Source of the DNA: Terrabacter sp. Ter38
GTDB lineage: Bacteria; Actinomycetota; Actinomycetes; Actinomycetales; Dermatophilaceae
Reading direction: 5' to 3'
Length of the DNA: 64,000 nt
NCBI RefSeq assembly: GCF_024519435.1
Contig: NZ_JALJRZ010000001.1
Location: forward strand, 186,001-250,000
A model generated the notes under the pieces. It did no database searches. It had not been told where the DNA came from and saw nothing but the letters and a program-made list of their open reading frames with translations. Positions 1 through 64,000 of the stretch are shown one piece after another; position 1 is the first letter of the stretch, and every line of letters starts with the position of its first letter. The position numbers were made by a program, and so were the translations under genes.

Positions 1-259
1 GCCGCGGGAGGTCCCTCTCGGCGTCCGGTGACGCACCACGACCCGAGAGGTCGGCCTGAGAACGGCCTGAGACGCCGTCGAGGGCAGCTGGGCGCACCAC
101 CCGTGCCCCCGTGTGCCCGAACGACAATGCCGCCCTGTCCGTCCCCACGATGGTCATCACTCCCCTGTCGACCGCGTCGGAGTGAGTCCTCGAGCGTCGC
201 ATCGAGCGGGCCACGCCTACCCTTCGGGTCCGGCATGACCCGCGTGACAGACTCGGGTC

Positions 260-610
260 ATGCACCTGTCGGAGGCGGAGTTCGAGGAGGCGGTCGGGGA
301 CGCCCTCGACTCGATCCCCGAGGACCTCGCCCGCGCGATGGACAACGTCGTCGTCCTCGTCGAGCAGGAGCCCCCGCCCGATGATCCCGACCTGCTCGGG
401 GTCTATGACGGGATCCCGTTGACGGAGCGGGACGGCTGGTGGGACGCGGGCTCGCTCCCTGACCGCATCACGATCTTCCAGGGCCCGCTCGAGCGCATGT
501 GTGACACTGCGGCCGCGCTGCGCGAGGAGATCGCCATCACCGTCGTCCACGAGGTGGCCCACCACTTCGGCATCGACGACGACCATCTCCACGAGCTGGG
601 CTGGGGCTGA
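260..610 (+). CDS. Minimal zincin-like metallopeptidase family protein
   Basis: A 116-residue acidic protein whose C-terminal third carries HEVAHHFGIDDDHLHELGWG, an HExxH zinc motif followed by further His/Asp ligand candidates. This matches the small actinobacterial 'metallopeptidase family protein' group (DUF1025-like zincins). It has no signal peptide or membrane segment, so it is probably cytosolic. Substrate is unknown for the family. The ATG lies 6 nt after CAGACT, close to the leaderless pattern seen elsewhere in the window, and no Shine-Dalgarno is visible. It stands alone, upstream of a possible tiny transcript and convergent with the cytochrome oxidase operon. The family call is firm; the proteolytic role is inference. 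Confidence 0.85.
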   Translation: MHLSEAEFEEAVGDALDSIPEDLARAMDNVVVLVEQEPPPDDPDLLGVYDGIPLTERDGWWDAGSLPDRITIFQGPLERMCDTAAALREEIAITVVHEVAHHFGIDDDHLHELGWG

Positions 611-670
611 GGTCCCTCAGCGCACCTCGCGGCGCCCTGCGGCGTCCGACAGCGCGACGTCTCGCACCCG

Positions 671-683
671 GGACAGTTTGTCC
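671..683. promoter_or_regulatory. Short inverted repeat upstream of the 704-732 promoter
   Basis: GGACA-GTT-TGTCC is a perfect 5-bp inverted repeat about 20 nt upstream of the putative -35 box. It could be an operator half-site pair. No regulator is nearby. Confidence 0.3.
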
Positions 684-703
684 GCTCCACCCGGGAGCGC
701 CCC

Positions 704-732
704 TTGTCGTCGCCGCCGGCCGGGGATACCGT
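704..732 (+). promoter_or_regulatory. Putative promoter of a tiny transcript
   Basis: TTGTCG at 704-709 and TACCGT at 727-732 are separated by 17 bp, the ideal housekeeping spacing. It points away from the convergent cytochrome oxidase operon and toward the tiny reading frame at 770. Confidence 0.45.
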
Positions 733-769
733 CGAGGAACCGTTCAACCGATCGGATGGAGGTGCTCAG

Positions 770-814
770 ATGTTCTCTCCCACACGATCGCACTGCGAGC
801 CGCTCGGACCGTGA
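770..814 (+). CDS. Possible 14-residue micropeptide (or small RNA)
   Basis: ATG at 770 opens a 14-codon frame, MFSPTRSHCEPLGP, ending in TGA. A strong ribosome site, GGAGG, sits 7 nt before the ATG. A promoter-like pair lies at 704-732 and a 13-bp perfect hairpin at 831-858, so promoter, ribosome site, frame and terminator are all present within about 155 bp. No gene on this strand follows, so it is not an obvious leader peptide. It may be a real micropeptide, a small RNA or chance. I know of no homologue. Confidence 0.3.
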   Translation: MFSPTRSHCEPLGP

Positions 815-830
815 AGGTCAGGGTCGGATC

Positions 831-858
831 GAAGGGGAAGGCCACGGCCTTCCCCTTC
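831..858 (+). terminator. Strong hairpin after the tiny reading frame
   Basis: GAAGGGGAAGGCC pairs perfectly with GGCCTTCCCCTTC around a 2-nt centre (13 bp). There is no T-tract, as is usual for high-GC actinobacterial terminators. Confidence 0.55.
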
Positions 859-980
859 GCGCTGTCCGGGGCCCGGAAGCCCGCGTCGTCACGTGCGCGA
901 TGACGTCTCCTCACCGCTGCACGTCGCACGGCTGGCAGGGGGTCTTGCCGGCCCGATGCGCTCCGGCCGGGCACGACGAA

Positions 981-1005
981 GGGCCCCGGTGGACGACCGG
1001 GGCCC
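981..1005 (-). terminator. Terminator of the cta operon
   Basis: GGGCCCCGGT pairs with ACCGGGGCCC around a 5-nt loop, just past the ctaF stop. It ends the minus-strand transcript. Confidence 0.7.
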
Positions 1006-1026
1006 GTGCGACGTCAGGCTGGTCGA

Positions 1027-1428
1027 TCAGATGGAGTACTCGCCCGAGAAGGACTCGAAGACCCACAGGCACACGGCGACGACCGCGAAGACCGCGCCGA
1101 TGATGAAGAGCCACCAGCCGATCGCCAGGCCGGCGAACATGATGGCACCCGAGCCGGCCAGCCACAGCGGCGTCCAGGAGCTGGCGACGAAGTAGCCGTA
1201 GTTGCCCTCGGCGTCCTCGATCTCACCGGAGACGTTGTCCTCGGGACGCAGCGGCAGCTTCTTGCCGGTCATCCAGAGGTAGAAGCCGGTGAGCGCGAAC
1301 AGCAGGGCGGTCAGGATCAGCGCCGTGACGCCGATCGGCTCCTCCCACTTGGACCAGAAGCCGTACATGAGCACGACGGGGACGAAGAAGACGAAGAGGT
1401 AGAGGAAGAGCTTGGTCTCGACGCGCAT
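1027..1428 (-). CDS. ctaF: Cytochrome c oxidase subunit 4, actinobacterial type
   Basis: A 133-residue membrane protein with four predicted helices, two near the N-terminus (from about residue 6) and two near the C-terminus (about 85-125). It matches the actinobacterial CtaF/COX4_pro family, an accessory subunit of the aa3 oxidase in the bcc-aa3 supercomplex. It follows ctaD after 5 nt, so it is co-transcribed with ctaC-ctaD, and is followed by a terminator hairpin. Subunit identity rests on topology, length and operon position. Confidence is high. Confidence 0.92.
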   Translation of the reverse strand: MRVETKLFLYLFVFFVPVVLMYGFWSKWEEPIGVTALILTALLFALTGFYLWMTGKKLPLRPEDNVSGEIEDAEGNYGYFVASSWTPLWLAGSGAIMFAGLAIGWWLFIIGAVFAVVAVCLWVFESFSGEYSI

Positions 1429-1433
1429 CGGGG

Positions 1434-3203
1434 TCAGTCCTCACGCTTCTGGGTGCTGGCGGTGGCCTTCTCGGAACCGGCCACGTCGGCCGGCCCCATG
1501 ACCTGGACGAGGGTGCCCTGGTCGGCGACGGGAGCGACACCCGTTGCGGACTCGGGGTGGTGCAGGTCGAACGCGGGGCGCTCGGACCGGATGCGTGGCA
1601 GCGACGTGAAGTTGTGCCGGGGCGGCGGGCACGAGGTGGCCCACTCGAGCGACGCGCCGTAGCCCCACGGGTCGTCGGACTCGACGAGCGGCGCCGTGCG
1701 CCACGTCTTCCAGACGTTGTAGACGAACGGGATCATCGAGGCACCGAGCAGGAACGCGCCCACGCTCGAGACGATGTTCGCGAGCTGGAAGCCCTCCTCG
1801 GGCAGGTAGTCGGCGTAGCGACGGGCCATGCCCTCGACTCCGAGCCAGTGCTGGATGAGGAACGTCATGTGGAAGCCGATGAAGAGCATCCAGAAGTGGA
1901 TCTTGCCGAGCGTCTCGTCGAGCATCCGGCCGGTCAGCTTGGGCCACCAGAAGTAGTAGCCGGAGAACATCGCGAAGACGACGGTGCCGAAGACGGTGTA
2001 GTGGAAGTGCGCGACGACGAAGTAGCTGTCGGACAGGTGGAAGTCGAGCGCCGGGCTGGACAGGATGATGCCCGTCAGACCACCGAAGAGGAACGTGACG
2101 AGGAAGCCCATCGCCCACAGCATCGGCGTGGCCATGACGACCTTGCCGCCCCACATGGTGCCGATCCAGTTGAAGAACTTCACGCCCGTCGGCACGGCGA
2201 TGAGCATCGTCATGACCGCGAAGAACGGGAGCAGCACCTGCCCGGTGACGTACATGTGGTGGGCCCAGACGCTCGCCGACAGTGCCGCGATGGCGATCGT
2301 CGCGAAGACGAGGGTCTTGTAGCCGAAGATCGGCTTGCGCGAGAAGACCGGCAGCACCTCGCTGATGATGCCGAAGAACGGCAGCGCGATGATGTAGACC
2401 TCCGGGTGCCCGAAGAACCAGAACAGGTGCTGCCAGAGCATGGCCCCACCGTTCTCGGCATCGAAGATGTGCATCCCGAAGCGCCGGTCACCACCGAGGG
2501 CGAAGAGCGCAGCAGCGAGGATCGGGAACACGAGGATCGCGAGCAGCGAGGTGATGAGCACGGTCCACGTGAAGATCGGCATGCGGAACATCGTCATGCC
2601 GGGCGCGCGCAGGCAGATGATCGTCGTGATGAAGTTGACGGCACCGAGGATCGTGCCGAAACCGGCGAGCGCGAGACCGAAGACCCACAGGTCACCGCCG
2701 ACGCCGGGCGAGTAGCTGACGTCGGACAGCGGCGCATAGGCGAACCAGCCGAACGCGGCAGCGCCCTGGGGCGTCAGGAAGCCGATGGACGCGATGAGGC
2801 CACCGAAGAGGTAGAGCCAGTACGCGAACATGTTGAGGCGCGGGAACGCGACGTCGGGCGCACCGATCTGCAGCGGCATGACGGCGTTGGCGAAGCCGGC
2901 GAAGAGCGGCGTCGCGAAGAGCAGCAGCATGATCGTGCCGTGCATCGTGAAGAGCTGGTTGTACTGCTCGGGGTTGTCGACGATCTGCAGGCCCGGGGCC
3001 ATCAGCTCGGCGCGGATGAGCAGCGCCATGAGGCCGCCGAGCAGGAAGAAGACGAACGAGGTGATGAAGTAGAGGTTGCCGATGACCTTGTGGTCGGTCG
3101 TCGTGACCCACTTGACGAAGGTCTGGCCCTTGGCCAGCCGCGGCCGGGCCGCGGCCGTCATGCTCGGGGCCTGCGCCTCACGGTTGTACGTTGCGGAGGT
3201 CAT
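1434..3203 (-). CDS. ctaD: Cytochrome c oxidase subunit I
   Basis: Catalytic subunit of the aa3-type terminal oxidase, which reduces oxygen to water and pumps protons. The 589 residues span about 12 helices. Visible ligands include the low-spin heme His in HGTIMLLLF, the CuB His-Tyr pair in [12 protein letters not shown], the His-His pair in WAHHMYVTG, and the heme pair in HFHYTVFG. The ATG (3201-3203) overlaps the ctaC stop by one base, so translation is likely coupled. An open frame continues upstream to 3665, but that part lies antisense-like over ctaC and has no family similarity; the chosen start MTSATYN gives the usual length. Confidence 0.97.
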
Positions 3204-4129
3204 CAGTTGCTCCCAGTGCGAGCCGGTGCGGGGATCTTGTCGATGTCGGCCTGGACCATCTTCTCGCGGCTCACGTCGACCGGGATGAGGCCCTCCTGGC
3301 CGATGGCCTTGAGGTGGGCCATCTCCTGGTCGAACTCGGCCTGCGGGACGACCTTGACCATGAAGAGCATCTGCGAGTGGTAGGCCCCGCAGAGCTCGGC
3401 GCACTTGCCCTGGAACGTGCCGACCTGGGTGGGCGTCAGCTGGAACTTGTTCGTCTTGCCGGGGAGCATGTCCATCTTCATCATGAAGGCCGGCACCCAG
3501 AAGCTGTGGATCACGTCGCGGGCGTTGAGGACGAACTCGACGCGCTTGTTGACCGGCAGGTAGAGCACGGGCATCTGCGCGCGCTTGCCCTCGGTGCCGT
3601 CGAGCTCGGTGTGGACGCCGGTCTCGTGGACGTTGGAGTCGACGTAGTTGAAGTCCCAGCTCCACTGCTTGGCGACGACGCTGACCGTGAGGTCCTTCTT
3701 CGTGCTCGTGTCGACGAGCCTGGCCTCGTCACGCGCGGTGTAGTAGAAGAAGACGGCCACCATGAACACGGGGATGATCGTGTAGAGCATCTCCATCGGG
3801 ACGTTGTAGCGCAGCTGGACGGGGAGCGTCTCGTCGCCCTTGCGCTTGCGGAAGCGGACGGCGGCGTAGAGCATCAGGCCCCACGTGACGGCGCCCACGG
3901 CGAGCACGGCGATCCAGCTGCCGATCCACAGGTCGGTCACCCGCTGGCCGGTGTCGGAAACCACAGGGGGCAGGTATCCGTTGGACACGTGTCCCTGGCA
4001 GCCGCTGAGGGCCAGCGCCGCGACGCCGGCGATCCCGGCGATGCGCAGACCCGTGCGTCGCCGCCCGGTCGGACCTACCACCGTCGTCGCCACCGGCGAC
4101 GCCGCTGGGGTGTCTTCGAGCTCAGGCAC
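3203..4129 (-). CDS. ctaC: Cytochrome c oxidase subunit II
   Basis: Takes electrons from the cytochrome cc of the bcc complex into the CuA centre. The CuA motif [12 protein letters not shown] and the upstream ligand in [10 protein letters not shown] are intact. The N-terminus has a lipobox (LSGC), so the mature protein is probably a lipoprotein, followed by two transmembrane helices and the cupredoxin domain. The start is uncertain: an open frame reaches 4243, but GTG at 4127-4129 has AAAGG seven bases upstream and gives a sensible 308 residues. It is first gene of ctaC-ctaD-ctaF and is divergent from the cysteine desulfurase-like gene. Confidence 0.93.
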
Positions 4130-4274
4130 CAGGTGCACCTTTCGTTCCGTACGTGGGCGCGCAGGGCGCGCGTCGAACCTGTTCACGTCAAACCGTCTGG
4201 GCGTCAAAGGCCCACGGCGCAACCCTACCGTCCCTCTCGTCACGCTGTCCGCAGGGGGCGGCTAACGTTGCGGA

Positions 4275-5582
4275 GTGGTCAGTCACGATCCGGGCACGAA
4301 CGTTGGACCCCCTCAGTCAGCCCCTTCGGCGGGCTCCCAGCGGGTGTCCGGCGGGCTCCCCGACGATGGTCAGCACGACCTCGAGACGGCATCCGTGTCG
4401 ACGGTCGTGCCGACCCGGTCACCGGGTGTGCGGCGGCTGCTCGACGCCTCGTCCGGCCCGATGCACCCCGTCGCACGCGACACCCTGCGGGCCGCGGTCG
4501 AGGTCGGCTGGGCCGATCCCGCCCGCCTGCACGCCGAGGGCCGCCGGGCCCGGGCCCTGCTCGACCGCTCCCGCGAGGTCGTCGCCGCCGGTCTGGGGGT
4601 GCGCCCCTCCGAGGTGAGCTTCCTGCCCAGCGGGCCGACCGCGCTGGCCCGGGCCGTCGACGGGGTGGCGTATGCCGCCCGCCGACGCGGGGCGCGCACC
4701 GTGGCCTCCGCGGTGGAGCACTCCGCAGTACTCGTGCCGGGACGGGCCCGGGCGTCCGCGGGCGACGACGCGTCCCTGTTCGCGGAGGTCACCGTCGACC
4801 CGCTGGGGCGGGTCGACCTCGACGCGTGGCGGAGCGCCCTCGCGGTGCCCGGCACCGTCGTCGCGGCGTTGCAGAGCGCGAACGGCGAGGTGGGTACGCG
4901 TCAGCCTCTCGCGGCGGCCCGTGACGCCGCCGCGGCGCACGGCACACCGCTCGTGGTCGACGCCACGGCGTCCCTCGGACGCGACGACGTGCCTACGGAC
5001 TGGGACGTCCTCGTCGGTGACGCACGATCGTGGGGCGGACCGCCGCTCGGTGTCCTCGTCGTCCGCGACGGCGTGCGCTGGCACTGGTCCGAGGCCCGCG
5101 CCGACGTCGAGCACGGCCGCACGGACGTCACGCCGTGGGTGCCACTGGCCCTGGCCGCGGCCGAGGCGTGGCAGCAGACGACTACCACGCTGGCCGCGGA
5201 CACCCAGCTGACGCGCGCGCTCGTCGACGACATCCGGCGCGCCGCCTCGGCGGTGCCCGACACCGTCGTCGTCGGCGACCCGGACGACCGGCTCCCGCAC
5301 GTCGTCACCTTCTCCAGCCTCTACGTCGACGGCGAGTCCGTCGTCGGCGCCTTCGACACGGCCGGCTTCGCCGTCGCGAGCGGGTCGGCCTGCACGTCGA
5401 GCACGCTGGAGCCGAGCCACGTACTCGCGGCGATGGGAGTCCTGACCCACGGCAACGTGCGGGTCACCCTGCCGCTGCCCGCGGTCTCCCCCGCCCTCGC
5501 CGACGACGTGAGCGCCTTCACGGCCGCCCTCGCCCCGACCGTCCGCGCCGTGCGCGACCAGCTCGGGGTCGGTGACCTGTGA
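4275..5582 (+). CDS. Cysteine desulfurase-like protein lacking the PLP lysine
   Basis: A 435-residue class V aminotransferase-fold protein. Family landmarks are present: VEHSAVLVPG (PLP-stacking His), SANGEVGT, VDATASLG (Asp), and the mobile-loop cysteine in ASGSACTSSTLEPSH (Cys373). However, where IscS/NifS proteins have SAHK before GGP, this one reads DARS at residues 249-252, so the Schiff-base lysine is Ser252. Spacing from there to Cys373 (121 residues) fits IscS (122). It probably cannot hold PLP covalently but keeps the persulfide cysteine. It overlaps the TusA gene by 4 nt. The GTG follows TAACGT by 6 nt, suggesting a leaderless transcript. Function is unknown; a sulfur carrier or scaffold is inference. 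Confidence 0.85.
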   Translation: MVSHDPGTNVGPPQSAPSAGSQRVSGGLPDDGQHDLETASVSTVVPTRSPGVRRLLDASSGPMHPVARDTLRAAVEVGWADPARLHAEGRRARALLDRSREVVAAGLGVRPSEVSFLPSGPTALARAVDGVAYAARRRGARTVASAVEHSAVLVPGRARASAGDDASLFAEVTVDPLGRVDLDAWRSALAVPGTVVAALQSANGEVGTRQPLAAARDAAAAHGTPLVVDATASLGRDDVPTDWDVLVGDARSWGGPPLGVLVVRDGVRWHWSEARADVEHGRTDVTPWVPLALAAAEAWQQTTTTLAADTQLTRALVDDIRRAASAVPDTVVVGDPDDRLPHVVTFSSLYVDGESVVGAFDTAGFAVASGSACTSSTLEPSHVLAAMGVLTHGNVRVTLPLPAVSPALADDVSAFTAALAPTVRAVRDQLGVGDL

Positions 5583-5836
5583 CCGACGACCCGTCGGTCG
5601 TCGACGCGCGCGGCGAACGCTGCCCCCTGCCGGTCATCAGGCTCGCCCGCCTCGTCCGCGACCGGCCGGACCTCGCGACCGTCACGGTCCTGGCGACCGA
5701 CCCCGCCGCCGCCCACGACGTTCCGGCCTGGTGCCGGATGCGCGGCCACCGCTTCGTCGAGGCGCGCGCGGAGGGCGACCACACGGCATACGTCGTCGAG
5801 GTGGTCAGCCCCAGCGCGCCGGAAGGGGGGCGCTGA
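5579..5836 (+). CDS. TusA-family sulfur carrier protein
   Basis: An 85-residue protein with the TusA signature: VDARGERCPLPVIRLAR contains the CPxP active-site cysteine, followed by a beta-alpha pattern and a second Cys in DVPAWCRMRGH. TusA proteins relay persulfide sulfur between partners. Its GTG overlaps the stop of the preceding desulfurase-like gene by 4 nt, so the two are very likely made together. In some other actinobacteria annotations the two domains occur as one fused protein. The 3' end overlaps the convergent aat gene by 32 nt. Confidence 0.88.
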   Translation: MTDDPSVVDARGERCPLPVIRLARLVRDRPDLATVTVLATDPAAAHDVPAWCRMRGHRFVEARAEGDHTAYVVEVVSPSAPEGGR

Positions 5837-6479
5837 GCACGGTCGGCAGGATCGCGAGGTACTCGTCGCGCGGGACCTCCCGCACGCCGAGCGTGGCCAG
5901 GTGCGGCGTCTGCCACTGCACGTCGACGAGTCGCCGAGGGTCCCCGTCGGTGATGAGCAGGTCGCGCAGGCCGACGAGCGCGACCTTCGAGGCGTCGCGC
6001 TCGTGGTGGAACATCGACTCACCCGCGAAGAGGCCGCCGATCGCGACGCCGTAGAGGCCGCCGACGAGCACGCCGTCGAGCCACGTCTCGACCGAGTGGG
6101 CCCAACCCGCCTCGTGGAGGTCGACGTAGGCGTCGACGATCTCGGGGGTGATCCAGCGACCGTCCCGGTCCGGCGCCGCGCAGGCCTCGACGACCCCGCG
6201 GAAGTCGGAGTCGACGCGCACCTCGAACCGGGCCACGGCCTTGCGCAGCGACCGGCTGACGCGCAGCTCGCGCGGCCGGAGGATGCCGCGCGGGTCCGGC
6301 GACCACCATCCGATGGGCTCCGCGCCGTGGTCGCCGATCCCCATGGGGAACACGCCGACGGAGTAGGCCTCGAAGAGCGTCGCGACGTCGAGGTCCGCGC
6401 CGATGCCGATGAGGTCCTCGCCCGGGGGCACGCGGTCGAGCGCGAAGTCCCAGGGGGTGGACGGGGGCGGCGTGGGCAC
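5805..6479 (-). CDS. aat: Leucyl/phenylalanyl-tRNA--protein transferase
   Basis: Adds Leu or Phe from aminoacyl-tRNA to proteins with N-terminal Arg/Lys, marking them for ClpS-ClpAP/ClpCP. The 224 residues carry the expected motifs: VGVFPMG near residue 40, WWSPDPRGIL, the central HSVETW, and GGLYGVAIGGLFAGESMFH. Length is typical. The start is a GTG. It overlaps the 3' end of the TusA gene tail-to-tail, leaving no room for a conventional intergenic terminator. Confidence 0.95.
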   Translation of the reverse strand: MPTPPPSTPWDFALDRVPPGEDLIGIGADLDVATLFEAYSVGVFPMGIGDHGAEPIGWWSPDPRGILRPRELRVSRSLRKAVARFEVRVDSDFRGVVEACAAPDRDGRWITPEIVDAYVDLHEAGWAHSVETWLDGVLVGGLYGVAIGGLFAGESMFHHERDASKVALVGLRDLLITDGDPRRLVDVQWQTPHLATLGVREVPRDEYLAILPTVLSAPLPARWG

Positions 6480-6551
6480 TGACGGCTCCGCTCTCGTGGG
6501 TTGGCTGCTCAGCGGCTCGTGAGGACCGTCAGCGCCGGGCCGGCGACGGCC

Positions 6552-7538
6552 TCATGGCCGTGGGCAGGTGATGTGGGGCCCGATCTCCTCGGCGCACTCG
6601 GCACCGTAGGCCTCGGCCAGCCGCTCGAGGAAGCGCTCCTTGCCCAGGGCGTACTCCTGCGTGCCGACCGTCTCGATGACGTAGGTGGCGAGCATCGAGC
6701 CGAGCTCGGCGCAGCGCCGGACCGGAAGACCGGCGGCGAGACCGGTGAGGTAGCCGGCCCGGAAGGCGTCACCGACGCCGGTCGGGTCCGCCTTGCGCAC
6801 CTCGCGCGCGATCCCGACCTCGACGGGCTCCTCACCGCGCACGCGCACCGTCACGCCGTCCTTGCCGCGCGTCTTGACCTGCACGCGGACGCGGTCGGCG
6901 AGCTCGTCCTCGCTCCAGCCCGTCTTCTGGCAGGCGAGGTGGCTCTCGTACTCGTTGGTGAAGAGGTACTCGGCCCCGTCGATGAGCCGTGCGATGGTCG
7001 GCCCGTCGCAGAACGCGAGCTGCTGCGAGGGGTCGGCCGCGAACGGGATGCCGCGCGAGCGGCACTCGTCGGAGTGGCGCAGCATCGCCTCGGGGTCGTT
7101 GGCGCCGACGACGACGAGGTCGAGCCCGCCGACCCGCTGGGCGACCGGCGCGAGCTCGATGTCGCGAGCTTCGGTCATGGCGCCCGCGTAGAACGTCGCG
7201 ATCTGGGCCATGTCGCGGTCGGTCGTGCAGATGAAGCGCGCTGTGTGCTGGGACTCGGAGTAGTGCACCGCGCCGCAGTCGACACCGTGGCGCTCGAGCC
7301 AGCTGCGGTAGTCGGTGAAGTCCTCACCGACCGCACCGACGAGCAGCGGACGCTGACCGAGGTTGGCCATGCCGAACGCGATGTTGGCGGCGACCCCGCC
7401 CCGGCGGACCTGCAGGTCCGAGGTGAGGAACGACAGCGAGATCTTGTCGAGCTGCTCGACGACGAGCGAGTCGGCGAAGAGTCCGTCGAAGGTCATGAGG
7501 TGGTCGGTCGCGATGGACCCGGTGATGGCGATCTGCAC
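6552..7538 (-). CDS. adoK: Adenosine kinase, PfkB family
   Basis: A 328-residue ribokinase-family protein very close in motif order to M. tuberculosis Rv2202c (AdoK): TGSIATDHLM at the N-terminus, the RRGGVAANIAFG substrate loop, CTTDRDMAQI, VVGANDPEAM and the catalytic PTGVGDAFRAGYLTG near residue 265, whose Asp is the base. It phosphorylates adenosine to AMP in purine salvage. Family members are PfkB kinases, so another nucleoside or sugar cannot be excluded. GTG at 7538 lies 6 nt after TAGGTT (minus strand), so it is probably leaderless. The ctaC-adoK-erpA neighbourhood is conserved in mycobacteria. Confidence 0.85.
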   Translation of the reverse strand: MQIAITGSIATDHLMTFDGLFADSLVVEQLDKISLSFLTSDLQVRRGGVAANIAFGMANLGQRPLLVGAVGEDFTDYRSWLERHGVDCGAVHYSESQHTARFICTTDRDMAQIATFYAGAMTEARDIELAPVAQRVGGLDLVVVGANDPEAMLRHSDECRSRGIPFAADPSQQLAFCDGPTIARLIDGAEYLFTNEYESHLACQKTGWSEDELADRVRVQVKTRGKDGVTVRVRGEEPVEVGIAREVRKADPTGVGDAFRAGYLTGLAAGLPVRRCAELGSMLATYVIETVGTQEYALGKERFLERLAEAYGAECAEEIGPHITCPRP

Positions 7539-7599
7539 AGCACGAACCTACCCGGGATCGCGGCCGAGCCGACGCCGGCCGACGCCGGTCGATGACGGC

Positions 7600-7630
7600 G
7601 AAGGGCCCGACCGTGACGGTCGGGCCCTTC
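7600..7630 (-). terminator. Terminator downstream of erpA
   Basis: GAAGGGCCCGACCG and CGGTCGGGCCCTTC form a perfect 14-bp stem with a 3-nt loop, 38 nt past the erpA stop. It is symmetrical, but only the minus strand has a gene ending here. Confidence 0.8.
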
Positions 7631-7667
7631 GGACGTGCGGTGCGTTGTGCGCCGAGGCGTGGGCGGC

Positions 7668-8045
7668 TCAGCTGAAGGAGTCGCCGCAGGCGCAGCTGCT
7701 GCCCGCGTTGGGGTTGTCGATGGTGAAGCCCTGCTTCTCGATCGTGTCGGCGAAGTCGATCGTGGCGCCCTCGAGGTAGGGGGAGCTCATGCGGTCGACG
7801 ACGACCTCGACACCGTCGAAGTCGCGGACGAGGTCACCGTCGAGGCTGCGCTCGTCGAAGTAGAGCTGGTAGATCAGGCCCGAGCATCCGCCGGGCTGGA
7901 CACCGACGCGCAGGCGGAGGTCGTCACGACCCTCCTGCTCGAGCAGGCTCTTGACCTTCGTGGCCGCGACGTCCGTCAGGACGACACCGTGGGCGGGAGC
8001 CTCGGTCTGAACCTCGGCGGGAGATGCGTTCGTCTCGACACTCAT
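7668..8045 (-). CDS. erpA: Iron-sulfur cluster insertion protein ErpA
   Basis: A-type Fe-S carrier of 125 residues. The three cluster cysteines are visible: one in QPGGCSGLIYQL and two in SSCACGDSF at the C-terminus. It passes clusters to client enzymes; likely clients here include LipA and NadA, an inference from their cofactor needs. An open frame extends upstream to 8138, but ATG at 8043-8045 has AAGGA eight bases before it and matches family length. It is followed by a strong terminator. Position between adoK and the glycerate kinase matches M. tuberculosis Rv2204c. Confidence 0.93.
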   Translation of the reverse strand: MSVETNASPAEVQTEAPAHGVVLTDVAATKVKSLLEQEGRDDLRLRVGVQPGGCSGLIYQLYFDERSLDGDLVRDFDGVEVVVDRMSSPYLEGATIDFADTIEKQGFTIDNPNAGSSCACGDSFS

Positions 8046-8174
8046 GTGTTGGTCCTTCACGTCGTGGAGCATGGGTCGGAAGAGAGAACCCATGCCGCGC
8101 CGGATGTGTTCCCGACGTGTCCAAGGATACGTCGCCACGTCGTCGAATCGTGCATCCTCCCCCCGTCCGGCGGC

Positions 8175-9350
8175 TCAGGATGTGGACGGCGACCAGGTCC
8201 GTGCGACGCGCGCCGTGCGGTCGGCAAGGCGTGCGGCGGGCTCGGCGAGGGCGGCGGCGACCTGGTCGGGACGCTCCGCGACGGCATACACCCCGGAGAG
8301 GCCGGCCGTCATGGCCTCACGGCGTCCCACGAGCGACTGACCGGGGACGGCGATGACCGGCACGCCGACGCGGGCGGCGGCCTCGGCGACACCGACGACG
8401 ACCTTGCCGCGCAGCGACTGCCAGTCGAAGCTGCCCTCGCCCGTGACGACGAGGTCGGCGGAGGCCACGAGATCGGCGAACCCGACGGCGTCGAGCACCG
8501 CCTCGACCCCGGACACGCGGCGTGCGCCCAGCAGGTGCAGGGCGTACCCGAGCCCACCAGCAGCTCCGGCTCCGGGTTCGCGCTCCGGCTTCAGGAGGTT
8601 GCCGGTGAGCAGGTCCCTGGCGGGCGGCCGAACCCGAGCCACGACGCTCGCGAAGTGGCCCAGCGCGTTCTCGAGCCGTTGGGCGTCCTCCTCGGACGCC
8701 CCCTTCTGGGGGCCGAAGACCGCACTCGCACCCTTGAGCCCCAGCAGCGGCGAGTCGACGTCGCTGGCGATGACGAGGTCGACGCCGCGCAGCCGGTCGC
8801 GCACGGCGTCCAGGCCCGCGACGTCGTGAGGCGTCGCGGCGGCGAGCGCCAGCCCGCCGTGCCCGAGGCGGGAGGCCGGCCCGACCCCCAGGGCGCCGAG
8901 CAGGCCGGCACCCGCGTCGTTGGTGCCCGACCCACCGAGCCCGATGACGATGCGTCGGGCGCCGGCGTCGAGGGCCGCGAGCACGAGCGTGCCGACCCCC
9001 GAGGTCGATGTCACCGTTGGGTCGCGCTCGTCCGGGGCGAGCAGGTGCAGGCCGGCCGCCTGCGCCGACTCCACGTAAGCCGTCCGGCCGCCGGCGCCCG
9101 TCGTCAGCAGGATGGTGCCGGGCACCTCACGGCCGAGCGGGTCGGTGGTCACGACGGCGTGGACCTCCCCCGCGAGGGTCTCTGCGAGGACGTCGACGAA
9201 GCCGGGTCCGCCGTCGGAGAGCGGCACGAGCGTGACACGGTCGCCCGGCGCCGTCCGCCCCCAGCCCTCGGCCATCGCGGCCGCGGCCTGGGACGCGGTG
9301 AGCGTGCCGGTGTAGCAGTCGGGAGCGAAGATGACGTGCACGTCCGGCAT
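8175..9350 (-). CDS. Glycerate kinase (type 2, GckA/GarK family)
   Basis: About 391 residues of the GK-II fold that phosphorylates glycerate. Diagnostic segments are FAPDCYTGTLTASQAA at the N-terminus, the glycine-rich GLGGSGTNDAGAG, and VVTGEGSFDWQSLRGKV near the C-terminus. The start is ambiguous: ATG at 9348-9350 sits directly on GGGAGG, while GTG at 9339-9341 has the same ribosome site at a better 9-nt distance; the two differ by three residues. It corresponds to Rv2205c by position. The queA-SDR operon upstream ends in its own hairpin, so this gene probably has its own promoter. Confidence 0.88.
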   Translation of the reverse strand: MPDVHVIFAPDCYTGTLTASQAAAAMAEGWGRTAPGDRVTLVPLSDGGPGFVDVLAETLAGEVHAVVTTDPLGREVPGTILLTTGAGGRTAYVESAQAAGLHLLAPDERDPTVTSTSGVGTLVLAALDAGARRIVIGLGGSGTNDAGAGLLGALGVGPASRLGHGGLALAAATPHDVAGLDAVRDRLRGVDLVIASDVDSPLLGLKGASAVFGPQKGASEEDAQRLENALGHFASVVARVRPPARDLLTGNLLKPEREPGAGAAGGLGYALHLLGARRVSGVEAVLDAVGFADLVASADLVVTGEGSFDWQSLRGKVVVGVAEAAARVGVPVIAVPGQSLVGRREAMTAGLSGVYAVAERPDQVAAALAEPAARLADRTARVARTWSPSTS

Positions 9351-9390
9351 CCTCCCATCCGGCCGACTGTCGACGCGTCCCACCCGCGGC

Positions 9391-9432
9391 CGAGGTGATC
9401 GCGGCACGACCGTGGGTGGCGCGATCACCTCG
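9391..9432 (-). terminator. Terminator of the SDR-queA operon
   Basis: CGAGGTGATCGCG and CGCGATCACCTCG form a perfect 13-bp inverted repeat with a 16-nt loop between the queA stop and the glycerate kinase start. Confidence 0.6.
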
Positions 9433-9462
9433 ACCGAGTGGGTCCGGGCGCGAGAAGCCGGG

Positions 9463-10557
9463 TCAGCGGTGGGGCAGGAAGAGTCCCGCGTCGCCGAACT
9501 CGTGCCAGGCATAGCGGTGCGCCACCGCCTCGTCGTACGCCTGCTGGGCCAGGTCGGCCCCCGCGACCGACTCGACGAGGAGCAGGTGCGAGGCGTCCGG
9601 GTCGTGCCAGCCGGTCACGAGCCCGTCGACGACGCGGGCCGGACGGTCCGGCGAGATGACGACGTCGGTCCACCCTGCCGCGGCGCGTACCCTGCCGTCC
9701 CGGCCGGTCGCCGACTCGATGGCCCGCGTCGCCGTCGTGCCGACGGCGACGACCCGGCGGCCGCGGTCGCGCACGAGGTTGACGAGGGCTGCCGTCTCCC
9801 CCGACACGGCGAACCGTTCGGGTTGCGGCGCCTCACCGGCCTCCTGCGACGACAACCCGGTGTGCAGCGTCACGGGAGCGATGATCACACCGGACGACAC
9901 GAGGCCCGTCACGAGGTCGGGGGTGAACGGCCGGGCGGCGCTCGCCATCTCGGCGCTGCCCGGAAGCCGGGCGAAGACCGTCTGGTACGCCTCGAGCGGG
10001 AACCTCGACCGGAGGTAGCCGTACGCGATCGGCCGACCGTGCGTCGCAAGGTGCTCGGCGAGGGTGCAGGCGTCGAGCTGCGTCGCCCGCCACAGCCGGT
10101 TGCCGTGTCCCGTCGGGGACGAGCCGGGCCGCGGGTAGGGCGCCTCGAGACGCAGCCGGGGACCGCCGGCCGCGAGGTCGACGACGTCGCCCTCGAGCGC
10201 GTCGAGCACCGGGTGCGCAGCGTCGGGGGCGGTGCGCAGCTCCACGACCCAGGTGCAGTCGTCGAGCTCGGAGGCGACGTGGACGACGACGGCGCCGCGT
10301 CCGACCACCCGACCGTCGATCTCGCCCGCCACGGTCGCCGAGTTGTTGACGAGGAGGAGGTCGCCGGGCGACAGGTGGTCGCCGATGGCGGCGAAGGTCG
10401 TGTGCTCGACTCGGACGGTGCCGCAGGAGGGCTCCGAGGCGACGAGCAGGCGGACGCCGTCCCGGTCGAGACCTCTCCTCTCGGGCGGGGCGTCGGCCGT
10501 CAGGTCGTCGGTGGCACGGAAGACGGTGTGCGGGACGTGGGCGAGGGCTGCGGTCAC
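9463..10557 (-). CDS. queA: QueA-like SAM:tRNA ribosyltransferase-isomerase
   Basis: A 364-residue QueA-family protein with LLLVNNSATV, IAYGYLRSRFPLEAYQTVFA and GSAEMASAARPFT, which resemble the canonical Y-R--(P)LE-YQT-FA and GSAEMPSAGRPFT blocks. Canonical QueA transfers ribose from SAM to preQ1 in tRNA on the way to queuosine. No tgt or queG is in the window, and many actinobacteria lack full queuosine synthesis, so the physiological reaction is uncertain. The GTG overlaps the SDR stop by 4 nt, placing both under the SoxR-like operator upstream of the SDR gene. Confidence 0.8.
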   Translation of the reverse strand: MTAALAHVPHTVFRATDDLTADAPPERRGLDRDGVRLLVASEPSCGTVRVEHTTFAAIGDHLSPGDLLLVNNSATVAGEIDGRVVGRGAVVVHVASELDDCTWVVELRTAPDAAHPVLDALEGDVVDLAAGGPRLRLEAPYPRPGSSPTGHGNRLWRATQLDACTLAEHLATHGRPIAYGYLRSRFPLEAYQTVFARLPGSAEMASAARPFTPDLVTGLVSSGVIIAPVTLHTGLSSQEAGEAPQPERFAVSGETAALVNLVRDRGRRVVAVGTTATRAIESATGRDGRVRAAAGWTDVVISPDRPARVVDGLVTGWHDPDASHLLLVESVAGADLAQQAYDEAVAHRYAWHEFGDAGLFLPHR

Positions 10558-11312
10558 GAAGCCACCTCCGACGTCGTGGCGAGCAGGTCAGCAGCCCGGT
10601 ACCGACCGTTCGCGGGTCGCGACGCGAGCAGCGCCAGGATCCCGGGCACGGCGACCTCCTCCGGCAACGGCCGGTCGCCGATGTCCTCACCCGGGAACGC
10701 CGCCTGGTGCAGGGCGGTACGCATGTCGCCGGGGTCGAGCGCGTACGCGCGGATCGAGGGCACCTCCGCCCCGAGGGTCAGCGTCAGGTGGTCGAGGGCT
10801 GCCTTGCTGGCGCCGTAGGCACCCCAGGACTCGTAGTGCTCGACGCCCGCGTCGGACGAGATCGCGACGACCGTCCCTCCGACCGCCTCGAGCGACGGCA
10901 GGAGCGAGCAGGTCAGGGCGTGCGGCGCGACGACGTTCACGGCGAGCACGGCCGCGAGGTCGTCCGTCGACAGGTCGCCCAGGGGACGCAGCGGGAGCGG
11001 TCCGAGGGTGCTCGCGTTGTGGACGAGGAGGTCGAGGCCGTCCGGACCGTCCGGACCGTCCGCACCGGCCGGTCCGGTCGGTCCGGTCGGTCCGGTCACG
11101 ACGCCGGCGACGGCGTCGCGGTGGACGGCGTCGCTGACGTCGCCGGCGACCCCGACGACGTCGTGACCGTGGTCGCGCAGGGCGGACACGGTCTGGGCGA
11201 GACGGTCGGCGTCGCGCGCCGTGACGACGAGGTCCCAGCCACGGACGGCGAGGGCCTCGGCAAGGGCCCGGCCGAGCCCTTGGGTGGCACCGGTGACGAG
11301 TGCGGTGGGCAT
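10554..11312 (-). CDS. Short-chain dehydrogenase/reductase with a collagen-like insert
   Basis: A 252-residue classical SDR: cofactor motif TGATQGLG at residue 8, NAS motif in LLVHNAST, catalytic Ser region in VVAISSDAG and the YGASKAA Tyr-Lys pair. Substrate is unknown. Between the second strand-helix unit and the NAS region, residues about 72-91 are a Gly-Xaa-Yaa run (GPTGPTGPAGADGPDGPDG) encoded by a 9-bp microrepeat, which ordinary SDRs lack. ATG has AGGAG five bases upstream. It leads the queA operon and lies behind a SoxR/MerR-type operator, so oxidant or redox-active drug induction is plausible. Confidence 0.88.
   Translation of the reverse strand: MPTALVTGATQGLGRALAEALAVRGWDLVVTARDADRLAQTVSALRDHGHDVVGVAGDVSDAVHRDAVAGVVTGPTGPTGPAGADGPDGPDGLDLLVHNASTLGPLPLRPLGDLSTDDLAAVLAVNVVAPHALTCSLLPSLEAVGGTVVAISSDAGVEHYESWGAYGASKAALDHLTLTLGAEVPSIRAYALDPGDMRTALHQAAFPGEDIGDRPLPEEVAVPGILALLASRPANGRYRAADLLATTSEVAS
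11041..11097. repeat. 9-bp microrepeat inside the SDR gene
   Basis: Tandem variants of TCCGGACCG and then GGTCCGGTC run for about 57 bp in frame, producing Gly-Pro/Asp-Xaa triplets. The 9-bp unit preserves frame if copy number changes. Confidence 0.8.
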
Positions 11313-11347
11313 CGTGACTCCTGTGGTGGTCGTGGTTCGATGACCAC

Positions 11348-11381
11348 AGCGTCAGACATCAAGTCCACTTGAGGTCAAGTG
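11348..11381 (-). promoter_or_regulatory. SoxR/MerR-like operator-promoter of the SDR-queA operon
   Basis: On the minus strand TTGACC (-35, 11373-11378) and GACGCT (-10, 11348-11353) are separated by 19 bp, the long spacing typical of MerR-family promoters. The spacer holds TCAAGT-CC-ACTTGA (11359-11372), close to the SoxR consensus CCTCAAGTTAACTTGAGG. A second overlapping palindrome, CACTTGA-GG-TCAAGTG, spans 11366-11381. No MerR-family gene is in the window. Confidence 0.6.
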
Positions 11382-11422
11382 CCCGAACGCTGGGAGCCCA
11401 CCCGGCGGCATACGATCTGCAC

Positions 11423-12637
11423 ATGACGACCGACACGGCATCGGCCCCGGCTCCCCTCCCCCTCCTCGTGCTCGGGCAGGGCACCGACCTGCACACCGAG
11501 CGCGGCGTCGAGTGCCCGGGTGACCTGCCGGCCGCGTCCGACCCCGACCTCGTCGAGCGGGCGCGCGCCGCCAAGGCCGCCCTCGGGGACCGCGTGTTCG
11601 TCCTGGGGCACCACTACCAGCGCGACGAGGTCATCGAGTACGCCGACGTCACCGGTGACTCGTTCAAGCTCGCCCGCGACGCGGCCGCCCGGCCCGACGC
11701 GCCCTACATCGTCTTCTGCGGCGTGCACTTCATGGCCGAGTCCGCCGACATCCTCACGAGCGACCAGCAGACCGTGATCCTGCCCGACCTCGCCGCCGGC
11801 TGCTCGATGGCCGACATGGCCGCGATCGCCCAGGTCGAGGACTGCTGGGAGCAGCTGACCGCTGCCGGCGTCGCCGAGCAGACGATCCCGGTCACCTACA
11901 TGAACTCCGCCGCCGCGATCAAGGCCTTCACCGGCCGGCACGGCGGCACCATCTGCACGAGCTCCAACGCCCGCACCGCCCTCGACTGGGCCTTCGAGCA
12001 GGTCGGCGGCGTCGGCTCGGACGGAACCGGCACGGGCAAGGTGCTCTTCCTGCCCGACCAGCACCTCGGCCGCAACACCGCGGTCCGCGAGCTCGGCCTG
12101 TCGCTCGACGACTGCGTCGTCTGGGACCCGCACCGCCCGAACGGCGGCCTGACCCGTGAGCAGCTCGAGAACGCCCGGATGATCCTCTGGCGCGGGCACT
12201 GCTCCGTGCACGGCCGCTTCTCGGTCGACGCCGTCGACGCCGCCCGTCGCGAGATCCCTGGCGTCAAGGTCATCGTCCACCCCGAGTGCCAGTACGAGGT
12301 CGTCGAGCGGGCCGACGAGGTCGGCTCGACCGAGAAGATCATCCAGACGATCGCCGCCGCCCCGGCCGGCACGTCGTGGGTCGTCGGCACCGAGCTCAAC
12401 CTCGTACGCCGCCTCGCCCAGCAGTTCCCCGAGCAGCGGATCGCCTTCCTGGAGAAGAACGTCTGCTACTGCTCGACGATGAACCGCATCGACCTCCCGC
12501 ACCTCGTGTGGGCCCTCGAGTCCCTCGTGGAGGGTCGGGTCGTCAACCCCATCCACGTCGACCCGACCGTCGCCGCCGAGGCCCGCGCGGCCCTCGACCG
12601 CATGCTCGCCCTGCCCGGCACGACCCACAAGGACTGA
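11423..12637 (+). CDS. nadA: Quinolinate synthase
   Basis: Condenses iminoaspartate with dihydroxyacetone phosphate to quinolinate in NAD synthesis, using a [4Fe-4S] cluster. The 404 residues include GHHYQRDEVIEYADVTGDS, CGVHFMAESADILT and KNVCYCSTM, with cysteines in each of the three repeats. nadB and nadC, often adjacent in actinobacteria, are not in the window. An open frame begins at 11369, but ATG at 11423 sits 6 nt after TACGAT, a leaderless arrangement; that -10 overlaps a GGCATAC motif. The downstream phosphoesterase starts 6 nt after the stop. Confidence 0.96.
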   Translation: MTTDTASAPAPLPLLVLGQGTDLHTERGVECPGDLPAASDPDLVERARAAKAALGDRVFVLGHHYQRDEVIEYADVTGDSFKLARDAAARPDAPYIVFCGVHFMAESADILTSDQQTVILPDLAAGCSMADMAAIAQVEDCWEQLTAAGVAEQTIPVTYMNSAAAIKAFTGRHGGTICTSSNARTALDWAFEQVGGVGSDGTGTGKVLFLPDQHLGRNTAVRELGLSLDDCVVWDPHRPNGGLTREQLENARMILWRGHCSVHGRFSVDAVDAARREIPGVKVIVHPECQYEVVERADEVGSTEKIIQTIAAAPAGTSWVVGTELNLVRRLAQQFPEQRIAFLEKNVCYCSTMNRIDLPHLVWALESLVEGRVVNPIHVDPTVAAEARAALDRMLALPGTTHKD

Positions 12638-12643
12638 AGGCTG

Positions 12644-13423
12644 GTGGCCGTCACCGCAGGCGACCTCCACCGGGTCGCCGTCGTCTCCGACGTCCACGGG
12701 AACGTCACGGCGTACGAGGCCGTGCTTGCCGACGTCGCCCGCCGCGGCATCGAGCACGTCGTCAACCTCGGCGACCTCATCGGCAAGGGCCCGCGCGGGT
12801 CGGAGTGCATCCGGATGACGCGGGAGCGCGCCATCCCGACCGTCCGGGGCAACTGGGACACCTTCATCGCGCGCGACACCGTGCAGCCGTGGGAACACGG
12901 ACAGTGGGTGCGCGACACCCTCTCAGAGGACGAGCGGCATTGGCTCGCAACGCTGCCCAACGTCCACGAGATCGTGCTGAGCGGCCAGCCGATCCGCTTC
13001 TTCCACGCCTCGCCGGTCAGCGAGTTCCACCGCGTCTTCGCGCCGACGACCGAGGAGGAGCACCGTGCCTTCGTCGCGCAGACCGCATTCACGGGCCCCG
13101 GTCCGGTGCCGACCATCGTCGGGTACGGCGACATCCACGGCGCCTACCTCGCCGTCGACTACGGCATCAGCGTCTTCAACGCCGGGTCGGTCGGCAACGC
13201 CCTCGACGGTCCGGGCGCCCCCTACGTCATCCTCGAGGGCACCCTGGCCCGCGCGGACCTCGACGAGCCCGCGGGCCACGTCGGCATCACCTTCGTCCGG
13301 GTGCCGTACGACGTCGAGGCCGAGGTCGCGGTGGCCGAGGAGCTCGGGATGCCCGGTGTGGAGGCGTACGCCCTCGAGCTGCGCGAGCAGCGCTACCGCG
13401 GCTCGGCGGTCCCCGCCTCCTGA
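12644..13423 (+). CDS. Metallophosphoesterase (YfcE/calcineurin-like)
   Basis: A 259-residue protein with the full metal-ligand series of calcineurin-like phosphoesterases: DVHGN, GDLIGKGP, GNWD, GYGDIHG and NAGSVG. Members hydrolyse phosphodiesters or dinucleotides; the substrate here cannot be read from sequence. The GTG follows the nadA stop by 6 nt, so the two are probably co-transcribed. A powerful hairpin follows. Confidence 0.85.
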   Translation: MAVTAGDLHRVAVVSDVHGNVTAYEAVLADVARRGIEHVVNLGDLIGKGPRGSECIRMTRERAIPTVRGNWDTFIARDTVQPWEHGQWVRDTLSEDERHWLATLPNVHEIVLSGQPIRFFHASPVSEFHRVFAPTTEEEHRAFVAQTAFTGPGPVPTIVGYGDIHGAYLAVDYGISVFNAGSVGNALDGPGAPYVILEGTLARADLDEPAGHVGITFVRVPYDVEAEVAVAEELGMPGVEAYALELREQRYRGSAVPAS

Positions 13424-13427
13424 CGAG

Positions 13428-13473
13428 CGATGGACGGCGGGTCCCGGCTCGTGCCGGGATCCGCCGTCCATCG
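13428..13473. terminator. Bidirectional terminator between convergent genes
   Basis: CGATGGACGGCGG (13428-13440) pairs with CCGCCGTCCATCG (13461-13473), and the inner TCCCGGC/GCCGGGA extends the stem to about 21 bp around a 4-nt loop. A GTATGCC motif starts 2 nt later (13475). Confidence 0.85.
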
Positions 13474-13488
13474 CGTATGCCGTCCGCC

Positions 13489-14859
13489 TCAGCGGGTGGA
13501 CCGAAGCGCTCCCAGCCGGGCGAGGAAGACCGCCTCCGCCACGCAGACCTTCTCGAACTCGCCGAGGTGCAGCGACTCGTTGGCGCCGTGGGCACGGGTG
13601 TCGGGGTCCTCGACTCCGGTCACGATGATCGAAGCACCCGGGAAGCGCGCCGAGAAGTCGGAGATGAACGGGATCGAGCCGCCGACGCCCATGTCGACGG
13701 GCTCGGTGCCCCAGGCGTCGGCGAACGACGCGCGCGCCTCGTCGTAGACCGGGCCGTTCGCGTCGGCCGCGAAGCCCGAGCCGTGCTCCTCGAGCTCGAC
13801 CGTGAGCCGGGCGCCCCACGGAGCGTTGGCCTCGAGGTGCTCACGGACCCGGTCGAAGGCCACCAGGGGATCCTGGGTCGGGGCGAGGCGGACGGAGATC
13901 TTGGCAGCGGCCTTGGCGGACAGGGTGTTCGACGCCTTGTCGATGGACGTCGCGTCGATGCCGATCGTCGTGATCGAGGGCTTGTTCCAGAGCCGGCTGA
14001 GGATCGAGCCGGACCCGATGAGCGACACGTCGTCGAGCAGGCCCGACTCCGCGCGGAAGCGCTGCTCGTCGTAGTCGATGTCGGCGGCCTCACCCGCGTC
14101 TAGACCGGCCACGGCCACGTTGCCGTCGGCGTCGTGGAGTGAGGCGAGCAGGCGCACGAGGGCGGTGGTGGCGTCGGGCGCCGCGCCGCCGAACATACCG
14201 GAGTGCACGGAGTGGTCGAGCGTCTGCACGCGGACGACGACGCGGAGGCCACCGCGCAGGGTCGTGGTGAGGGCGGGCGTGCCGATGTCCCAGTTGCCGG
14301 AGTCGGCGATGACGATGGCGTCGGCGGCGAGGCGGGCGCCGTGCTTCTCGAGGATCGTGCCGAGCGACGGCGAGCCGGACTCCTCCTCCCCCTCGACGAA
14401 GACGGTGACGCCGACGGGCAGGTTGCCGGCGTGGGCGCGGAGTGCGGCGACGTGGGCCATGACGCCGGCCTTGTCGTCGGCCGCGCCGCGGCCGTAGAGG
14501 CGGCCGTCGCGCTCCACGGGCTCGAACGGCGAGCTGTCCCAGTCAGCGTCGTCACCGGGGGGCTGGACGTCGTGGTGTGCGTAGAGCGTCACGGTCGGGG
14601 CGCCTGCGGGACCGTCGATGTGTCCGATGACCGCCGGGCGGCCGCCCTCGACGACGACCTCGACGTCGAGGCCCTCGCGGCGGAGCAGCTCGGCGACGGC
14701 CTCGGCGCTCCGGGCCACCTGGCTCTGGTCGAAGGAGGAGGCCGAGACGCTCGGGATGCGCACGAGCTCCTCGAGGTCGGCCCGCACCTGCGGCATGAGC
14801 TCGGCCACGCGGTCGCGGATCTGCTGGATCTGGTCAGGGGTGAGAGCGTCGTCAGTCAC
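13489..14859 (-). CDS. M20-family dipeptidase
   Basis: A 456-residue zinc dipeptidase of the ArgE/DapE/CPG2 superfamily. Metal and catalytic residues appear in LYAHHDVQPPGD, the bridging Asp in RGAADDKAG, EGEEESGS and the late GANESLHLGEF. The lid domain lies around residues 210-330. It probably trims peptides in the cytosol; dimerisation is usual for the family. The GTG at 14859 sits 6 nt after TAGGGT on the minus strand, again a leaderless pattern. It is divergent from the SAM methyltransferase gene. Confidence 0.92.
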   Translation of the reverse strand: MTDDALTPDQIQQIRDRVAELMPQVRADLEELVRIPSVSASSFDQSQVARSAEAVAELLRREGLDVEVVVEGGRPAVIGHIDGPAGAPTVTLYAHHDVQPPGDDADWDSSPFEPVERDGRLYGRGAADDKAGVMAHVAALRAHAGNLPVGVTVFVEGEEESGSPSLGTILEKHGARLAADAIVIADSGNWDIGTPALTTTLRGGLRVVVRVQTLDHSVHSGMFGGAAPDATTALVRLLASLHDADGNVAVAGLDAGEAADIDYDEQRFRAESGLLDDVSLIGSGSILSRLWNKPSITTIGIDATSIDKASNTLSAKAAAKISVRLAPTQDPLVAFDRVREHLEANAPWGARLTVELEEHGSGFAADANGPVYDEARASFADAWGTEPVDMGVGGSIPFISDFSARFPGASIIVTGVEDPDTRAHGANESLHLGEFEKVCVAEAVFLARLGALRSTR

Positions 14860-14974
14860 GAGCCGACCCTACCCACGCCCAGGGCGGGCTCACGAGGCAG
14901 GCGAGGACCATCCTCGGCGCCCCCCGGCAGTGCCGGCCTCGGCCGGTGTCATCCTCTGTGGGTAGGTTCGGCCG

Positions 14975-15784
14975 ATGGCAGACAACACCTTCGTCGCCGG
15001 GCAGGACCCCTGGCTCGAGCGGCTGGGCAACCTCCGCAACGTCGTGCGCCAGGAGATGGTCACCAGACAGCTCGCTGCGCACCTGCCCCGTGGACCGCTC
15101 CGGGTCCTCGACGTCGGTGCCGGGCAGGGCACGCAGGCTCTGCGCCTGGCCCGCCTCGGCCACTCGGTCACCGCAGTAGAGCCGGACGGGCGCATGCGCG
15201 CCGCCTTCGAGCAGGCCGCCGCCGGGCTCACCCCGGAGCAGCGCGGCCACGTGACCCTCGTGGCCACCGACCTCGCCAGGCTCGCGAGCGTGACGCGGCC
15301 GACGGCATACGACGTCGTCATGTGCCACGGCGTGCTCATGTACCTCCCCGAGAGCCGCGCCGCGGTCGCCGGGCTGGCCCGCCGGGTCGCTCCGGGCGGC
15401 ATCGTGTCGATCGCGGCCCGCAACGGCGACGCCATGGCCTGGCGCCCGGCCCTCCGGCATGACTGGTCCGCTGCCCTGGCGATGCTCGACGAGACGAGCC
15501 GCGCAGCCGATCAGGGGCGGGATGCCCGCTACCGCAACGAGATCGGCGTCGACGCGCGTGCCGACACGCTCTCCTCGCTGACGGCCGACTGCGAGGCTGC
15601 GGGCCTCGAGCTCGTCGCGTGGTACGGCATCCGCGTCGCGAGCGACGACGTCAGGGTGGACGAGCCCGCACCCACGGGCGACGAGCTGGCGACGCTGCTC
15701 GACGTCGAGGAACGGCTCGGCTCGACCGACCCCTACCGCGCCCTGGGCACCCTCGTGCACGTCATCGGCCGCCGCCCGGCCTGA
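14975..15784 (+). CDS. SAM-dependent methyltransferase (SmtA/CmoM-like)
   Basis: A 269-residue class I methyltransferase. Motif I is VLDVGAGQGTQALRLA at about residue 44, with the acidic end of strand 2 in AVEPDGRM. The downstream MCHGVLMYLP and GGIVSIAARNGDAMAWRP segments resemble CmoM/SmtA proteins, which methylate tRNA wobble carboxymethoxyuridine in E. coli; that specific role is not established here. ATG is 6 nt after TAGGTT, with no ribosome site, so it is probably leaderless. Confidence 0.8.
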   Translation: MADNTFVAGQDPWLERLGNLRNVVRQEMVTRQLAAHLPRGPLRVLDVGAGQGTQALRLARLGHSVTAVEPDGRMRAAFEQAAAGLTPEQRGHVTLVATDLARLASVTRPTAYDVVMCHGVLMYLPESRAAVAGLARRVAPGGIVSIAARNGDAMAWRPALRHDWSAALAMLDETSRAADQGRDARYRNEIGVDARADTLSSLTADCEAAGLELVAWYGIRVASDDVRVDEPAPTGDELATLLDVEERLGSTDPYRALGTLVHVIGRRPA

Positions 15785-15856
15785 CTCCAGCCGTCCGCGC
15801 CGGTGACGACGGGCTCCGGGGCTGACGTCCGGACCGGGGCGTGCTTGGCTCGACCC

Positions 15857-16438
15857 ATGGACGCCGTCGACCGGGTGCAGCAGGCCTTCGCCGCCGTGCC
15901 CCGGGTCGGCTTCCTGCCCCGCGGCGCCCGGTCCCGCGCGGGTCACGACGGCCCCATCCTCATCGGGCACGGGCAGACGAACTCCCAGCCGCGGACGGTC
16001 GCCGACATGTTGCGCCTGCTCGACGTGCGGCCCGGGCAGCGCGTCCTCGACGTCGGCTCGGGCTCCGGATGGACGACCGCCCTGCTCGCCCACCTCACCG
16101 GGCCCACCGGCGAGGTCGTCGGCGTCGAGCTCGAGCCCGCCCTGGCGCGATGGGGTGCCGCGAACCTCACCACCGCCCGGATGCCGTGGGCGGAGATCCG
16201 CGAGGCCGCCCCCGGGGTGCTCGGCGCCCCGGACCGCGGCCCCTGGGACCGGATCCTCGTGTCCGCCGAGGCGCAGACCCTGCCCCAGCCGCTCGTCGAC
16301 CAGCTCGGCGACCCCGGGCGGCTCGTCCTTCCTGTCGCCGGCGCCATGACGCTCGTCGTGCGCGACCAGGGCACGCTGGTGACGAGCCGGCACGGGCGCT
16401 ACCGCTTCGTCCCGCTCCGGACGACGCCCGGGGCCTGA
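15857..16438 (+). CDS. Protein-L-isoaspartate O-methyltransferase family
   Basis: A 193-residue PCMT-family protein. VPRVGFLPRG and the GHGQTNSQPRTVADML substrate segment (canonical: G--QTISQP) precede motif I VLDVGSGSGWTTALLAHL. Repairs isoaspartyl residues by methylation in characterised members; some actinobacterial versions are shortened and of unproven activity. An open frame starts at 15803, but ATG at 15857 gives the family-like N-terminus. TTGGCT lies 6 nt before it, a weaker form of the leaderless box. Confidence 0.82.
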   Translation: MDAVDRVQQAFAAVPRVGFLPRGARSRAGHDGPILIGHGQTNSQPRTVADMLRLLDVRPGQRVLDVGSGSGWTTALLAHLTGPTGEVVGVELEPALARWGAANLTTARMPWAEIREAAPGVLGAPDRGPWDRILVSAEAQTLPQPLVDQLGDPGRLVLPVAGAMTLVVRDQGTLVTSRHGRYRFVPLRTTPGA

Positions 16439-16512
16439 CCGCCGGGGGTCGGGCGCCGGGTGGCCCGCGGCGCGATGCGGGCCCAGGACGCCCTTCGGCT
16501 TAGAGTGTCCTC

Positions 16513-17094
16513 GTGTTCGGACGCAAGAAGACCCTCAACGACGACCTCGCACCCACGGCCTCGACCGACGCGTCGGCACGCCCCGGGGCGAAGAACCGGC
16601 CCACGCCGAAGCGGCGCGAGCAGGAGGCCCTCAACAAGCGTCCCCTCATCGTCACCGACCGCAAGGCCGCGACGAAGCAGGACAAGACGGCCCGCCGCGA
16701 GGCGATGGCCAAGCAGCGCGCCGGAATGATGACGGGTGACGAGAAGTACCTCCCCGCCCGCGACAAGGGCCCCCGTCGCCGGTTCATCCGCGACACGGTC
16801 GACGCCCGCTGGAACATCGGCGAGTTCATGCTGCCGATCATGCTCATCGTGCTGCTGCTCAGCTTCGTCCGCACGAACTGGGCACTGCTGCTCGTCTTCG
16901 TCCTCGTCTACGGCCTCATCCTCGTGGCCATCGGCGACGCCCTCCTCATGTGGCGCCGCACGCGCCGCAGGATGGACGACAGGTTCGGCGGCGCCGAGAA
17001 GGGCGACGCGTGGTACGCCATCATGCGCGCCTTCCAGATGCGCCGTACGCGGATGCCCAAGCCGCGGGTCGCCCGCGGCGAGCACCCCGCCTGA
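16513..17094 (+). CDS. DUF3043 membrane protein
   Basis: A 193-residue protein with a very basic, charged N-terminal half (KNRPTPKRREQEALNKR), two transmembrane helices at about residues 113-145, and a basic C-terminus. It matches DUF3043 (M. tuberculosis Rv2206), a conserved actinobacterial membrane family of unknown function. The GTG follows TAGAGT by 6 nt, so a leaderless start is likely. It ends 43 nt from the convergent beta-lactamase-fold gene. Confidence 0.9.
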   Translation: MFGRKKTLNDDLAPTASTDASARPGAKNRPTPKRREQEALNKRPLIVTDRKAATKQDKTARREAMAKQRAGMMTGDEKYLPARDKGPRRRFIRDTVDARWNIGEFMLPIMLIVLLLSFVRTNWALLLVFVLVYGLILVAIGDALLMWRRTRRRMDDRFGGAEKGDAWYAIMRAFQMRRTRMPKPRVARGEHPA

Positions 17095-17137
17095 CCAGCG
17101 CTTGCGGGGTCGGACGGGGTGAGGCCGACCGCCTCGG

Positions 17138-18511
17138 TCAGCCCTGCAGGTCGGCGAACGCCAGCGGCGCCCGCGTCACGGCATACGTCGCGAAGTAGAG
17201 CTTGTCGACGGACCCGTCGTCGGCACGTACGACCTCGAGCACCTCGCCGCGCTCCCGGCCCGACACGGCGCGGAAGCGGTCGGTGCCCTCAGCGGCATAC
17301 CGCGTCTCGGACAGCGGTTCGTCGTCGGCGAGCCGGGACCACAGCTCGCCACCGCGCACGAAGAACGTGATCGGCGACCCCTCCGACCACCACAGTCCGA
17401 GGAGCTCGGTCAGGGTGGGCTGTTCCGTCTCAGGCACCCACGCTGAGGTCAGTGTCGGCTCGGCGTCGACGACGGCCTCGACGAGGTCGGTCGCGAGTCC
17501 GAGCGTCAGAGCGCCGGAGGTGGCGTTGGCGAAGACGATCGCGCCGACACCGTCCGTGCGACGGACCCGCAGGCCGGTGAGGAAGCCCGGCATCGCGCCG
17601 CCGTGGCCGACGTAGACCCGGTCGCCGCGGCGGCCCATGCCGAAGCCGAGGCCGTAGGCCCCGCTCCAGCCGTCGACGTCGGTCATGATGATCGGCCGGC
17701 ACATCTCGTCCACGGTCTCGGGCCGCACGACCCGGTCGTCGGGGCTCGCGACGTAGGCGGCATAGCGCGCCATGTCGGCGACGGTCGACCACAGGCCGCC
17801 CAGCGGTGCCGTCGCGTTGAGCGTGAAGAGCGGCTCCTCGCTCGCGGTGCCGGCGTAGGGGTCGACCTGGTAGCCGAGTGCCCGGTCGTCGGCGGGCGTC
17901 AGGCCGGTGCGGTCCATCCCGAGCGGATCGAGCACCCGCTCCCGGACGACGTGCTCCCAGTCCCGGCCCGTGACGCGTTCGACCACCTGGCCGAGGAGGC
18001 CGTACGCGAGGTTCGAGTAGTGGAAGGCGTGGTGGGCGGGCAGCACCTGCTCCGCCTCCTCGACCCCGGCGAGGAACTCGTCGCGCTCGGGGGCCACGAG
18101 ACTCTCCCAGATGTTGCCGACCGGCTCGCGCTGCAGGCCAGAGGCGTGGGCGAGCATCTGCCGCAGCGGGACCCGTGCGTGCTTCGTCCCCGGCACGTAC
18201 GTCTCGAGCGCGTCGTCGAGGGCGAGCAGGCCCTCGTCGCGCAGCGACATGACGGTCAGGGCCGTGAACGTCTTCGTCACCGAGCCGATCATGAACTGCG
18301 TGTCGTCCGTGGCAAGCACGGGCTGCGACCCCAGCCGGGCGGACCCCACGTGCGCCGACCAGACGAGCGCGCCGTCGCGCACGACGCCGACGCTGACGCC
18401 GGGCGAGCGCCAGGCGCGCTGAGCCGTGACGACCCGGGCGAGCAGGTCGCGCTCGAGCCCCGCCGACAACGCCCTGTCCGACGGGCTGCCGGCGCCGTGC
18501 GACGCGCTCAC
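17138..18511 (-). CDS. Beta-lactamase-fold serine hydrolase (class C/AmpH-like)
   Basis: A 457-residue protein with the serine acyl-enzyme set: SVTK (SxxK), the YSN triad in HYSNLAYG, and GHGGAMPG (HGG in place of KTG). Such proteins act as esterases, DD-peptidases or peptidases; no signal peptide is visible, so it may be cytosolic. The last ~110 residues form a separate beta-rich segment often seen in these hydrolases. The GTG (18509-18511) overlaps the stop of the preceding 71-residue gene by 4 nt, so an open frame reaching 18604 is not used. Confidence 0.87.
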   Translation of the reverse strand: MSASHGAGSPSDRALSAGLERDLLARVVTAQRAWRSPGVSVGVVRDGALVWSAHVGSARLGSQPVLATDDTQFMIGSVTKTFTALTVMSLRDEGLLALDDALETYVPGTKHARVPLRQMLAHASGLQREPVGNIWESLVAPERDEFLAGVEEAEQVLPAHHAFHYSNLAYGLLGQVVERVTGRDWEHVVRERVLDPLGMDRTGLTPADDRALGYQVDPYAGTASEEPLFTLNATAPLGGLWSTVADMARYAAYVASPDDRVVRPETVDEMCRPIIMTDVDGWSGAYGLGFGMGRRGDRVYVGHGGAMPGFLTGLRVRRTDGVGAIVFANATSGALTLGLATDLVEAVVDAEPTLTSAWVPETEQPTLTELLGLWWSEGSPITFFVRGGELWSRLADDEPLSETRYAAEGTDRFRAVSGRERGEVLEVVRADDGSVDKLYFATYAVTRAPLAFADLQG

Positions 18512-18723
18512 TCCGCGGCCCGCAGGCTCATCGGGCCGTAGACGACGGTCTCGTTCTCGCGCAGGGTGACCGCCTCGACGCCCGCGTCGAGCAGCTCGCG
18601 CCACGACTCCCCCAGGTAGCTCTCGGCGTCGCTCTGGGTGGGGAACCCCGAGGTCGACACCCCCTCGCCCTCCACCGGGTTGCCGTGCGCATCGAGGAAC
18701 AGCCAGGACCAGTCAGCACTCAT
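18508..18723 (-). CDS. Small hypothetical protein upstream of the serine hydrolase
   Basis: A 71-residue acidic protein rich in aromatic residues at its start (MSADWSWLFLDAHGNPVEG). It contains an AESYLGESWRELLDAGVEAVTL segment; such short proteins are common and functionally unassigned in actinobacteria. ATG follows TAGGGT by 6 nt on the minus strand, and its stop overlaps the hydrolase GTG, so both come from one leaderless transcript divergent from the cobalamin riboswitch. Confidence 0.75.
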   Translation of the reverse strand: MSADWSWLFLDAHGNPVEGEGVSTSGFPTQSDAESYLGESWRELLDAGVEAVTLRENETVVYGPMSLRAAE

Positions 18724-18773
18724 GCGGCCACCCTAGTTGGCACGCCGTTTGACGGGCGGAGGCCCCGCGTGCG

Positions 18774-18893
18774 ACGGTTCGCCTAACCGAAGGACGATGG
18801 GGCAAGCCGGTGTGACTCCGGCGCTGACCCGCAACCGTGATGCCATCTCCAGCCGCAGTGCGGCCCGGGGTGACCAGCCGGAAAACCCGCGTC
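18774..18893 (+). promoter_or_regulatory. Cobalamin (B12) riboswitch
   Basis: The leader contains the conserved core ATGGGGCAAGCCGGTG, then TGACTCCGGCGCTGACC and CCGCAACCGTGATGCC, followed by a B12-box-like AGCCGGAAAACCCGC near 18876. This is the classic AdoCbl/cobalamin aptamer. About 110 nt follow before the first start codon, enough for an expression platform that occludes the ribosome site. It should repress the downstream transport and salvage genes when cobalamin is plentiful. Confidence 0.93.
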
Positions 18894-19000
18894 CCACCGG
18901 CTCCTTTGTCAGTCTGTCGTGGAATGCGGACCGGAGTCACCCCGCCGGGCCGGCAGCAGCCAGCAGACCCGACATGGTGTCCCACCGCGAGGAGGAAACC

Positions 19001-19744
19001 GTGTCCCCTGTCCGTCGTGCCCCGCTCCGAGTCGTGCTCGCCGCGCTCGTCGCCGCCTGCCTCTCGGCCCTCACCATCGCCCCGGCCCACGCCGCCGCGT
19101 ACCGCTACTGGGGCTTCTACCAGCTCTCGGACGGCGCCTGGACCTTCGCGCAGAAGGGCCCGGACCAGACGACCCCCAAGGACGGCAGCGTCGACGGCTG
19201 GCGCTTCGCGGTCGCCGACGAGGCCTCGACGCGCTACCCGCGCGCCGTCCTCACGTTCGAGCAGGTCTGTGGCACCACTGCGGCCGTGTCGGGCAAGAAG
19301 CGCGTCGGCCTCGTCGTCGACTTCGGCCGCCCGGCCGATGCCGCCGACGGCGCCACGCCGCCCGAGCCCAAGGCCCTGTGCGCGGTCGTCGCGACGGACG
19401 CCACGAGCGCCACGGTGCTCGCCGTCGCGGGTGACGTGCGCACGGAGAAAGGCCTCGTCTGCGGCGTCGACGGCTACCCCACGAGCGACTGCGGCGGTGC
19501 CGTCAAGGAGGTCAGCCCCGAGGCGAAGGCAGCCGACCAGCCGGTGACCATCGCGGCTCCGGCGGCCACACCGTCCGCGTCGGCCTCGACCCCGGCTGCC
19601 TCTGGCACCGACGTCGCCGCTGTGCCCACGTCCGGTACGTCGGGTGGGACCGTTGCGGCATACGTCATCGCGGGCCTCGTCCTCCTCGCGCTCATCGGCT
19701 ACCTGCTCGCGCGCTCGCGGTCGCGCGCCCGCCAGGACGGCTGA
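19001..19744 (+). CDS. Secreted C-terminally anchored protein of the B12 operon (SCO2321-like)
   Basis: A 247-residue protein with a signal peptide (LAALVAACLSALTIAPAHA, cleavage near residue 33), a ~140-residue extracellular domain starting YRYWGFYQL with paired cysteines, an Ala/Ser/Thr-rich stalk and a final transmembrane helix with basic tail. It resembles Streptomyces proteins that precede ECF transporter genes. Being first in a riboswitch operon, it may capture corrinoid at the surface; that role is inference. GTG at 19001 has GAGGAGG 6 nt upstream, so the longer open frame from 18737, which runs through the riboswitch, is rejected. Confidence 0.82.
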   Translation: MSPVRRAPLRVVLAALVAACLSALTIAPAHAAAYRYWGFYQLSDGAWTFAQKGPDQTTPKDGSVDGWRFAVADEASTRYPRAVLTFEQVCGTTAAVSGKKRVGLVVDFGRPADAADGATPPEPKALCAVVATDATSATVLAVAGDVRTEKGLVCGVDGYPTSDCGGAVKEVSPEAKAADQPVTIAAPAATPSASASTPAASGTDVAAVPTSGTSGGTVAAYVIAGLVLLALIGYLLARSRSRARQDG

Positions 19745-19759
19745 GGAGCCACGACGAGC

Positions 19760-20845
19760 GTGGCGCGACTCCAGCGCAAGGCCCGGCTCCAGCACCCCGC
19801 AGCCTGGTGGCTGTGGGGGCTGGGCCTGGCCACCGCTGCGTCGCGCACGACCGACCCGGTGCTGCTGCTGCTCGTCATCGGGGTCTGCCTGCTCGTCGTC
19901 GACGAGCGCCACGACCCGGCAACGGTCAACCCGCTGCCCGCCTTCCTCGCCATCGGCGCCGCTGTCGTCGCGTTCCGCATCGTCATGACGGCCCTGCTCG
20001 GCAACGGCATCGTCGGTGAGACCGTCGTCCTGACCCTGCCGAGCGTGCCGTTGCCGGACTGGGCGGCGGGCGTGCGCGTCGGCGGGACGGTGACGCTCGA
20101 GTCCCTGCTGTATGCCGCCTACGACGCCCTGCGCCTCGCCGCGGTCCTCGCGTGCCTCGGTGCCGCCAACGCGTTGGCGAGCCCGCGTCGCCTGCTGAGA
20201 TATCTGCCCGCCACGCTCTACGACGTCGGCACGGCCGTCGTCGTAGGGCTGACATTCGCACCGCAGCTGCTGACCGACGCCCGCGAGGTGCGCGCGGCGC
20301 GTACGCTGCGCGGTCGCGACGGCCGCGGCCTGCGCGAGATGGCGCGGCTCACCGTACCCGTGCTCGAGACGGCCTTCGAGCGGTCGCTCGGGCTGGCGGC
20401 GTCGATGGAGTCCCGGGGCTACGGTCGCGCCGTCCGCTCCACGACGACGAGCCGTCGGACCGCGACGGGGCTCGCCCTCGCCGGCCTCGTCGGCGTCCTC
20501 GCCGGTCTCTACGGTCTCCTCGACTCCTCCGCCGGCGGGGTGCTCGGGCTGCCCGTCCTCGTGCTCGGCACGCTCCTCGCCGGCTCGAGCCTGCTCGTCG
20601 GTGCGTCGCGCGATCCCCGGTCGGGTCACCGGCGCGACCGCTGGACGTGGACCGAGACCGTGACGGTCGTCGCGGGCGCCGTGCCCGGCGCGGTTCTCGT
20701 CGTCGGTTCGGTGCAGGGATGGGAGGGCATCGTGCCGAGCCAGCGGGCCGAGCTGCCTGCCGTGCCGCTCATCGCGGTCCTCGCGCTGCTCGTGGCCGCC
20801 ACCCCCGCCTGGCTGTCGCCCCGTCCCCGGGAGGTCGCACCGTGA
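19760..20845 (+). CDS. ecfT: ECF transporter transmembrane component (EcfT)
   Basis: A 361-residue membrane protein with about seven or eight helices. The cytoplasmic coupling helices carry AARTLRGRDGRG and the EcfT hallmark SRGYGR in AASMESRGYGRAV near residue 220, which contact the two ATPases. It scaffolds S component and ATPases in energy-coupling-factor importers. It starts 15 nt after the secreted protein gene and its stop overlaps the ATPase GTG by 4 nt. Corrinoid or cobalt specificity is inferred from the riboswitch and cobU/cobS. Confidence 0.9.
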   Translation: MARLQRKARLQHPAAWWLWGLGLATAASRTTDPVLLLLVIGVCLLVVDERHDPATVNPLPAFLAIGAAVVAFRIVMTALLGNGIVGETVVLTLPSVPLPDWAAGVRVGGTVTLESLLYAAYDALRLAAVLACLGAANALASPRRLLRYLPATLYDVGTAVVVGLTFAPQLLTDAREVRAARTLRGRDGRGLREMARLTVPVLETAFERSLGLAASMESRGYGRAVRSTTTSRRTATGLALAGLVGVLAGLYGLLDSSAGGVLGLPVLVLGTLLAGSSLLVGASRDPRSGHRRDRWTWTETVTVVAGAVPGAVLVVGSVQGWEGIVPSQRAELPAVPLIAVLALLVAATPAWLSPRPREVAP

Positions 20846-22464
20846 TCACCTTCGAGCACGTGTCGGTGCAGTATGCCGACGCTCCTGCGCCCAGCCTCCG
20901 CGACGTCACGCTCGAGATCCCCGAGGGCGAGCTCGTCCTCGTCGTCGGCCCCACGGGCAGCGGCAAGTCCACCCTGCTGCGCACCATCAACGGGCTCGTC
21001 CCGCACTTCAGCGGCGGCACGCTCACCGGGCGCGTCACCGTCGACGGGCTCGACACGGCCGGGCACCGTCCTCGCGACCTTGCGACGGTCGTCGGCCTCG
21101 TCGAGCAGAACCCGTCCTCGACCTTCGTCACCGACGTCGTCGAGGACGAGGTCGCCTACGGCATGGAGACGATGGGTCTGGACTCCACGACGATCCGCCG
21201 CCGCGTCGAGGAGACGCTCGACCTCTTCGGGCTCACGCCGCTGCGCGGGCGGGCGTTGCGCACCCTCTCGGGTGGCCAGCAACAGCGGGTCGCGATCGCC
21301 GCACTCTTCGCCGCCGGCCCTCGAGTGCTCGTGCTCGACGAGCCGACGTCGGCGCTGGATCCCGTTGCGGCAGAAGAGGTCCTGGCCTCGCTCCACCGCA
21401 TCGTGCATGACCTCGGGGTCACCGTCGTGCTGGCCGAGCACCGGCTCGAACGCGTCGTGCACCACGCCGACCGCGTCGTCCTCGTCGACGAAGGACACGT
21501 TTCCGAGCTGCTCGACCCCGCCGAGGCGATGCTCCGCTCCCAGATCTACCCGCCCGTCGTCGGCCTCTCCCGCCTCGTCGGGTGGTCGCCGACGCCGCTC
21601 TCCATCCGCGACGCGCGCCGCAAGGCGGCGGCCCTGCGCGATGCCCTCGGCACGAGCACACCGCGCCCCGTGGCAGACCTCAGGGTGATCGGTCCCGCCG
21701 ATGCGGTCATCGTCGACCGCCTTCGTGTCTCGCGCGGCGGCCGGATCGTCCTCGACGGCGTCGACCTCGCAGTGGCCCGCGGCTCGGTGACGACCCTCAT
21801 GGGCCGCAACGGCGCGGGCAAGTCGACGCTCCTCGGCGCCATCGCGGCCCAGCACCGGCTGGTCGGCGGGACGGTGCGCGTCGGGGCCGAAGGCGTCGAT
21901 CCGCACGCGAGGTCCGCCCGCGAGCGCGTGCGCACCGTCGGGCTCGTCCCGCAGCAGCCCGAGCTGCTCCTCTACGCCGACACCGTGGCGGCCGAGTGCA
22001 CCGCGGCCGACGCGGACTTCGGCGCCGCCCCGGGCACGGCCCGCGGCCTGCTCGACCGCATCTCCGGAGGCATCGACCCCGCGGTCCACCCGCGCGACCT
22101 CTCCGAGGGCCAGCGGCTCGAGCTCGCCCTGGCCGTCATCCTCTCGGGGTCGCCCGAGGTGCTCCTGCTCGACGAGCCGACGCGCGGCCTCGACTACGGC
22201 GCGAAGAAGCGGCTCGGCGAGATGCTCACCGGACTGGCGGCCCAGGGCACGACCGTGCTGCTCGCCACCCACGACGTCGAGCTCGCGGCCGAGGTCGCCG
22301 ACCGTGTCGTCATCCTCGCCGATGGTGAGGTCGTCACCGACGGCCCGGCACGCGAGGTCCTCGCGTCCTCGCCGGCGTTCGCCCCTCAGGTGACGAAGGT
22401 GCTCCTCCCCCAGACCTGGCTCACCGTGGCCGAGGTCGCCGGCGCCCTTGCGAGGATCGCATGA
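20842..22464 (+). CDS. Fused ECF transporter ATPase (EcfA1-EcfA2)
   Basis: One 540-residue protein contains both nucleotide-binding domains. Domain 1: Walker A GPTGSGKST near residue 37, signature LSGGQQQR, Walker B VLVLDEPTSALD. Domain 2: Walker A GRNGAGKST near residue 325, signature LSEGQRLE, Walker B VLLLDEPTRGLD. Both catalytic Glu residues are present, so both sites look competent. A linker of about 60 residues joins them. Overlaps of 4 nt with genes on both sides indicate tight translational coupling. Confidence 0.93.
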   Translation: MITFEHVSVQYADAPAPSLRDVTLEIPEGELVLVVGPTGSGKSTLLRTINGLVPHFSGGTLTGRVTVDGLDTAGHRPRDLATVVGLVEQNPSSTFVTDVVEDEVAYGMETMGLDSTTIRRRVEETLDLFGLTPLRGRALRTLSGGQQQRVAIAALFAAGPRVLVLDEPTSALDPVAAEEVLASLHRIVHDLGVTVVLAEHRLERVVHHADRVVLVDEGHVSELLDPAEAMLRSQIYPPVVGLSRLVGWSPTPLSIRDARRKAAALRDALGTSTPRPVADLRVIGPADAVIVDRLRVSRGGRIVLDGVDLAVARGSVTTLMGRNGAGKSTLLGAIAAQHRLVGGTVRVGAEGVDPHARSARERVRTVGLVPQQPELLLYADTVAAECTAADADFGAAPGTARGLLDRISGGIDPAVHPRDLSEGQRLELALAVILSGSPEVLLLDEPTRGLDYGAKKRLGEMLTGLAAQGTTVLLATHDVELAAEVADRVVILADGEVVTDGPAREVLASSPAFAPQVTKVLLPQTWLTVAEVAGALARIA

Positions 22465-23318
22465 CCGCGCGCCGGGTCATTCCGCTGCGCTGGCCGGCGG
22501 TCGTCGCCGTCGCGGTGGTCGGCCTCGTCGGGCTGGTCGCGTTCACGTGGCCCTTCTTCGTCACCGGGGACTTCGCGCGCGACCACGGCAACGACGCGCC
22601 CTGGCTCTTCGCCGTGCTCCTCGGGCTGCTCGCGGTCGTCTGCCTCGCGGAGGTCACCGCCGGGCGCCTCGACGCCAAGACGATCGCCGTCCTTGGTGTG
22701 GCCGCAGCGGCCGGCGGTGGGCTGCGCCTGCTCAGCGCCGGCACCGCGGGACTCGAGCCGATGTTCTTCGTCGTCATCGTGGCCGGGCGCGTGCTCGGGC
22801 CGGGGGTCGGCTTCGTCTCAGGCGCCCTCGCCGTCACGACGGGTGCCCTGCTGACGGGCGGGGTCGGCCCGTGGCTGCCCTTCCAGATGATCTGCGCCGG
22901 CGGCATCGGGCTCGGTGCGGGTCTGCTGCCGGCCCGCGCGGGAGGGCGCACCGAGCGGTGGGTCCTCGCCGCATACGCCCTCGTGACGGGACTTGCCTTC
23001 GGGCTCTTCATGAACCTCTGGTTCTGGCCCTTCCTCGGGAGCAACGCGCCCATCGGGATGGGCTTCGTCCCCGGAGCGCCGCTCTCGGAGAACCTCGCCC
23101 ACTACGGCCTCTTCTACCTCGCGACGTCCCTGGCGTGGGACCTGCCGCGGGGCGTGCTCAACGCGGTCCTCGTCCTGCTGGCCGGTCCGGCACTGCTCCG
23201 CGTCTTCCGCCGCGGCGCCCGACGGGCGGCCTTCGGGGTGCCGGTCGTCTTCGAGCCGACACGGGCAGCGGGCGCCGACGCCGAGTCACCGCTGCAGGGC
23301 GCCGGGGGCACCCGGTGA
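22461..23318 (+). CDS. ECF transporter S component, probably for corrinoid/cobalamin
   Basis: A 285-residue protein with six or more hydrophobic helices and the S-component-like AGRVLGPGVGFVSGALAVTTG segment, where small residues allow packing on EcfT. It should bind the vitamin outside and topple with EcfT. Substrate is inferred from the cobalamin riboswitch upstream and cobU/cobS downstream; it resembles the CbrT-type S components by context rather than by a motif I can cite. ATG overlaps the ATPase stop by 4 nt. Confidence 0.85.
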   Translation: MTARRVIPLRWPAVVAVAVVGLVGLVAFTWPFFVTGDFARDHGNDAPWLFAVLLGLLAVVCLAEVTAGRLDAKTIAVLGVAAAAGGGLRLLSAGTAGLEPMFFVVIVAGRVLGPGVGFVSGALAVTTGALLTGGVGPWLPFQMICAGGIGLGAGLLPARAGGRTERWVLAAYALVTGLAFGLFMNLWFWPFLGSNAPIGMGFVPGAPLSENLAHYGLFYLATSLAWDLPRGVLNAVLVLLAGPALLRVFRRGARRAAFGVPVVFEPTRAAGADAESPLQGAGGTR

Positions 23319-23911
23319 GCCACCCGCACGCAGCCCGCACGACGACCCTCGTCACGGGGCCCGTGCGCAGTGGTAAGAGCCGCCACGCCGAGGACCTCGT
23401 CGCGGACCACGAGGACGTCACCTACGTCGCGACCGGGCGCCGGGCCGATGCGTCCGACCCGGAGTGGAGCCGGCGCGTCGAGGGCCACCGGACCCGCCGA
23501 CCCGAGACGTGGCGGACCCTCGAGACGACGGACGTCGCCGGTGTGATCGACGCCGCCACCGGGCCGGTCCTCGTCGACTGCCTCGGCACCTGGCTCACGG
23601 CCCTCGTCGACGACGCCGGGTGGGACGACCTCGTGGCCGCGGCCGACGCCGTGCGCCGCGAGGGCGATCGGCTCGTCGAGTCGCTCTGCGCCACAAGGGT
23701 GCCCGTCGTCATCGTGACGAACGAGGTCGGGTGGTCGCTCGTGGCGACGACAGCCTCCGGACGTCTCTTCCAGGACGAGCTGGGCCGCCTCAACGCCCTC
23801 GTCGCGACGGTGGCGTCGCGCGTGCATCTCGTCGTCGCCGGACGCGTCGTCGACCTCAGCGACGCCCCTGTCGTGCCCCGCGAACCCCGGCCGAGGACGC
23901 TCGATGCGTGA
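23315..23911 (+). CDS. cobU: Adenosylcobinamide kinase/guanylyltransferase
   Basis: A 198-residue bifunctional enzyme: phosphorylates adenosylcobinamide and then attaches GMP. P-loop GPVRSGKSRHAE at residue 14, the VTYVATGR strand, and VIVTNEVGWSLV with the conserved Asn-Glu are all present; the GMP-accepting His lies in RVEGHRTRRP. GTG overlaps the S-component stop by 4 nt, and the gene overlaps cobS by 8 nt. It links imported cobinamide to coenzyme assembly. Confidence 0.95.
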   Translation: MSHPHAARTTTLVTGPVRSGKSRHAEDLVADHEDVTYVATGRRADASDPEWSRRVEGHRTRRPETWRTLETTDVAGVIDAATGPVLVDCLGTWLTALVDDAGWDDLVAAADAVRREGDRLVESLCATRVPVVIVTNEVGWSLVATTASGRLFQDELGRLNALVATVASRVHLVVAGRVVDLSDAPVVPREPRPRTLDA

Positions 23912-24710
23912 CGCCTGGCGTCTGGCGTTCGGCACCTTCACCGCGCTTCCCGTCGGGCGCCCGGAGCACGTCACCGCCGTCGTGCTCGGCCGCGCCATGC
24001 TGCTCGCACCGACGACGACGGCGCCCGCGCTCCTCGCCTGGGTCGTCTTGGGCACGGTGGCGTCGACGGGGTGGGCTCCCGCCGGCGTCGTGGCCGTGCT
24101 GGCCATCGTCGTCACGGCGCTGCTGTCGCGGGCGCTGCACCTCGACGGGCTCGCGGACCTCGCCGACGGCCTCACCTCCGGGCACGACCCCGCGCGGTCG
24201 CTCGAGGTCATGCGACGCGGCGACACCGGCCCGGCCGGTGCTGCGGCGGTCGTCCTGGCCCTCCTGCTCGACGCCGCCTGCCTTGCCGTCCTGCTCGCGG
24301 GGGCGCTCGGCACGGCGTTGGCCGTCGTGGCCCTCGTGGCGAGCCGGCTCGCGTGCGCGGTGTGCGCGCGGGACGGCATACCTCCGGCCCGTGCTGACGG
24401 GCTCGGTCAGGGCGTCGCCGGCACCGTGTCCCGGGCGCAGCTGCTGGGGCTCGTCGGCGCGGTCGCCCTTCTGGCCGGCCTCGGGGTCGCGGGTCTGTCG
24501 GGCGTGCTCGGCGCGGCGTCGTGGAGCGCCGGCCTCGGCGCCGTCGCCGTCGTGCTCGTCACGGTGGCCGGTGCGGTCGTGACCCGACGGCACGCGGTGC
24601 GACGCCTGGGTGGGGTGACGGGAGACGTCATCGGCGCTGCGATCGAGGTCGCCCTCGCCGCCGGCCTCGTCGCGGCCACTGTGGTCGTCACGGTCCTCCC
24701 CCACCGGTAA
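23904..24710 (+). CDS. cobS: Adenosylcobinamide-GDP ribazoletransferase
   Basis: A 268-residue integral membrane enzyme that joins alpha-ribazole to adenosylcobinamide-GDP, the last ring-assembly step. FGTFTALPVGRP at the N-terminus, HLDGLADLADGLTSGHD with the metal-binding acidic cluster, and LEVMRRGDTGPAG are diagnostic. Seven or so helices follow. It is the last gene of the riboswitch operon; the 32-bp repeat arrays begin at the stop codon. Confidence 0.95.
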   Translation: MRDAWRLAFGTFTALPVGRPEHVTAVVLGRAMLLAPTTTAPALLAWVVLGTVASTGWAPAGVVAVLAIVVTALLSRALHLDGLADLADGLTSGHDPARSLEVMRRGDTGPAGAAAVVLALLLDAACLAVLLAGALGTALAVVALVASRLACAVCARDGIPPARADGLGQGVAGTVSRAQLLGLVGAVALLAGLGVAGLSGVLGAASWSAGLGAVAVVLVTVAGAVVTRRHAVRRLGGVTGDVIGAAIEVALAAGLVAATVVVTVLPHR

Positions 24711-24838
24711 CCGTCGAGAGGCCACGTTCGGCCGGGTCCCTCCCGTCGAAAGGCCACGTTCGGCCGGGTCCCTCCCGTCGAAAGGCCACGTTCGGCCGCA
24801 TCCTTGATGTCGAGGGGCCACGTTTGGACGAGCCAGAC
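24711..24838. repeat. Left 32-bp tandem array (four units)
   Basis: Units begin at 24711, 24743, 24775 and 24807, an exact 32-bp period. Each starts (C)CGTCGA and contains AGGCCACGTTCGGCCG; the fourth is the most diverged. The first unit begins directly after the cobS stop. The unit is the approximate reverse complement of that in the right array. Confidence 0.9.
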
Positions 24839-24848
24839 TGGCGCTAAA

Positions 24849-25047
24849 GGCGGCCGGTCGTGGCTTCTCGACGGTTGCCGGGCGGCGGGTCGTGCCCTCT
24901 CGACGGTTGAGGGGCGGCCGGTCGTGGCCTCTCGACGGTTGAGGGGCGGCCAGTCGTGGCCTCTCGACGGTTGCCGGGCGGCCGGTCGTGGCCTCTCGAC
25001 GGTTGAGGGGCGGCCGGTCGTGGCTTCTCGACGGTTGAGGGCGGCGG
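24849..25047. repeat. Right 32-bp tandem array (six units), inverted relative to the left
   Basis: CTCGACGGTT recurs at 24867, 24899, 24931, 24963, 24995 and 25027, an exact 32-bp period. Units contain GGCCGGTCGTGGC and GGTTGAGGGG or a GGTTGCCGGG variant. The core CGTGGCCTCTCGACGG is the reverse complement of the left array's core. The array ends a few bases from the stop of the minus-strand gatD-like gene. There are no unique spacers, so it is not CRISPR. Confidence 0.9.
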
Positions 25048-25052
25048 GTCGG

Positions 25053-25838
25053 TCAGCCGCGGAGGCGTGCCGCTACGGGTACCGGCAGACGACTGCGCCA
25101 GTCTGTCTTCGGCGACTCGCGTCGCACTTCGGCGATGCGCTCACGGCGGGCGCGTTCGACCGCCGGGGACTCGAGCTCGGGCCACGGCTCGGACCGGTGG
25201 GTCGCCCGGGCGAGCACGAGATCGGCCAGCTCCGGGTTGAGGGCCAGCAGCGGGCCGTGCAGGCGAGTGCCGAGGACCGACCCGGCGAGGACGCCCTCGG
25301 TCGTGCCACCGACGGCGTCGTCGGTGCGGTTGCCCGACCCGACCTCGAGCGTGAAGAGGGCGCGCGCGCCGTCCTCGCGGACCGTGCGCAGGTCGTTGGC
25401 CTCCCAGCCGATGAGGGCGGGCAGGTCGAGGGAGGCATCCGGCCGGGTCACGACGGTGCCGGTGACCTCGGGAGCGGAGTGGATCGTGACCGGCGCGAGA
25501 CCGAGCCCCTGGTGCCGAGCGCCGGCGGGGTCGACCCACGAGCGCGCGATCGCGTCGAGACCGGCGTCGACGGCGAGCAGCACCGCGCCGTCCGAGACCC
25601 GTACCGCGAGGTCGGTCGAGGTCAGCGCCTCGACGAGCGCCGCCACGCCGCCCCGTCCGGTGCCGCCGACGAGGTAGACGTCGGCCTCGACGAAGGAGTC
25701 GGGTCGGTCGACCGTGACCGTCTCGACTGACAGCTCACGCGCGGCCCCGCGGCGCACGAGCGCACTCGCGTTGGCCTCGTCGGCCGCGGCGACCGTGGCG
25801 AGCGGGAAGAGCGTGGCAACGGTGAGTGCCTTGCTCAA
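25053..25838 (-). CDS. GatD-like amidotransferase lacking the catalytic cysteine
   Basis: A 261-residue protein aligning with GatD, the glutaminase half of the MurT-GatD lipid II amidotransferase: YLVGGTG, RSWVDPAG..QGLGL, IGWEANDLRT, and the catalytic-His segment VLGTRLHGPLLALNPELAD. Where GatD has ICGGYQ (Cys94 in S. aureus), this protein reads AVDAGL, with Asp91; I find no cysteine anywhere in it. It therefore should not hydrolyse glutamine by the usual route. TTG start overlaps the murT-like stop by 4 nt, with GAGGAGG upstream. Role unknown: a structural partner or one using another amine donor. Confidence 0.85.
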   Translation of the reverse strand: MSKALTVATLFPLATVAAADEANASALVRRGAARELSVETVTVDRPDSFVEADVYLVGGTGRGGVAALVEALTSTDLAVRVSDGAVLLAVDAGLDAIARSWVDPAGARHQGLGLAPVTIHSAPEVTGTVVTRPDASLDLPALIGWEANDLRTVREDGARALFTLEVGSGNRTDDAVGGTTEGVLAGSVLGTRLHGPLLALNPELADLVLARATHRSEPWPELESPAVERARRERIAEVRRESPKTDWRSRLPVPVAARLRG

Positions 25839-27082
25839 TGGGTGCCTCCTCGGAACTGCTTGGAGATGCGTCGGAAGGCCGGGTAGTTGCAGGCCACCAT
25901 CACCTCGCCCGGTGCGTGCGCGCGGACGGCCGACTCGATGTCAGGGGCTTCGACGACGTCGACACCGGCCGCGTCGAGGATCGCCACGGCGTCCGCCGTG
26001 CGTCCACCCGTGACGGCGACGCGCTCGCCCGCGAGACGCTGGAACGGTGCCTCCCACATCGTGGCCGTGTCCTTGGGGCCGAAGGGGTCGACGGCCACGA
26101 CGAGCGGCCGGTCGGTCGAGACGGCGACGTCGATCGCCTCGGCCCACCCGGCAGGGTTCTTGAGCATGAGCAGGCGGGCCGCGTGGTCGCCGAGGCGGTA
26201 GGGCGCGTAGCGGCCGTCGACGTCGGCGACGGCGCTGACGCGCTCGGCGGCCTCGGTCACGTCGACGCCGAGCGCGTCGGCGGCCGCGAGGGCGAAGGCT
26301 CCACCCACCGGGCCGGTGCGACCGGGCACCGTGACCTCGATCCGGGTGCGCTGGCCGGCGTGCTCGACGGCCCAGCCGTCCCCGTCGGGCACGACCTTCC
26401 AGTCGGGCTCGGGCCGCGAACGCCGGCAGCCGGGGCAGCTCCACGAGTCGTCGGTGAAGTCCTGGACCGAACCGCAGGCAGGGCAGATGAGGGCGTCGCC
26501 GCGCCAGTACAGACCACCGCTGACACCGATGCGGTGCGGCGCGGTCTCGAAGGCCCAGCTGACGAGGGGGTCGTCGACGTTGACGATGGCGACGCAGTCG
26601 TCGGGCAGGGCCGCAGCAGTGCGGCGCCAGTGCTCGAGCGTGCTCTTGAGCGACACGCCGCGGGTGTACTCGCGCGAGCTGTTGAGCACGACGACAGCCT
26701 TGGGCCGGGTGCCGCGTGCGACGGGCTCGAGGTAGACCTCGTCGACCTCGAGTGCTGCGAGCCCGGACGTGCGGTCGGCGGAGAGCGCGGTGACGATGCC
26801 ATCGGTCATGTTGGCGCCGGTGGTGTTGCTCACGACCGCGCCGCCGGGCGTGATCGCCGCAGCGACGAGGGCCGTCACGGTGCTCTTGCCGTTCGTCCCG
26901 GTGACGAGGATGCTGCGCCGCTCACCGGCCACGGCGCGGAGCACCTGCGGGTCGACGCGGAGGGCGAGGCGGCCACCGATCATGGAGCCGGAGCCCTTGC
27001 CGAGGGCCTGCGAGAGCCGCCCCGCCGACCGTCCCGTGGCCAGCGCCAGGCGGGCGCGGAGCGGATCGCGTGCGTCAGACAA
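25835..27082 (-). CDS. MurT-like Mur ligase (DUF1727), divergent
   Basis: A 415-residue Mur-ligase-fold protein. P-loop LVTGTNGKSTVTALVAAAI near residue 58, LEVDEVYLEPV, NVDDP and the four-Cys zinc ribbon CPACG...CPGC (about 200-222) match MurT, which amidates the D-Glu alpha-carboxyl of lipid II. In the C-terminal DUF1727 domain, the usual ADGxDxSWxWDxDFE reads GPKDTATMWEAPFQ, so the face that completes the GatD active site has also changed. TTG start with GAAGGG about 9 nt upstream. Probably still an ATP-dependent carboxylate-amine ligase acting on cell-wall precursor; the amine is uncertain. Confidence 0.85.
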   Translation of the reverse strand: MSDARDPLRARLALATGRSAGRLSQALGKGSGSMIGGRLALRVDPQVLRAVAGERRSILVTGTNGKSTVTALVAAAITPGGAVVSNTTGANMTDGIVTALSADRTSGLAALEVDEVYLEPVARGTRPKAVVVLNSSREYTRGVSLKSTLEHWRRTAAALPDDCVAIVNVDDPLVSWAFETAPHRIGVSGGLYWRGDALICPACGSVQDFTDDSWSCPGCRRSRPEPDWKVVPDGDGWAVEHAGQRTRIEVTVPGRTGPVGGAFALAAADALGVDVTEAAERVSAVADVDGRYAPYRLGDHAARLLMLKNPAGWAEAIDVAVSTDRPLVVAVDPFGPKDTATMWEAPFQRLAGERVAVTGGRTADAVAILDAAGVDVVEAPDIESAVRAHAPGEVMVACNYPAFRRISKQFRGGTH

Positions 27083-27223
27083 AAGCGGTTACCCTTCTCG
27101 ACATCGTGGGTCGTGCCGCTCGGCAGCGAGGGGCGACCGCTCGGTGACAGGCCAGATCGACAAGCCAGATCGTAGCCGCAGCACCGGTTCTCCCGGTTCG
27201 CGGGTGGACCAGGAGGAGACCGC

Positions 27224-28360
27224 GTGCGAGCCACCGATGTCGGGATCGAGATCGGGACGGGGCGCTCGGGTCCACTCAACGCGATCACCGACGTCGAGGG
27301 TGTCCGGGTCGGCTACAGCACGATCGTCCACGGTGAGGGCGAGATGACCGTCGGGCAGGGCCCCGTGCGCACCGGCGTCACCGTCGTGCTCCCCCACGGG
27401 GGCCGCGCCTCCACCGAGCCGGTCTTCGCCGGCTACCACCGGCTCAACGGGTTCGGAGAGCTGACCGGCCTCGAGTGGCTGCACGAGTCGGGCATGCTCT
27501 CGAGCCCCATCGCCCTGACCAACACCGACAGCGTCGGCGTCGTGCGCGACTCACTCATCGCCCGCGAGACCCGCGTGCCCGGGCGCATGCCGATCATGCT
27601 GCCGGTCGTCGGCGAGACGTGGGACGGCATCCTCAACGACATCAGCGGACAGCACGTCACTCGCGAGCACGTCCATGCCGCCTTCGACGACGCCGGCACC
27701 GGCGTCATCGCAGAGGGCAACGTCGGCGGTGGCACGGGCACGCAGTGCTACGGCTTCAAGGGGGGCACCGGCACGGCATCGCGGGTCGTCGACCTCGGCG
27801 ACCGCCACTTCACGGTCGGCGTCCTCGTCCAGGCCAACCACGGCGACCGCAAGCACTTCGAGGTCAACGGCGTGCCGATCGGGCACGTGCTGACGAAGAA
27901 GGTCGTGCCCTTCCCGCGCATGTCCGAGATCACCCGGGTGCCGCCACCGGGCACCGGGTCGGTGCTCGCCGTCGTCGCGACGGACGCGCCCCTGCTGCCC
28001 CACCAGCTCAACCGACTCGCCCAGCGCGCCGGCCTCGGCATCGCGAAGTTCGGCGCCCGCGGTGACAACTACTCCGGCGACCTCATGATCGCCTTCTCGA
28101 CCGCCGCTCACGGGATGCCCGACCAGGGTCCCGGCGCCCGCACCGAGATCGGCATGCAGGTCGAGATGCTCGCCCTCGAGTACTTCGACGCGATGTTCGG
28201 AGCCGTCATCGAGGCCACGGCCGAGGCCATCCTCAACGCGATGCTCCAGGCCGAGACGATGGAGGGTCGCGACGGCCTGACGATCCACGCCCTCGACGGC
28301 GAACGACTCGCGAGCATCCTCGACCGCCACGGCCGACGACGCTTCTCCCTGCGCGAGTAG
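27224..28360 (+). CDS. P1-family peptidase (DmpA-like aminopeptidase)
   Basis: A 378-residue DmpA/BapA-family N-terminal nucleophile hydrolase. NAITDVEGVRVGYSTI opens the fold, EGNVGGGTGTQCYGFKGG is the conserved central loop, and GTGSVLAVVATDAPL contains the Gly-Ser autocleavage site whose Ser becomes the nucleophile (near residue 246). Family members cleave N-terminal L- or D-residues or beta-peptides. Start GTG follows CAGGAGGAGACC. It is divergent from the murT-like gene and convergent with gcvT. Confidence 0.92.
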   Translation: MRATDVGIEIGTGRSGPLNAITDVEGVRVGYSTIVHGEGEMTVGQGPVRTGVTVVLPHGGRASTEPVFAGYHRLNGFGELTGLEWLHESGMLSSPIALTNTDSVGVVRDSLIARETRVPGRMPIMLPVVGETWDGILNDISGQHVTREHVHAAFDDAGTGVIAEGNVGGGTGTQCYGFKGGTGTASRVVDLGDRHFTVGVLVQANHGDRKHFEVNGVPIGHVLTKKVVPFPRMSEITRVPPPGTGSVLAVVATDAPLLPHQLNRLAQRAGLGIAKFGARGDNYSGDLMIAFSTAAHGMPDQGPGARTEIGMQVEMLALEYFDAMFGAVIEATAEAILNAMLQAETMEGRDGLTIHALDGERLASILDRHGRRRFSLRE

Positions 28361-28379
28361 CCACACCCGCACCCCGCGC

Positions 28380-28429
28380 ACCACGTATGCCGGGTGGCTC
28401 AGTCAGGCGCGCCACCCGGCACACGTGGT
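28380..28429. terminator. Bidirectional terminator containing GTATGCC
   Basis: ACCACGT...ACGTGGT and GCCGGGTGGC...GCCACCCGGC form a two-part stem interrupted by a 2x2 internal loop, between convergent dmpA-like and gcvT genes. The motif GTATGCC (28385-28391) lies across the internal loop. Confidence 0.8.
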
Positions 28430-28441
28430 CGGTGACGGGAC

Positions 28442-29560
28442 TCAGCTCTCGCGGACCTGCACCTGGACGAACGGCGGCTTGACCACGGTGGCCTCGAGGG
28501 CACGACCGCGCACGTCGATCGACACCGTCTCGCCGTCGGCGATCTCAGGGTTCAGCAGCGCGAGGGCGATGCCCTGCTTGAGGGTGGGCGAGAAGGTGCC
28601 GGAGGTGACCTCGCCCGCCGCCGCGCCCTTCCGCGACACGGTGCAGTGGGCACGGGGGATGCCGCGGCCGGTCACGAGCAGGCCCCTCATGAGTCGCGTC
28701 GGGTTGGCACGCTCGGCCTCGAGGGCCTGCTTGCCCCAGAAGGCCTCCTTCTTCCAGCCCACGGCCCAGCCGGCTCGTGCCTGGACGGGTGAGATCTGCA
28801 GCGACAGGTCCTGTCCGTGCAGCGGGTAGCCCATCTCGGTGCGGAGCGTGTCGCGCGCGCCGAGGCCGCACGGCTTGCCGTCGAACGGCTCGAGCGCCGA
28901 CACGAGGGCGTCCCAGAGCGCCGGGGCGTCGTCCCAGAGCGGGACGAGCTCGTAGCCGCGCTCACCGGTGTAGCCGGTGCGGCAGACGATGACCGGACGG
29001 CCCTGCCAGTCCGCCTCGACGAAGGACATGTAGTCGTGCCCGGTCGGCAGCCCCAGGGACTCGAGCACCTCGTCGCTCTTCGTGCCCTGGACGGCGATGA
29101 CGCCGTAGTCGCGGTGCAGGTTCGTGACGGTGATGCCCTCCGGTGCGGCGGCCTGCAGGCGCCGCACGACCTCGGCGGTGTTCGCCGCGTTGGGGATGAG
29201 GAAGACGTCGTCGTCGGACTTGAGGTAGACGATGAGGTCGTCGACGACGCCGCCCGCCTCGTCGCAGCACAGGGTGTACTGCGCCGAGCCCGGCTGGATC
29301 CGGCGCACGTCGTTGGTCAGGCACGCGTTGACGAAGTCGGCCGCGCCGGGACCCGTCACCGAGGCCTTGCCGAGGTGGCTCACGTCGAAGACGCCGACAC
29401 GCTCGCGCACCGCGGTGTGCTCGGCGACGACGCCGCCGCCGGGGTACTCGATCGGCATGTCCCAGCCACCGAAGTCGGCCATCTTCGCTCCGAGGGCGAC
29501 GTGGCGGTCGTGCAGGGGTGAGGTCAGCGGGGAGGTCGTCCCCGACGTCGCTGTCGTCAT
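28442..29560 (-). CDS. gcvT: Glycine cleavage system aminomethyltransferase (T protein)
   Basis: Transfers the aminomethyl carbon from lipoylated H protein to tetrahydrofolate. The 372 residues show [26 protein letters not shown] (catalytic Asp region), [12 protein letters not shown] and [18 protein letters not shown]. gcvP and gcvH are not in the window. Its dependence on lipoyl cofactor fits the nearby lipA/lipB. ATG at 29558-29560 lies 7 nt after TAGGTT (minus strand), favouring a leaderless start over the in-frame TTG at 29569. Confidence 0.95.
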
Positions 29561-29744
29561 GGGCGCCAACCTACCGCCCGCCGGGCGTACCCCTTCCGCT
29601 CGATATCATCGAACGCCGCCACCCGCGGCGGTGTCGTGAGGCCGACCGGCGCACGAGACCGTGCACCAGCGACGCACCACCGACGCACCCCTCTGGACGT
29701 GCTCCGACCATGCGCCCGTCAGCACCTCGACAAAGGAGTCCTTC

Positions 29745-31214
29745 GTGGCCAACCTGACCATTTCGAACCGCTCGGCCGCCGACACGGCCGGCGACGCGCT
29801 CGTCGTCGCGCTCGTCCCCGGTGACGGCGGCGCCGCCCTGGCCCCCGGCCACGGACTCCCCCGCAAGACCGTCGCCCACCTCAAGTCCGTCGTCACCGAC
29901 CTCGAGCTCGCCGGCAAGGTCGGCGAGGTCACGACCCTCGCGGGCGTGCCGGACGTCGCCGCCAAGCTCGTCGTGCTCGCCGGTGTCGGGCAGCTGTCCG
30001 GCGACCCGTCCGCCCTCGAGGACGTCCGCAAGGGCTTCGGTGGCGCGATCCGCAGCCTGAGCCGCAAGAAGAAGGTCGCGGTCGTCGTGCCCGGTACGTC
30101 GGTCGAGATCGTCTCCGCCGTCGCCGAGGGAGTGGCCCTCGGGGCGTATGCCGTGTCCAAGGCGGGCACGCGGAGCACCGACGCCGTCGGGGCGGTCGCC
30201 CTCGTCGGCCCGGCCGACGCCGCCTCTCGTCGCGCGGTGAAGCGCGCCGCCGCGCTCGGCGAGGCCGTGGCCTACACGCGCGACCTCGTCAACCTCCCGC
30301 CGAACCTGCTCTACCCGGAGACCTTCGTCGACTCGCTCGCCGACCGCGTCAAGGGCACCAAGGTCAAGCTCAAGTCCTACGACATGAAGGCGCTGCGGGC
30401 CGGCAGCTTCGGGGGCACCGTGGGCGTCGGCCAGGGCTCGGCCAACGAGCCGCGGATCGCCGTCCTCAGCTACACCCCGACGCGTCCCAAGGCGTCGATC
30501 GCCTTCGTCGGCAAGGGCATCACCTTCGACTCGGGCGGTCTCTGCATCAAGCCGGCCAACGGGATGCTGACGATGAAGTGCGACATGGCCGGTGCGGCCG
30601 CCGTCGCCGGTGCCGTCCTCGCCATCGCCGAGCTCGGTCTGCCGATCGCCGTCACCGGCTACCTCGGCCTGGCCGAGAACATGCCGAGCTCCACGGCGCA
30701 GCGCCCGAGCGACGTCGTGACGATGCGGGGTGGGACGACCGTCGAGGTGCTCAACACCGACGCCGAGGGCCGCATGGTCCTCGGTGACTGCATCGCGCTG
30801 GCCTCGGAGACCAAGCCCGACGCCATCGTCGACATCGCCACCCTCACCGGTGCGCAGGTCGTCGCGCTCGCCAACACGGCAGCTGTCATGGGCAACGACG
30901 ACGACTTCCGCACCCGAGTGCTCGACGCGGCGTCGGCGGTCGGTGAGGCCATGTGGCCGATGCCGTTGCCGACCGAGCTGCGTCCGGGCCTCGACTCGAT
31001 CAACGCCGACCTCGCGCACAAGGGCGGCGCCGAGGGCGGCATGCTGACCGCCGGTCTCTTCCTCAGCGAGTTCGTCGGCGAGGGCATCCCGTGGAGCCAC
31101 CTCGACATCGCGGGCCCGGCCTACAACGACAAGGCACCGACGGGCTACTGGCCCAAGGGCGGCACCGGCTTCGGTGTGCGCACCCTCGTGGGGCTGGCCG
31201 AGTCCTACGTCTGA
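29745..31214 (+). CDS. pepA: Leucyl aminopeptidase (M17)
   Basis: Cytosolic two-metal aminopeptidase, usually hexameric. The 489 residues contain VGKGITFDSGGLCIKP (metal Asp, catalytic Lys), MKCDMAGAAAV and the signature NTDAEGRMVLGD near residue 340. Length is typical. The start is GTG at 29745, with AAAGGAG about 8 nt upstream; an open frame from 29661 lacks a ribosome site. A strong hairpin follows the stop. Position next to gcvT matches M. tuberculosis Rv2213. Confidence 0.95.
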   Translation: MANLTISNRSAADTAGDALVVALVPGDGGAALAPGHGLPRKTVAHLKSVVTDLELAGKVGEVTTLAGVPDVAAKLVVLAGVGQLSGDPSALEDVRKGFGGAIRSLSRKKKVAVVVPGTSVEIVSAVAEGVALGAYAVSKAGTRSTDAVGAVALVGPADAASRRAVKRAAALGEAVAYTRDLVNLPPNLLYPETFVDSLADRVKGTKVKLKSYDMKALRAGSFGGTVGVGQGSANEPRIAVLSYTPTRPKASIAFVGKGITFDSGGLCIKPANGMLTMKCDMAGAAAVAGAVLAIAELGLPIAVTGYLGLAENMPSSTAQRPSDVVTMRGGTTVEVLNTDAEGRMVLGDCIALASETKPDAIVDIATLTGAQVVALANTAAVMGNDDDFRTRVLDAASAVGEAMWPMPLPTELRPGLDSINADLAHKGGAEGGMLTAGLFLSEFVGEGIPWSHLDIAGPAYNDKAPTGYWPKGGTGFGVRTLVGLAESYV

Positions 31215-31224
31215 CGCCGACGTG

Positions 31225-31261
31225 CGAGAGGCCCCGTTCCGTGACGGAGCGGGGCCTCTCG
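31225..31261. terminator. Terminator after pepA
   Basis: CGAGAGGCCCCG pairs with CGGGGCCTCTCG, with the inner TCCG/CGGA extending the stem, 11 nt after the pepA stop. It also lies just past the convergent DUF5302 gene. Confidence 0.88.
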
Positions 31262-31277
31262 GCGTGTGCGGCTGAGG

Positions 31278-31466
31278 TCAGCCGCCGGACTTGCGACGGA
31301 ACATCTGCTGGGCCTTGGCGGGGCCGTGTGCACCGTGCACCTTGGTGCGGTCGTGGTCGTCGGAGACGTCCTTGCCACCATGGGCGTGCTTCTTGTCGAG
31401 CGCCGCACGGAACTTGGCCTTCATCTCCTCGCTCGGACCGCTGGATTCGCCATCCTGCTTCGACAT
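31278..31466 (-). CDS. DUF5302 small protein
   Basis: A 62-residue charged protein: MSKQDGESSGPSEEMKAKFR then ALDKKHAHGGKD and a C-terminal AQQMFRRKSGG. This fits the DUF5302 family, small actinobacterial proteins of unknown function. ATG at 31464-31466 has a strong CAGGAGG about 7 nt upstream, so the longer frame from 31610 is rejected. Confidence 0.85.
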   Translation of the reverse strand: MSKQDGESSGPSEEMKAKFRAALDKKHAHGGKDVSDDHDRTKVHGAHGPAKAQQMFRRKSGG

Positions 31467-31599
31467 TCGAGAACCTCCTGTGTGCTGTGGCGCCGAATCC
31501 GGCACGGACTGAACGCTTTTCACCCTGTCAGCGAACCGGGGCCCGGTCCACCTCTTTTGCCCGGCAACCGACCACGAGGTCGTATGCCGTGTCGCCGGG

Positions 31600-31947
31600 T
31601 CAGGCGTCACCCTGACGTCGGCGCTTGCTCCACTCGCGCATGCGGTTGGGATAGCCCGTCTTGTTGACGTCGTAGACGGGGACGCCGAGCTTCTGGCTCA
31701 CCTCGAAGCCGTCCTTGGGGGACGGCACGGCGCGACGCGTCCACTCGCCGTCCCACGCGATGAGCACGATGGTCGTCGGGGTGACACTCGTGGCGGGCTC
31801 GACGTAGGCCTCGACACCGAGCCGGGACTCGACGAACGCGCGCAGGTGCTGCTCGACCGCCTTCCGGTCGATCTCCATCTGCGGCCCGTCGGACCGGCCG
31901 GGAAAGGGATTGCCCTTGCGGCGGCCGCGTCGTGAGAACCAGCCCAT
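31600..31947 (-). CDS. Hypothetical 115-residue basic protein
   Basis: Starts MGWFSRRGRRKGNPFPGR and contains an alpha-beta region (EQHLRAFVESRLGVEAYVEP, then TTIVLIAWDGEWTRRAVP) ending in a basic tail. It has no signal peptide and no motif I recognise, though similar short proteins are widespread in actinobacteria. ATG is 6 nt after TACAGT on the minus strand, a leaderless pattern. It is divergent from lpdA. Confidence 0.75.
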   Translation of the reverse strand: MGWFSRRGRRKGNPFPGRSDGPQMEIDRKAVEQHLRAFVESRLGVEAYVEPATSVTPTTIVLIAWDGEWTRRAVPSPKDGFEVSQKLGVPVYDVNKTGYPNRMREWSKRRRQGDA

Positions 31948-32148
31948 GGCGGCACTGTACGGGGTCGACCCGTACCCACCGCCACAGCGCGCCGGGAGGC
32001 GTGACCTGCCTGTGACGTCTCATCCGATCAATGACAAGATGCTGTTGCACGCCCACCCGTACGCCCACCCACGCGTACGCCAGAACGTCCGCGGACTCCT
32101 GCTGCACGACGGCGGGAACAGGGGATTCACCCGAAGGAGCACATGCAC

Positions 32149-33528
32149 ATGCCGGCTGGTGCCGCAGGCGACTACGACGTCGTCATTCTCGGTGGAGGGT
32201 CCGGCGGCTACGCCTGTGCCCTGCGGTCGGCAGAGCTGGGGCTCTCCGTGGCGCTCGTGGAGAAGGGGCGTCTGGGCGGCACGTGCCTGCACCAGGGCTG
32301 CATCCCGACCAAGGCGCTGCTCCACGCCGCCGAGGTCGCCGACGTCGCCCGCGAGGGCGCGTCCTTCGGCGTCAAGACGACTTTCGAGTCCGTCGACATG
32401 TCGGGCGTCAACGCCTACAAGGACGGCGTCGTCAGCCGCCTCCACAAGGGGCTGCAAGGTCTCGTCAAGGCCGCGAAGATCGACTACGTCGAAGGAGCGG
32501 GCGTCCTCGACGGGCCCCGCACCGTCGTCGTCGGCGACCGTCGCATCATCGGTCGAAACGTCGTGCTCGCCACGGGCAGCTACGCGAAGTCGCTCCCCGG
32601 GCTCGAGATCGGCGGCCGCATCATGACGAGCGAGCAGGCCCTCGCCATCGACCACGTGCCGGCCCGGGTCGTCGTGCTCGGTGGCGGTGTCATCGGCGTC
32701 GAGTTCGCCTCCGTCTTCAAGAGCTTCGGCGCCGAGGTGACGATCGTCGAGGCGCTCCCGCGTCTCGTCGCGGCCGAGGACGAAGCCATCAGCAAGCAGC
32801 TCGAGCGCTCCTTCCGCAAGCGCAAGATCGGTTTCAAGACCGGGGTCCGCTTCGCCGGCGCGACCCAGCAGGGCGACGTCGTCACGGTGTCGCTCGAGTC
32901 CGGTGAGACCATCGAGGCCGACCTGCTCCTCGTCGCGGTCGGGCGCGGCCCGGTCACCGAGGGCCTGGGCTACGAAGCTGCCGGCGTCACCGTCGACCGC
33001 GGCTTCGTGCCCACGGACGAGCGGCTGCGCACCAGCGCCCCGGGCGTCTACGCCGTCGGTGACATCGTGCCCGGCCTCCAGCTCGCGCACCGCGGCTTCG
33101 CCCAGGGCATCTTCGTCGCCGAGGAGATCGCAGGACTCGCACCCGCCGCCATCGACGAGTCGGGCATCCCCCGCGTCACGTACTGCGACCCCGAGATCGC
33201 CAGCGTCGGCCTCACCGAGGCCCAGGCGCGTGAGAAGCACGGCGACGTCGCGACGTACGAGTACAACCTCGGCGGCAACGGCAAGTCCCAGATCCTCGGC
33301 ACCCAGGGCTTCGTCAAGCTCGTTCGCCAGGTCGACGGACCCGTCGTCGGCGTCCACATGATCGGCGCCCGGATGGGCGAGCAGATCGGCGAGGCACAGC
33401 TCATCGTCAACTGGGAGGCGCACCCGGAGGACGTCGCCGGTCTCATCCACGCGCACCCCACACAGAACGAGGCGCTCGGCGAGGCACACTTGGCCTTGGC
33501 GGGTAAGCCCCTGCACGCACACGCTTGA
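32149..33528 (+). CDS. lpdA: Dihydrolipoyl dehydrogenase
   Basis: FAD enzyme (E3) that reoxidises dihydrolipoyl groups of 2-oxoacid dehydrogenases and the glycine cleavage H protein. The 459 residues include the FAD motif [14 protein letters not shown], redox disulfide [14 protein letters not shown]-binding [15 protein letters not shown] and the C-terminal [13 protein letters not shown] with catalytic His-Glu. Two ATGs (32143, 32149) are in frame; the second is 9 nt from GAAGGAG and is preferred. The E2 gene starts 31 nt after the stop, so they form an operon. Confidence 0.95.
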
Positions 33529-33559
33529 GCCAGAAACTGGGAAGAGGAGAAAACACGTC

Positions 33560-35413
33560 ATGTCAGAACGCGTGACCATGCCGGCCCTGGGTGAGTCAGT
33601 CACCGAGGGGACCGTCACCCGCTGGCTGAAGAACGTCGGTGACCGCGTCGAGGTCGACGAGCCGCTGCTCGAGGTCTCGACCGACAAGGTCGACACCGAG
33701 ATCCCCTCCCCCGTGGCGGGCACCCTCCAGGAGATCCTCGCCCAGGAGGACGACACCGTTCCCGTCGGCGCCGACCTCGCCGTCATCGGTGACGGTGAGG
33801 CCCCCGCGTCCGGTGGCGACGCCCCGGCCGCCGAGTCTGCCCCCGAGCCCGAGCAGGCCGCTCCGGCGCCTGAGGCACCGAGCACCGAGCAGGAGCCGCA
33901 GCCCGCGACGAGCGAGCCCGAGGCCGAGCAGGCCGAGGCACCCCAGGCGGCTGTGTCGTCGTCCGGCGGTGGCGAGGGCCAGACCGTGACGATGCCGGCC
34001 CTCGGCGAGTCCGTCACCGAGGGCACTGTCACCCGCTGGCTCAAGTCGGAGGGCGACGAGGTCGCCGTCGACGAGCCGCTCCTCGAGGTCTCGACCGACA
34101 AGGTCGACACCGAGATCCCCTCGCCCGTCGCCGGCACCCTGACCACGATCCTCGTCCAGGAGGACGACACCGTGCCCGTCGGCGCCGACCTCGCCGTCAT
34201 CGGCGGTGGCCCGTCCGCCGCGGCCGCCGAGCCCGAGCAGGCACCCGAGCCCGAGCCGGAGAAGGCGCCCGAGTCCGCGCAGGCGCCCGAGCCCGAGCCG
34301 GAGAAGGCACCGGAGCCCGCCGCCGAGGCACCGAAGGCTCCGGCCCAGGAGCAGCCGGAGGAGGCGACGCAGGAGGCTGCCGGCAAGCCGGCCGACGCCG
34401 AGCGCGCCCCCGCCCAGCAGTCCCCCGAGGCCGCCGCACCGGCAGCATCGGCTGACACGCCGTCGCGCGACGACGCCGCGGCCTACGTCACGCCGCTCGT
34501 ACGCAAGCTCGCGAACCAGCACGGTGTCGACCTCGGGTCGATCACCGGCACGGGCGTCGGCGGTCGGATCCGCAAGCAGGACGTGCTCGATGCCGCCGAG
34601 GCCGCCAAGGCCCCGGCTCCTGCTCCTGCAGCCCAGGCCGCTGCGCCCGCCGCCCCCGCGGCATCCGCCCCGTCGGGTGCTTCGACCGCTGCAGCGTCGG
34701 TCTCGCCGAAGCGCGGCACCCGCGAGAAGATGACGCGCCTGCGCAAGGTCATTGCGACCCGCATGGTCGAGTCGCTCCAGGTCTCGGCCCAGCTGACGAC
34801 CGTCGTGGAGGTCGACCTCACGAAGGTGGCGCGCCTGCGCGCCAAGGTCAAGAGCGACTTCGAGGCACGGGAGGGCACGAAGCTCAGCTTCCTGCCGTTC
34901 CTCGCCCTGGCCGCCACCGAGGCGCTCAAGGCGCACCCGATGGTCAACGCCAGCATCGAGGGCGACGAGGTCGTCTACCACGGCAGCGAGAACCTCTCGA
35001 TCGCCGTCGACACCGAGAAGGGCCTCATCGTCCCGGTCGTCAAGAACGCCGGTGACCTCAACATCGCCGGGCTCGCCCGGGCGATCGCCGACGTCGCCGC
35101 GCGCACGCGCAACAACAAGATCACGCCTGACGACCTGGCCGGTGGCACCTTCACCATCACCAACACCGGCAGCCGCGGCGCGCTCTTCGACACGCCGATC
35201 ATCAACCAGCCGCAGGTCGCCATCCTCGGCACCGGGGCGATCGTCAAGCGGCCCGTCGTCGTCACGGACGCCGACGGCGGCGAGACCATCGCGATCCGTT
35301 CGATGATGTACCTCGCGCTGTCCTACGACCACCGCATCGTCGACGGGGCAGACGCCGCTCGGTTCCTCGGCACGATGAAGGCCAGGCTCGAAGAGGGCCA
35401 GTTCGAGGCCTGA
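33560..35413 (+). CDS. sucB: 2-oxoacid dehydrogenase E2 (dihydrolipoyl succinyl/acyltransferase), two lipoyl domains
   Basis: A 617-residue multidomain E2. Two near-identical lipoyl domains (about residues 3-75 and 140-215) each present the lipoylated Lys in [12 protein letters not shown]. Pro/Ala/Glu-rich flexible linkers follow, then the E3-binding domain around 310-350 ([16 protein letters not shown]) and the catalytic domain from about 395, ending with [17 protein letters not shown] (catalytic His, Asp). By M. tuberculosis analogy (Rv2215) it may serve both pyruvate and 2-oxoglutarate dehydrogenases. It sits beside lpdA and two genes before lipB/lipA on the same strand. Confidence 0.94.
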
Positions 35414-35436
35414 GGTCCCTGCATGAGGAGCACCCC

Positions 35437-36345
35437 ATGACGAAGCGCGTCGCCGTCACCGGCTCGTCCGGCCTGATCGGCGGCGCGCTTCGTCGTGCGC
35501 TCGACGAACGCGGCGACGAGGTCGTGCGCCTCGTGCGCCACGCCCCCTCCGCCCCGGACGAGATCCAGTGGGACCCCACCCGCGGCCGTCTCGCCGTGGG
35601 GGCGCTCGACGGGCTCGACGCGGTCGTCAACCTCGCCGGCGTCGGCATCGGCGACCGTCGGTGGAACGCCGAGCACAAGCGTGAGGTCGAACGCTCACGC
35701 ACGGACGCGACGGGCACGGTGGCGCAGGCCCTGGTCGCCCATCGCGACCGCACCGGCGAGTCCGTCCGCCTCGTCAACGCGTCGGCGGTCGGCTACTACG
35801 GTGACCGGGGCGAGGAGCACCTGCCCGAGACGAGCGAGCCGGGTCGGGACTTCCTGTCCGGCGTCGTCGTGCGGTGGGAGGGCGCGGCCGAGCCCGCCAT
35901 CCGGGCCGGCCTGCCCGTCGCCTTCGCCCGAACCGGGCTCGTCATGGCTCCTGAGGGCGGCGCGTTCGAGCAGGTCGTCCGGCTCGGCCGGCTCGGCCTC
36001 GGCGGCCCGATGGGATCGGGGCGCGAGTGGTGGCCGTGGATCACCCTCGTCGACGAGGTCCGCGCGATCCTGCACCTCGTCGACGGTCCGGAGCTCGTCG
36101 GTCCGTTCAACCTCGTCGCGCCGGGAGTCGTCCGACAGGGTGAGATTGCGTCGGCCATCGGTTCAGCGCTGTCACGCCCGGCCTTCGTCCCCGCACCCCG
36201 CTTCGCCCTCCGCGCCGTCATCGGAGAGTTCGCCGACTACGTCGTCGCGAGCCAGCGGGTCGAGCCCGAAGCCCTGCTCGCGGCCGGCTTCACCTTCGAG
36301 CACCCCGATCTCGACGTGGCGGTCAGGTGGCTGGTGAAGCGCTGA
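35437..36345 (+). CDS. TIGR01777-family NAD-dependent epimerase-like protein
   Basis: A 302-residue Rossmann protein with VTGSSGLIGGAL at residue 6, WDPTRGRL, VVNLAGVGIGDRRW, NASAVGYYGDRG and a C-terminal DUF1731-type region. The family (YfcH/SulA-like) is conserved but without a firm biochemical role. It corresponds to Rv2216. RBS GAGGAG precedes the ATG. Its last 23 nt overlap the 3' end of the convergent protein kinase gene. Confidence 0.9.
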   Translation: MTKRVAVTGSSGLIGGALRRALDERGDEVVRLVRHAPSAPDEIQWDPTRGRLAVGALDGLDAVVNLAGVGIGDRRWNAEHKREVERSRTDATGTVAQALVAHRDRTGESVRLVNASAVGYYGDRGEEHLPETSEPGRDFLSGVVVRWEGAAEPAIRAGLPVAFARTGLVMAPEGGAFEQVVRLGRLGLGGPMGSGREWWPWITLVDEVRAILHLVDGPELVGPFNLVAPGVVRQGEIASAIGSALSRPAFVPAPRFALRAVIGEFADYVVASQRVEPEALLAAGFTFEHPDLDVAVRWLVKR

Positions 36346-37861
36346 TCGCGCTGATCCGCCACCCCTCGGAGCCGCGCGTGAGCCGGAAGTCGAGCTGACG
36401 ACCGACGTCCGCCGGTCGCGCGAGTCGTGCACCACCCCCGGTGACGACGACGTATGCCGTCCAGTCGACCCGGGCGCGCACGACCGCCTCCGTCGGCGTC
36501 CCCGTCACGAAGGCCGCTTCGGCGACCTCGAGCCGCAGCCCCTCCCAGCGCGTCCGGGCGCCGACGAGCCCGGAGACCAGGGCCCGGTCGCTCGAGAGGC
36601 TCGGTGATCCGGGCGCGTGGATGCGTGCCAGTGCCGTCGCGTCTCGCCCGACGAGCGCGGCCGACCGCCGGTCGCTCAGGGTCTGCAGCAGCTCCTCCGG
36701 CCTGGCCGCGGGGCTCTCGGCGTCGCGCAGCACCCGCTCCCCCGCGCTGACGCCGGAAGCCGGCGATGACGTCGGAACGGCCGGTGTCGTCGGCGTCGAC
36801 GAGGTCGACGAGGTCGGCGAGGTCGACGAGGTCGACGAGGTCGAGGGTGGCGTCGGCGACGCGGGATCCCGGGCCGCCCATGCCCATCCTGCGGCGGCCA
36901 TCAGCGGCACCGCGACGAGCGCGGCGGTGACGGCCCGTCGGGGCCACCTCCGGGGATCCTGCGGTCCGGGTGCCGGCTCGCGCCCGGCCTCGGCCCGGAG
37001 CCGGTGGGTCAGCGCCGAAGCCTGGTCGGCCCCGACGACGACCTCGACGGGCTCGGCCGGGACGGCGTCGAAGAAGAGGCCGGCGAGCTCGGCCGCACCC
37101 GGACGGCGGCCCGGGTCGGGGTCGATGGCTGCCGCGACGACCGCCGCGAGCTCGGGTCCGACGTGGCTGACGATGATCTCCTCGTCGAGCCGCACCATCG
37201 TGTCCGGCGCACCGTTGCCCGTGAGGCAGAACCACGCGACGGCACCAAGGGCGTAGACGTCGGAGAACTCGTCCGGCGCCGCTCCGAGGAGCACCTCAGG
37301 AGCGATGTAGCCGGTGGTGCCGTGCACCGCTCCGGGGTCGCGACCGGGCACCCGCACGGCGCCGAGGTCGAGCAGGACGGGGCGTCCGTCGCCGGTCAGG
37401 GTGACGTTGGACGGTGAGATGTCGGCGTGCACGCCGCCCGCCGCATGGAGGTGGGCGACGGCCTCGCAGACCGGCGTCAGGACGGTGACGACCTCGCCTG
37501 CGCGCAGGTGGCCGCGACTGCGCACCATCGCGGACAGCGGAGCCCCCGTGACGAGGTCGAAGACGAGCGCCTCGCGACCGTCGGCGAGGGGCACGACCGA
37601 CCGGAGCGGGACGAGGTGGTCGTGCTGCACGGCCAGCAGCACCTGCTGCTCGGCGAGGGACTGCTGCCGGTCGAGCTCGTCGCGGACGAGGTGTGGCACC
37701 TTGATCGCCACCCGGCGTCCCGTCGCGTCGGCCCCCGACCACACGACCGCCGACGCACCCGTCCCGATGACGGCGTCGACGCGGTGCCCCGGGACGTGGG
37801 GCCGCTCCGCCGGCAGCTCCGCCGGCTGGTCCGATCGCGTCTCTCGCTCGTGCTCGGTCAC
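36323..37861 (-). CDS. Membrane Ser/Thr protein kinase with Ser/Thr linker and extracellular domain
   Basis: 512 residues: kinase domain about 25-270, one transmembrane helix near 315-332, a Pro/Ser/Thr linker from a 9-bp microrepeat, and a ~130-residue extracellular domain without PASTA repeats. Kinase motifs are variant: G-loop GTGASAVV and VAIKVP lysine are normal, but the catalytic loop is HADISPSN (not HRD) and the metal loop DLG (not DFG); APE is intact. Catalytic Asp and Asn remain, so activity is plausible. GTG at 37861 is the best start; TTGCAT lies 6 nt upstream. The extracellular part may sense an unknown signal. Confidence 0.85.
   Translation of the reverse strand: MTEHERETRSDQPAELPAERPHVPGHRVDAVIGTGASAVVWSGADATGRRVAIKVPHLVRDELDRQQSLAEQQVLLAVQHDHLVPLRSVVPLADGREALVFDLVTGAPLSAMVRSRGHLRAGEVVTVLTPVCEAVAHLHAAGGVHADISPSNVTLTGDGRPVLLDLGAVRVPGRDPGAVHGTTGYIAPEVLLGAAPDEFSDVYALGAVAWFCLTGNGAPDTMVRLDEEIIVSHVGPELAAVVAAAIDPDPGRRPGAAELAGLFFDAVPAEPVEVVVGADQASALTHRLRAEAGREPAPGPQDPRRWPRRAVTAALVAVPLMAAAGWAWAARDPASPTPPSTSSTSSTSPTSSTSSTPTTPAVPTSSPASGVSAGERVLRDAESPAARPEELLQTLSDRRSAALVGRDATALARIHAPGSPSLSSDRALVSGLVGARTRWEGLRLEVAEAAFVTGTPTEAVVRARVDWTAYVVVTGGGARLARPADVGRQLDFRLTRGSEGWRISAISASPAT
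36795..36845. repeat. 9-bp microrepeat encoding the kinase Ser/Thr linker
   Basis: About 5.5 tandem copies of GTCGACGAG (minus strand CTCGTCGAC) encode the Ser-Thr-Ser run after the transmembrane helix. Copy changes would keep frame. Confidence 0.85.
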
Positions 37862-37948
37862 CGCACCATGCAAGCAGCGCCGCGCCCGGCCGCGGGCGCG
37901 TCGTCCACAGGGTCCCGACGAGGACCGCACCGACGACGGACCGGGCCA

Positions 37949-37977
37949 CCCGGCATACGCCCCCGGCCGGTGCCGGG
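37949..37977 (-). terminator. Hairpin downstream of the Gfo/Idh/MocA gene
   Basis: CCCGGCA (37949-37955) pairs with TGCCGGG (37971-37977) 8 nt past the stop on the minus strand. A GGCATAC motif (37952-37958) overlaps the stem. Confidence 0.5.
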
Positions 37978-37984
37978 CTCGCCG

Positions 37985-39052
37985 TCAGGGGGTCTGGCCG
38001 GGTGTCACGACGTCGACGACCCGGCGGTCCCGGGCGCTGATCCGGGCGGCGTCGACGACGGCGAGCACGTGCACGGCGTCGCGCGGGTCGACCGGCATCG
38101 TCGCCTGCGGGTCCGACGAGACGAGGGCGGCCGCGACGGCCCGGTAGAAGTTCGCCTGGTCCGCGTCCGTCACGACGGGTCCCGGCTCACGCTCGTCACC
38201 CCGCACGATCCACCCGATGGCCTCGCCGTCGTTCTCGAACTCGGTGAACGCGCTGACGTCGTCGACCTGGCGGCCGATGACGAAGGAGCCCGCCGAGCCG
38301 TTGACGCGGGCGCGAGGCCCGGGAGCCCCGTTGACAGAGCTCGACATGATGTGGCTCACGACGCCCGAGGTGTGCCGGCACGCGAGGAACGTGTCGTCGT
38401 CGGCGACGGTCGTGCGGGAGTCGACCTCGGCATAGACCGACTCGACCTCACCGTGGAGGAGCACTGCCTGGTCGACGAGGTGGGTCTGCAGGTCGAGAAG
38501 CAGACCGCCGCCCTCCTCGGCGGGGACCTGCTCGCGCCACCGCTGCTTGGGCACGGGACGCCAACGATCCCAACGGTATTCGGCCCGCCAGATGTCGCCG
38601 ATGAGGTCGTCGTCGCGCACGATGCGCAGCGCGGCCAGCTCGGGGTCGAAGCGCCGGTTGTTGAAGACCGTGAGGGGCACGCCGTGGTGGGCGGCGAGGT
38701 CGACGACGTCGAGGGCACGGCTCGCGTCCACGGCGAGCGGCTTGTCGACGACGAGCGGGATGCCCGCCTCGATGACGCGCTCGGCCTGCTCGGCGTGCAC
38801 GCCGCTCGGGGACGCGAGGACGACGAGGTCGAGGCCGTCGATCCCGAGGAGGGTCTCGAGGTCGGGGACGACCTCGGCGCCCGGGAGGTCGGCCCGCACC
38901 CCGTCGGCACGGGTCACGTTCGACGTCGAGACGGCTGCCACCGCGAGCCCGGCGCGCCCGATGAGCGGTGCGTGGATGCCCCGGCCGGCCGAGCCGTAGC
39001 CGACGAGTCCGACACGCAGCGGGGTGGACGGGGACGGTTCGGTGGCAGGCAT
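37985..39052 (-). CDS. Gfo/Idh/MocA-family oxidoreductase
   Basis: A 355-residue NAD(P)-dependent sugar or cyclitol dehydrogenase-like protein. Nucleotide motif VGLVGYGSAGRGIHAPLI at residue 15, then VVLASPSGVHAEQA and the VVDKPLAVDASRA Lys-Pro motif; EEGGGLLLDLQTHLVDQAV supplies the conserved Asp-His region. Substrate unknown. An open frame reaches 39697, but ATG at 39050-39052 lies 6 nt after TACGAT and matches family length; the upstream part is antisense to lipB. The promoter is shared back-to-back with lipB. Confidence 0.88.
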   Translation of the reverse strand: MPATEPSPSTPLRVGLVGYGSAGRGIHAPLIGRAGLAVAAVSTSNVTRADGVRADLPGAEVVPDLETLLGIDGLDLVVLASPSGVHAEQAERVIEAGIPLVVDKPLAVDASRALDVVDLAAHHGVPLTVFNNRRFDPELAALRIVRDDDLIGDIWRAEYRWDRWRPVPKQRWREQVPAEEGGGLLLDLQTHLVDQAVLLHGEVESVYAEVDSRTTVADDDTFLACRHTSGVVSHIMSSSVNGAPGPRARVNGSAGSFVIGRQVDDVSAFTEFENDGEAIGWIVRGDEREPGPVVTDADQANFYRAVAAALVSSDPQATMPVDPRDAVHVLAVVDAARISARDRRVVDVVTPGQTP

Positions 39053-39058
39053 TCCGGC

Positions 39059-39082
39059 ATCGTATGCCGCCCGGCGTAGGGT
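39059..39082. promoter_or_regulatory. Back-to-back leaderless promoters of lipB and the oxidoreductase
   Basis: Minus-strand TACGAT (39059-39064) lies 6 nt before ATG 39052, and plus-strand TAGGGT (39077-39082) lies 6 nt before ATG 39089. The start codons are only 37 nt apart, leaving no room for leaders. A GTATGCC motif (39062-39068) overlaps the minus-strand -10. Confidence 0.65.
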
Positions 39083-39088
39083 GGCCGC

Positions 39089-39748
39089 ATGCGCTTCGTC
39101 CACCTCGGTCTCGACCCCGACTTCGTCGACTACGAGCAGGCGTGGCAGGTCCAGCGCGACACCCACGCGAAGGTCGTCGCGGGTGAGGAGCCCGACACCG
39201 TCTACCTCCTCGAGCACCGCGCCGTCTACACCGCGGGCAAGCGCACCGAGCCGCAGGAGCGGCCCAACGACGGCACGCCCGTCATCGACGTCGACCGCGG
39301 CGGCAAGATCACCTGGCACGGTCCGGGCCAGATCACCGGCTACCCGATCGTCCGGCTCCCCGCGCCCATCGACGTCGTCGGCTACGTCCGGCACATCGAG
39401 GAGATGATGATCCGCGTCTGCGCCGACTTCGGCGTCGAGGCCGGCCGCGTCGAGGGCGAGAGCGGCACGTGGATCGCCGCCGACGACCGCGGCCCGCGCC
39501 GCAAGATCGGTGCCATCGGCATCCGGGTCAGCCGCCAGGTTGCCATGCACGGCTTCGCCCTCAACTGCAACCCCGACCTGTCGTGGGGCGAGGTCATCAT
39601 CCCGTGCGGCATCGTCGGTGCCGGGGTCACGTCCCTGTCGTTCGAGCTCGGGCGGGACGTGCCGGTCACCGAGGTGCTCCCCCACGTCGAGAAGCACCTC
39701 GCCGACATCCTCCCGACGCTCCGGCCGAACCGCCGCGTGCTCGCCTGA
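39089..39748 (+). CDS. lipB: Octanoyl-ACP:protein octanoyltransferase
   Basis: Transfers octanoate from acyl carrier protein to lipoyl domains, first step of lipoate synthesis. 219 residues with [53 protein letters not shown] (catalytic Lys) and IIPCGI (acyl-thioester Cys). LipA lies 2.3 kb downstream, separated by an inserted ABC exporter; in M. tuberculosis the two genes are adjacent. Start is leaderless-type, ATG 6 nt after TAGGGT. Confidence 0.96.
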
Positions 39749-39875
39749 CCCAGACCGACCCGACCACCCGAGGCCGTGGGCCGTATGCGGTATGCCGTGC
39801 GCGGCGGGTCCGCGCGCCGTCCGTCGCGCCCACCCCTAGGGTGTCGACCACCAACCGGTCGAACCAGGGGGATCG

Positions 39876-40844
39876 ATGGACGTCGCCGTCCGCACCGTCA
39901 ACCTACGCAAGACGTACCTGAGCCGAGGGTCGAGACGCGTGGCCGTCACCGGCCTGTCGATGGCCGTTCCCCTCGGGGGCGTGCACGGCTTCCTCGGGCC
40001 GAACGGCTCCGGCAAGACGACGACGATCCGGATGCTGCTCGGCCTCGCGCGCGCCGACTCCGGCACCGCCGAGGTCTTCGGCGAGGCGGTGCCCAAGCGG
40101 CTGCCGCACGTCATCGACCGGGTCGGGGCGATCGTCGAGTCGCCGAAGTTCTTCCCGGCGTTCACCGCCCGCCAGAACCTCACCCTGCTCGCGAGCGCGA
40201 TCGGCAGCCCACGCCACCGCGTCGACGAGGTCCTCGAGGCGACGCACCTCGGCGACCGCGGTCGCGACCGGTACTCCGGCTTCTCGCTCGGCATGAAGCA
40301 GCGTCTCGCCATCGCGGCGACGCTGCTCAAGGACCCCGACCTGCTCATCTTCGACGAGCCCACCAACGGACTCGACCCCGCCGGGATCCGCGAGGTGCGC
40401 GACACGATGCGGACACTCGGAGAACAGGGCAAGACGGTGCTCGTCAGCTCGCACATCCTCGCCGAGGTCGAGCAGGTCGCCGACACGGTGTCGATCATCG
40501 GGCACGGGTCGCTGCTCGCCGAGGGGCGCGTCAGCGACATCCTCGGCGGCGCGGGCGCCGGCACCGCTCAGGTGCGGGTCGGTGTCGCCTCCCCGGAGCG
40601 CGCCGCCGAGCTGCTGACCGCGGACGGCTTCACCCTGACCCGCGACGACGCCTACCTCGTCGTCGCCACCGACGACCCGTCGGCCGTCACCCGGTCCCTT
40701 GCCGGACACGGTCTCTACGTCGCCGAGCTCGTTCCGGTGCGCCCGGACCTCGAGTCGGCCTTCCTCGCCCTCACTGCCGACGAGGGCCTCGGCAGCGATG
40801 CCGACCGGGCCGCGGGTGGGCGGCCGAGCGGTGGTGCCGCGTGA
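39876..40844 (+). CDS. ABC exporter ATP-binding protein
   Basis: A 322-residue ATPase with Walker A GPNGSGKTTT near residue 45, signature YSGFSLGMKQRLA and Walker B LLIFDEPTNGLDPAG, followed by a ~90-residue C-terminal accessory domain. It resembles drug or bacteriocin-immunity exporters (DrrA/CcmA type). AGGGGGATCG precedes the ATG. It overlaps the permease by 4 nt, and the pair sits between lipB and lipA, a likely later insertion into a conserved lipB-lipA block. Substrate unknown. Confidence 0.9.
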   Translation: MDVAVRTVNLRKTYLSRGSRRVAVTGLSMAVPLGGVHGFLGPNGSGKTTTIRMLLGLARADSGTAEVFGEAVPKRLPHVIDRVGAIVESPKFFPAFTARQNLTLLASAIGSPRHRVDEVLEATHLGDRGRDRYSGFSLGMKQRLAIAATLLKDPDLLIFDEPTNGLDPAGIREVRDTMRTLGEQGKTVLVSSHILAEVEQVADTVSIIGHGSLLAEGRVSDILGGAGAGTAQVRVGVASPERAAELLTADGFTLTRDDAYLVVATDDPSAVTRSLAGHGLYVAELVPVRPDLESAFLALTADEGLGSDADRAAGGRPSGGAA

Positions 40845-41890
40845 GCAGCACGCTCGTCTCGCCCGACTCCCGCCCCCGCGCCGACCGGCAGCCGAAGGGC
40901 ACGTCGTTCGCCGGACTCGTCGGCGTCGAGCTGCGCCGCCTGTGGTGGCGCCGCCTGACGAAGGTCGTCGTGGCCGCCGTCGTCGTCTTCATCGGGGCGA
41001 CCGTCTACAACGCCTACAACGAGAGCTCGCCCGAGCGCATCGCCCAGCAGCTCGACAGCTACCGGATCATGCAGCAGGAGGCACCGCGCATGGTCGAGGA
41101 GTGCCACAAGCAGGAGGCCATCGAGCGCGGCCGCAGCGGTGACCCGACGCTCGACTTCGGGTGCGACCAGCAGGGCCAGGCCCCGACGCTCGAGCAGATG
41201 GGCCTCGCGCTCCCCCTGGCCGACACGATCACCGAGGGCATCGCCAAGACCATCGCCCTGCTGCTCGCCTTCGTGGCACTGCTCCTCGGAGCGAGCTTCG
41301 TCGGGGCCGAGTTCTCCACCGGCTCGATGGGCCTGTGGCTCACCTTCCAGCCCCGCCGACTGCGCGTCGCCGCCAGCAAGCTCATGGCGGCGGCTGCGGG
41401 CGGCGTCGCCATCGCCGTGCTGGGCCTGGTCCTGACCAACCTCGGCGCCCGCATGGTCGCCGTCGTCAACCGTCCCGGATCGGACCTCCAGCTGCCCCCT
41501 GCGCCGGCTCTCGAGGAGCCCCTCGCGGTGCTGGGCCTGCGCATCGTCGCGCTGGCACTGGGCGCCGGAGTCGTCGGGGCGGCGCTCGGACTGCTCCTGC
41601 GGCACACGGCCGCGATCATCGGGGCCGTGCTCGGCTTCGCCGTGGTCGTCGAGGGCATCGTCATGCAGGCGTTCCTGCAGGGTCGGCTCCAGCCGTGGTC
41701 GGTCCTGAAGAACATCGAGGCGTTCATCGACCGGGGCACCACGTACCTCGCGGAGTCCTGCGGGCCCTCGTCGTGCGACTACACCGAGCGGACCCTCAGC
41801 TACACGCACGGCTGGGTCTTCCTGCTCGTCGTCGCCCTTGCGGTCGTGCTCGCGGGGGTCGCCGCCTTCCGGCGCCGCGACGTCACCTGA
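40841..41890 (+). CDS. ABC-2 type permease
   Basis: A 349-residue membrane partner of the preceding ATPase. One helix near residues 41-58, an extracytoplasmic loop (about 60-140) containing two cysteines, then about five helices including LLLAFVALLLGASFVGAEFSTG, typical of ABC-2 exporters. A second loop has CGPSSC. The substrate is unknown. GTG overlaps the ATPase stop by 4 nt. Confidence 0.88.
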   Translation: MSSTLVSPDSRPRADRQPKGTSFAGLVGVELRRLWWRRLTKVVVAAVVVFIGATVYNAYNESSPERIAQQLDSYRIMQQEAPRMVEECHKQEAIERGRSGDPTLDFGCDQQGQAPTLEQMGLALPLADTITEGIAKTIALLLAFVALLLGASFVGAEFSTGSMGLWLTFQPRRLRVAASKLMAAAAGGVAIAVLGLVLTNLGARMVAVVNRPGSDLQLPPAPALEEPLAVLGLRIVALALGAGVVGAALGLLLRHTAAIIGAVLGFAVVVEGIVMQAFLQGRLQPWSVLKNIEAFIDRGTTYLAESCGPSSCDYTERTLSYTHGWVFLLVVALAVVLAGVAAFRRRDVT

Positions 41891-41934
41891 CGGCCCGTCG
41901 CCGCTCGGTCGGACCGACGCCACCCGGCATACGC

Positions 41935-41947
41935 CCTCGTCGAGGGT
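41935..41947 (+). terminator. Small hairpin after the ABC exporter
   Basis: CCCTC-GTC-GAGGG lies 45 nt past the permease stop, within a longer CCACCC/GGGTGG pair (41920-41949). GGCATAC (41926-41932) is inside the outer stem's loop. Confidence 0.4.
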
Positions 41948-42013
41948 GGTCCGGAACCGTCCGTGGGGAGGCGTAACCTGTGCGGAGCAGCAAATCCCGA
42001 CCAAGGAGCCCGT

Positions 42014-43039
42014 GTGTCTGTCGTTCCCGACGGCCGTCGTCTGCTGCGCGTCGAGGCGCGCAACGCCGAGACCCCCATCGAGCGCAAGCCGTCCTGGATC
42101 AGGACCACCGCGAAGATGGGACCTGAGTACACCGCCCTGCACTCGATGGTGAAGTCCGAGGGCCTGCACACGGTGTGCCAGGAAGCCGCCTGTCCCAACA
42201 TCTTCGAGTGCTGGGAGGACAAGGAGGCCACCTTCCTCATCGGAGGTGACGTCTGCACCCGGCGCTGCGACTTCTGCGACATCGCGACGGGTCGCCCGAC
42301 GACCCTCGACCTCGACGAGCCGCGCCGTGTGGCCGAGTCGGTCGCGCAGATGGGCCTGCGCTACTCGACGGTGACCGGTGTCGCCCGCGACGACCAGCCC
42401 GACGGGGCCGCCGGCCTCTACGCCGAGACGATCCGCCAGATCCACCTGCTCAACCCCAACACGGGCGTCGAGATCCTCCCGCCCGACTTCGGCGCCAAGC
42501 CGGAGCTCGTGGGCCAGGTCTTCGAGGCCCGGCCCGAGGTCTTCGCGCACAACCTCGAGACGGTGCCGCGCATCTTCAAGCGGATCCGTCCCGCCTTCAC
42601 CTACGAGAAGTCGCTGGCCGTGCTGAGCATGGCGCGTGAGGCCGAGCTCGTCACGAAGAGCAACCTCATCCTCGGCATGGGCGAGACCGACACCGAGATC
42701 GAGGAGGCCATCCGCGACCTCCACGACGCCGGCTGCGACATCCTCACGATCACGCAGTACCTCCGGCCCTCGAAGCTGCACCACCCGATCGACCGGTGGG
42801 TCAAGCCCGAGGAGTTCGTGCACTGGTCCGAGGTCGCCGAGGAGATGGGCTTCAAGGGCGTCATGGCCGGGCCGCTCGTCCGGTCGTCCTACCGCGCCGG
42901 CCGTCTCTGGGCCACCGCGATGCGCAAGTGGGGGCGCGAGATCCCCGCGCACCTCTCGCACCTGGCCGAGGCCACCGGGTCCCCTGCCCGCCAGGAGGCG
43001 GCGTCGTTGGTGGCCCGCGCCCAGAGCGCCGTATCCTGA
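42014..43039 (+). CDS. lipA: Lipoyl synthase
   Basis: Radical-SAM enzyme inserting two sulfurs into the octanoyl chain. 341 residues: auxiliary-cluster cysteines in [12 protein letters not shown], radical-SAM CTRRCDFC, and the C-terminal RSSYRAG serine ligand. Start is GTG at 42014, 5 nt after AAGGAG; the open frame from 41963 is rejected. A TAACCT box at 41974-41979 is a possible -10. DUF4191 follows by 5 nt. Confidence 0.97.
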
Positions 43040-43044
43040 GCACC

Positions 43045-43779
43045 ATGGCACGCAACAAGGACGGCGACGCGAGCAGCGCGCCCCAGGAGAAGAAGCAGGG
43101 ACGACTGTCCCAGATCCGTGACGTCTACCGGGTCTCCAAGCAGGCTGACCCGCTCATCGGCTGGTTCATGCTGCTGTCGTTCCTCGTCGTCTTCGGGGTG
43201 CTGCTCGTCATCGGCTTCCTCGTCAAGCTGCCGTGGATCTTCGGCATCTTCGGGGTGCTCTTCGGCGTCCTCGCCGCGACGATCATCATGAGCCGCCGCG
43301 CCGAGCGGGCCGCCTACAGCCAGATCGAGGGCCAGGCCGGTGCCGCCGGCGCCGCGCTCACCTCGATCCGCCGCGGCTGGTACACCGACCGTGAGCCCGT
43401 CGCGGCCGACGTCGCGCGTCCCGGCGACATCAACTCGGCGGCCATGGTCTACCGCGCGCTGGGCCGCCCCGGCGTCGTCCTCGTGGGCGAGGGGCCCACG
43501 GCACGCGTCCAGAAGCTGCTCGCCACCGAGAAGAAGCGCGTCGAGCGGGTCGCCCCCGGCGTCCCCGTCACGACGATGCGCGTCGGCTCGGGCGAGAACG
43601 AGGTTCCCCTGCCCAAGCTCGCGAGCAAGGTCCAGCGCCTCAAGCCGCAGATCACCAAGGACGAGATGGCGCTCGTCAACAAGCGCCTCAAGGCCCTCGG
43701 TGGACTGCGCGCCCCGCTCCCGCCCGGCGTCGACCCGATGCGCGCCCGCATGGACCGGAAGGCGCTGCGCGGCAAGTGA
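43045..43779 (+). CDS. DUF4191 membrane protein
   Basis: A 244-residue protein with two adjacent transmembrane helices (about residues 33-80) and a long basic cytosolic C-terminal domain containing VVLVGEGPTARVQKLLATEKKR. It matches DUF4191 (Rv2219), of unknown function but consistently next to lipA and glnA1. It starts 5 nt after lipA; TATCCT at the lipA 3' end lies 7 nt before its ATG, so it might also have its own leaderless promoter. A strong hairpin follows. Confidence 0.9.
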   Translation: MARNKDGDASSAPQEKKQGRLSQIRDVYRVSKQADPLIGWFMLLSFLVVFGVLLVIGFLVKLPWIFGIFGVLFGVLAATIIMSRRAERAAYSQIEGQAGAAGAALTSIRRGWYTDREPVAADVARPGDINSAAMVYRALGRPGVVLVGEGPTARVQKLLATEKKRVERVAPGVPVTTMRVGSGENEVPLPKLASKVQRLKPQITKDEMALVNKRLKALGGLRAPLPPGVDPMRARMDRKALRGK

Positions 43780-43816
43780 TCCCGGCCGCCACGGCGGCAC
43801 GAGAATGAGGTATGCG

Positions 43817-43847
43817 GAAGGGCCGGTTCCCGGGGAACCGGCCCTTC
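43817..43847. terminator. Terminator between convergent DUF4191 and RDD genes
   Basis: GAAGGGCCGGTTCC and GGAACCGGCCCTTC form a perfect 14-bp stem with a 3-nt loop. Flanking GTATGC and GCATAC can extend the stem past a mismatch; the right flank is a GGCATAC motif (43848-43854). Confidence 0.88.
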
Positions 43848-43877
43848 GGCATACGCCGTCGGAGTGGACCAACCGCC

Positions 43878-44360
43878 TCAGCGGGTGCGGACGATGACGG
43901 TGTTGGGCACCTTGTCGTGCAGGCCGCGGCCGTCGCGGTCCCACACGACAGCGGGCAGGAAGAGGCAGAGCAGGACGGTACGGACGATCGCCTGGAGCGG
44001 CAGGACACGGTCGCCGACCAGCGAGCGCACCTGCAGGCCCATGATCCGGTGGCCGATCGTGAAGCCGACCGTGCCGACGAGCACGAGGTGCATGACGCCG
44101 AACACGGCGAGCACGACGAACCCCTGGGCGCCCGACGCCGGGGGCTGCGAGAACGGCAGCGGCACGCCGAAGAGGCCCCGGGCGATGAACGAGGCAATGG
44201 TCCAGTCGACGAGCACGCCCACGAACCGGATCCCGAAGCCGGCCACGGAGCCGGGTCCGTGCGGTGGCAGCCCGAGGTCGCGGCCTCGGTACTGCCCCTC
44301 GGCGTTCGTACGCGCGCGCGGGCCCTCGAGCCACGAGCCGAAATCCTTGCGGTCCACCAC
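43878..44360 (-). CDS. RDD-family membrane protein
   Basis: A 160-residue protein: a soluble N-terminal stretch (VVDRKDFGSWLEGPRAR), then three helices with the RDD hallmark (GIRFVGVLVDWTIASF) and VGFTIGHRIMGLQVRS. It corresponds by position to Rv2219A. Function of the family is unsettled. An open frame reaches 44546 but covers the glnA1 control region; GTG at 44360 lies 6 nt after TACGCT and is preferred. Confidence 0.87.
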   Translation of the reverse strand: MVDRKDFGSWLEGPRARTNAEGQYRGRDLGLPPHGPGSVAGFGIRFVGVLVDWTIASFIARGLFGVPLPFSQPPASGAQGFVVLAVFGVMHLVLVGTVGFTIGHRIMGLQVRSLVGDRVLPLQAIVRTVLLCLFLPAVVWDRDGRGLHDKVPNTVIVRTR

Positions 44361-44413
44361 GGGTCCAGCGTAACGAGACACGGTTCGGGCCCTTTGCCCG
44401 GGCCTGTCCATCC

Positions 44414-44451
44414 GTAACACCCGTGAAACATGAGGGTCATGGCCGAGAAAT
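44414..44451 (+). promoter_or_regulatory. Four-box GlnR operator upstream of glnA1
   Basis: GTAAC (44414), GAAAC (44425), GTCAT (44436) and GAAAT (44447) follow each other with exactly 6 nt between boxes, the a-b-a-b layout of the actinobacterial GlnR consensus. TAGTGT at 44462-44467 is a candidate -10 just downstream. This predicts GlnR control of glnA1 by nitrogen status. Confidence 0.88.
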
Positions 44452-44557
44452 CGGCAGTCGATAGTGTCGACACCGACAGCACGAGGCCGTCCCTCGATCC
44501 CTGACGCTCCGCGGAGCCAGGACCTGGCGACGACCTCGCCCCACATCAGGAGGTTGG

Positions 44558-45982
44558 ATGTTCAGCTCAGCTGACGAGGTCCTCACGTTCATCAAGGACG
44601 AGGACGTCAAGTTCGTCGACATTCGGTTCTGCGATCTGCCCGGTGTCATGCAGCACTTCAACGTGCCGGCTGAGTCGGTCGACGAGGACTTCTTCACCGT
44701 TGGTCAGATGTTCGACGGGTCCTCGATCCGCGGCTTCCAGGCGATCCACGAGTCCGACATGAAGCTCGTGCCGGACCCCGCCACGGCCTTCATCGACCCA
44801 TACCGCGCCGAGAAGACGCTGGTCATGAACTTCTCGATCCTCGACCCCTTCACGGACGAGCGCTACAGCCGCGACCCGCGCAACATCGCGAGCAAGGCCG
44901 AGGAGTACCTCAAGTCCACCGGCATCGCCGACACCGCCTACTTCGGTGCCGAGGCCGAGTTCTACATCTTCGACGACGTCCGGTTCGAGACGAAGCAGAA
45001 CGCGTCGTACTACTACCTCGACTCCATCGAGGCCGCGTGGAACACCGGTCGTGTCGAGGAGGGCGGCAACAAGGGCTACAAGACCCGCTACAAGGGTGGC
45101 TACTTCCCCGTCTCCCCCGTCGACCACTTCGCCGACTTCCGCGACAGGATCTGCCTCGACCTCAAGGAGGTCGGTCTCAACGTCGAGCGCAGCCACCACG
45201 AGGTCGGCACCGCGGGCCAGATGGAGATCAACTACCGCTTCAACACGCTGCTCCACTCCGGCGACGACCTCATGAAGTTCAAGTACGTCGTCAAGAACTC
45301 CGCGTGGAAGCAGGGCCACACCGCCACCTTCATGCCGAAGCCGCTCTTCGGTGACAACGGCTCCGGCATGCACACGCACCAGTCCCTCTGGAAGGACGGC
45401 GAGCCCCTCTTCTACGACGAGCGCGGCTACGGCGGTCTGTCCGACCTCGCGCGCTGGTACATCGGCGGCCTGCTCAAGCACGCCCCGTCGCTGCTCGCCT
45501 TCACGAACCCGACGGTGAACTCCTACCACCGGCTGGTCCCGGGCTACGAGGCACCGGTCAACCTCGTCTACTCCGCCCGCAACCGCTCGGCCTGCGTCCG
45601 CATCCCGATCACCGGCACGTCGCCGAAGGCCAAGCGCATCGAGTTCCGCGTTCCCGACCCGTCGGCGAACCCGTACCTCTGCTTCGCCGCCCAGCTCATG
45701 GCTGGTCTCGACGGCATCAAGAACCGCATCGAGCCGCCGGAGCCGGTCGACAAGGACCTCTACGAGCTGCCGCCGGAGGAGCACGCCGCGATCCAGCAGG
45801 TGCCCGGCTCGCTCCCCGAGGTGCTCGACGCGCTCGAGGCCGACCACGACTACCTCCTCGAGGGCGACGTGTTCACGCAGGACCTCATCGAGGCCTGGGT
45901 CGAGTACAAGCGCAAGAACGAGGTGGACCCGATCCGCTTCCGTCCGCACCCGCACGAGTTCGAGATGTACTTCGACATCTGA
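44558..45982 (+). CDS. glnA: Glutamine synthetase type I (beta)
   Basis: Main ammonia-assimilating glutamine synthetase, a dodecamer. 474 residues with [31 protein letters not shown], the ATP/metal region [16 protein letters not shown], and NRSACVRIP. The adenylylation site Tyr402 is present in [10 protein letters not shown], consistent with the glnE gene 5 kb away. ATG has AGGAGG 5 nt upstream. A GlnR operator lies about 110-145 nt upstream and a 12-bp terminator hairpin follows. Confidence 0.97.
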
Positions 45983-46030
45983 GTCGTCACACCAGCACCG
46001 GCTGATCCCCGAGGGAAGAGCCACCCCCGG

Positions 46031-46058
46031 AACGCGGGTCCCTACGGGGACCCGCGTT
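46031..46058 (+). terminator. Terminator of glnA1
   Basis: AACGCGGGTCCC pairs with GGGACCCGCGTT around TACG (12 bp), followed by TTC, 48 nt past the stop. Confidence 0.88.
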
Positions 46059-46187
46059 TCGCGTCTCCTGAGCTCGGGGTGACCGTCTCGAGCGGGCCCG
46101 ATGGCGACGCCGACATCCGGGACGGGACCCCCCAGACCCTGGACAGCGGTGTGAGGTCGGGTCGGCCTCTCGGGTACGACTGGGTAC

Positions 46188-46631
46188 ATGACCGACGACT
46201 CCTTCGACCTCCAGCGCTTCGTCCGCGCCCAGGACGCGGGCGGCACCTACTCGGCCGCCCTGTCCGAGCTGCGGGCCGGCCACAAACGAGGTCACTGGAT
46301 GTGGTTCGTCCTCCCGCAGGTCAGCGGGCTCGGCAGGAGCGAGACAGCCCGGGCGTATGCCGTCTCGGGACTTCCCGAGGCGCGTGCCTACCTGAGCCAC
46401 CCGGTCCTCGGACCCCGACTGCGCGAGTGCGCGGAGGCCCTCGACGCGCTCGACACCGACGACCCCGTCCAGGTGCTCGGTGCCATCGACGCGACCAAGC
46501 TGCGCTCGTCGATGACCCTCTTCGAGCGGGCGGCACGCGACGCGAAGGACGCCGAGCCCTTCGCTCGCGTGCTCGAGCACTTCTTCGGAGGCCGCCGCGA
46601 CGATGCGACGACGGGGATCCTCGGCTCGTGA
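46188..46631 (+). CDS. DUF1810 family protein
   Basis: A 147-residue protein with FDLQRFVRAQD at the start, HWMWFVLPQVSGLG, and the conserved C-terminal SSMTLFERAA...FARVLEHFFGGRRDD. This is the DUF1810 fold family, unknown in function. TACGAC lies 7 nt before the ATG, a weak leaderless-like box. Its stop overlaps the MFS gene GTG by 4 nt. Both genes are inserted between glnA1 and glnE relative to mycobacterial order. Confidence 0.88.
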   Translation: MTDDSFDLQRFVRAQDAGGTYSAALSELRAGHKRGHWMWFVLPQVSGLGRSETARAYAVSGLPEARAYLSHPVLGPRLRECAEALDALDTDDPVQVLGAIDATKLRSSMTLFERAARDAKDAEPFARVLEHFFGGRRDDATTGILGS

Positions 46632-48139
46632 AGGACGACCACACCGAGGCTCACGTCGCCACGCACGAGACCGGCCGCGTGCCGGCCCCCGAGGCGACGG
46701 GGCGCCCACCGGCCACCGAGCCCGACCCTCGGCGCTGGAAGGCCTTGTGGGTGTGCCTCGTGGCCGGGTTCATGACGCTTCTCGACGTCAGCATCGTCAA
46801 TGTCGCCCTGCCCTCGATCCAGAGCGGGGTGCAGGCCACCCCCAGTGACCTGCAGTGGGTCGTCTCGGGCTACGCCCTCGCCTTCGGCCTGACCCTCGTC
46901 CCGGCGGGACGCCTCGGTGACGTCGTCGGTCGCCGCACCGTGTTCGTCGTGGGCGTCGTCCTCTTCGGGCTTGCGAGCCTCGCCTGCGGGATCGCCCCGA
47001 ACAGCACCCTGCTCATCGTCGCCAGACTGGTCCAGGGTGCGGCCGGCGGCATCCTCAATCCGCAGGTCTCAGGTCTGATCCAGCAGCTGTTCCGTGGCGA
47101 CGAGCGCGGCCGGGCCTTCGGTCTGCTCGGCGCGACGATCGGCATCTCGACGGCCGTGGGTCCCGTCGTCGGCGGGGTCATCCTCGACGGTCTGGGCGAG
47201 CAGCGCGGCTGGCGGTGGATCTTCTTCGTCAACCTGCCGATCGCCGTGGCAGCGGTGGCGCTCGCCCTGCGCTGGCTGCCCGATCCCCCGACGCGCGACC
47301 CCGACCGGCGTGTCGACGCGGACCCGCTCGGCATCGTGCTGCTCGGCGCCGGCGTGCTCGGCGTCCTGCTGCCCGTCGTCGAGACGGGGCGTGGAGGCGC
47401 GGGCGTCCCGGGGTGGGTGGCCCTCGTCGGTGCGGCTCTCCTCGTCGCCTTCCTCTGGTGGGAGCGCACGTACACACGGCGCGGCCGCAGCCCTCTCGTC
47501 GACCTCGCCCTCTTCCACGTGCCCGGATACGCCTCGGGTGCCGCGGTCGGCAGCATCTACTTCGGTGGCTTCACCGGCATCTTCTTCGTGCTGACCATCT
47601 TCTTCCAGCAACAGCTGGGCTACTCTCCCCTCCTTGCGGGGCTGGCCGTGACACCCTTCGCCGCCGGGTCGGCTCTGACGTCCGCGATCGGCGGCCGCCT
47701 CGTCAGCCGCTTCGGGCGATCGCTCGTGACGGGTGGGCTCACCGTGGTGCTCGGGGGTCTCGTCGCGGTGGACGTCGTCATCGCTGCGGTCCACGACACC
47801 TCGCTGGGCTGGTGGCTCGCCGGACCCCTGCTCGTGGCGGGTCTCGGCAGCGGTCTGGTCATCTCCCCCAACATCACGCTCACGGTCGCCCGGGTCCCGG
47901 TCGAGCGAGCCGGAACCGCTGGAGGCCTGCTCCAGACCGGGCAGCGCATCGGCACCGCAGCCGGGATCGCCCTCATCGGGGCCGTCTTCTACGCGGACGC
48001 TGCTCACGGCGGCTCGCTCGACGCGTCGAGCGCACTCCGCGTGGCTGCCGCTCTCGTCGCTGTCGCGCTGCTGGCCAGCGCCCTCGACCTGCGTGGGCGC
48101 CGGCGACGCGAACGCACGATGAGCCTTCCCGGGCGTTAG
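46628..48139 (+). CDS. DHA2-family MFS transporter (EmrB/QacA type)
   Basis: A 503-residue exporter with about 14 helices. Motif LDVSIVNVALPSIQ in helix 1, GRLGDVVGRRTVF (motif A), ARLVQGAAGGILNPQ and GPVVGGVI (motif C) are typical of drug:H+ antiporters. The cytosolic N-terminus (about 35 residues) is charged. Substrate unknown; some family members export lipids or antibiotics. GTG at 46628 is translationally coupled to DUF1810; an open frame from 46079 is rejected. Confidence 0.92.
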   Translation: MKDDHTEAHVATHETGRVPAPEATGRPPATEPDPRRWKALWVCLVAGFMTLLDVSIVNVALPSIQSGVQATPSDLQWVVSGYALAFGLTLVPAGRLGDVVGRRTVFVVGVVLFGLASLACGIAPNSTLLIVARLVQGAAGGILNPQVSGLIQQLFRGDERGRAFGLLGATIGISTAVGPVVGGVILDGLGEQRGWRWIFFVNLPIAVAAVALALRWLPDPPTRDPDRRVDADPLGIVLLGAGVLGVLLPVVETGRGGAGVPGWVALVGAALLVAFLWWERTYTRRGRSPLVDLALFHVPGYASGAAVGSIYFGGFTGIFFVLTIFFQQQLGYSPLLAGLAVTPFAAGSALTSAIGGRLVSRFGRSLVTGGLTVVLGGLVAVDVVIAAVHDTSLGWWLAGPLLVAGLGSGLVISPNITLTVARVPVERAGTAGGLLQTGQRIGTAAGIALIGAVFYADAAHGGSLDASSALRVAAALVAVALLASALDLRGRRRRERTMSLPGR

Positions 48140-48410
48140 ACCCCGCTCTCCGGCCCAGTCCGAGCGCGAGCGGCCGCGTCATATCGCACGCCGGACTGCT
48201 GTCTCGGGACCCGCACGGCGTGTCGCGGGAGCGACTTTCGGGTTGACTGGGCAGTAATCGGACAAATGGGTTAAATTGCCCACACCCGCGTTCGCAGGTC
48301 TCTGACGGCCTCTCTCCACGCGCACGGGATCACAACCCCACACCCCTCGCGCCCCACCACCATGCCTCGGCCCGGGTGGACCCCACCGATCCCCGTCTCG
48401 GAGAACCACC
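48140..48410 (+). promoter_or_regulatory. Intergenic region with a low-GC promoter-like patch
   Basis: The patch at 48242-48278 is unusually AT-rich: TTGACT at 48243 followed by AATCGGACAAATGGG and TTAAATTGCCC. TGGG...CCCA and GGGCA...TGCCC pairs could be an operator. I cannot place a -10 at standard spacing. About 130 nt of leader follow with no hairpin I can assign; a c-di-AMP riboswitch was considered and not supported. Confidence 0.3.
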
Positions 48411-49400
48411 ATGAACCACGTCCTTCCTCGACGCGTGCGGGCGCTCGGCCTGCTCATGGCAGCTGTCGCGTCGCTCGCCATCGTGTCCGCCGTGGCCCCG
48501 TCGGCCACGGCCGGCGGCGGCGCTGCCGTCGCGGTGCCCCCGACCCCGACCGGCCTTCCGGTCGCGATCGAGGGCCTGTCACCCTACGTCCCCCCGACCG
48601 GCTGCGACCTGCGCACCCGCACGGGCTCGGCGAAGCTCGCCACGTTGATCCAGGCGACCTACGGCAACACCTACGGCCTCTCGCGCCCCTGCACGTCGGC
48701 GACGACCCCCTCGTCGGAACACTTCGACGGACGCGCCGTCGACACCTTCTTCAACGTGCGCAACGCCAGTGAACGCGCCGAGGCCAGTGCCGTGCTGACC
48801 TGGCTCCTCGCCTACGACAAGGCCGGAAACCGCTACGCCAACGCGCGGCGGCTCGGCGTCATGTACATCATCTGGAACGACAAGATGTGGAGCTCCTACC
48901 GTCCCGCGGAGGGATGGCGCCCTTACAGCACCTGCGCCGACACGCCCTCCTCGGCGTACGACACCGCCTGTCACCGCAACCACATCCACCTCAGCCTCTC
49001 GTGGGAGGGCGCGAACGGTCGGACCTCCTTCTGGACCAAGACGGTCGCCCCCGTCGACTGGGGGCCCTGCCGCCCCGCTGACCTCAACTGGTCCGCCGGC
49101 CAGGCGACCCCCAACGCGACGCGGTGCCAGAGCTACCCCGTCGTCAAGGCCCCGGGCGGAGCGAGCACCCTGCTCAAGCAGCTCGTCCCCCGCTCGGGCA
49201 TGGTCCTGCGTCCCGGCATGTCCGGACCGGCCGTGACCACGCTCCAGAACGCCATCGGCGTGTCACCGGCGACCGGCACCTTCGCGTCCGCGACGACGAG
49301 CCGCCTCAAGACGTGGCAGACCACGCACGGACTCGGAGCGACGGGCATCGCCTACCCGTCGACGTGGCGCGCCCTGCTCGCCGCCAACGGCATGCACTGA
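48411..49400 (+). CDS. Secreted VanY/M15-like domain protein with C-terminal peptidoglycan-binding repeat
   Basis: 329 residues: signal peptide (LGLLMAAVASLAIVSAVAPSATA), a central domain with SSEHFDGRAVD and HRNHIHLS that mirror the SxHxxGxAxD and HxH zinc motifs of M15-like peptidases, and a C-terminal PG_binding_1-like repeat (VLRPGMSGPAVTTLQNAIGV). The Glu that precedes the HxH in VanY is not obvious, so catalysis is uncertain. Likely acts in the cell wall. ATG follows GAGAACCACC without a strong ribosome site. Confidence 0.85.
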   Translation: MNHVLPRRVRALGLLMAAVASLAIVSAVAPSATAGGGAAVAVPPTPTGLPVAIEGLSPYVPPTGCDLRTRTGSAKLATLIQATYGNTYGLSRPCTSATTPSSEHFDGRAVDTFFNVRNASERAEASAVLTWLLAYDKAGNRYANARRLGVMYIIWNDKMWSSYRPAEGWRPYSTCADTPSSAYDTACHRNHIHLSLSWEGANGRTSFWTKTVAPVDWGPCRPADLNWSAGQATPNATRCQSYPVVKAPGGASTLLKQLVPRSGMVLRPGMSGPAVTTLQNAIGVSPATGTFASATTSRLKTWQTTHGLGATGIAYPSTWRALLAANGMH

Positions 49401-49466
49401 CGCGGTCGGGCCCGGTCAGTGGGCCACCGCCGGACCCACACGGGAACGGATGTCCTCTCGGGTCGC

Positions 49467-50735
49467 TCAGGCGGCGCGGGAGGACGTCGTCGCGTAGGCG
49501 GTGTCGACGGCCGAACGGACCCTGCTGTGGGGCCACGTCGCGCCGATGAGAGCGACGAGGGCCAGACACACGCCGGCACAGATGCTGACGGCACGGTGGG
49601 GGCCTGAGTGCTGACCGACCCAGCCGGCCGCGAGGTACGACAGACCCGCGGCGGCGATCGAGACCGACCCGGCCAGGCTGAAGATGCGGCCTCGCAGGGC
49701 CGGCTCGGTCACGAGGGCGAAGGTCGCCTGCAACGGCACCATGAACGCCTGCAGCATCCCGGACACGAAGAACAGGGCCGCGACGAGCCAGATCGGCGGC
49801 TCGAGGGCGGTCAGCAGGAGCGGGATCGGCATGGCGAGGGCCAATGGCACGATGGACCGGTTCTGCTGGTGCACGTCCCGGCGACCGATGAGGATGATGC
49901 CGACGACGGCGCCCACGATCGGGGAGGCCATGAGCACGCCACCCCAGCCGTTCTGCCCGGCGATCGGCAGGGCCAGCGCCTCCGGCGCGACGATGCCGAG
50001 GCACGCGATCGCGCTCAGCGTCACGAGGCGGGCCAGGACCGGGTGCCGCGCCAGGTCGCCCGCGGCGGTCGTCAGGTCGCGCGCGAAGCCACGCAGACCA
50101 CGGCCCCGCTCGCCCGAGACGGGCCGCAGCTCGACGACGAAGAGGGTCACCAGTGCCGCGACCACGAACGTCAGCAGGTCGAAGAGCAGCCCCGTCTGGG
50201 GACCGACGAGCACGATGAGGCCACCACCGAGGGCCAGTCCGATCGCCTGGTTGAACTGCTCGGACATCGCCCCCAGTCCCACGGCACGCGCGTAGAGATG
50301 CCGGTCCTCGAAGAGGTCGGTCACGAGCACCATGTAGGAGGCGGTCGATGCCCCGCCGACGAGCTCGAGCCCGAAGAGCACGAGGAACATCAGCCAGTAG
50401 CTCGCCCCCTGGAGGACGAGCCACATCAGACCCAGCACGCACGCGGCCCGCAGCAGGTGCGACCAGATGAGGACCCACTTGTAGGGGAACCGGTCGACGA
50501 CCGGTCCGATGAGGCTGCGTCCGAAGAAGGTGGGCACGAGGCTGACCGCGAGCGTCGTGGCGGTCGCAAGCGGCGACTTGGTGCGCTCGTAGACGACGGC
50601 AGCGATCGTGACGCGCGCGATGTAGTCGCCCCACATCGACAGGGCGTTGGCCAGGAACACCGGCAGGTATCGCGGAACCCGAAGGACGGCGGCGTACGTC
50701 GGCGCGCTGTCGCCCTGCCCCTGGCTCGGATTCAC
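49467..50735 (-). CDS. MFS transporter (MFS_3/EntS-like)
   Basis: A 422-residue, 12-helix transporter. VPRYLPVFLANALSMWGDYIARV opens helix 1, followed by SLIGPVVDRFPYKWVL (motif A variant) and the ESAT-like LGAMSEQFNQAIGLALGG segment. Resembles enterobactin-exporter-type and macrolide-efflux carriers; substrate unknown. GTG at 50735 overlaps the glnE stop by 4 nt, but TAGCGT lies 6 nt before it within the glnE 3' end, so it may be read both from glnE mRNA and from an internal leaderless promoter. Confidence 0.9.
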   Translation of the reverse strand: MNPSQGQGDSAPTYAAVLRVPRYLPVFLANALSMWGDYIARVTIAAVVYERTKSPLATATTLAVSLVPTFFGRSLIGPVVDRFPYKWVLIWSHLLRAACVLGLMWLVLQGASYWLMFLVLFGLELVGGASTASYMVLVTDLFEDRHLYARAVGLGAMSEQFNQAIGLALGGGLIVLVGPQTGLLFDLLTFVVAALVTLFVVELRPVSGERGRGLRGFARDLTTAAGDLARHPVLARLVTLSAIACLGIVAPEALALPIAGQNGWGGVLMASPIVGAVVGIILIGRRDVHQQNRSIVPLALAMPIPLLLTALEPPIWLVAALFFVSGMLQAFMVPLQATFALVTEPALRGRIFSLAGSVSIAAAGLSYLAAGWVGQHSGPHRAVSICAGVCLALVALIGATWPHSRVRSAVDTAYATTSSRAA

Positions 50736-53700
50736 GTGACGACGCTACCCCGAGGTGGGGTGTCGTAAAAGTTGAAATCAGTGGCGTGCCTGGAGCGTCG
50801 CGCGACCCGGCGCCACAGCTCGGCGAGCGCCGCTCCCTCGCCTGCGGACCGACCCATGATGCGGCCGATCCCGTCGAGGTCACGCAGGTCCGACGGGACG
50901 CTGTCGATGGGTCTTCCCCGCCACAGGACGCCGGCGTTGCGCATGAGTGCTCCGAGACGCCAGGCCTCGCGGAGCGCCTTGACGTCCTCGGTCGCGACGA
51001 ACCCACCGGTCTCGAGCGCCGCGAGCCCCGCCATGGTGCCGGTGACCCGCAGCGCCGGGTGGGCGTGGGCGAGCTGGAGCTGGTGCAGCTGGACGACCCA
51101 CTCCACGTCGGTCAGGCCACCGCGGCCCAGCTTGATGTGGGTGCGCGGGTCGGCACCGCGCGGGAGGCGTTCGCTCTCGACCCTGGCCTTGAGGGTCCGG
51201 ATGTCGCGCACCCGGCTGTCGCTGATGCCGCCCTCGGGCCAGCGCAGCGGGTCGATGAGCTCGAGGAAGGCGTCGGCGAGGGACGACGGGCCGGCGATCG
51301 GGGTGGCCCGCAGCAGCGCCTGGAACTCCCAGGTGAGCGCCCAGCGCTCGTAGTAGGTGCGGAACGAGTCGACGCTGCGCACGAGCGGTCCGCCCTTGCC
51401 CTCGGGGCGAAGGTCGGCGTCGAGCCCCAGAGTCGGGTCGGGACCCGAGCCGGAGAGGAGCTTGCGCAGCTCCTGCACGACCATCGTCGCGCGGGCCTGG
51501 ACATCCTTCTCCGACGAGCCGGGGTGCGGTTGGTGCACGAACATGACGTCGGCGTCGCTGGCGTAGCCGAGCTCCCGCCCACCGAGACTGCCCATCGCCA
51601 CGACGAGGATGTCGCCGCCGACGGGTTCACCCTCGCGCCGCTCCACCTCACGGATGGCCTCCTCGAGGGCGACCTGGATCGTCGCACCGGTGAGGTCGGT
51701 CAGGGCCGCCCCGACCCCGGGAAGGTCGATGCCGCCGACGAGATCACCCATGACGATGCGGAGCAGCTCGTGGCGGCGGATCGCGCGCACCGCAGCCACC
51801 GCGTCGGCAGCCGAGTCGCGCCGTCCGGCCGCGGACTGCATCGTCGTCGTGATCGCCTCACGCGTGCGCGGCGTCAGACCGTGGTCGTCTCCGAGGATCG
51901 AGACGCTCTCGGGCGAGCGCACGAGCAGGTCCGCGGCATACCGGCTGCGCGCCAGGCAGTGCGCAAGGCGGTCGGCGGCGCGGCCCTCGTCGCGGAGCAT
52001 CTTGAGGTACCAGTGCGTCGAGCCCAGCTCGTCGGAGACCCGGCGGAAGGACAGCAGCCCGGCGTCAGGGTCGGCCTCGTCGGCGAACCAGCCGAGCATG
52101 ACCGGGAGCAGCGTGCGCTGGATCGCCGCGCGACGGCTGACGCCCGTCGTCAGCGCCTCGATGTGGCGCAGGGCGCCTGCCGGGTCGCGGAAGCCGAGGG
52201 CGAGGAGGCGCTGGCGGGCCGCCTCGGGGCTCAGACGTGCCTCGGTCGGGCTGAGCTTCGCGGCGGCAGCGAGCAGGGGCCGGTAGAAGAGTCGTTCGTG
52301 GAGCCGGCGCACCTCGCGGGCCGAGGCCTGACGGTCGGCCACGACCGCCCGCTCCGGGTGCGTCCGGTGTCCCATGGCACGACCTAGCCGGCGCAGGTCG
52401 ACCTCGGTCACCGGCATGAGGTGCGTGCGCCGGAGGCGGTGGAGCTGGATGCGGTGCTCGAGGCAGCGCAGGTGGCGGTAGGCGCGGTCGAGGATGGCGG
52501 CGTCGTCGCGGCCGACGTAGCCTCCGCGGGCCAGCGCCGCCAGCGCCTCGAGGGTCGTCGCGGACCGCAGGCCCGGGTCGGTGCGGCCGTGCACGAGCTG
52601 GAGCAGCTGGACGCTGAACTCGACGTCGCGCAGGCCCCCCGGTCCGAGCTTGAGCTGGCGCGCCGCCTCATTGGCGGGCACGTGCTGCTCGACCCGGCGG
52701 CGCATCGCCTGGACGTCCTCGACGAACTTGTCCCGCCCGGCCGCCTCCCAGACCATCGGTGAGATCTCTGCCTTGTAGCGCAGCCCGATCTCCTTGTCCC
52801 CCGCCGAGACCCAGGCCTTGAGCAGCGCCTGGAACTCCCACGTCTTGGCCCAGCGCTCGTAGTACGCCTTGTGGCTGCTGATGCTCCGCACGAGCGGCCC
52901 CTGCTTGCCCTCGGGGCGCAGTGCGGCGTCGACGGGCCACAGGCTGCCCTCGGGCGTGGGGGTCGAGCACGCGCGCATGACGGCCGTCGCGAGCGCCGTG
53001 CCGACTCGCAGCGCGAGGTCCTCGTCGGCGCCGTCGGCCGGCTCGGCGACGAAGATGACGTCGACGTCGCTGACGTAGTTGAGCTCGCCGCCGCCCGTCT
53101 TGCCCATCCCGATGACGGCGAGACGGCATACCTCATGGCCCTCGCCGTACTCCTCCCGCGCGATGACGAGGGCGGCCTCGAGGGCCGCCTCCGCCAGCTC
53201 GGCGAGGGCCTCGCCGACAGCGGGCATCTCGGCGAGCGGGTCGGCGGACGTGACGTCGAGGGCGGCGATCCGCAACAGCCCCCGGCGGTACGCGATGCGC
53301 AGGGCGTCGAGCGGCGTGTGCTCCCCCCGCTCGTCGGTCACCGCGCGCACGAGGTCGCTGCGCACCTGCTCACCCGGGCGTCGCTCGGCACGCGCGGCGT
53401 CGACCCAGTGCTCGGGGTGCCGGACCAGCTCGTCGACGAGGGCCGTCGAGACACCGAGCACCCCGAGGACGCGCTCGCGCCCGACGCCCGGGGCCGCGAG
53501 CTCGGCCGCGAATGCGGAGATGCCCCAGTCGGGCGGGTCCCCGAGGCGGCCGAGGGACTCCGCCACCCGCACCAGACCGAGCAGGCACTGGTCGGGGTCC
53601 GCGGTGTCACCCATGACGGCGGCGAGGGGGTCGAGCTGGCCGTCCTCGACAGCCGCGCGGATCGGCAGCAGCGCGCGGTCGTCGATGAGCCCGACCGCGC

Positions 53701-53764
53701 GGTCGGGGTCGGCGAACCCGAGCCGGGCCAGGGCCCCCTCGGTCGTGCTGGTGCGTGATGACAT
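50732..53764 (-). CDS. glnE: Bifunctional glutamine synthetase adenylyltransferase/deadenylase
   Basis: Adds and removes AMP on the Tyr of GlnA1. The 1010 residues hold two nucleotidyltransferase domains: N-terminal deadenylase with GMGKTGGGELNYVSDVDVIF near residue 220 and C-terminal adenylyltransferase with AMGSLGGRELGYASDADVMF near residue 725, each keeping the GG...SDxD catalytic pair. A helical PII-interacting region separates them. Its placement between glnA1 and glnA2 matches M. tuberculosis, except that an MFS gene is coupled to its 3' end. Confidence 0.96.
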   Translation of the reverse strand: MSSRTSTTEGALARLGFADPDRAVGLIDDRALLPIRAAVEDGQLDPLAAVMGDTADPDQCLLGLVRVAESLGRLGDPPDWGISAFAAELAAPGVGRERVLGVLGVSTALVDELVRHPEHWVDAARAERRPGEQVRSDLVRAVTDERGEHTPLDALRIAYRRGLLRIAALDVTSADPLAEMPAVGEALAELAEAALEAALVIAREEYGEGHEVCRLAVIGMGKTGGGELNYVSDVDVIFVAEPADGADEDLALRVGTALATAVMRACSTPTPEGSLWPVDAALRPEGKQGPLVRSISSHKAYYERWAKTWEFQALLKAWVSAGDKEIGLRYKAEISPMVWEAAGRDKFVEDVQAMRRRVEQHVPANEAARQLKLGPGGLRDVEFSVQLLQLVHGRTDPGLRSATTLEALAALARGGYVGRDDAAILDRAYRHLRCLEHRIQLHRLRRTHLMPVTEVDLRRLGRAMGHRTHPERAVVADRQASAREVRRLHERLFYRPLLAAAAKLSPTEARLSPEAARQRLLALGFRDPAGALRHIEALTTGVSRRAAIQRTLLPVMLGWFADEADPDAGLLSFRRVSDELGSTHWYLKMLRDEGRAADRLAHCLARSRYAADLLVRSPESVSILGDDHGLTPRTREAITTTMQSAAGRRDSAADAVAAVRAIRRHELLRIVMGDLVGGIDLPGVGAALTDLTGATIQVALEEAIREVERREGEPVGGDILVVAMGSLGGRELGYASDADVMFVHQPHPGSSEKDVQARATMVVQELRKLLSGSGPDPTLGLDADLRPEGKGGPLVRSVDSFRTYYERWALTWEFQALLRATPIAGPSSLADAFLELIDPLRWPEGGISDSRVRDIRTLKARVESERLPRGADPRTHIKLGRGGLTDVEWVVQLHQLQLAHAHPALRVTGTMAGLAALETGGFVATEDVKALREAWRLGALMRNAGVLWRGRPIDSVPSDLRDLDGIGRIMGRSAGEGAALAELWRRVARRSRHATDFNFYDTPPRGSVVT

Positions 53765-53813
53765 CGGTGTCGAATCGCTCGGTGGTCGTCGGCCCCGGAA
53801 GGGTCGGGTCCGG

Positions 53814-55151
53814 TCAGAGCCGCGGCAGGTAGCGGTCGAGCTCGAAGCGGCTGACCTCGTGACGGTAGTCGAGCCACTCCTGGCGCTTGTTGCGAAGGAA
53901 GAAGTCGAAGACGTGCTCGCCGAGGACGTCGGCGACGAGCTCGCTCTCCTCCATGACCTCGAGCGCGCGGCCGAGCGATGACGGGAGCGGCTTGATGCCC
54001 ATGGCCCGGCGCTCGGAGTCCGTCAGGCTCCAGACGTCGTCCTCGGTCTCGGGGGGCAGCTCGTAGCCTTCCTCGATGCCCTTGAGGCCGGCGCCGAGCA
54101 GGACGGCGAAGGCGAGGTAGGGGTTGCAGGCCGCGTCGAGCGAGCGGACCTCGACGCGCGTCGACTGTCCCTTGTTGGGCTTGTGCATCGGTACGCGGAC
54201 GAGCGCCGAGCGGTTGTTGTGACCCCACGTGAGGTGGGCCGGGGCTTCTCCCCCGCCCCAGAGGCGCTTGTACGAGTTGACCCACTGGTTCGTCACGGCG
54301 GCGATCTCGGCGCCGTGGCGCAGCAGGCCCGCGATGAACTGCCGACCCACCTTGCTCAGCTGGTAGGGCGCACCGGCCTCGAAGAAGGCGTTGGAGTCGC
54401 CCTCGAAGAGCGAGAGGTGCGTGTGCATCCCCGACCCCGGGTGCTCGGAGAACGGCTTGGGCATGAAGGTCGCGTAGATCCCCTGCGTCAGGGCGACCTC
54501 CTTGACGACCGTCCGGAAGGTCTGGATGTTGTCGGCCGTGCTGAGCGCGTCGGCATAGCGAAGATCGATCTCGTTCTGGCCGGGCGCCCCCTCGTGGTGG
54601 CTGAACTCGACCGAGATGCCCATGTTCTCGAGCATCGTGATGGCGGCGCGACGGAAGTCGTGGCCCGTGCCGTGCGGCACGTGGTCGAAGTAGCCGGCGT
54701 CGTCGACGGGGACGGGTCGACCGTCGGGACCACGTCCCTGCTCGAGGAGGAAGAACTCGATCTCAGGGTGGGTGTAGAAGGTGAAGCCGAGGTCTGCGGC
54801 CTTGCCGAGGGCCCGCTGGAGCACGTGCCGCGGGTCGGCGAAGCTCGGTGTGCCGTCAGGCAGCTGGAGGTCGCAGAACATGCGTGCCGTGCCGGGCGGG
54901 TCACCGCGCCAGGGCAGGATCTGGAACGTCGACGGGTCGGGCTTGGCCAGCATGTCGGCCTCGTAGACGCGAGCGAATCCCTCGATCGCCGAACCGTCGA
55001 AGCCGATGCCCTCGGCGAAGGCGCCCTCGAGCTCGGCCGGCGCGACCGCAACCGACTTCAGGGTTCCGAGGACGTCCGTGAACCACAGACGGACGAACCG
55101 GATGTCTCGCTCTTCGATCGTGCGCAGCACGAACTCTTCCTGACGGTTCAT
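53814..55151 (-). CDS. glnA2: Glutamine synthetase GlnA2-type
   Basis: A 445-residue second type I synthetase resembling Rv2222c (GlnA2). IGFDGSAIEGFARV, HPEIEFFLLE, FSHHEGAPGQNEIDLRYADAL, KPFSEHPGSGMHTHLSL and NRSALVRVP show an intact active site. It lacks the ~30-residue C-terminal insertion typical of the adenylylated beta type. ATG at 55151 has AGGA about 9 nt upstream; an open frame to 55196 is rejected. A two-box GlnR-like site lies 23-38 nt upstream. It precedes glnE by 49 nt and they probably share a transcript. Confidence 0.94.
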   Translation of the reverse strand: MNRQEEFVLRTIEERDIRFVRLWFTDVLGTLKSVAVAPAELEGAFAEGIGFDGSAIEGFARVYEADMLAKPDPSTFQILPWRGDPPGTARMFCDLQLPDGTPSFADPRHVLQRALGKAADLGFTFYTHPEIEFFLLEQGRGPDGRPVPVDDAGYFDHVPHGTGHDFRRAAITMLENMGISVEFSHHEGAPGQNEIDLRYADALSTADNIQTFRTVVKEVALTQGIYATFMPKPFSEHPGSGMHTHLSLFEGDSNAFFEAGAPYQLSKVGRQFIAGLLRHGAEIAAVTNQWVNSYKRLWGGGEAPAHLTWGHNNRSALVRVPMHKPNKGQSTRVEVRSLDAACNPYLAFAVLLGAGLKGIEEGYELPPETEDDVWSLTDSERRAMGIKPLPSSLGRALEVMEESELVADVLGEHVFDFFLRNKRQEWLDYRHEVSRFELDRYLPRL

Positions 55152-55173
55152 GTGTCGATCCTGCCGCATGGCT

Positions 55174-55189
55174 GTTTCACGGATGTTGC
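55174..55189 (-). promoter_or_regulatory. GlnR-like site before glnA2
   Basis: On the minus strand GCAAC (55185-55189), 6 nt and GAAAC (55174-55178) match the a-b box pair of GlnR. The next pair is not recognisable. Its closeness to the ATG suggests repression or a TSS very near the start. Confidence 0.5.
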
Positions 55190-55242
55190 GACACACGATC
55201 TTTGGGACGAGAGAGCCCTGTCGTATGCCGTCGGGTACGGAG

Positions 55243-55276
55243 ACGGGCCCCCGGGAGGAGTCTCCCGGGGGCCCGT
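55243..55276 (-). terminator. Terminator of the M6 protease gene
   Basis: ACGGGCCCCCGGGAG and CTCCCGGGGGCCCGT make a perfect 15-bp stem with a 4-nt loop, 37 nt past the protease stop. GTATGCC (55223-55229) lies beside it. Confidence 0.88.
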
Positions 55277-55312
55277 CGGTCGTGCTCGGGGTGTGTCAAC
55301 CGAGGTGGCGCC

Positions 55313-57703
55313 TCACGGGGCCGGGTTGGTCACACGCACCGTCATGTTCTCGGCCTTGTTGCTCGTCGAGGTGACGGTCATCTTGACGCCCGCACCGGCG
55401 ACCGCGGTCGACCCCATGGGGTTGGCCGAGTCCCAGTAGCGCAGCGGGTCGGAGTCGTCGAACGTCGGGATCGCCGGGCTCGACTTGATGTAGACGCCGT
55501 AGCCGTTGCGGTGGAAGGTCACGGCATCCGTGCGCTCCTGGCCGAACGTGGCATCGAAGGGCTGACGACGGTTGCCCAACAGGACGGCCGAGCCACCGGC
55601 GGTGCCGGGGAACTTGATCGCCTTCGGACGCGCGTCGACCGGGAGGATGAGACCCGCACCGGGGTGCGCCGACGTGTTGTTGTTGGTGTACTCACCGTTG
55701 CTGAACCACACGAGAAGACCGTTCTGGTACGGGAACTTCTCGACCCAGTCCGGGCGCGTGTTGGCCCAGCCGAAGTTGTACGGACCGGTCTTGAGCGTCT
55801 CGTCGTAACCGGTGTACGTGCGGTTCTCCGCGATGTAGTAGTCCTGCACCATGCGGGACGTCGTGCCGGAGGAGACCGAGAAGCCCTTGGCCGTCCACGA
55901 ACCGGCGCCGGACTCGACGTCGTCGACCGCACTGGCAACGCCGTCCTTGGTCACCGTGATGTCGTCGATGAACGCCTCGCTGGAGACGCCACCGTCGGTG
56001 GACACGCGGAAGCGGAACTGGACGGACTGGCCCTTGTAGGCCGAGAGGTCCCACGACTTCTGCCCCCAGGCGAACTTGCCGTCGATCGGCGCGCCGACCT
56101 GCGTCCACGTGGCGCCACCGTCGGTGGACACCTCGCCGTAGAGGTAGTCGTAGCCCTTCTCGAGGTTGCCCTGGACCCAGGCGTCGACGGAGGCGGAGGT
56201 CGTCGCACCGCTGAGGTCGACGGTGCGAGCCAGCGTCGAGTTGAGGTTGTCGCCGAAGCCGCTCCACCACTCGGCGGTCCCCGAGTGGGGGGTGTTGCGC
56301 TTCGTGACCACCGGGCGCTCGGGCACCGGCACGATGGTTGCCTGCGGCTTGACGCCGTAGGAGGTGTCCCACGTGCTCGACTTGTCGAGGACGACCTTGG
56401 AGGCCGGGCCCATCTTGACGTTCTTCGTCTCACCGGGCTTGACCACGGCGTAGTCGAGCCAGCCGAGCTGCAGCTTCTCCCACGCACCCATGTACGACGG
56501 GCGGGTGCCGATGTCGGTCTTGCTCTTGCTCATCCACGAGCCACCGCTCATCAGCGTCCAGTAGCCGGTGCCGTTGTCGCCGCCCGCGGTGTCGTAGAGG
56601 TCGGGCAGACCGAGGTCGTGGCCGAACTCGTGCGAGAAGACGCCGAGGCCGCCGTTCTCGGGCTCGGTGGTGTAGTCACCGATCCAGATGCCCGACGTGC
56701 CGAGCTGCACGCCACCGGACTTGTTGCCGGTCGGGCCCGTCCTGCCGGCGTTGGTCGAGTAGGCGTACCAACGGTGCGACCAGATGGCGTCCTCGCCCTC
56801 GGCGCCGCCACCGGCCTCCTCGCCCTCACCGGCATGGATCGCCTGGAAGTGGTCGATGTAGCCGTCGGGCTCGTTGAAGTTGCCGTCGTTGTCGTAGTCG
56901 TAGCGGTCGACCTTGTCGAACTGCGCGAGGTACGTCTTGATCTGGGCGTCGGTCTGGCCCGCAGCCTTCTGCGAGTTGTACCAGGCCGTGGCGGTGTCCT
57001 GGATGTAGCTCCAGTAGCCGTCCGCCTCGCTCGTGCCGTCGCCCGCGACCGGGTTGTGGCCGTAGCGCGCCTCGTTGAACGGCACGGTCACCCAGTTCGA
57101 GACGTCACCCTTGGCGAGGAACCGACCGTTGGACTGCTTGAGGTAGAAGTCGCGGAACGAGTCCTTCTCGCCGAACATCATCTGGAGGTAGTGGTCTCGG
57201 TTGAAGTCCGCGAGCCAGTACGTCGAGTTGTTGTCGGTGGCGTTGCCGTCCCACGTGCGGTCGGGGGCGGGGATCTGGTTGTGCGCCGGACCCGCCGTGC
57301 CACCCTGGGGCTGCTTCGTCTGGGTGCCGAAGTCGGTGAGGATCGTGAAGATGTCCTCTTCCCGGTCGACGGGGTAGTTGACGTACTTGGACTTGGCGAC
57401 CGATCGGCCGTTCCTGTCCTTGGCCTTCGACTTGACCTCGATGACACGGTTGCCATTGATGACCTTCGTGGACGCCTCACCGTTGACGAGCTTGGTGATG
57501 GCGTCCTGGCGCTCGGCGGACTGCGCCTCGGCGAGCGGGTTGGGAAGGTTGTCGTGGCGGGATGCCTGCGCGGCGGCGGGGTCACCGCTCACCGGCGCCT
57601 TGGCGACTGGCGTTGCCTGAGCCTGCATCGGAGCGGTGAGACCGGTGACGACGAGCGCCCCCACGGCCAGCCCCGATACAGCACTCCACTGACGCTTGTT
57701 CAA
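55313..57703 (-). CDS. Secreted M6-family metalloprotease (immune inhibitor A-like)
   Basis: A 796-residue secreted protease. TTG start (57701-57703) with CAGGAGG 7 nt upstream gives a signal peptide ending near PMQAQA. A ~130-residue prodomain precedes the catalytic domain with HEFGHDLGLPD (zinc HExxH and third ligand) near residue 360 and TLMSGGSWM. The C-terminal half holds beta-sandwich/MAM-like segments with paired VSTDGG repeats and ends without an anchor. Immune inhibitor A proteases degrade host peptides in Bacillus; here a nutritional role is equally possible. Its open frame runs on to 57985 through an AT-rich promoter region, which is not coding. Confidence 0.93.
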   Translation of the reverse strand: MNKRQWSAVSGLAVGALVVTGLTAPMQAQATPVAKAPVSGDPAAAQASRHDNLPNPLAEAQSAERQDAITKLVNGEASTKVINGNRVIEVKSKAKDRNGRSVAKSKYVNYPVDREEDIFTILTDFGTQTKQPQGGTAGPAHNQIPAPDRTWDGNATDNNSTYWLADFNRDHYLQMMFGEKDSFRDFYLKQSNGRFLAKGDVSNWVTVPFNEARYGHNPVAGDGTSEADGYWSYIQDTATAWYNSQKAAGQTDAQIKTYLAQFDKVDRYDYDNDGNFNEPDGYIDHFQAIHAGEGEEAGGGAEGEDAIWSHRWYAYSTNAGRTGPTGNKSGGVQLGTSGIWIGDYTTEPENGGLGVFSHEFGHDLGLPDLYDTAGGDNGTGYWTLMSGGSWMSKSKTDIGTRPSYMGAWEKLQLGWLDYAVVKPGETKNVKMGPASKVVLDKSSTWDTSYGVKPQATIVPVPERPVVTKRNTPHSGTAEWWSGFGDNLNSTLARTVDLSGATTSASVDAWVQGNLEKGYDYLYGEVSTDGGATWTQVGAPIDGKFAWGQKSWDLSAYKGQSVQFRFRVSTDGGVSSEAFIDDITVTKDGVASAVDDVESGAGSWTAKGFSVSSGTTSRMVQDYYIAENRTYTGYDETLKTGPYNFGWANTRPDWVEKFPYQNGLLVWFSNGEYTNNNTSAHPGAGLILPVDARPKAIKFPGTAGGSAVLLGNRRQPFDATFGQERTDAVTFHRNGYGVYIKSSPAIPTFDDSDPLRYWDSANPMGSTAVAGAGVKMTVTSTSNKAENMTVRVTNPAP

Positions 57704-57977
57704 GTTGGGTCCTCCTGGTTCCTGAGCGCCGAAAGCGGCGCCTCGCGTATAACAGCACAGAACACAGACAATCTGGCGCTCAGTGCCAGACGAATCGAAA
57801 AAACTTGTGCTAGAAGGCATTTCGGCGCCAAGAACGTAAAATCTTCGTATAGAGAGGGCTGTCCACCCTTCCCAGACCGCCTGCTTTCGGGTAGAGAAGC
57901 CCATCTGTCTCAGAGGCATCCGCGAATGCGCCACCAGCCACCGGAGCGATCCCTCGGGGCGCCGATATGCTCCGGCC
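57704..57977. promoter_or_regulatory. AT-rich divergent promoter region, protease/panB
   Basis: 57745-57865 is the most AT-rich stretch I noticed in the window, with CGAAAAAACTTGTG, AACGTAAAATCTTCG and CGTATAACAGCAC. A TCTGGC/GCCAGA inverted repeat (near 57769-57788) and a GCGCCG/CGGCGC hairpin close to the protease ribosome site are possible control elements. The panB end has TATGCT (57966-57971) 6 nt before its ATG. No frame here looks coding. Confidence 0.5.
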
Positions 57978-58868
57978 ATGAGCACTGACGCCCCCGAGGA
58001 GCAGAGTCCCTACGGATCCGGGAGCCGTGCCCAGGACTCCCCCGCGGCCGCGAGCGCCGCTTCCTCCCCACGGAAGGTCCGCATCCCCCACCTGCACGCC
58101 CTCAAGGCGGAGGGACGTCGCTGGGCGATGCTCACGGCATACGACATGTATGCCGCCGAGATCTTCGACGAGGCGGGCATCCCCGTGCTCCTCGTCGGCG
58201 ACTCGGCGGGCAACAACGTCTACGGCTACGAGACGACCGTGCCGGTCACCCTGGACGAGATGATCCCGCTCGTGCGGGCCGTGTCCTCGGCCGCGCGCCG
58301 CGCGCTCGTCGTGGCGGACCTCCCCTTCGGCTCATACGGCGGATCGGTGGAGCAGGGCTTCGCCAGCGCCGTCCGGCTGATGAAGGAAGGGCTCGCCCAC
58401 GCCGTCAAGCTCGAGGGCGGCACGGCCATGGTCCCGCTCGTCAAGACCCTCACCGACGCCGGCATCCCCGTCATGGCGCACGTCGGCTTCACCCCGCAGA
58501 GCGAGCACCAGCTCGGCGGCTACCGCGTGCAGGGTCGGGGCGACGCCGCCGACGCGCTCGTCGACGAGGCGCGCGCCCTCCAGGACGCCGGCGCCTTCGC
58601 TGTCGTCCTCGAGATGGTCCCGGCGCCCGTCGCAGCTCGGGTCACCGAGGTCCTGAGCATCCCGACGATCGGCATCGGCGCCGGCAGCGGCACCGACGCC
58701 CAGGTGCTCGTGTGGAGCGACTTCGCGGGCCTGCGCGGCGGCAAGGCCCCGCGCTTCGTCAAGAAGTACGCCGACCTGCGCGGCACGCTGCTCGACGCCG
58801 CCCGGGCATACGCCGCTGACGTCGAGTCAGGTGCCTTCCCCGACGCCGAGCACTCCTTCGAGTCCTGA
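57978..58868 (+). CDS. panB: 3-methyl-2-oxobutanoate hydroxymethyltransferase
   Basis: First committed step of pantothenate synthesis (ketopantoate from 2-oxoisovalerate and methylene-THF). 296 residues: [45 protein letters not shown] with the metal Asp, [19 protein letters not shown] and [14 protein letters not shown]. The first ~35 residues are a low-complexity extension. ATG is 6 nt after TATGCT. panC/panD are not in the window. A hairpin separates it from the convergent SPOR-like gene. Confidence 0.96.
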
Positions 58869-58877
58869 GACGCCGCC

Positions 58878-58902
58878 GCCCGACCGGTCGGACCGGTCGG
58901 GC
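58878..58902. terminator. Bidirectional terminator after panB
   Basis: GCCCGACCGG pairs with CCGGTCGGGC around a 5-nt loop, 9 nt past the panB stop. Confidence 0.82.
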
Positions 58903-58928
58903 GGGGCACTGCCTGTGGGCTGCGGAGG

Positions 58929-59138
58929 TCAGGCGTCGCTGTCGCCGCCGGCGGCCGAGCCGCCGCGCTGGTTCCAGTCGCGGTCCTCGGAGTCCCACTG
59001 CTCGGTCTTCTTGTGGGCGGTGTCGAGGGCCGCCTGGGCCTCCGCCTCGGTGGCGTACGGGCCGAGCACCTGCTCACCCCGGCTGCGGTTCTCGTCGGTC
59101 TCGACCCGACCAGTGTCGACGTTGTACCAGAAGCTCAC
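58929..59138 (-). CDS. Small SPOR-like protein
   Basis: A 69-residue protein: MSFWYNVDTGRVETDENRSR, then LGPYATEAEAQAALDTAHKK, a beta-alpha pattern resembling one half of a SPOR repeat, and a polar Gly/Asp tail. Such proteins are annotated in many actinobacteria without known function. GTG has AAGGAG 7 nt upstream. It is divergent from map and convergent with panB. Confidence 0.82.
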   Translation of the reverse strand: MSFWYNVDTGRVETDENRSRGEQVLGPYATEAEAQAALDTAHKKTEQWDSEDRDWNQRGGSAAGGDSDA

Positions 59139-59249
59139 GTGCGCACTCCTTCTCTCTTCGGACTCTGCGACCTACCATCCGGCTCGAGCGGGTCCGCGTC
59201 GTGAACGCCCCTCGTGGACGGCACGCGCTGACGACCTAGACTCCACCGT

Positions 59250-60128
59250 ATGCCGTTGCTCCAGCCGCGGGTGTCAGCACACCCCCTCAGTCCGCGACGA
59301 CCGGTGCCTGCCTCGATAGAGCGGCCGCACTACGTTGACGTGGCCAACCCGCGCGAGGACGGCGACCTGCGCATCAAGGACTCCGAGACCGTGGAGAAGA
59401 TGCGCATCGCGTCGCGGATCGCGGCCACGGCCATGGTCGAGGCCTCGAAGGCGATCGCGCCCGGTGTGACGACCGACGAGCTCGACGCGGTCGCCCACGA
59501 GTACATGCTCGACCACGGCGCCTACCCCTCGCCGCTCGGCTACAAGGGCTTCCCGAAGTCGGTGTGCACGAGCGTCAACGAGGTCATCTGCCACGGCATC
59601 CCCGACGCGCGGCCGCTCGAGGACGGCGACATCGTCAACATCGACGTCACGGCCTACATCCACGGCGTGCACGGCGACACCGACGCCACCTACCTCGTCG
59701 GCGACGTCGACGAGGAGTCCCGCCTGCTCGTCGAACGCACGCACGAGGCGATGATGCGCGGTATCCGGGCTGCCCGCCCGGGTCGCGAGATCAACGTCAT
59801 CGGCCGCGTCATCGAGAGCTACGCCAAGCGGTTCGGCTACGGGGTCGTCCGCGACTTCACGGGACACGGCATCGGGCTCGAGTTCCACTCCGGCCTCATC
59901 GTGCCGCACTACGACGCCGCTCCCCACTACGAGACCGTCATCGAGCCCGGCATGACCTTCACCATCGAGCCGATGCTCAACCTCGGCACCCCCGAGTGGG
60001 ACATGTGGGACGACCGGTGGACCGTCGTCACCCGTGACCGCAGGCGCTCGGCCCAGTTCGAGCACACCATCCTCATCACCGATGACGGCCACGAGATCCT
60101 CACCCTCCCAGAGGGCGATGCTCCCTGA
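59250..60128 (+). CDS. map: Methionine aminopeptidase (type I, with N-terminal extension)
   Basis: Removes N-terminal Met from nascent proteins. 292 residues: an N-terminal ~40-residue proline-rich extension typical of the actinobacterial MetAP1c form (SIERPHYVD), then metal ligands in [31 protein letters not shown] and FEHT. The ATG lies inside a GTATGCC motif and 7 nt after TAGACT, suggesting a leaderless transcript. Confidence 0.95.
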
Positions 60129-60237
60129 GCAGGGCGGGCCACCCACGTCGCCCTCTGCACGGCAGCGGCACCACCGCGTCACCCCGCAGCACCAGCTGAC
60201 ACCCCACGACCACGTCCTCGACAAGGAAGTACGGACC

Positions 60238-60996
<759 letters not shown>

Positions 60997-61024
60997 ACAC
61001 CGGTCCGAGCGCACCTGTCTGAGC

Positions 61025-61068
61025 AGCGGGAGGGGCTGCCCTGCGACCGCCGGGCAGCCCCTCCCGCT
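61025..61068. terminator. Bidirectional terminator between ppgK and the cytochrome operon
   Basis: AGCGGGAGGGGCTGCCC (61025-61041) pairs perfectly with GGGCAGCCCCTCCCGCT (61052-61068): 17 bp, 10-nt loop. Confidence 0.92.
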
Positions 61069-61076
61069 GTCCCGCC

Positions 61077-62009
61077 TCAGCGTCGGGTCCGCCACACGAG
61101 CCGGTGCACCCCGAGGTGCCGCGGCAGCGTCCGCAGACCGGGGATCCAGGGAATGCAGACGAAGCCGATGCTCAGCAGGATCATGAGGGACCAGACGGCG
61201 ATGTCGGCGTTCTCCGACGTCGAGAACGGCGGGACCTGGTACCACAGCGAGTACAGCCAGAGCCACGGCTGCCCCGGGTAGTTGCCGGTCTCGTTCATGA
61301 TCCCCCACTGGTCGCCCCCGAGGTTCTGGGCGCGGGCCGCGTCCTCGAGGTGCGTCCCGTCGGCGAGCAGGAGCAGCGCCCGCGTGCTGTCGACACCGAA
61401 GAAGGTCGTGCGCGAGGTCAGCAGGCCCTCGAGCGCGCCGGCGTCGGCCAGGCGCAGCTCGGCTGCCGCGATGATCGGGACCGGTCCGTAGTCACCGGTC
61501 GCGACCTTGGCCGGGTCGCCGTCCGGCGCGGCCGCCAGGGCGTCGCCGTAGGCCGCGGACCACGCCTGCTGACGGTCGGCCGACGCCGCGTCCCAGGCGT
61601 GGACCGCAGCGACGACGGCCGGGTCCGACGTGAGGCTGCGGACGGGGTCGAGGACGAGGTCCTTCGCGGAGTCGACGGGGACGGTGACCCCGGGCAGCGT
61701 CTGGAGGTTGACCGGGCCGAGGCTCTGCCCCTCGCCAGCGGTGTTGTAGGGCGGGCCGTAGCCGGCGCTGGTCGTCGTACCGGCGAGCTCACCCGTAGCG
61801 GTGGCGACGACGTCCGCCGGCGCCTGGCGCGCCCACTGCTGCAAGGAGATCGCGGGCTCGTCGGGAGACGAGAAGACGAGGGCGGCGACGACGGACAGCA
61901 CCGAGACCACACCGAGCGCGATGACGAACTCCTTGACGAGGTCGTAGCGGCGCGTCGGGAAGGCGTGCGAGTCAGGCGTGGGACCCCAGCCACCCGTCCC
62001 CCGCTTCAC
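61077..62009 (-). CDS. Uncharacterised two-helix membrane protein of the cytochrome b operon
   Basis: A 310-residue protein with a short cytosolic N-terminus, a helix at about 27-47, an extracytoplasmic domain of about 215 residues and a second helix near 265-285 followed by a basic tail (LRTLPRHLGVHRLVWRTRR). It has only one cysteine and no CxxCH or Rieske motif, so no obvious cofactor. The domain contains WARQAPADVVATATGELAGT and NLGGDQWGIMNETGNYPGQP. GTG overlaps the cytochrome b stop by 4 nt. It is probably a partner subunit; I do not recognise the family. An open frame to 62681 is an antisense-frame artefact over the cytochrome gene. Confidence 0.8.
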   Translation of the reverse strand: MKRGTGGWGPTPDSHAFPTRRYDLVKEFVIALGVVSVLSVVAALVFSSPDEPAISLQQWARQAPADVVATATGELAGTTTSAGYGPPYNTAGEGQSLGPVNLQTLPGVTVPVDSAKDLVLDPVRSLTSDPAVVAAVHAWDAASADRQQAWSAAYGDALAAAPDGDPAKVATGDYGPVPIIAAAELRLADAGALEGLLTSRTTFFGVDSTRALLLLADGTHLEDAARAQNLGGDQWGIMNETGNYPGQPWLWLYSLWYQVPPFSTSENADIAVWSLMILLSIGFVCIPWIPGLRTLPRHLGVHRLVWRTRR

Positions 62010-62749
62010 GGCTCCACCCCGGTCCGGGTGGCGAGCGTCGCAGGGCTCTCGGTCGGCGCCGCGCGCGCCGCCGCGGCAGCACCGGGCGGCGACGGCTCCG
62101 TTGCACCGATCGGAGGGGCGACACCGCGTCGACGCACGAGGACGATGTGCACGACGACGATCGCGCCGACGACGAGCGGGAGCAGCGAGACGTGCCACAG
62201 CATCATCTGGCCGAGGTCCATGACGTTGAACCAGGCCCCGATGCCCGCGGCGTTGAGCCCGTCCTTGGCCTGCGTCGAGATCCACTGTGCGTCGAAGTTC
62301 GTCTGGATGAGGTAGCCGGTGAAGGCCGTCCCCAGGGACCCGAAGAAGGCGAGCGCCCCTGTCGCCCAGGTGAGTCCGCGGTCGCCGCGCCACGACGCCA
62401 TGAAGAACTTGCCCCACAGGTGGATGACCATGGTGGCGAAGAAGAGCTCGACGCTCCAGAGGTGCACGGAGTTGACGAAGTGGCCGAGCGTGCTCACGTG
62501 CCACCAGGCCACCCCACCGAGGGACAGGACCAGGCCCGACACGATGATGACGACGAGGCTGGCGAGGCAGGCGACGCCGAAGACGTAGATCCACGAGGCC
62601 ACGTAGACGGGCTGCCGTTCGGGCAGCCACTGCCCGCGGGGCACGAGGCCCTCGACCCAACGGGTGAGGGCGGCCGTCCACGTGTCGTGGGCGGGGCGCC
62701 TCCGCGGCTCGGTCGGTTCCGGACGCAATGACGTCGGGGCCCGGCTCAT
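62006..62749 (-). CDS. Cytochrome b6-type N-terminal domain protein
   Basis: A 247-residue, four-helix bis-heme b protein. Helix B has HLWSVELFFATMVIH (His-x13-His) and helix D HVSLLPLVVGAIVVVH (His-x14-His); the x14 spacing in helix D is that of b6f-type rather than mitochondrial-type cytochrome b. The quinone-site helices of a cytochrome b C-terminal domain and a Rieske protein are absent from the window. It overlaps the 57-residue gene before it and the 310-residue gene after it by 4 nt each. ATG at 62749. It probably moves electrons between menaquinone and an unknown partner. Confidence 0.88.
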   Translation of the reverse strand: MSRAPTSLRPEPTEPRRRPAHDTWTAALTRWVEGLVPRGQWLPERQPVYVASWIYVFGVACLASLVVIIVSGLVLSLGGVAWWHVSTLGHFVNSVHLWSVELFFATMVIHLWGKFFMASWRGDRGLTWATGALAFFGSLGTAFTGYLIQTNFDAQWISTQAKDGLNAAGIGAWFNVMDLGQMMLWHVSLLPLVVGAIVVVHIVLVRRRGVAPPIGATEPSPPGAAAAARAAPTESPATLATRTGVEP

Positions 62750-62919
62750 CGGTCCTCGTCCTCTCGGGGAGCAGGGAAGGGCAGCAGGAGCGCGAGCACG
62801 AAGACGACGACCATGAGCAGGATGACCAGGAGGTTGGCGACCGTGATCGTCAGCCATCCCCACTGGACGACAGGACCTGCAGGAACCGGCTGTGACGCGG
62901 CAAGGAGCTGGGTGATCAT
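62746..62919 (-). CDS. 57-residue single-helix membrane protein
   Basis: Frame begins MITQLLAASQPVPAG, has one helix (LTITVANLLVILLMVVVFVLALLLPF) and ends in an acidic tail PAPREDEDR. CGGAGG lies about 8 nt before the ATG. Its stop overlaps the cytochrome b ATG by 4 nt, strongly supporting it as a real gene and first cistron of the operon. It is probably a small assembly or stabilising subunit. Too short for most automatic callers. Confidence 0.78.
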   Translation of the reverse strand: MITQLLAASQPVPAGPVVQWGWLTITVANLLVILLMVVVFVLALLLPFPAPREDEDR

Positions 62920-62962
62920 CTCTGGCCTCCGGGGAGTGCGAAGCTGTGAGTCCTCCTGCCCG

Positions 62963-63000
62963 GCGCAGATCTACTACACAACGTAAGAGTAGATCTGCGC
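62963..63000. promoter_or_regulatory. Long AT-containing inverted repeat upstream of the cytochrome operon
   Basis: GCGCAGATCTACT (62963-62975) and AGTAGATCTGCGC (62988-63000) are perfect 13-bp arms around ACACAACGTAAG. It lies 44 nt before the 57-residue gene and just past the ABC permease stop. It could be an operator (the TACTACA half recalls CopY/BlaI-type sites) or a terminator for the permease; AT content and position favour an operator. Confidence 0.6.
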
Positions 63001-63043
63001 GCCCTGCAGCGACGCCCGAATGTGATCTTCGGCGCCCCGGGGC

Positions 63044-64000
63044 CTACGACCGTCGCAGTGCCGAGAGCAGCTCGGGCGCCCGCTGCTCGTAGAGCCGGGC
63101 GCCGACGCCGACCCCGACGATCCCGACGACGATGCCGAGCAGCACCCCGACGATGCCCGCCCCCCAGCCGGCGCCGACGGAACCCTGCCAGGCCCACCAA
63201 GCGAGCAGGATCGTCGGCGAGGCGAGCAGCAGCGTGCCGAGACTCGCCATCGACTGCGCGGCGATGGTGATCCCGGCAGCCCCCGGCGGCGCGTTGAAGG
63301 GGCTCTCGCCCGACTCCGCCACGGGGTAGGGCAGCACGACACTCATGACGCTCGACACGGCATACCCCGCTCCGAGCAGGGACACGGAGAGTCCGAGTGC
63401 AGGCGGAAGCAGGTCCCAGCGGTCGGGCACCGCGACCCCGACGACGACGTAGAGCGGGACGAGGACGGTGGCGAGGAGGAGAGCGGGCAGGAGGCGCCCG
63501 CGACGGTCGTCCCGGCCGGACGTCCCGGACACCACGTGCAGCCACAGGGCGTCGGACTCGTAGGCGACGGCGTTGTGCTCGCTCCAGCCGAGGAGGAAGG
63601 CGACGAGCGGGCCCATGAGCAGCGGAGTCCACGCCACGTCGCCCGTGACGAACGGGATGAGGAGCGCGAGCGGGACGACCGGGGTCATGACCATGCTGAT
63701 CTGGTAGCGGGGGTCACGACGCCAGTAGGTCAGCACGCGCGCCGCGATGGCGCCCAGCGGCGTACCGGGCAGCCGGGCCAGCAGGCCGAGGTCGTCCCCG
63801 GACGAGGTGCCCGAGTCGGAGCGCGAGACCGCGCGCGGGTTGTCGACCTCGTCACGCAGCACCCGGGACCACAGCAGGAAGACGACGACGAGCAGTCCCG
63901 CGGCCAGTGCCAGACGCACCAGCCCGGTGCCGAGGTCGCCCGCCGCCACGTCACCCGGAGCAGCCCAGGCCCAGCCGAGAGGCGACCATCCGACGACGGC
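63044..64000 (-). CDS. ABC-2 type exporter permease, C-terminal part (cut by window edge)
   Basis: The frame is open from the window end to a stop at 63044. The visible 318 residues contain SPLGWAWAAPGD at the left edge, a segment typical of ABC-2 multidrug/polyketide exporter permeases, then about six helices with charged loops (WSRVLRDEVDNPRAV). A GTG at 63949 is probably internal, because the upstream residues fit the family. The ATPase should lie beyond the window. It is upstream of, and same strand as, the cytochrome b operon. Confidence 0.75.
   Translation of the reverse strand, partial: AVVGWSPLGWAWAAPGDVAAGDLGTGLVRLALAAGLLVVVFLLWSRVLRDEVDNPRAVSRSDSGTSSGDDLGLLARLPGTPLGAIAARVLTYWRRDPRYQISMVMTPVVPLALLIPFVTGDVAWTPLLMGPLVAFLLGWSEHNAVAYESDALWLHVVSGTSGRDDRRGRLLPALLLATVLVPLYVVVGVAVPDRWDLLPPALGLSVSLLGAGYAVSSVMSVVLPYPVAESGESPFNAPPGAAGITIAAQSMASLGTLLLASPTILLAWWAWQGSVGAGWGAGIVGVLLGIVVGIVGVGVGARLYEQRAPELLSALRRS

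Follow-up and report, generated by a model that had tools for sequence, protein, structure and literature searches.

What can a cysteine desulfurase homologue do when the lysine of its PLP site is absent and the persulfide-type cysteine of its mobile loop is present? A gene encoding such a protein lies beside tusA in the window (the whole stretch of 64,000 nucleotides from Terrabacter sp. Ter38 that was analysed; Table 1). In cysteine desulfurases the loop persulfide and the PLP chemistry are usually investigated together, as parts of a single machine, and natural loss of the PLP half alone is a clean test of whether the loop cysteine and TusA function without desulfuration. Judging from the sequences, the protein is not a PLP-dependent desulfurase and most likely works like the persulfide-transfer half of IscS-TusA. 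The reading that we favour, with some reserve, is that a former PLP-dependent desulfurase has turned into a cofactor-free partner of TusA and would act as a persulfide relay via Cys373.

Table 1. Genes of the locus and codons of the desulfurase homologue (positions in the window)
Feature	Positions	Strand	Basis
Lysine-less class V cysteine desulfurase homologue, 435 aa	4275..5582	+	ORF, GTG start
Codons G120-P121, IscS Ala75-Thr76 (PLP phosphate contacts); Thr lost	4632..4637	+	alignment
Codon H149, IscS His104 (stacks on PLP); His kept	4719..4721	+	alignment
Codon D229, IscS Asp180 (PLP N1 contact)	4959..4961	+	alignment
Codon D249, IscS Ser203 (PLP phosphate contact)	5019..5021	+	alignment
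Codon S252 (TCG) at the PLP-lysine position, IscS Lys206, within DARSWGGP	5028..5030	+	alignment to E. coli IscS
Codon C373 (TGC), mobile-loop persulfide-type cysteine, IscS Cys328, within GSACTSS	5391..5393	+	alignment
Codon R396, IscS Arg354 (substrate carboxylate)	5460..5462	+	alignment
TusA sulfurtransferase, 85 aa; CPLP cysteine codon 5621-5623	5579..5836	+	ORF, PF01206
ctaC, cytochrome c oxidase subunit II, divergent neighbour	3203..4243	-	COX2 by Pfam
HesB/ErpA-type Fe-S protein (PF01521), often near the pair	7668..8138	-	Pfam

The protein belongs to the class V aminotransferase superfamily (PF00266, 72.4 bits against a curated cut-off of 21.5), and the closest solved structures are IscS-type desulfurases (4r5f, IscS 2, E = 6e-32). 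The NCBIfam cysteine desulfurase models yield 11 matches, every one below its cut-off; the top match, NifS (TIGR03402), scores 160.6 bits against 530.75. Among the matches listed, the closest named relatives come from Terrabacter and 'Terracoccus' strains (92-93% identity). The next homologue in the same genome is only 33% identical. At least three further class V homologues of this genome carry a lysine motif: L211 (TAHKLGGP and GSACQAG), L209 (FSGHKMYGP) and L210 (FSGHKTYAP). The conserved domain starts at about residue 51, and the preceding part shows little conservation beyond the genus. In comparisons with congeners the dN/dS ratio is 0.33-0.96 for the first ~50 codons and 0.11-0.20 for the conserved domain. 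Since the first part evolves much faster, the annotated start codon is uncertain, and translation may really begin at a GTG further downstream. The annotated GTG at 4275 is only 31 nt from the ctaC start, and the divergent promoters may be located at 4275-4420.

The short overlap with tusA (4 nt, 5579-5582), the intact CPLP motif of TusA and the divergent ctaC, all three described from the sequence alone, were confirmed. Upstream of the gene lie divergent ctaC, ctaD and ctaF (our names for the Pfam families COX2, COX1 and Cyt_c_ox_IV). The convergent genes downstream encode a leucyl/phenylalanyl-tRNA transferase, a PfkB kinase and the Fe-S biogenesis protein. TusA scores 64.4 bits with PF01206 (cut-off 28.6) and misses the NCBIfam TusA equivalog (48.5 bits against 78); it is the single PF01206 match of the genome at E <= 0.001.

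Alignment to E. coli IscS bears out the placement of Ser252 at the PLP-lysine position and of Cys373 in the mobile loop by the sequence-only reading. The alignment is secure, as that reading had held. However, the spacing of the two positions, which it had taken to be equal, is 121 residues here and 122 in IscS, the difference being due to a one-residue gap in GGPP-LG. It had also listed the pocket His, Asn and Asp as kept; this is true of His149 and Asp229, whereas Asn155 of IscS corresponds to Gly204. Gln183 is replaced by Ala232 and His205 by Arg251. Thus, four of the six PLP contacts tested (Thr76, His104, Asp180, Gln183, Ser203, His205) are replaced and only His and Asp are retained. In the DndA structure PLP is contacted by Ala69, Thr70, His99, Asp175, Ser197, His199 and Lys200 (PMC3343029; all papers are cited from excerpts of their text). 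DndA Asn150, Gln178 and Arg353 are thought to hold the substrate carboxylate, and in SspA Gln178 is bonded to PLP (PMC3343029, PMC7188994). Given the replacement of Lys206, Gln183, Ser203, His205 and Thr76, the window protein is expected to hold PLP poorly and not to desulfurate cysteine; the inference that PLP chemistry was lost has good support.

A sequencing error or frameshift is ruled out. All six congeners compared use TCG for Ser252, and this, together with the low dN/dS of the domain, indicates a conserved gene under selection. Lysine at position 206 was found in none of the 28 loci with at least 44% identity to the window protein in 58 related genomes, its own included, and it is absent from the members of the order that were read.

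The distribution of the family was studied with a profile built from 21 members, which was run against three sets of genomes, 396 from the phylum, 396 from the order and 394 from the class. At E <= 1e-90 the family is present in 102 of the 396 order genomes and in 187 of the 394 class genomes. The lysine position was read in 60 chosen regions from the order and class searches (40 in the order, 20 elsewhere in the class) and in a few returned loci; named genome contigs were also scanned, and the best 80 loci were kept. In all, 185 distinct sequences and IscS were read. On a tree of 185 sequences including IscS (L207 left out, motif columns removed) the lysine state changes four times in total, and strongly supported branches require at least two changes. 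The clade containing the window protein has lysine in 0 of its 105 members; in a 72-sequence tree, 33 sampled members of this clade group with 100/96 support. It comprises the order of the window, and its named genera include Terrabacter, Intrasporangium, Knoellia, Cellulomonas, Isoptericola and Sanguibacter. A few MAGs also belong to it, as do two records that are probably mislabelled or contaminated: a Sphaerisporangium cinnabarinum record (L102) and a Proteobacteria MAG (L112), which fall among Cellulosimicrobium- and Cellulomonas-type sequences with matching gene order. Three single lysine-less sequences lie outside the clade. L178, with Ala at position 206, stands beside Dactylosporangium (support 97/84), and L183 also has Ala. 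The third, L094 from Nocardioides sp. AX2bis, has His; this is one record, and the loss could be an error.

The loci from Kribbella, Nocardioides and Salinispora keep the lysine, as do the enzymes fused to TusA in genomes that are probably from Streptomyces. It is also kept in all 16 distant relatives from other classes of the phylum (L045-L060), seven of which have TusA within ~120 bases downstream. Hence the desulfurase-TusA pair predates the lysine loss. The lysine-bearing orthologues (Kribbella, Nocardioides, Salinispora, Catellatospora, Dactylosporangium) are 47-52% identical to the window protein over the best segment, among the matches listed, and resemble it in the ctaC locus, the cysteine loop and TusA. 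They differ in keeping Lys206, Ser203 and His104, as well as Thr76 in 56 of 58 sequences, and look like PLP enzymes. Paralogy, that is, descent of the lysine-less copy from a different desulfurase, is ruled out by the common ctaC locus and the tree. One lysine-bearing copy, from an Acidimicrobiales MAG (L134), has ctaC adjoining and groups with Catellatospora and Salinispora, presumably through transfer or mis-binning. Plasmid records contain one relative, from Nonomuraea (48.8%), with no annotated gene under the match.

The locus of ctaC, desulfurase homologue and TusA is widespread among Actinomycetes, and its gene order is very stable. In the best 80 named loci (flanks up to 6 kb, shorter at contig ends; TusA detected by tblastn) divergent ctaC lies upstream in all 52 lysine-less and all 28 lysine-bearing loci, a TusA match is found in 49 and 28 of them, and the Fe-S protein gene in 48 and 18, respectively. 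TusA with a CPxP motif is adjacent or fused in 87 of 104 lysine-less sequences (3 fused) and in 57 of 58 lysine-bearing ones. The 11 fusions among the latter all come from one genus, probably Streptomyces; in the remaining lysine-bearing sequence, L169, TusA is split across two frames. No adjacent TusA accompanies 17 of the 104 lysine-less genes, and these still keep the loop cysteine. In 14 of the genomes concerned (those of L087, L121 and L117 were left out), 12 carry PF01206 elsewhere, about half of them as weak matches, and the genome-wide search found no PF01206 match in G482 and the incomplete G463. As the cysteine is kept beside the 17 TusA-less genes, and G482 lacks PF01206, TusA is not the sole reason for its retention.

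Cys occupies the position of Cys328, and Arg that of Arg354, in all 104 lysine-less and all 58 lysine-bearing sequences. For the best 80 named loci the cysteine count is partly built in, as the scan patterns contained the loop cysteine or the PSHVLAA stretch behind it. However, among 105 sequences found without a cysteine-biased pattern the loop cysteine is present in all 57 lysine-less ones, and the motif GSAC in 56, the exception being the degenerate copy L166. The check proposed by the sequence-only reading, conservation of the serine along with the cysteine, was borne out in part: the cysteine is invariant and the serine is not. Position 206 in 109 lysine-less sequences is occupied by S (47), D (43), A (10), T (5) and four others. 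Since S, D, A, T, V, L, G and H all occur there, Ser252 as a specific new catalytic residue is ruled out.

The surface expected to receive TusA is retained as well. For the 87 TusA-bearing lysine-less sequences the mean identity to the consensus of the lysine-bearing clade is 0.92 in the docking helix and 0.91 in the cysteine loop (0.97 each in the lysine-bearing clade itself), as against 0.80 in the rest of the protein (0.94) and 0.42 at the PLP contacts (0.98). The docking helix was taken as window residues 78-104, our own choice guided by the IscS-TusA structure (PMC2854127); the fold, the dimer and the docking site are assigned by homology. Helix 2 residues W45, E49 and D52 of IscS bind TusA, and changing them abolishes binding (PMC2854127, excerpt). 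The corresponding positions in the family are occupied by Arg, by a residue that varies and mainly by Asp (87/104), respectively; W45 and E49, both needed by IscS for TusA binding, are identical in neither clade. As a check on coupling with TusA, lysine-less sequences with and without it were compared: identity is lower without TusA in the docking helix (0.92 vs 0.85), but likewise in the cysteine loop (0.91 vs 0.85) and in the rest (0.80 vs 0.73), so that the helix does not stand out.

What links the protein to TusA is adjacency, natural fusions and the conserved docking helix. A persulfide-type loop cysteine kept opposite a kept TusA site is best explained by a relay. The following scheme can be suggested. 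The ancestral pair, desulfurase and TusA divergent from ctaC, would have taken sulfur from cysteine and handed it, as a persulfide on the loop cysteine, to TusA. The ancestor of the window's order then lost the lysine and most PLP contacts, after which cysteine desulfuration would no longer be possible; the mobile loop that carries Cys373 and the helix for TusA docking were retained. Cys373 most likely still carries sulfur and hands it over to Cys15 of TusA. The incoming sulfur would already be sulfane sulfur. A candidate donor is one of the other, lysine-bearing desulfurase homologues of the genome; alternatives are a rhodanese or a small-molecule persulfide bound by the remaining Arg396 and Asp229. 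Sequence, phylogeny, gene order, purifying selection and the decay of the pocket are observed directly; the absence of PLP and of desulfurase activity, the persulfide on Cys373, its transfer to TusA, the nature of the donor and the activity of the ancestral pair are inferred from them.

The kept helix also fits a docking or regulatory subunit that forms a mixed dimer with a lysine-bearing desulfurase. An analogy is serine palmitoyltransferase, an obligate heterodimer of a lysine-less LCB1-type and a lysine-bearing subunit. The LCB1-type subunit is likewise a fold-type I homologue without the PLP lysine; the difference is that it works in an obligate heterodimer. Class V homologues with the lysine motif are available in the genome as partners (at least L211, L209 and L210). 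When IscS binds TusA, one subunit provides the large domain on which TusA rests, with contacts on helix 2, and the opposite subunit supplies Cys328 (PMC2854127, excerpt), so a mixed dimer could work. However, the nearest other homologue in the genome is only 33% identical, the ancestor was presumably a homodimer, and the protein's own cysteine loop, needless for a mere dock, is nearly as conserved as in the lysine-bearing clade. We consider this possibility unlikely.

The decay of the PLP pocket is directly seen when 104 lysine-less and 58 lysine-bearing sequences, both sets picked by residue 206, are aligned to IscS. Ser203 is kept in 6/104 lysine-less vs 58/58 lysine-bearing sequences, His104 in 47/104 vs 58/58 (Arg or Gln in the other 57), Thr76 in 37/104 vs 56/58, His205 in at most 2/104 vs 50/58 and Gln183 in 0/104 vs 30/58. 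Asp180 is invariant in both sets. Among 91 sites conserved at 95% or more in the lysine-bearing sequences, conservation in the lysine-less ones falls below 60% at five of the seven PLP or substrate contacts vs seven of the 84 other sites (Fisher p = 3e-4, a guide only, given the relatedness of the sequences and the inclusion of Lys206 among the five). Part of the change predates the lysine loss, since the lysine-bearing clade already departs from canonical desulfurases, with His at Asn155 and a variable Gln183; for the same reason the desulfurase activity of that clade is an assumption.

Several acidic residues are of note: Asp replaces Ser203 in 85 of 104 lysine-less sequences and Lys206 in 42 of 104, Asp180 is invariant, and D244 of the window protein is conserved as Asp among lysine-less sequences only. 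One possibility, to which we assign a low probability, is that the old PLP pocket now binds a metal or some other cation and that Cys373, instead of carrying a persulfide, serves as a ligand or has a redox or sensor role. The neighbouring cytochrome oxidase and Fe-S protein genes and the retention of the cysteine in the absence of TusA are consistent with this. However, all 42 sequences with Asp206 have Arg at position 104, which is more simply explained by a salt bridge in an empty pocket, the loop retains its desulfurase character, and TusA accompanies most members. The Arg104-Asp206 pair may thus fill the empty cofactor site; it may represent one evolutionary event, since its 42 sequences form one part of the tree. 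The invariance of Asp180 and Arg354 might reflect a small ligand that still binds in the pocket.

Of the two functions proposed by the sequence-only reading, the best supported is that of a persulfide scaffold that serves TusA without PLP, given the decayed pocket, the retained loop, Arg and helix, and TusA adjacent in 87 of 104 cases. The other, non-covalent binding of PLP with slow desulfuration of cysteine, is disfavoured by the Asp at Ser203 (85/104) and the loss of the stacking His104 (57/104). It is less disfavoured for the window protein itself, which retains His149, Asp229 and Arg396, and even there we regard it as very improbable. The K206A variant of IscS retains some PLP and its authors considered a very slow partial reaction possible; however, no desulfurase activity was measured for it, and neither H104Q nor Q183E is active (PMC9978102, excerpt). 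In the window protein the substitutions Gln183 to Ala, Ser203 to Asp, His205 to Arg and Thr76 to Pro are added to the missing lysine. Finally, a decaying gene heading for loss, which might be suspected from the 17 sequences without adjacent TusA and from the degenerate L166, deserves hardly any credence in view of the congener dN/dS of 0.11-0.20 and the loop cysteine in all 104 sequences counted.

As a wider and more tentative proposal, it is possible that PLP was discarded throughout the order, and probably separately elsewhere, and that a cofactor-free relay feeds TusA with sulfur from a source other than cysteine, the pocket being filled by side chains or reused for a small-molecule persulfide. 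This raises the question of the source of sulfane sulfur in these actinobacteria. The similarity-based name "cysteine desulfurase" is probably wrong for these proteins, and the data point to a very conserved, unexplained sulfur-transfer locus beside the cytochrome oxidase genes.

The closest model is the E. coli IscS-TusA system, which shares the class V fold (by sequence), the mobile-loop cysteine, TusA as acceptor and the docking site on helix 2 (PMC2854127, excerpt). It differs in having the PLP lysine, an intact pocket and isc genes as neighbours; relative to it the window protein has Lys206, Ser203, Gln183, Asn155, His205 and Thr76 all replaced. A lysine-less desulfurase relative is already in print. 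Rv3778c of M. tuberculosis, a distant relative of desulfurases and selenocysteine lyases, lacks the PLP lysine and is likely noncatalytic (PMC12910592, excerpt); the excerpt does not mention a link to TusA. The excerpt of a review (PMC8300815) names no lysine-less desulfurase, and among the papers listed from the openly licensed literature none deals with the pair of desulfurase and TusA in actinobacteria, whether the lysine is present or absent.

Several further observations concern TusA and its possible clients. Genome G575 has two copies of the family, L165 and L166; in L166 the cysteine loop is degenerate (GCGCTC) and the TusA that follows has no CPxP motif, so that both ends of the pair have changed together. 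Elsewhere in G044, G468, G717, G736, G745, G453, G707, G806 and G575 a TusA domain lies within open frames of ~750-910 codons, which suggests a multidomain sulfur protein, possibly a reductase-rhodanese-TusA fusion, although this is our guess. The gene nadA, encoding the Fe-S enzyme quinolinate synthase, occupies positions 11369-12637 of the window and occurs in the flanks of 37 of the 52 lysine-less and 13 of the 28 lysine-bearing loci among the best 80 named loci; its product is a possible client of the ancestral desulfurase-TusA pair.
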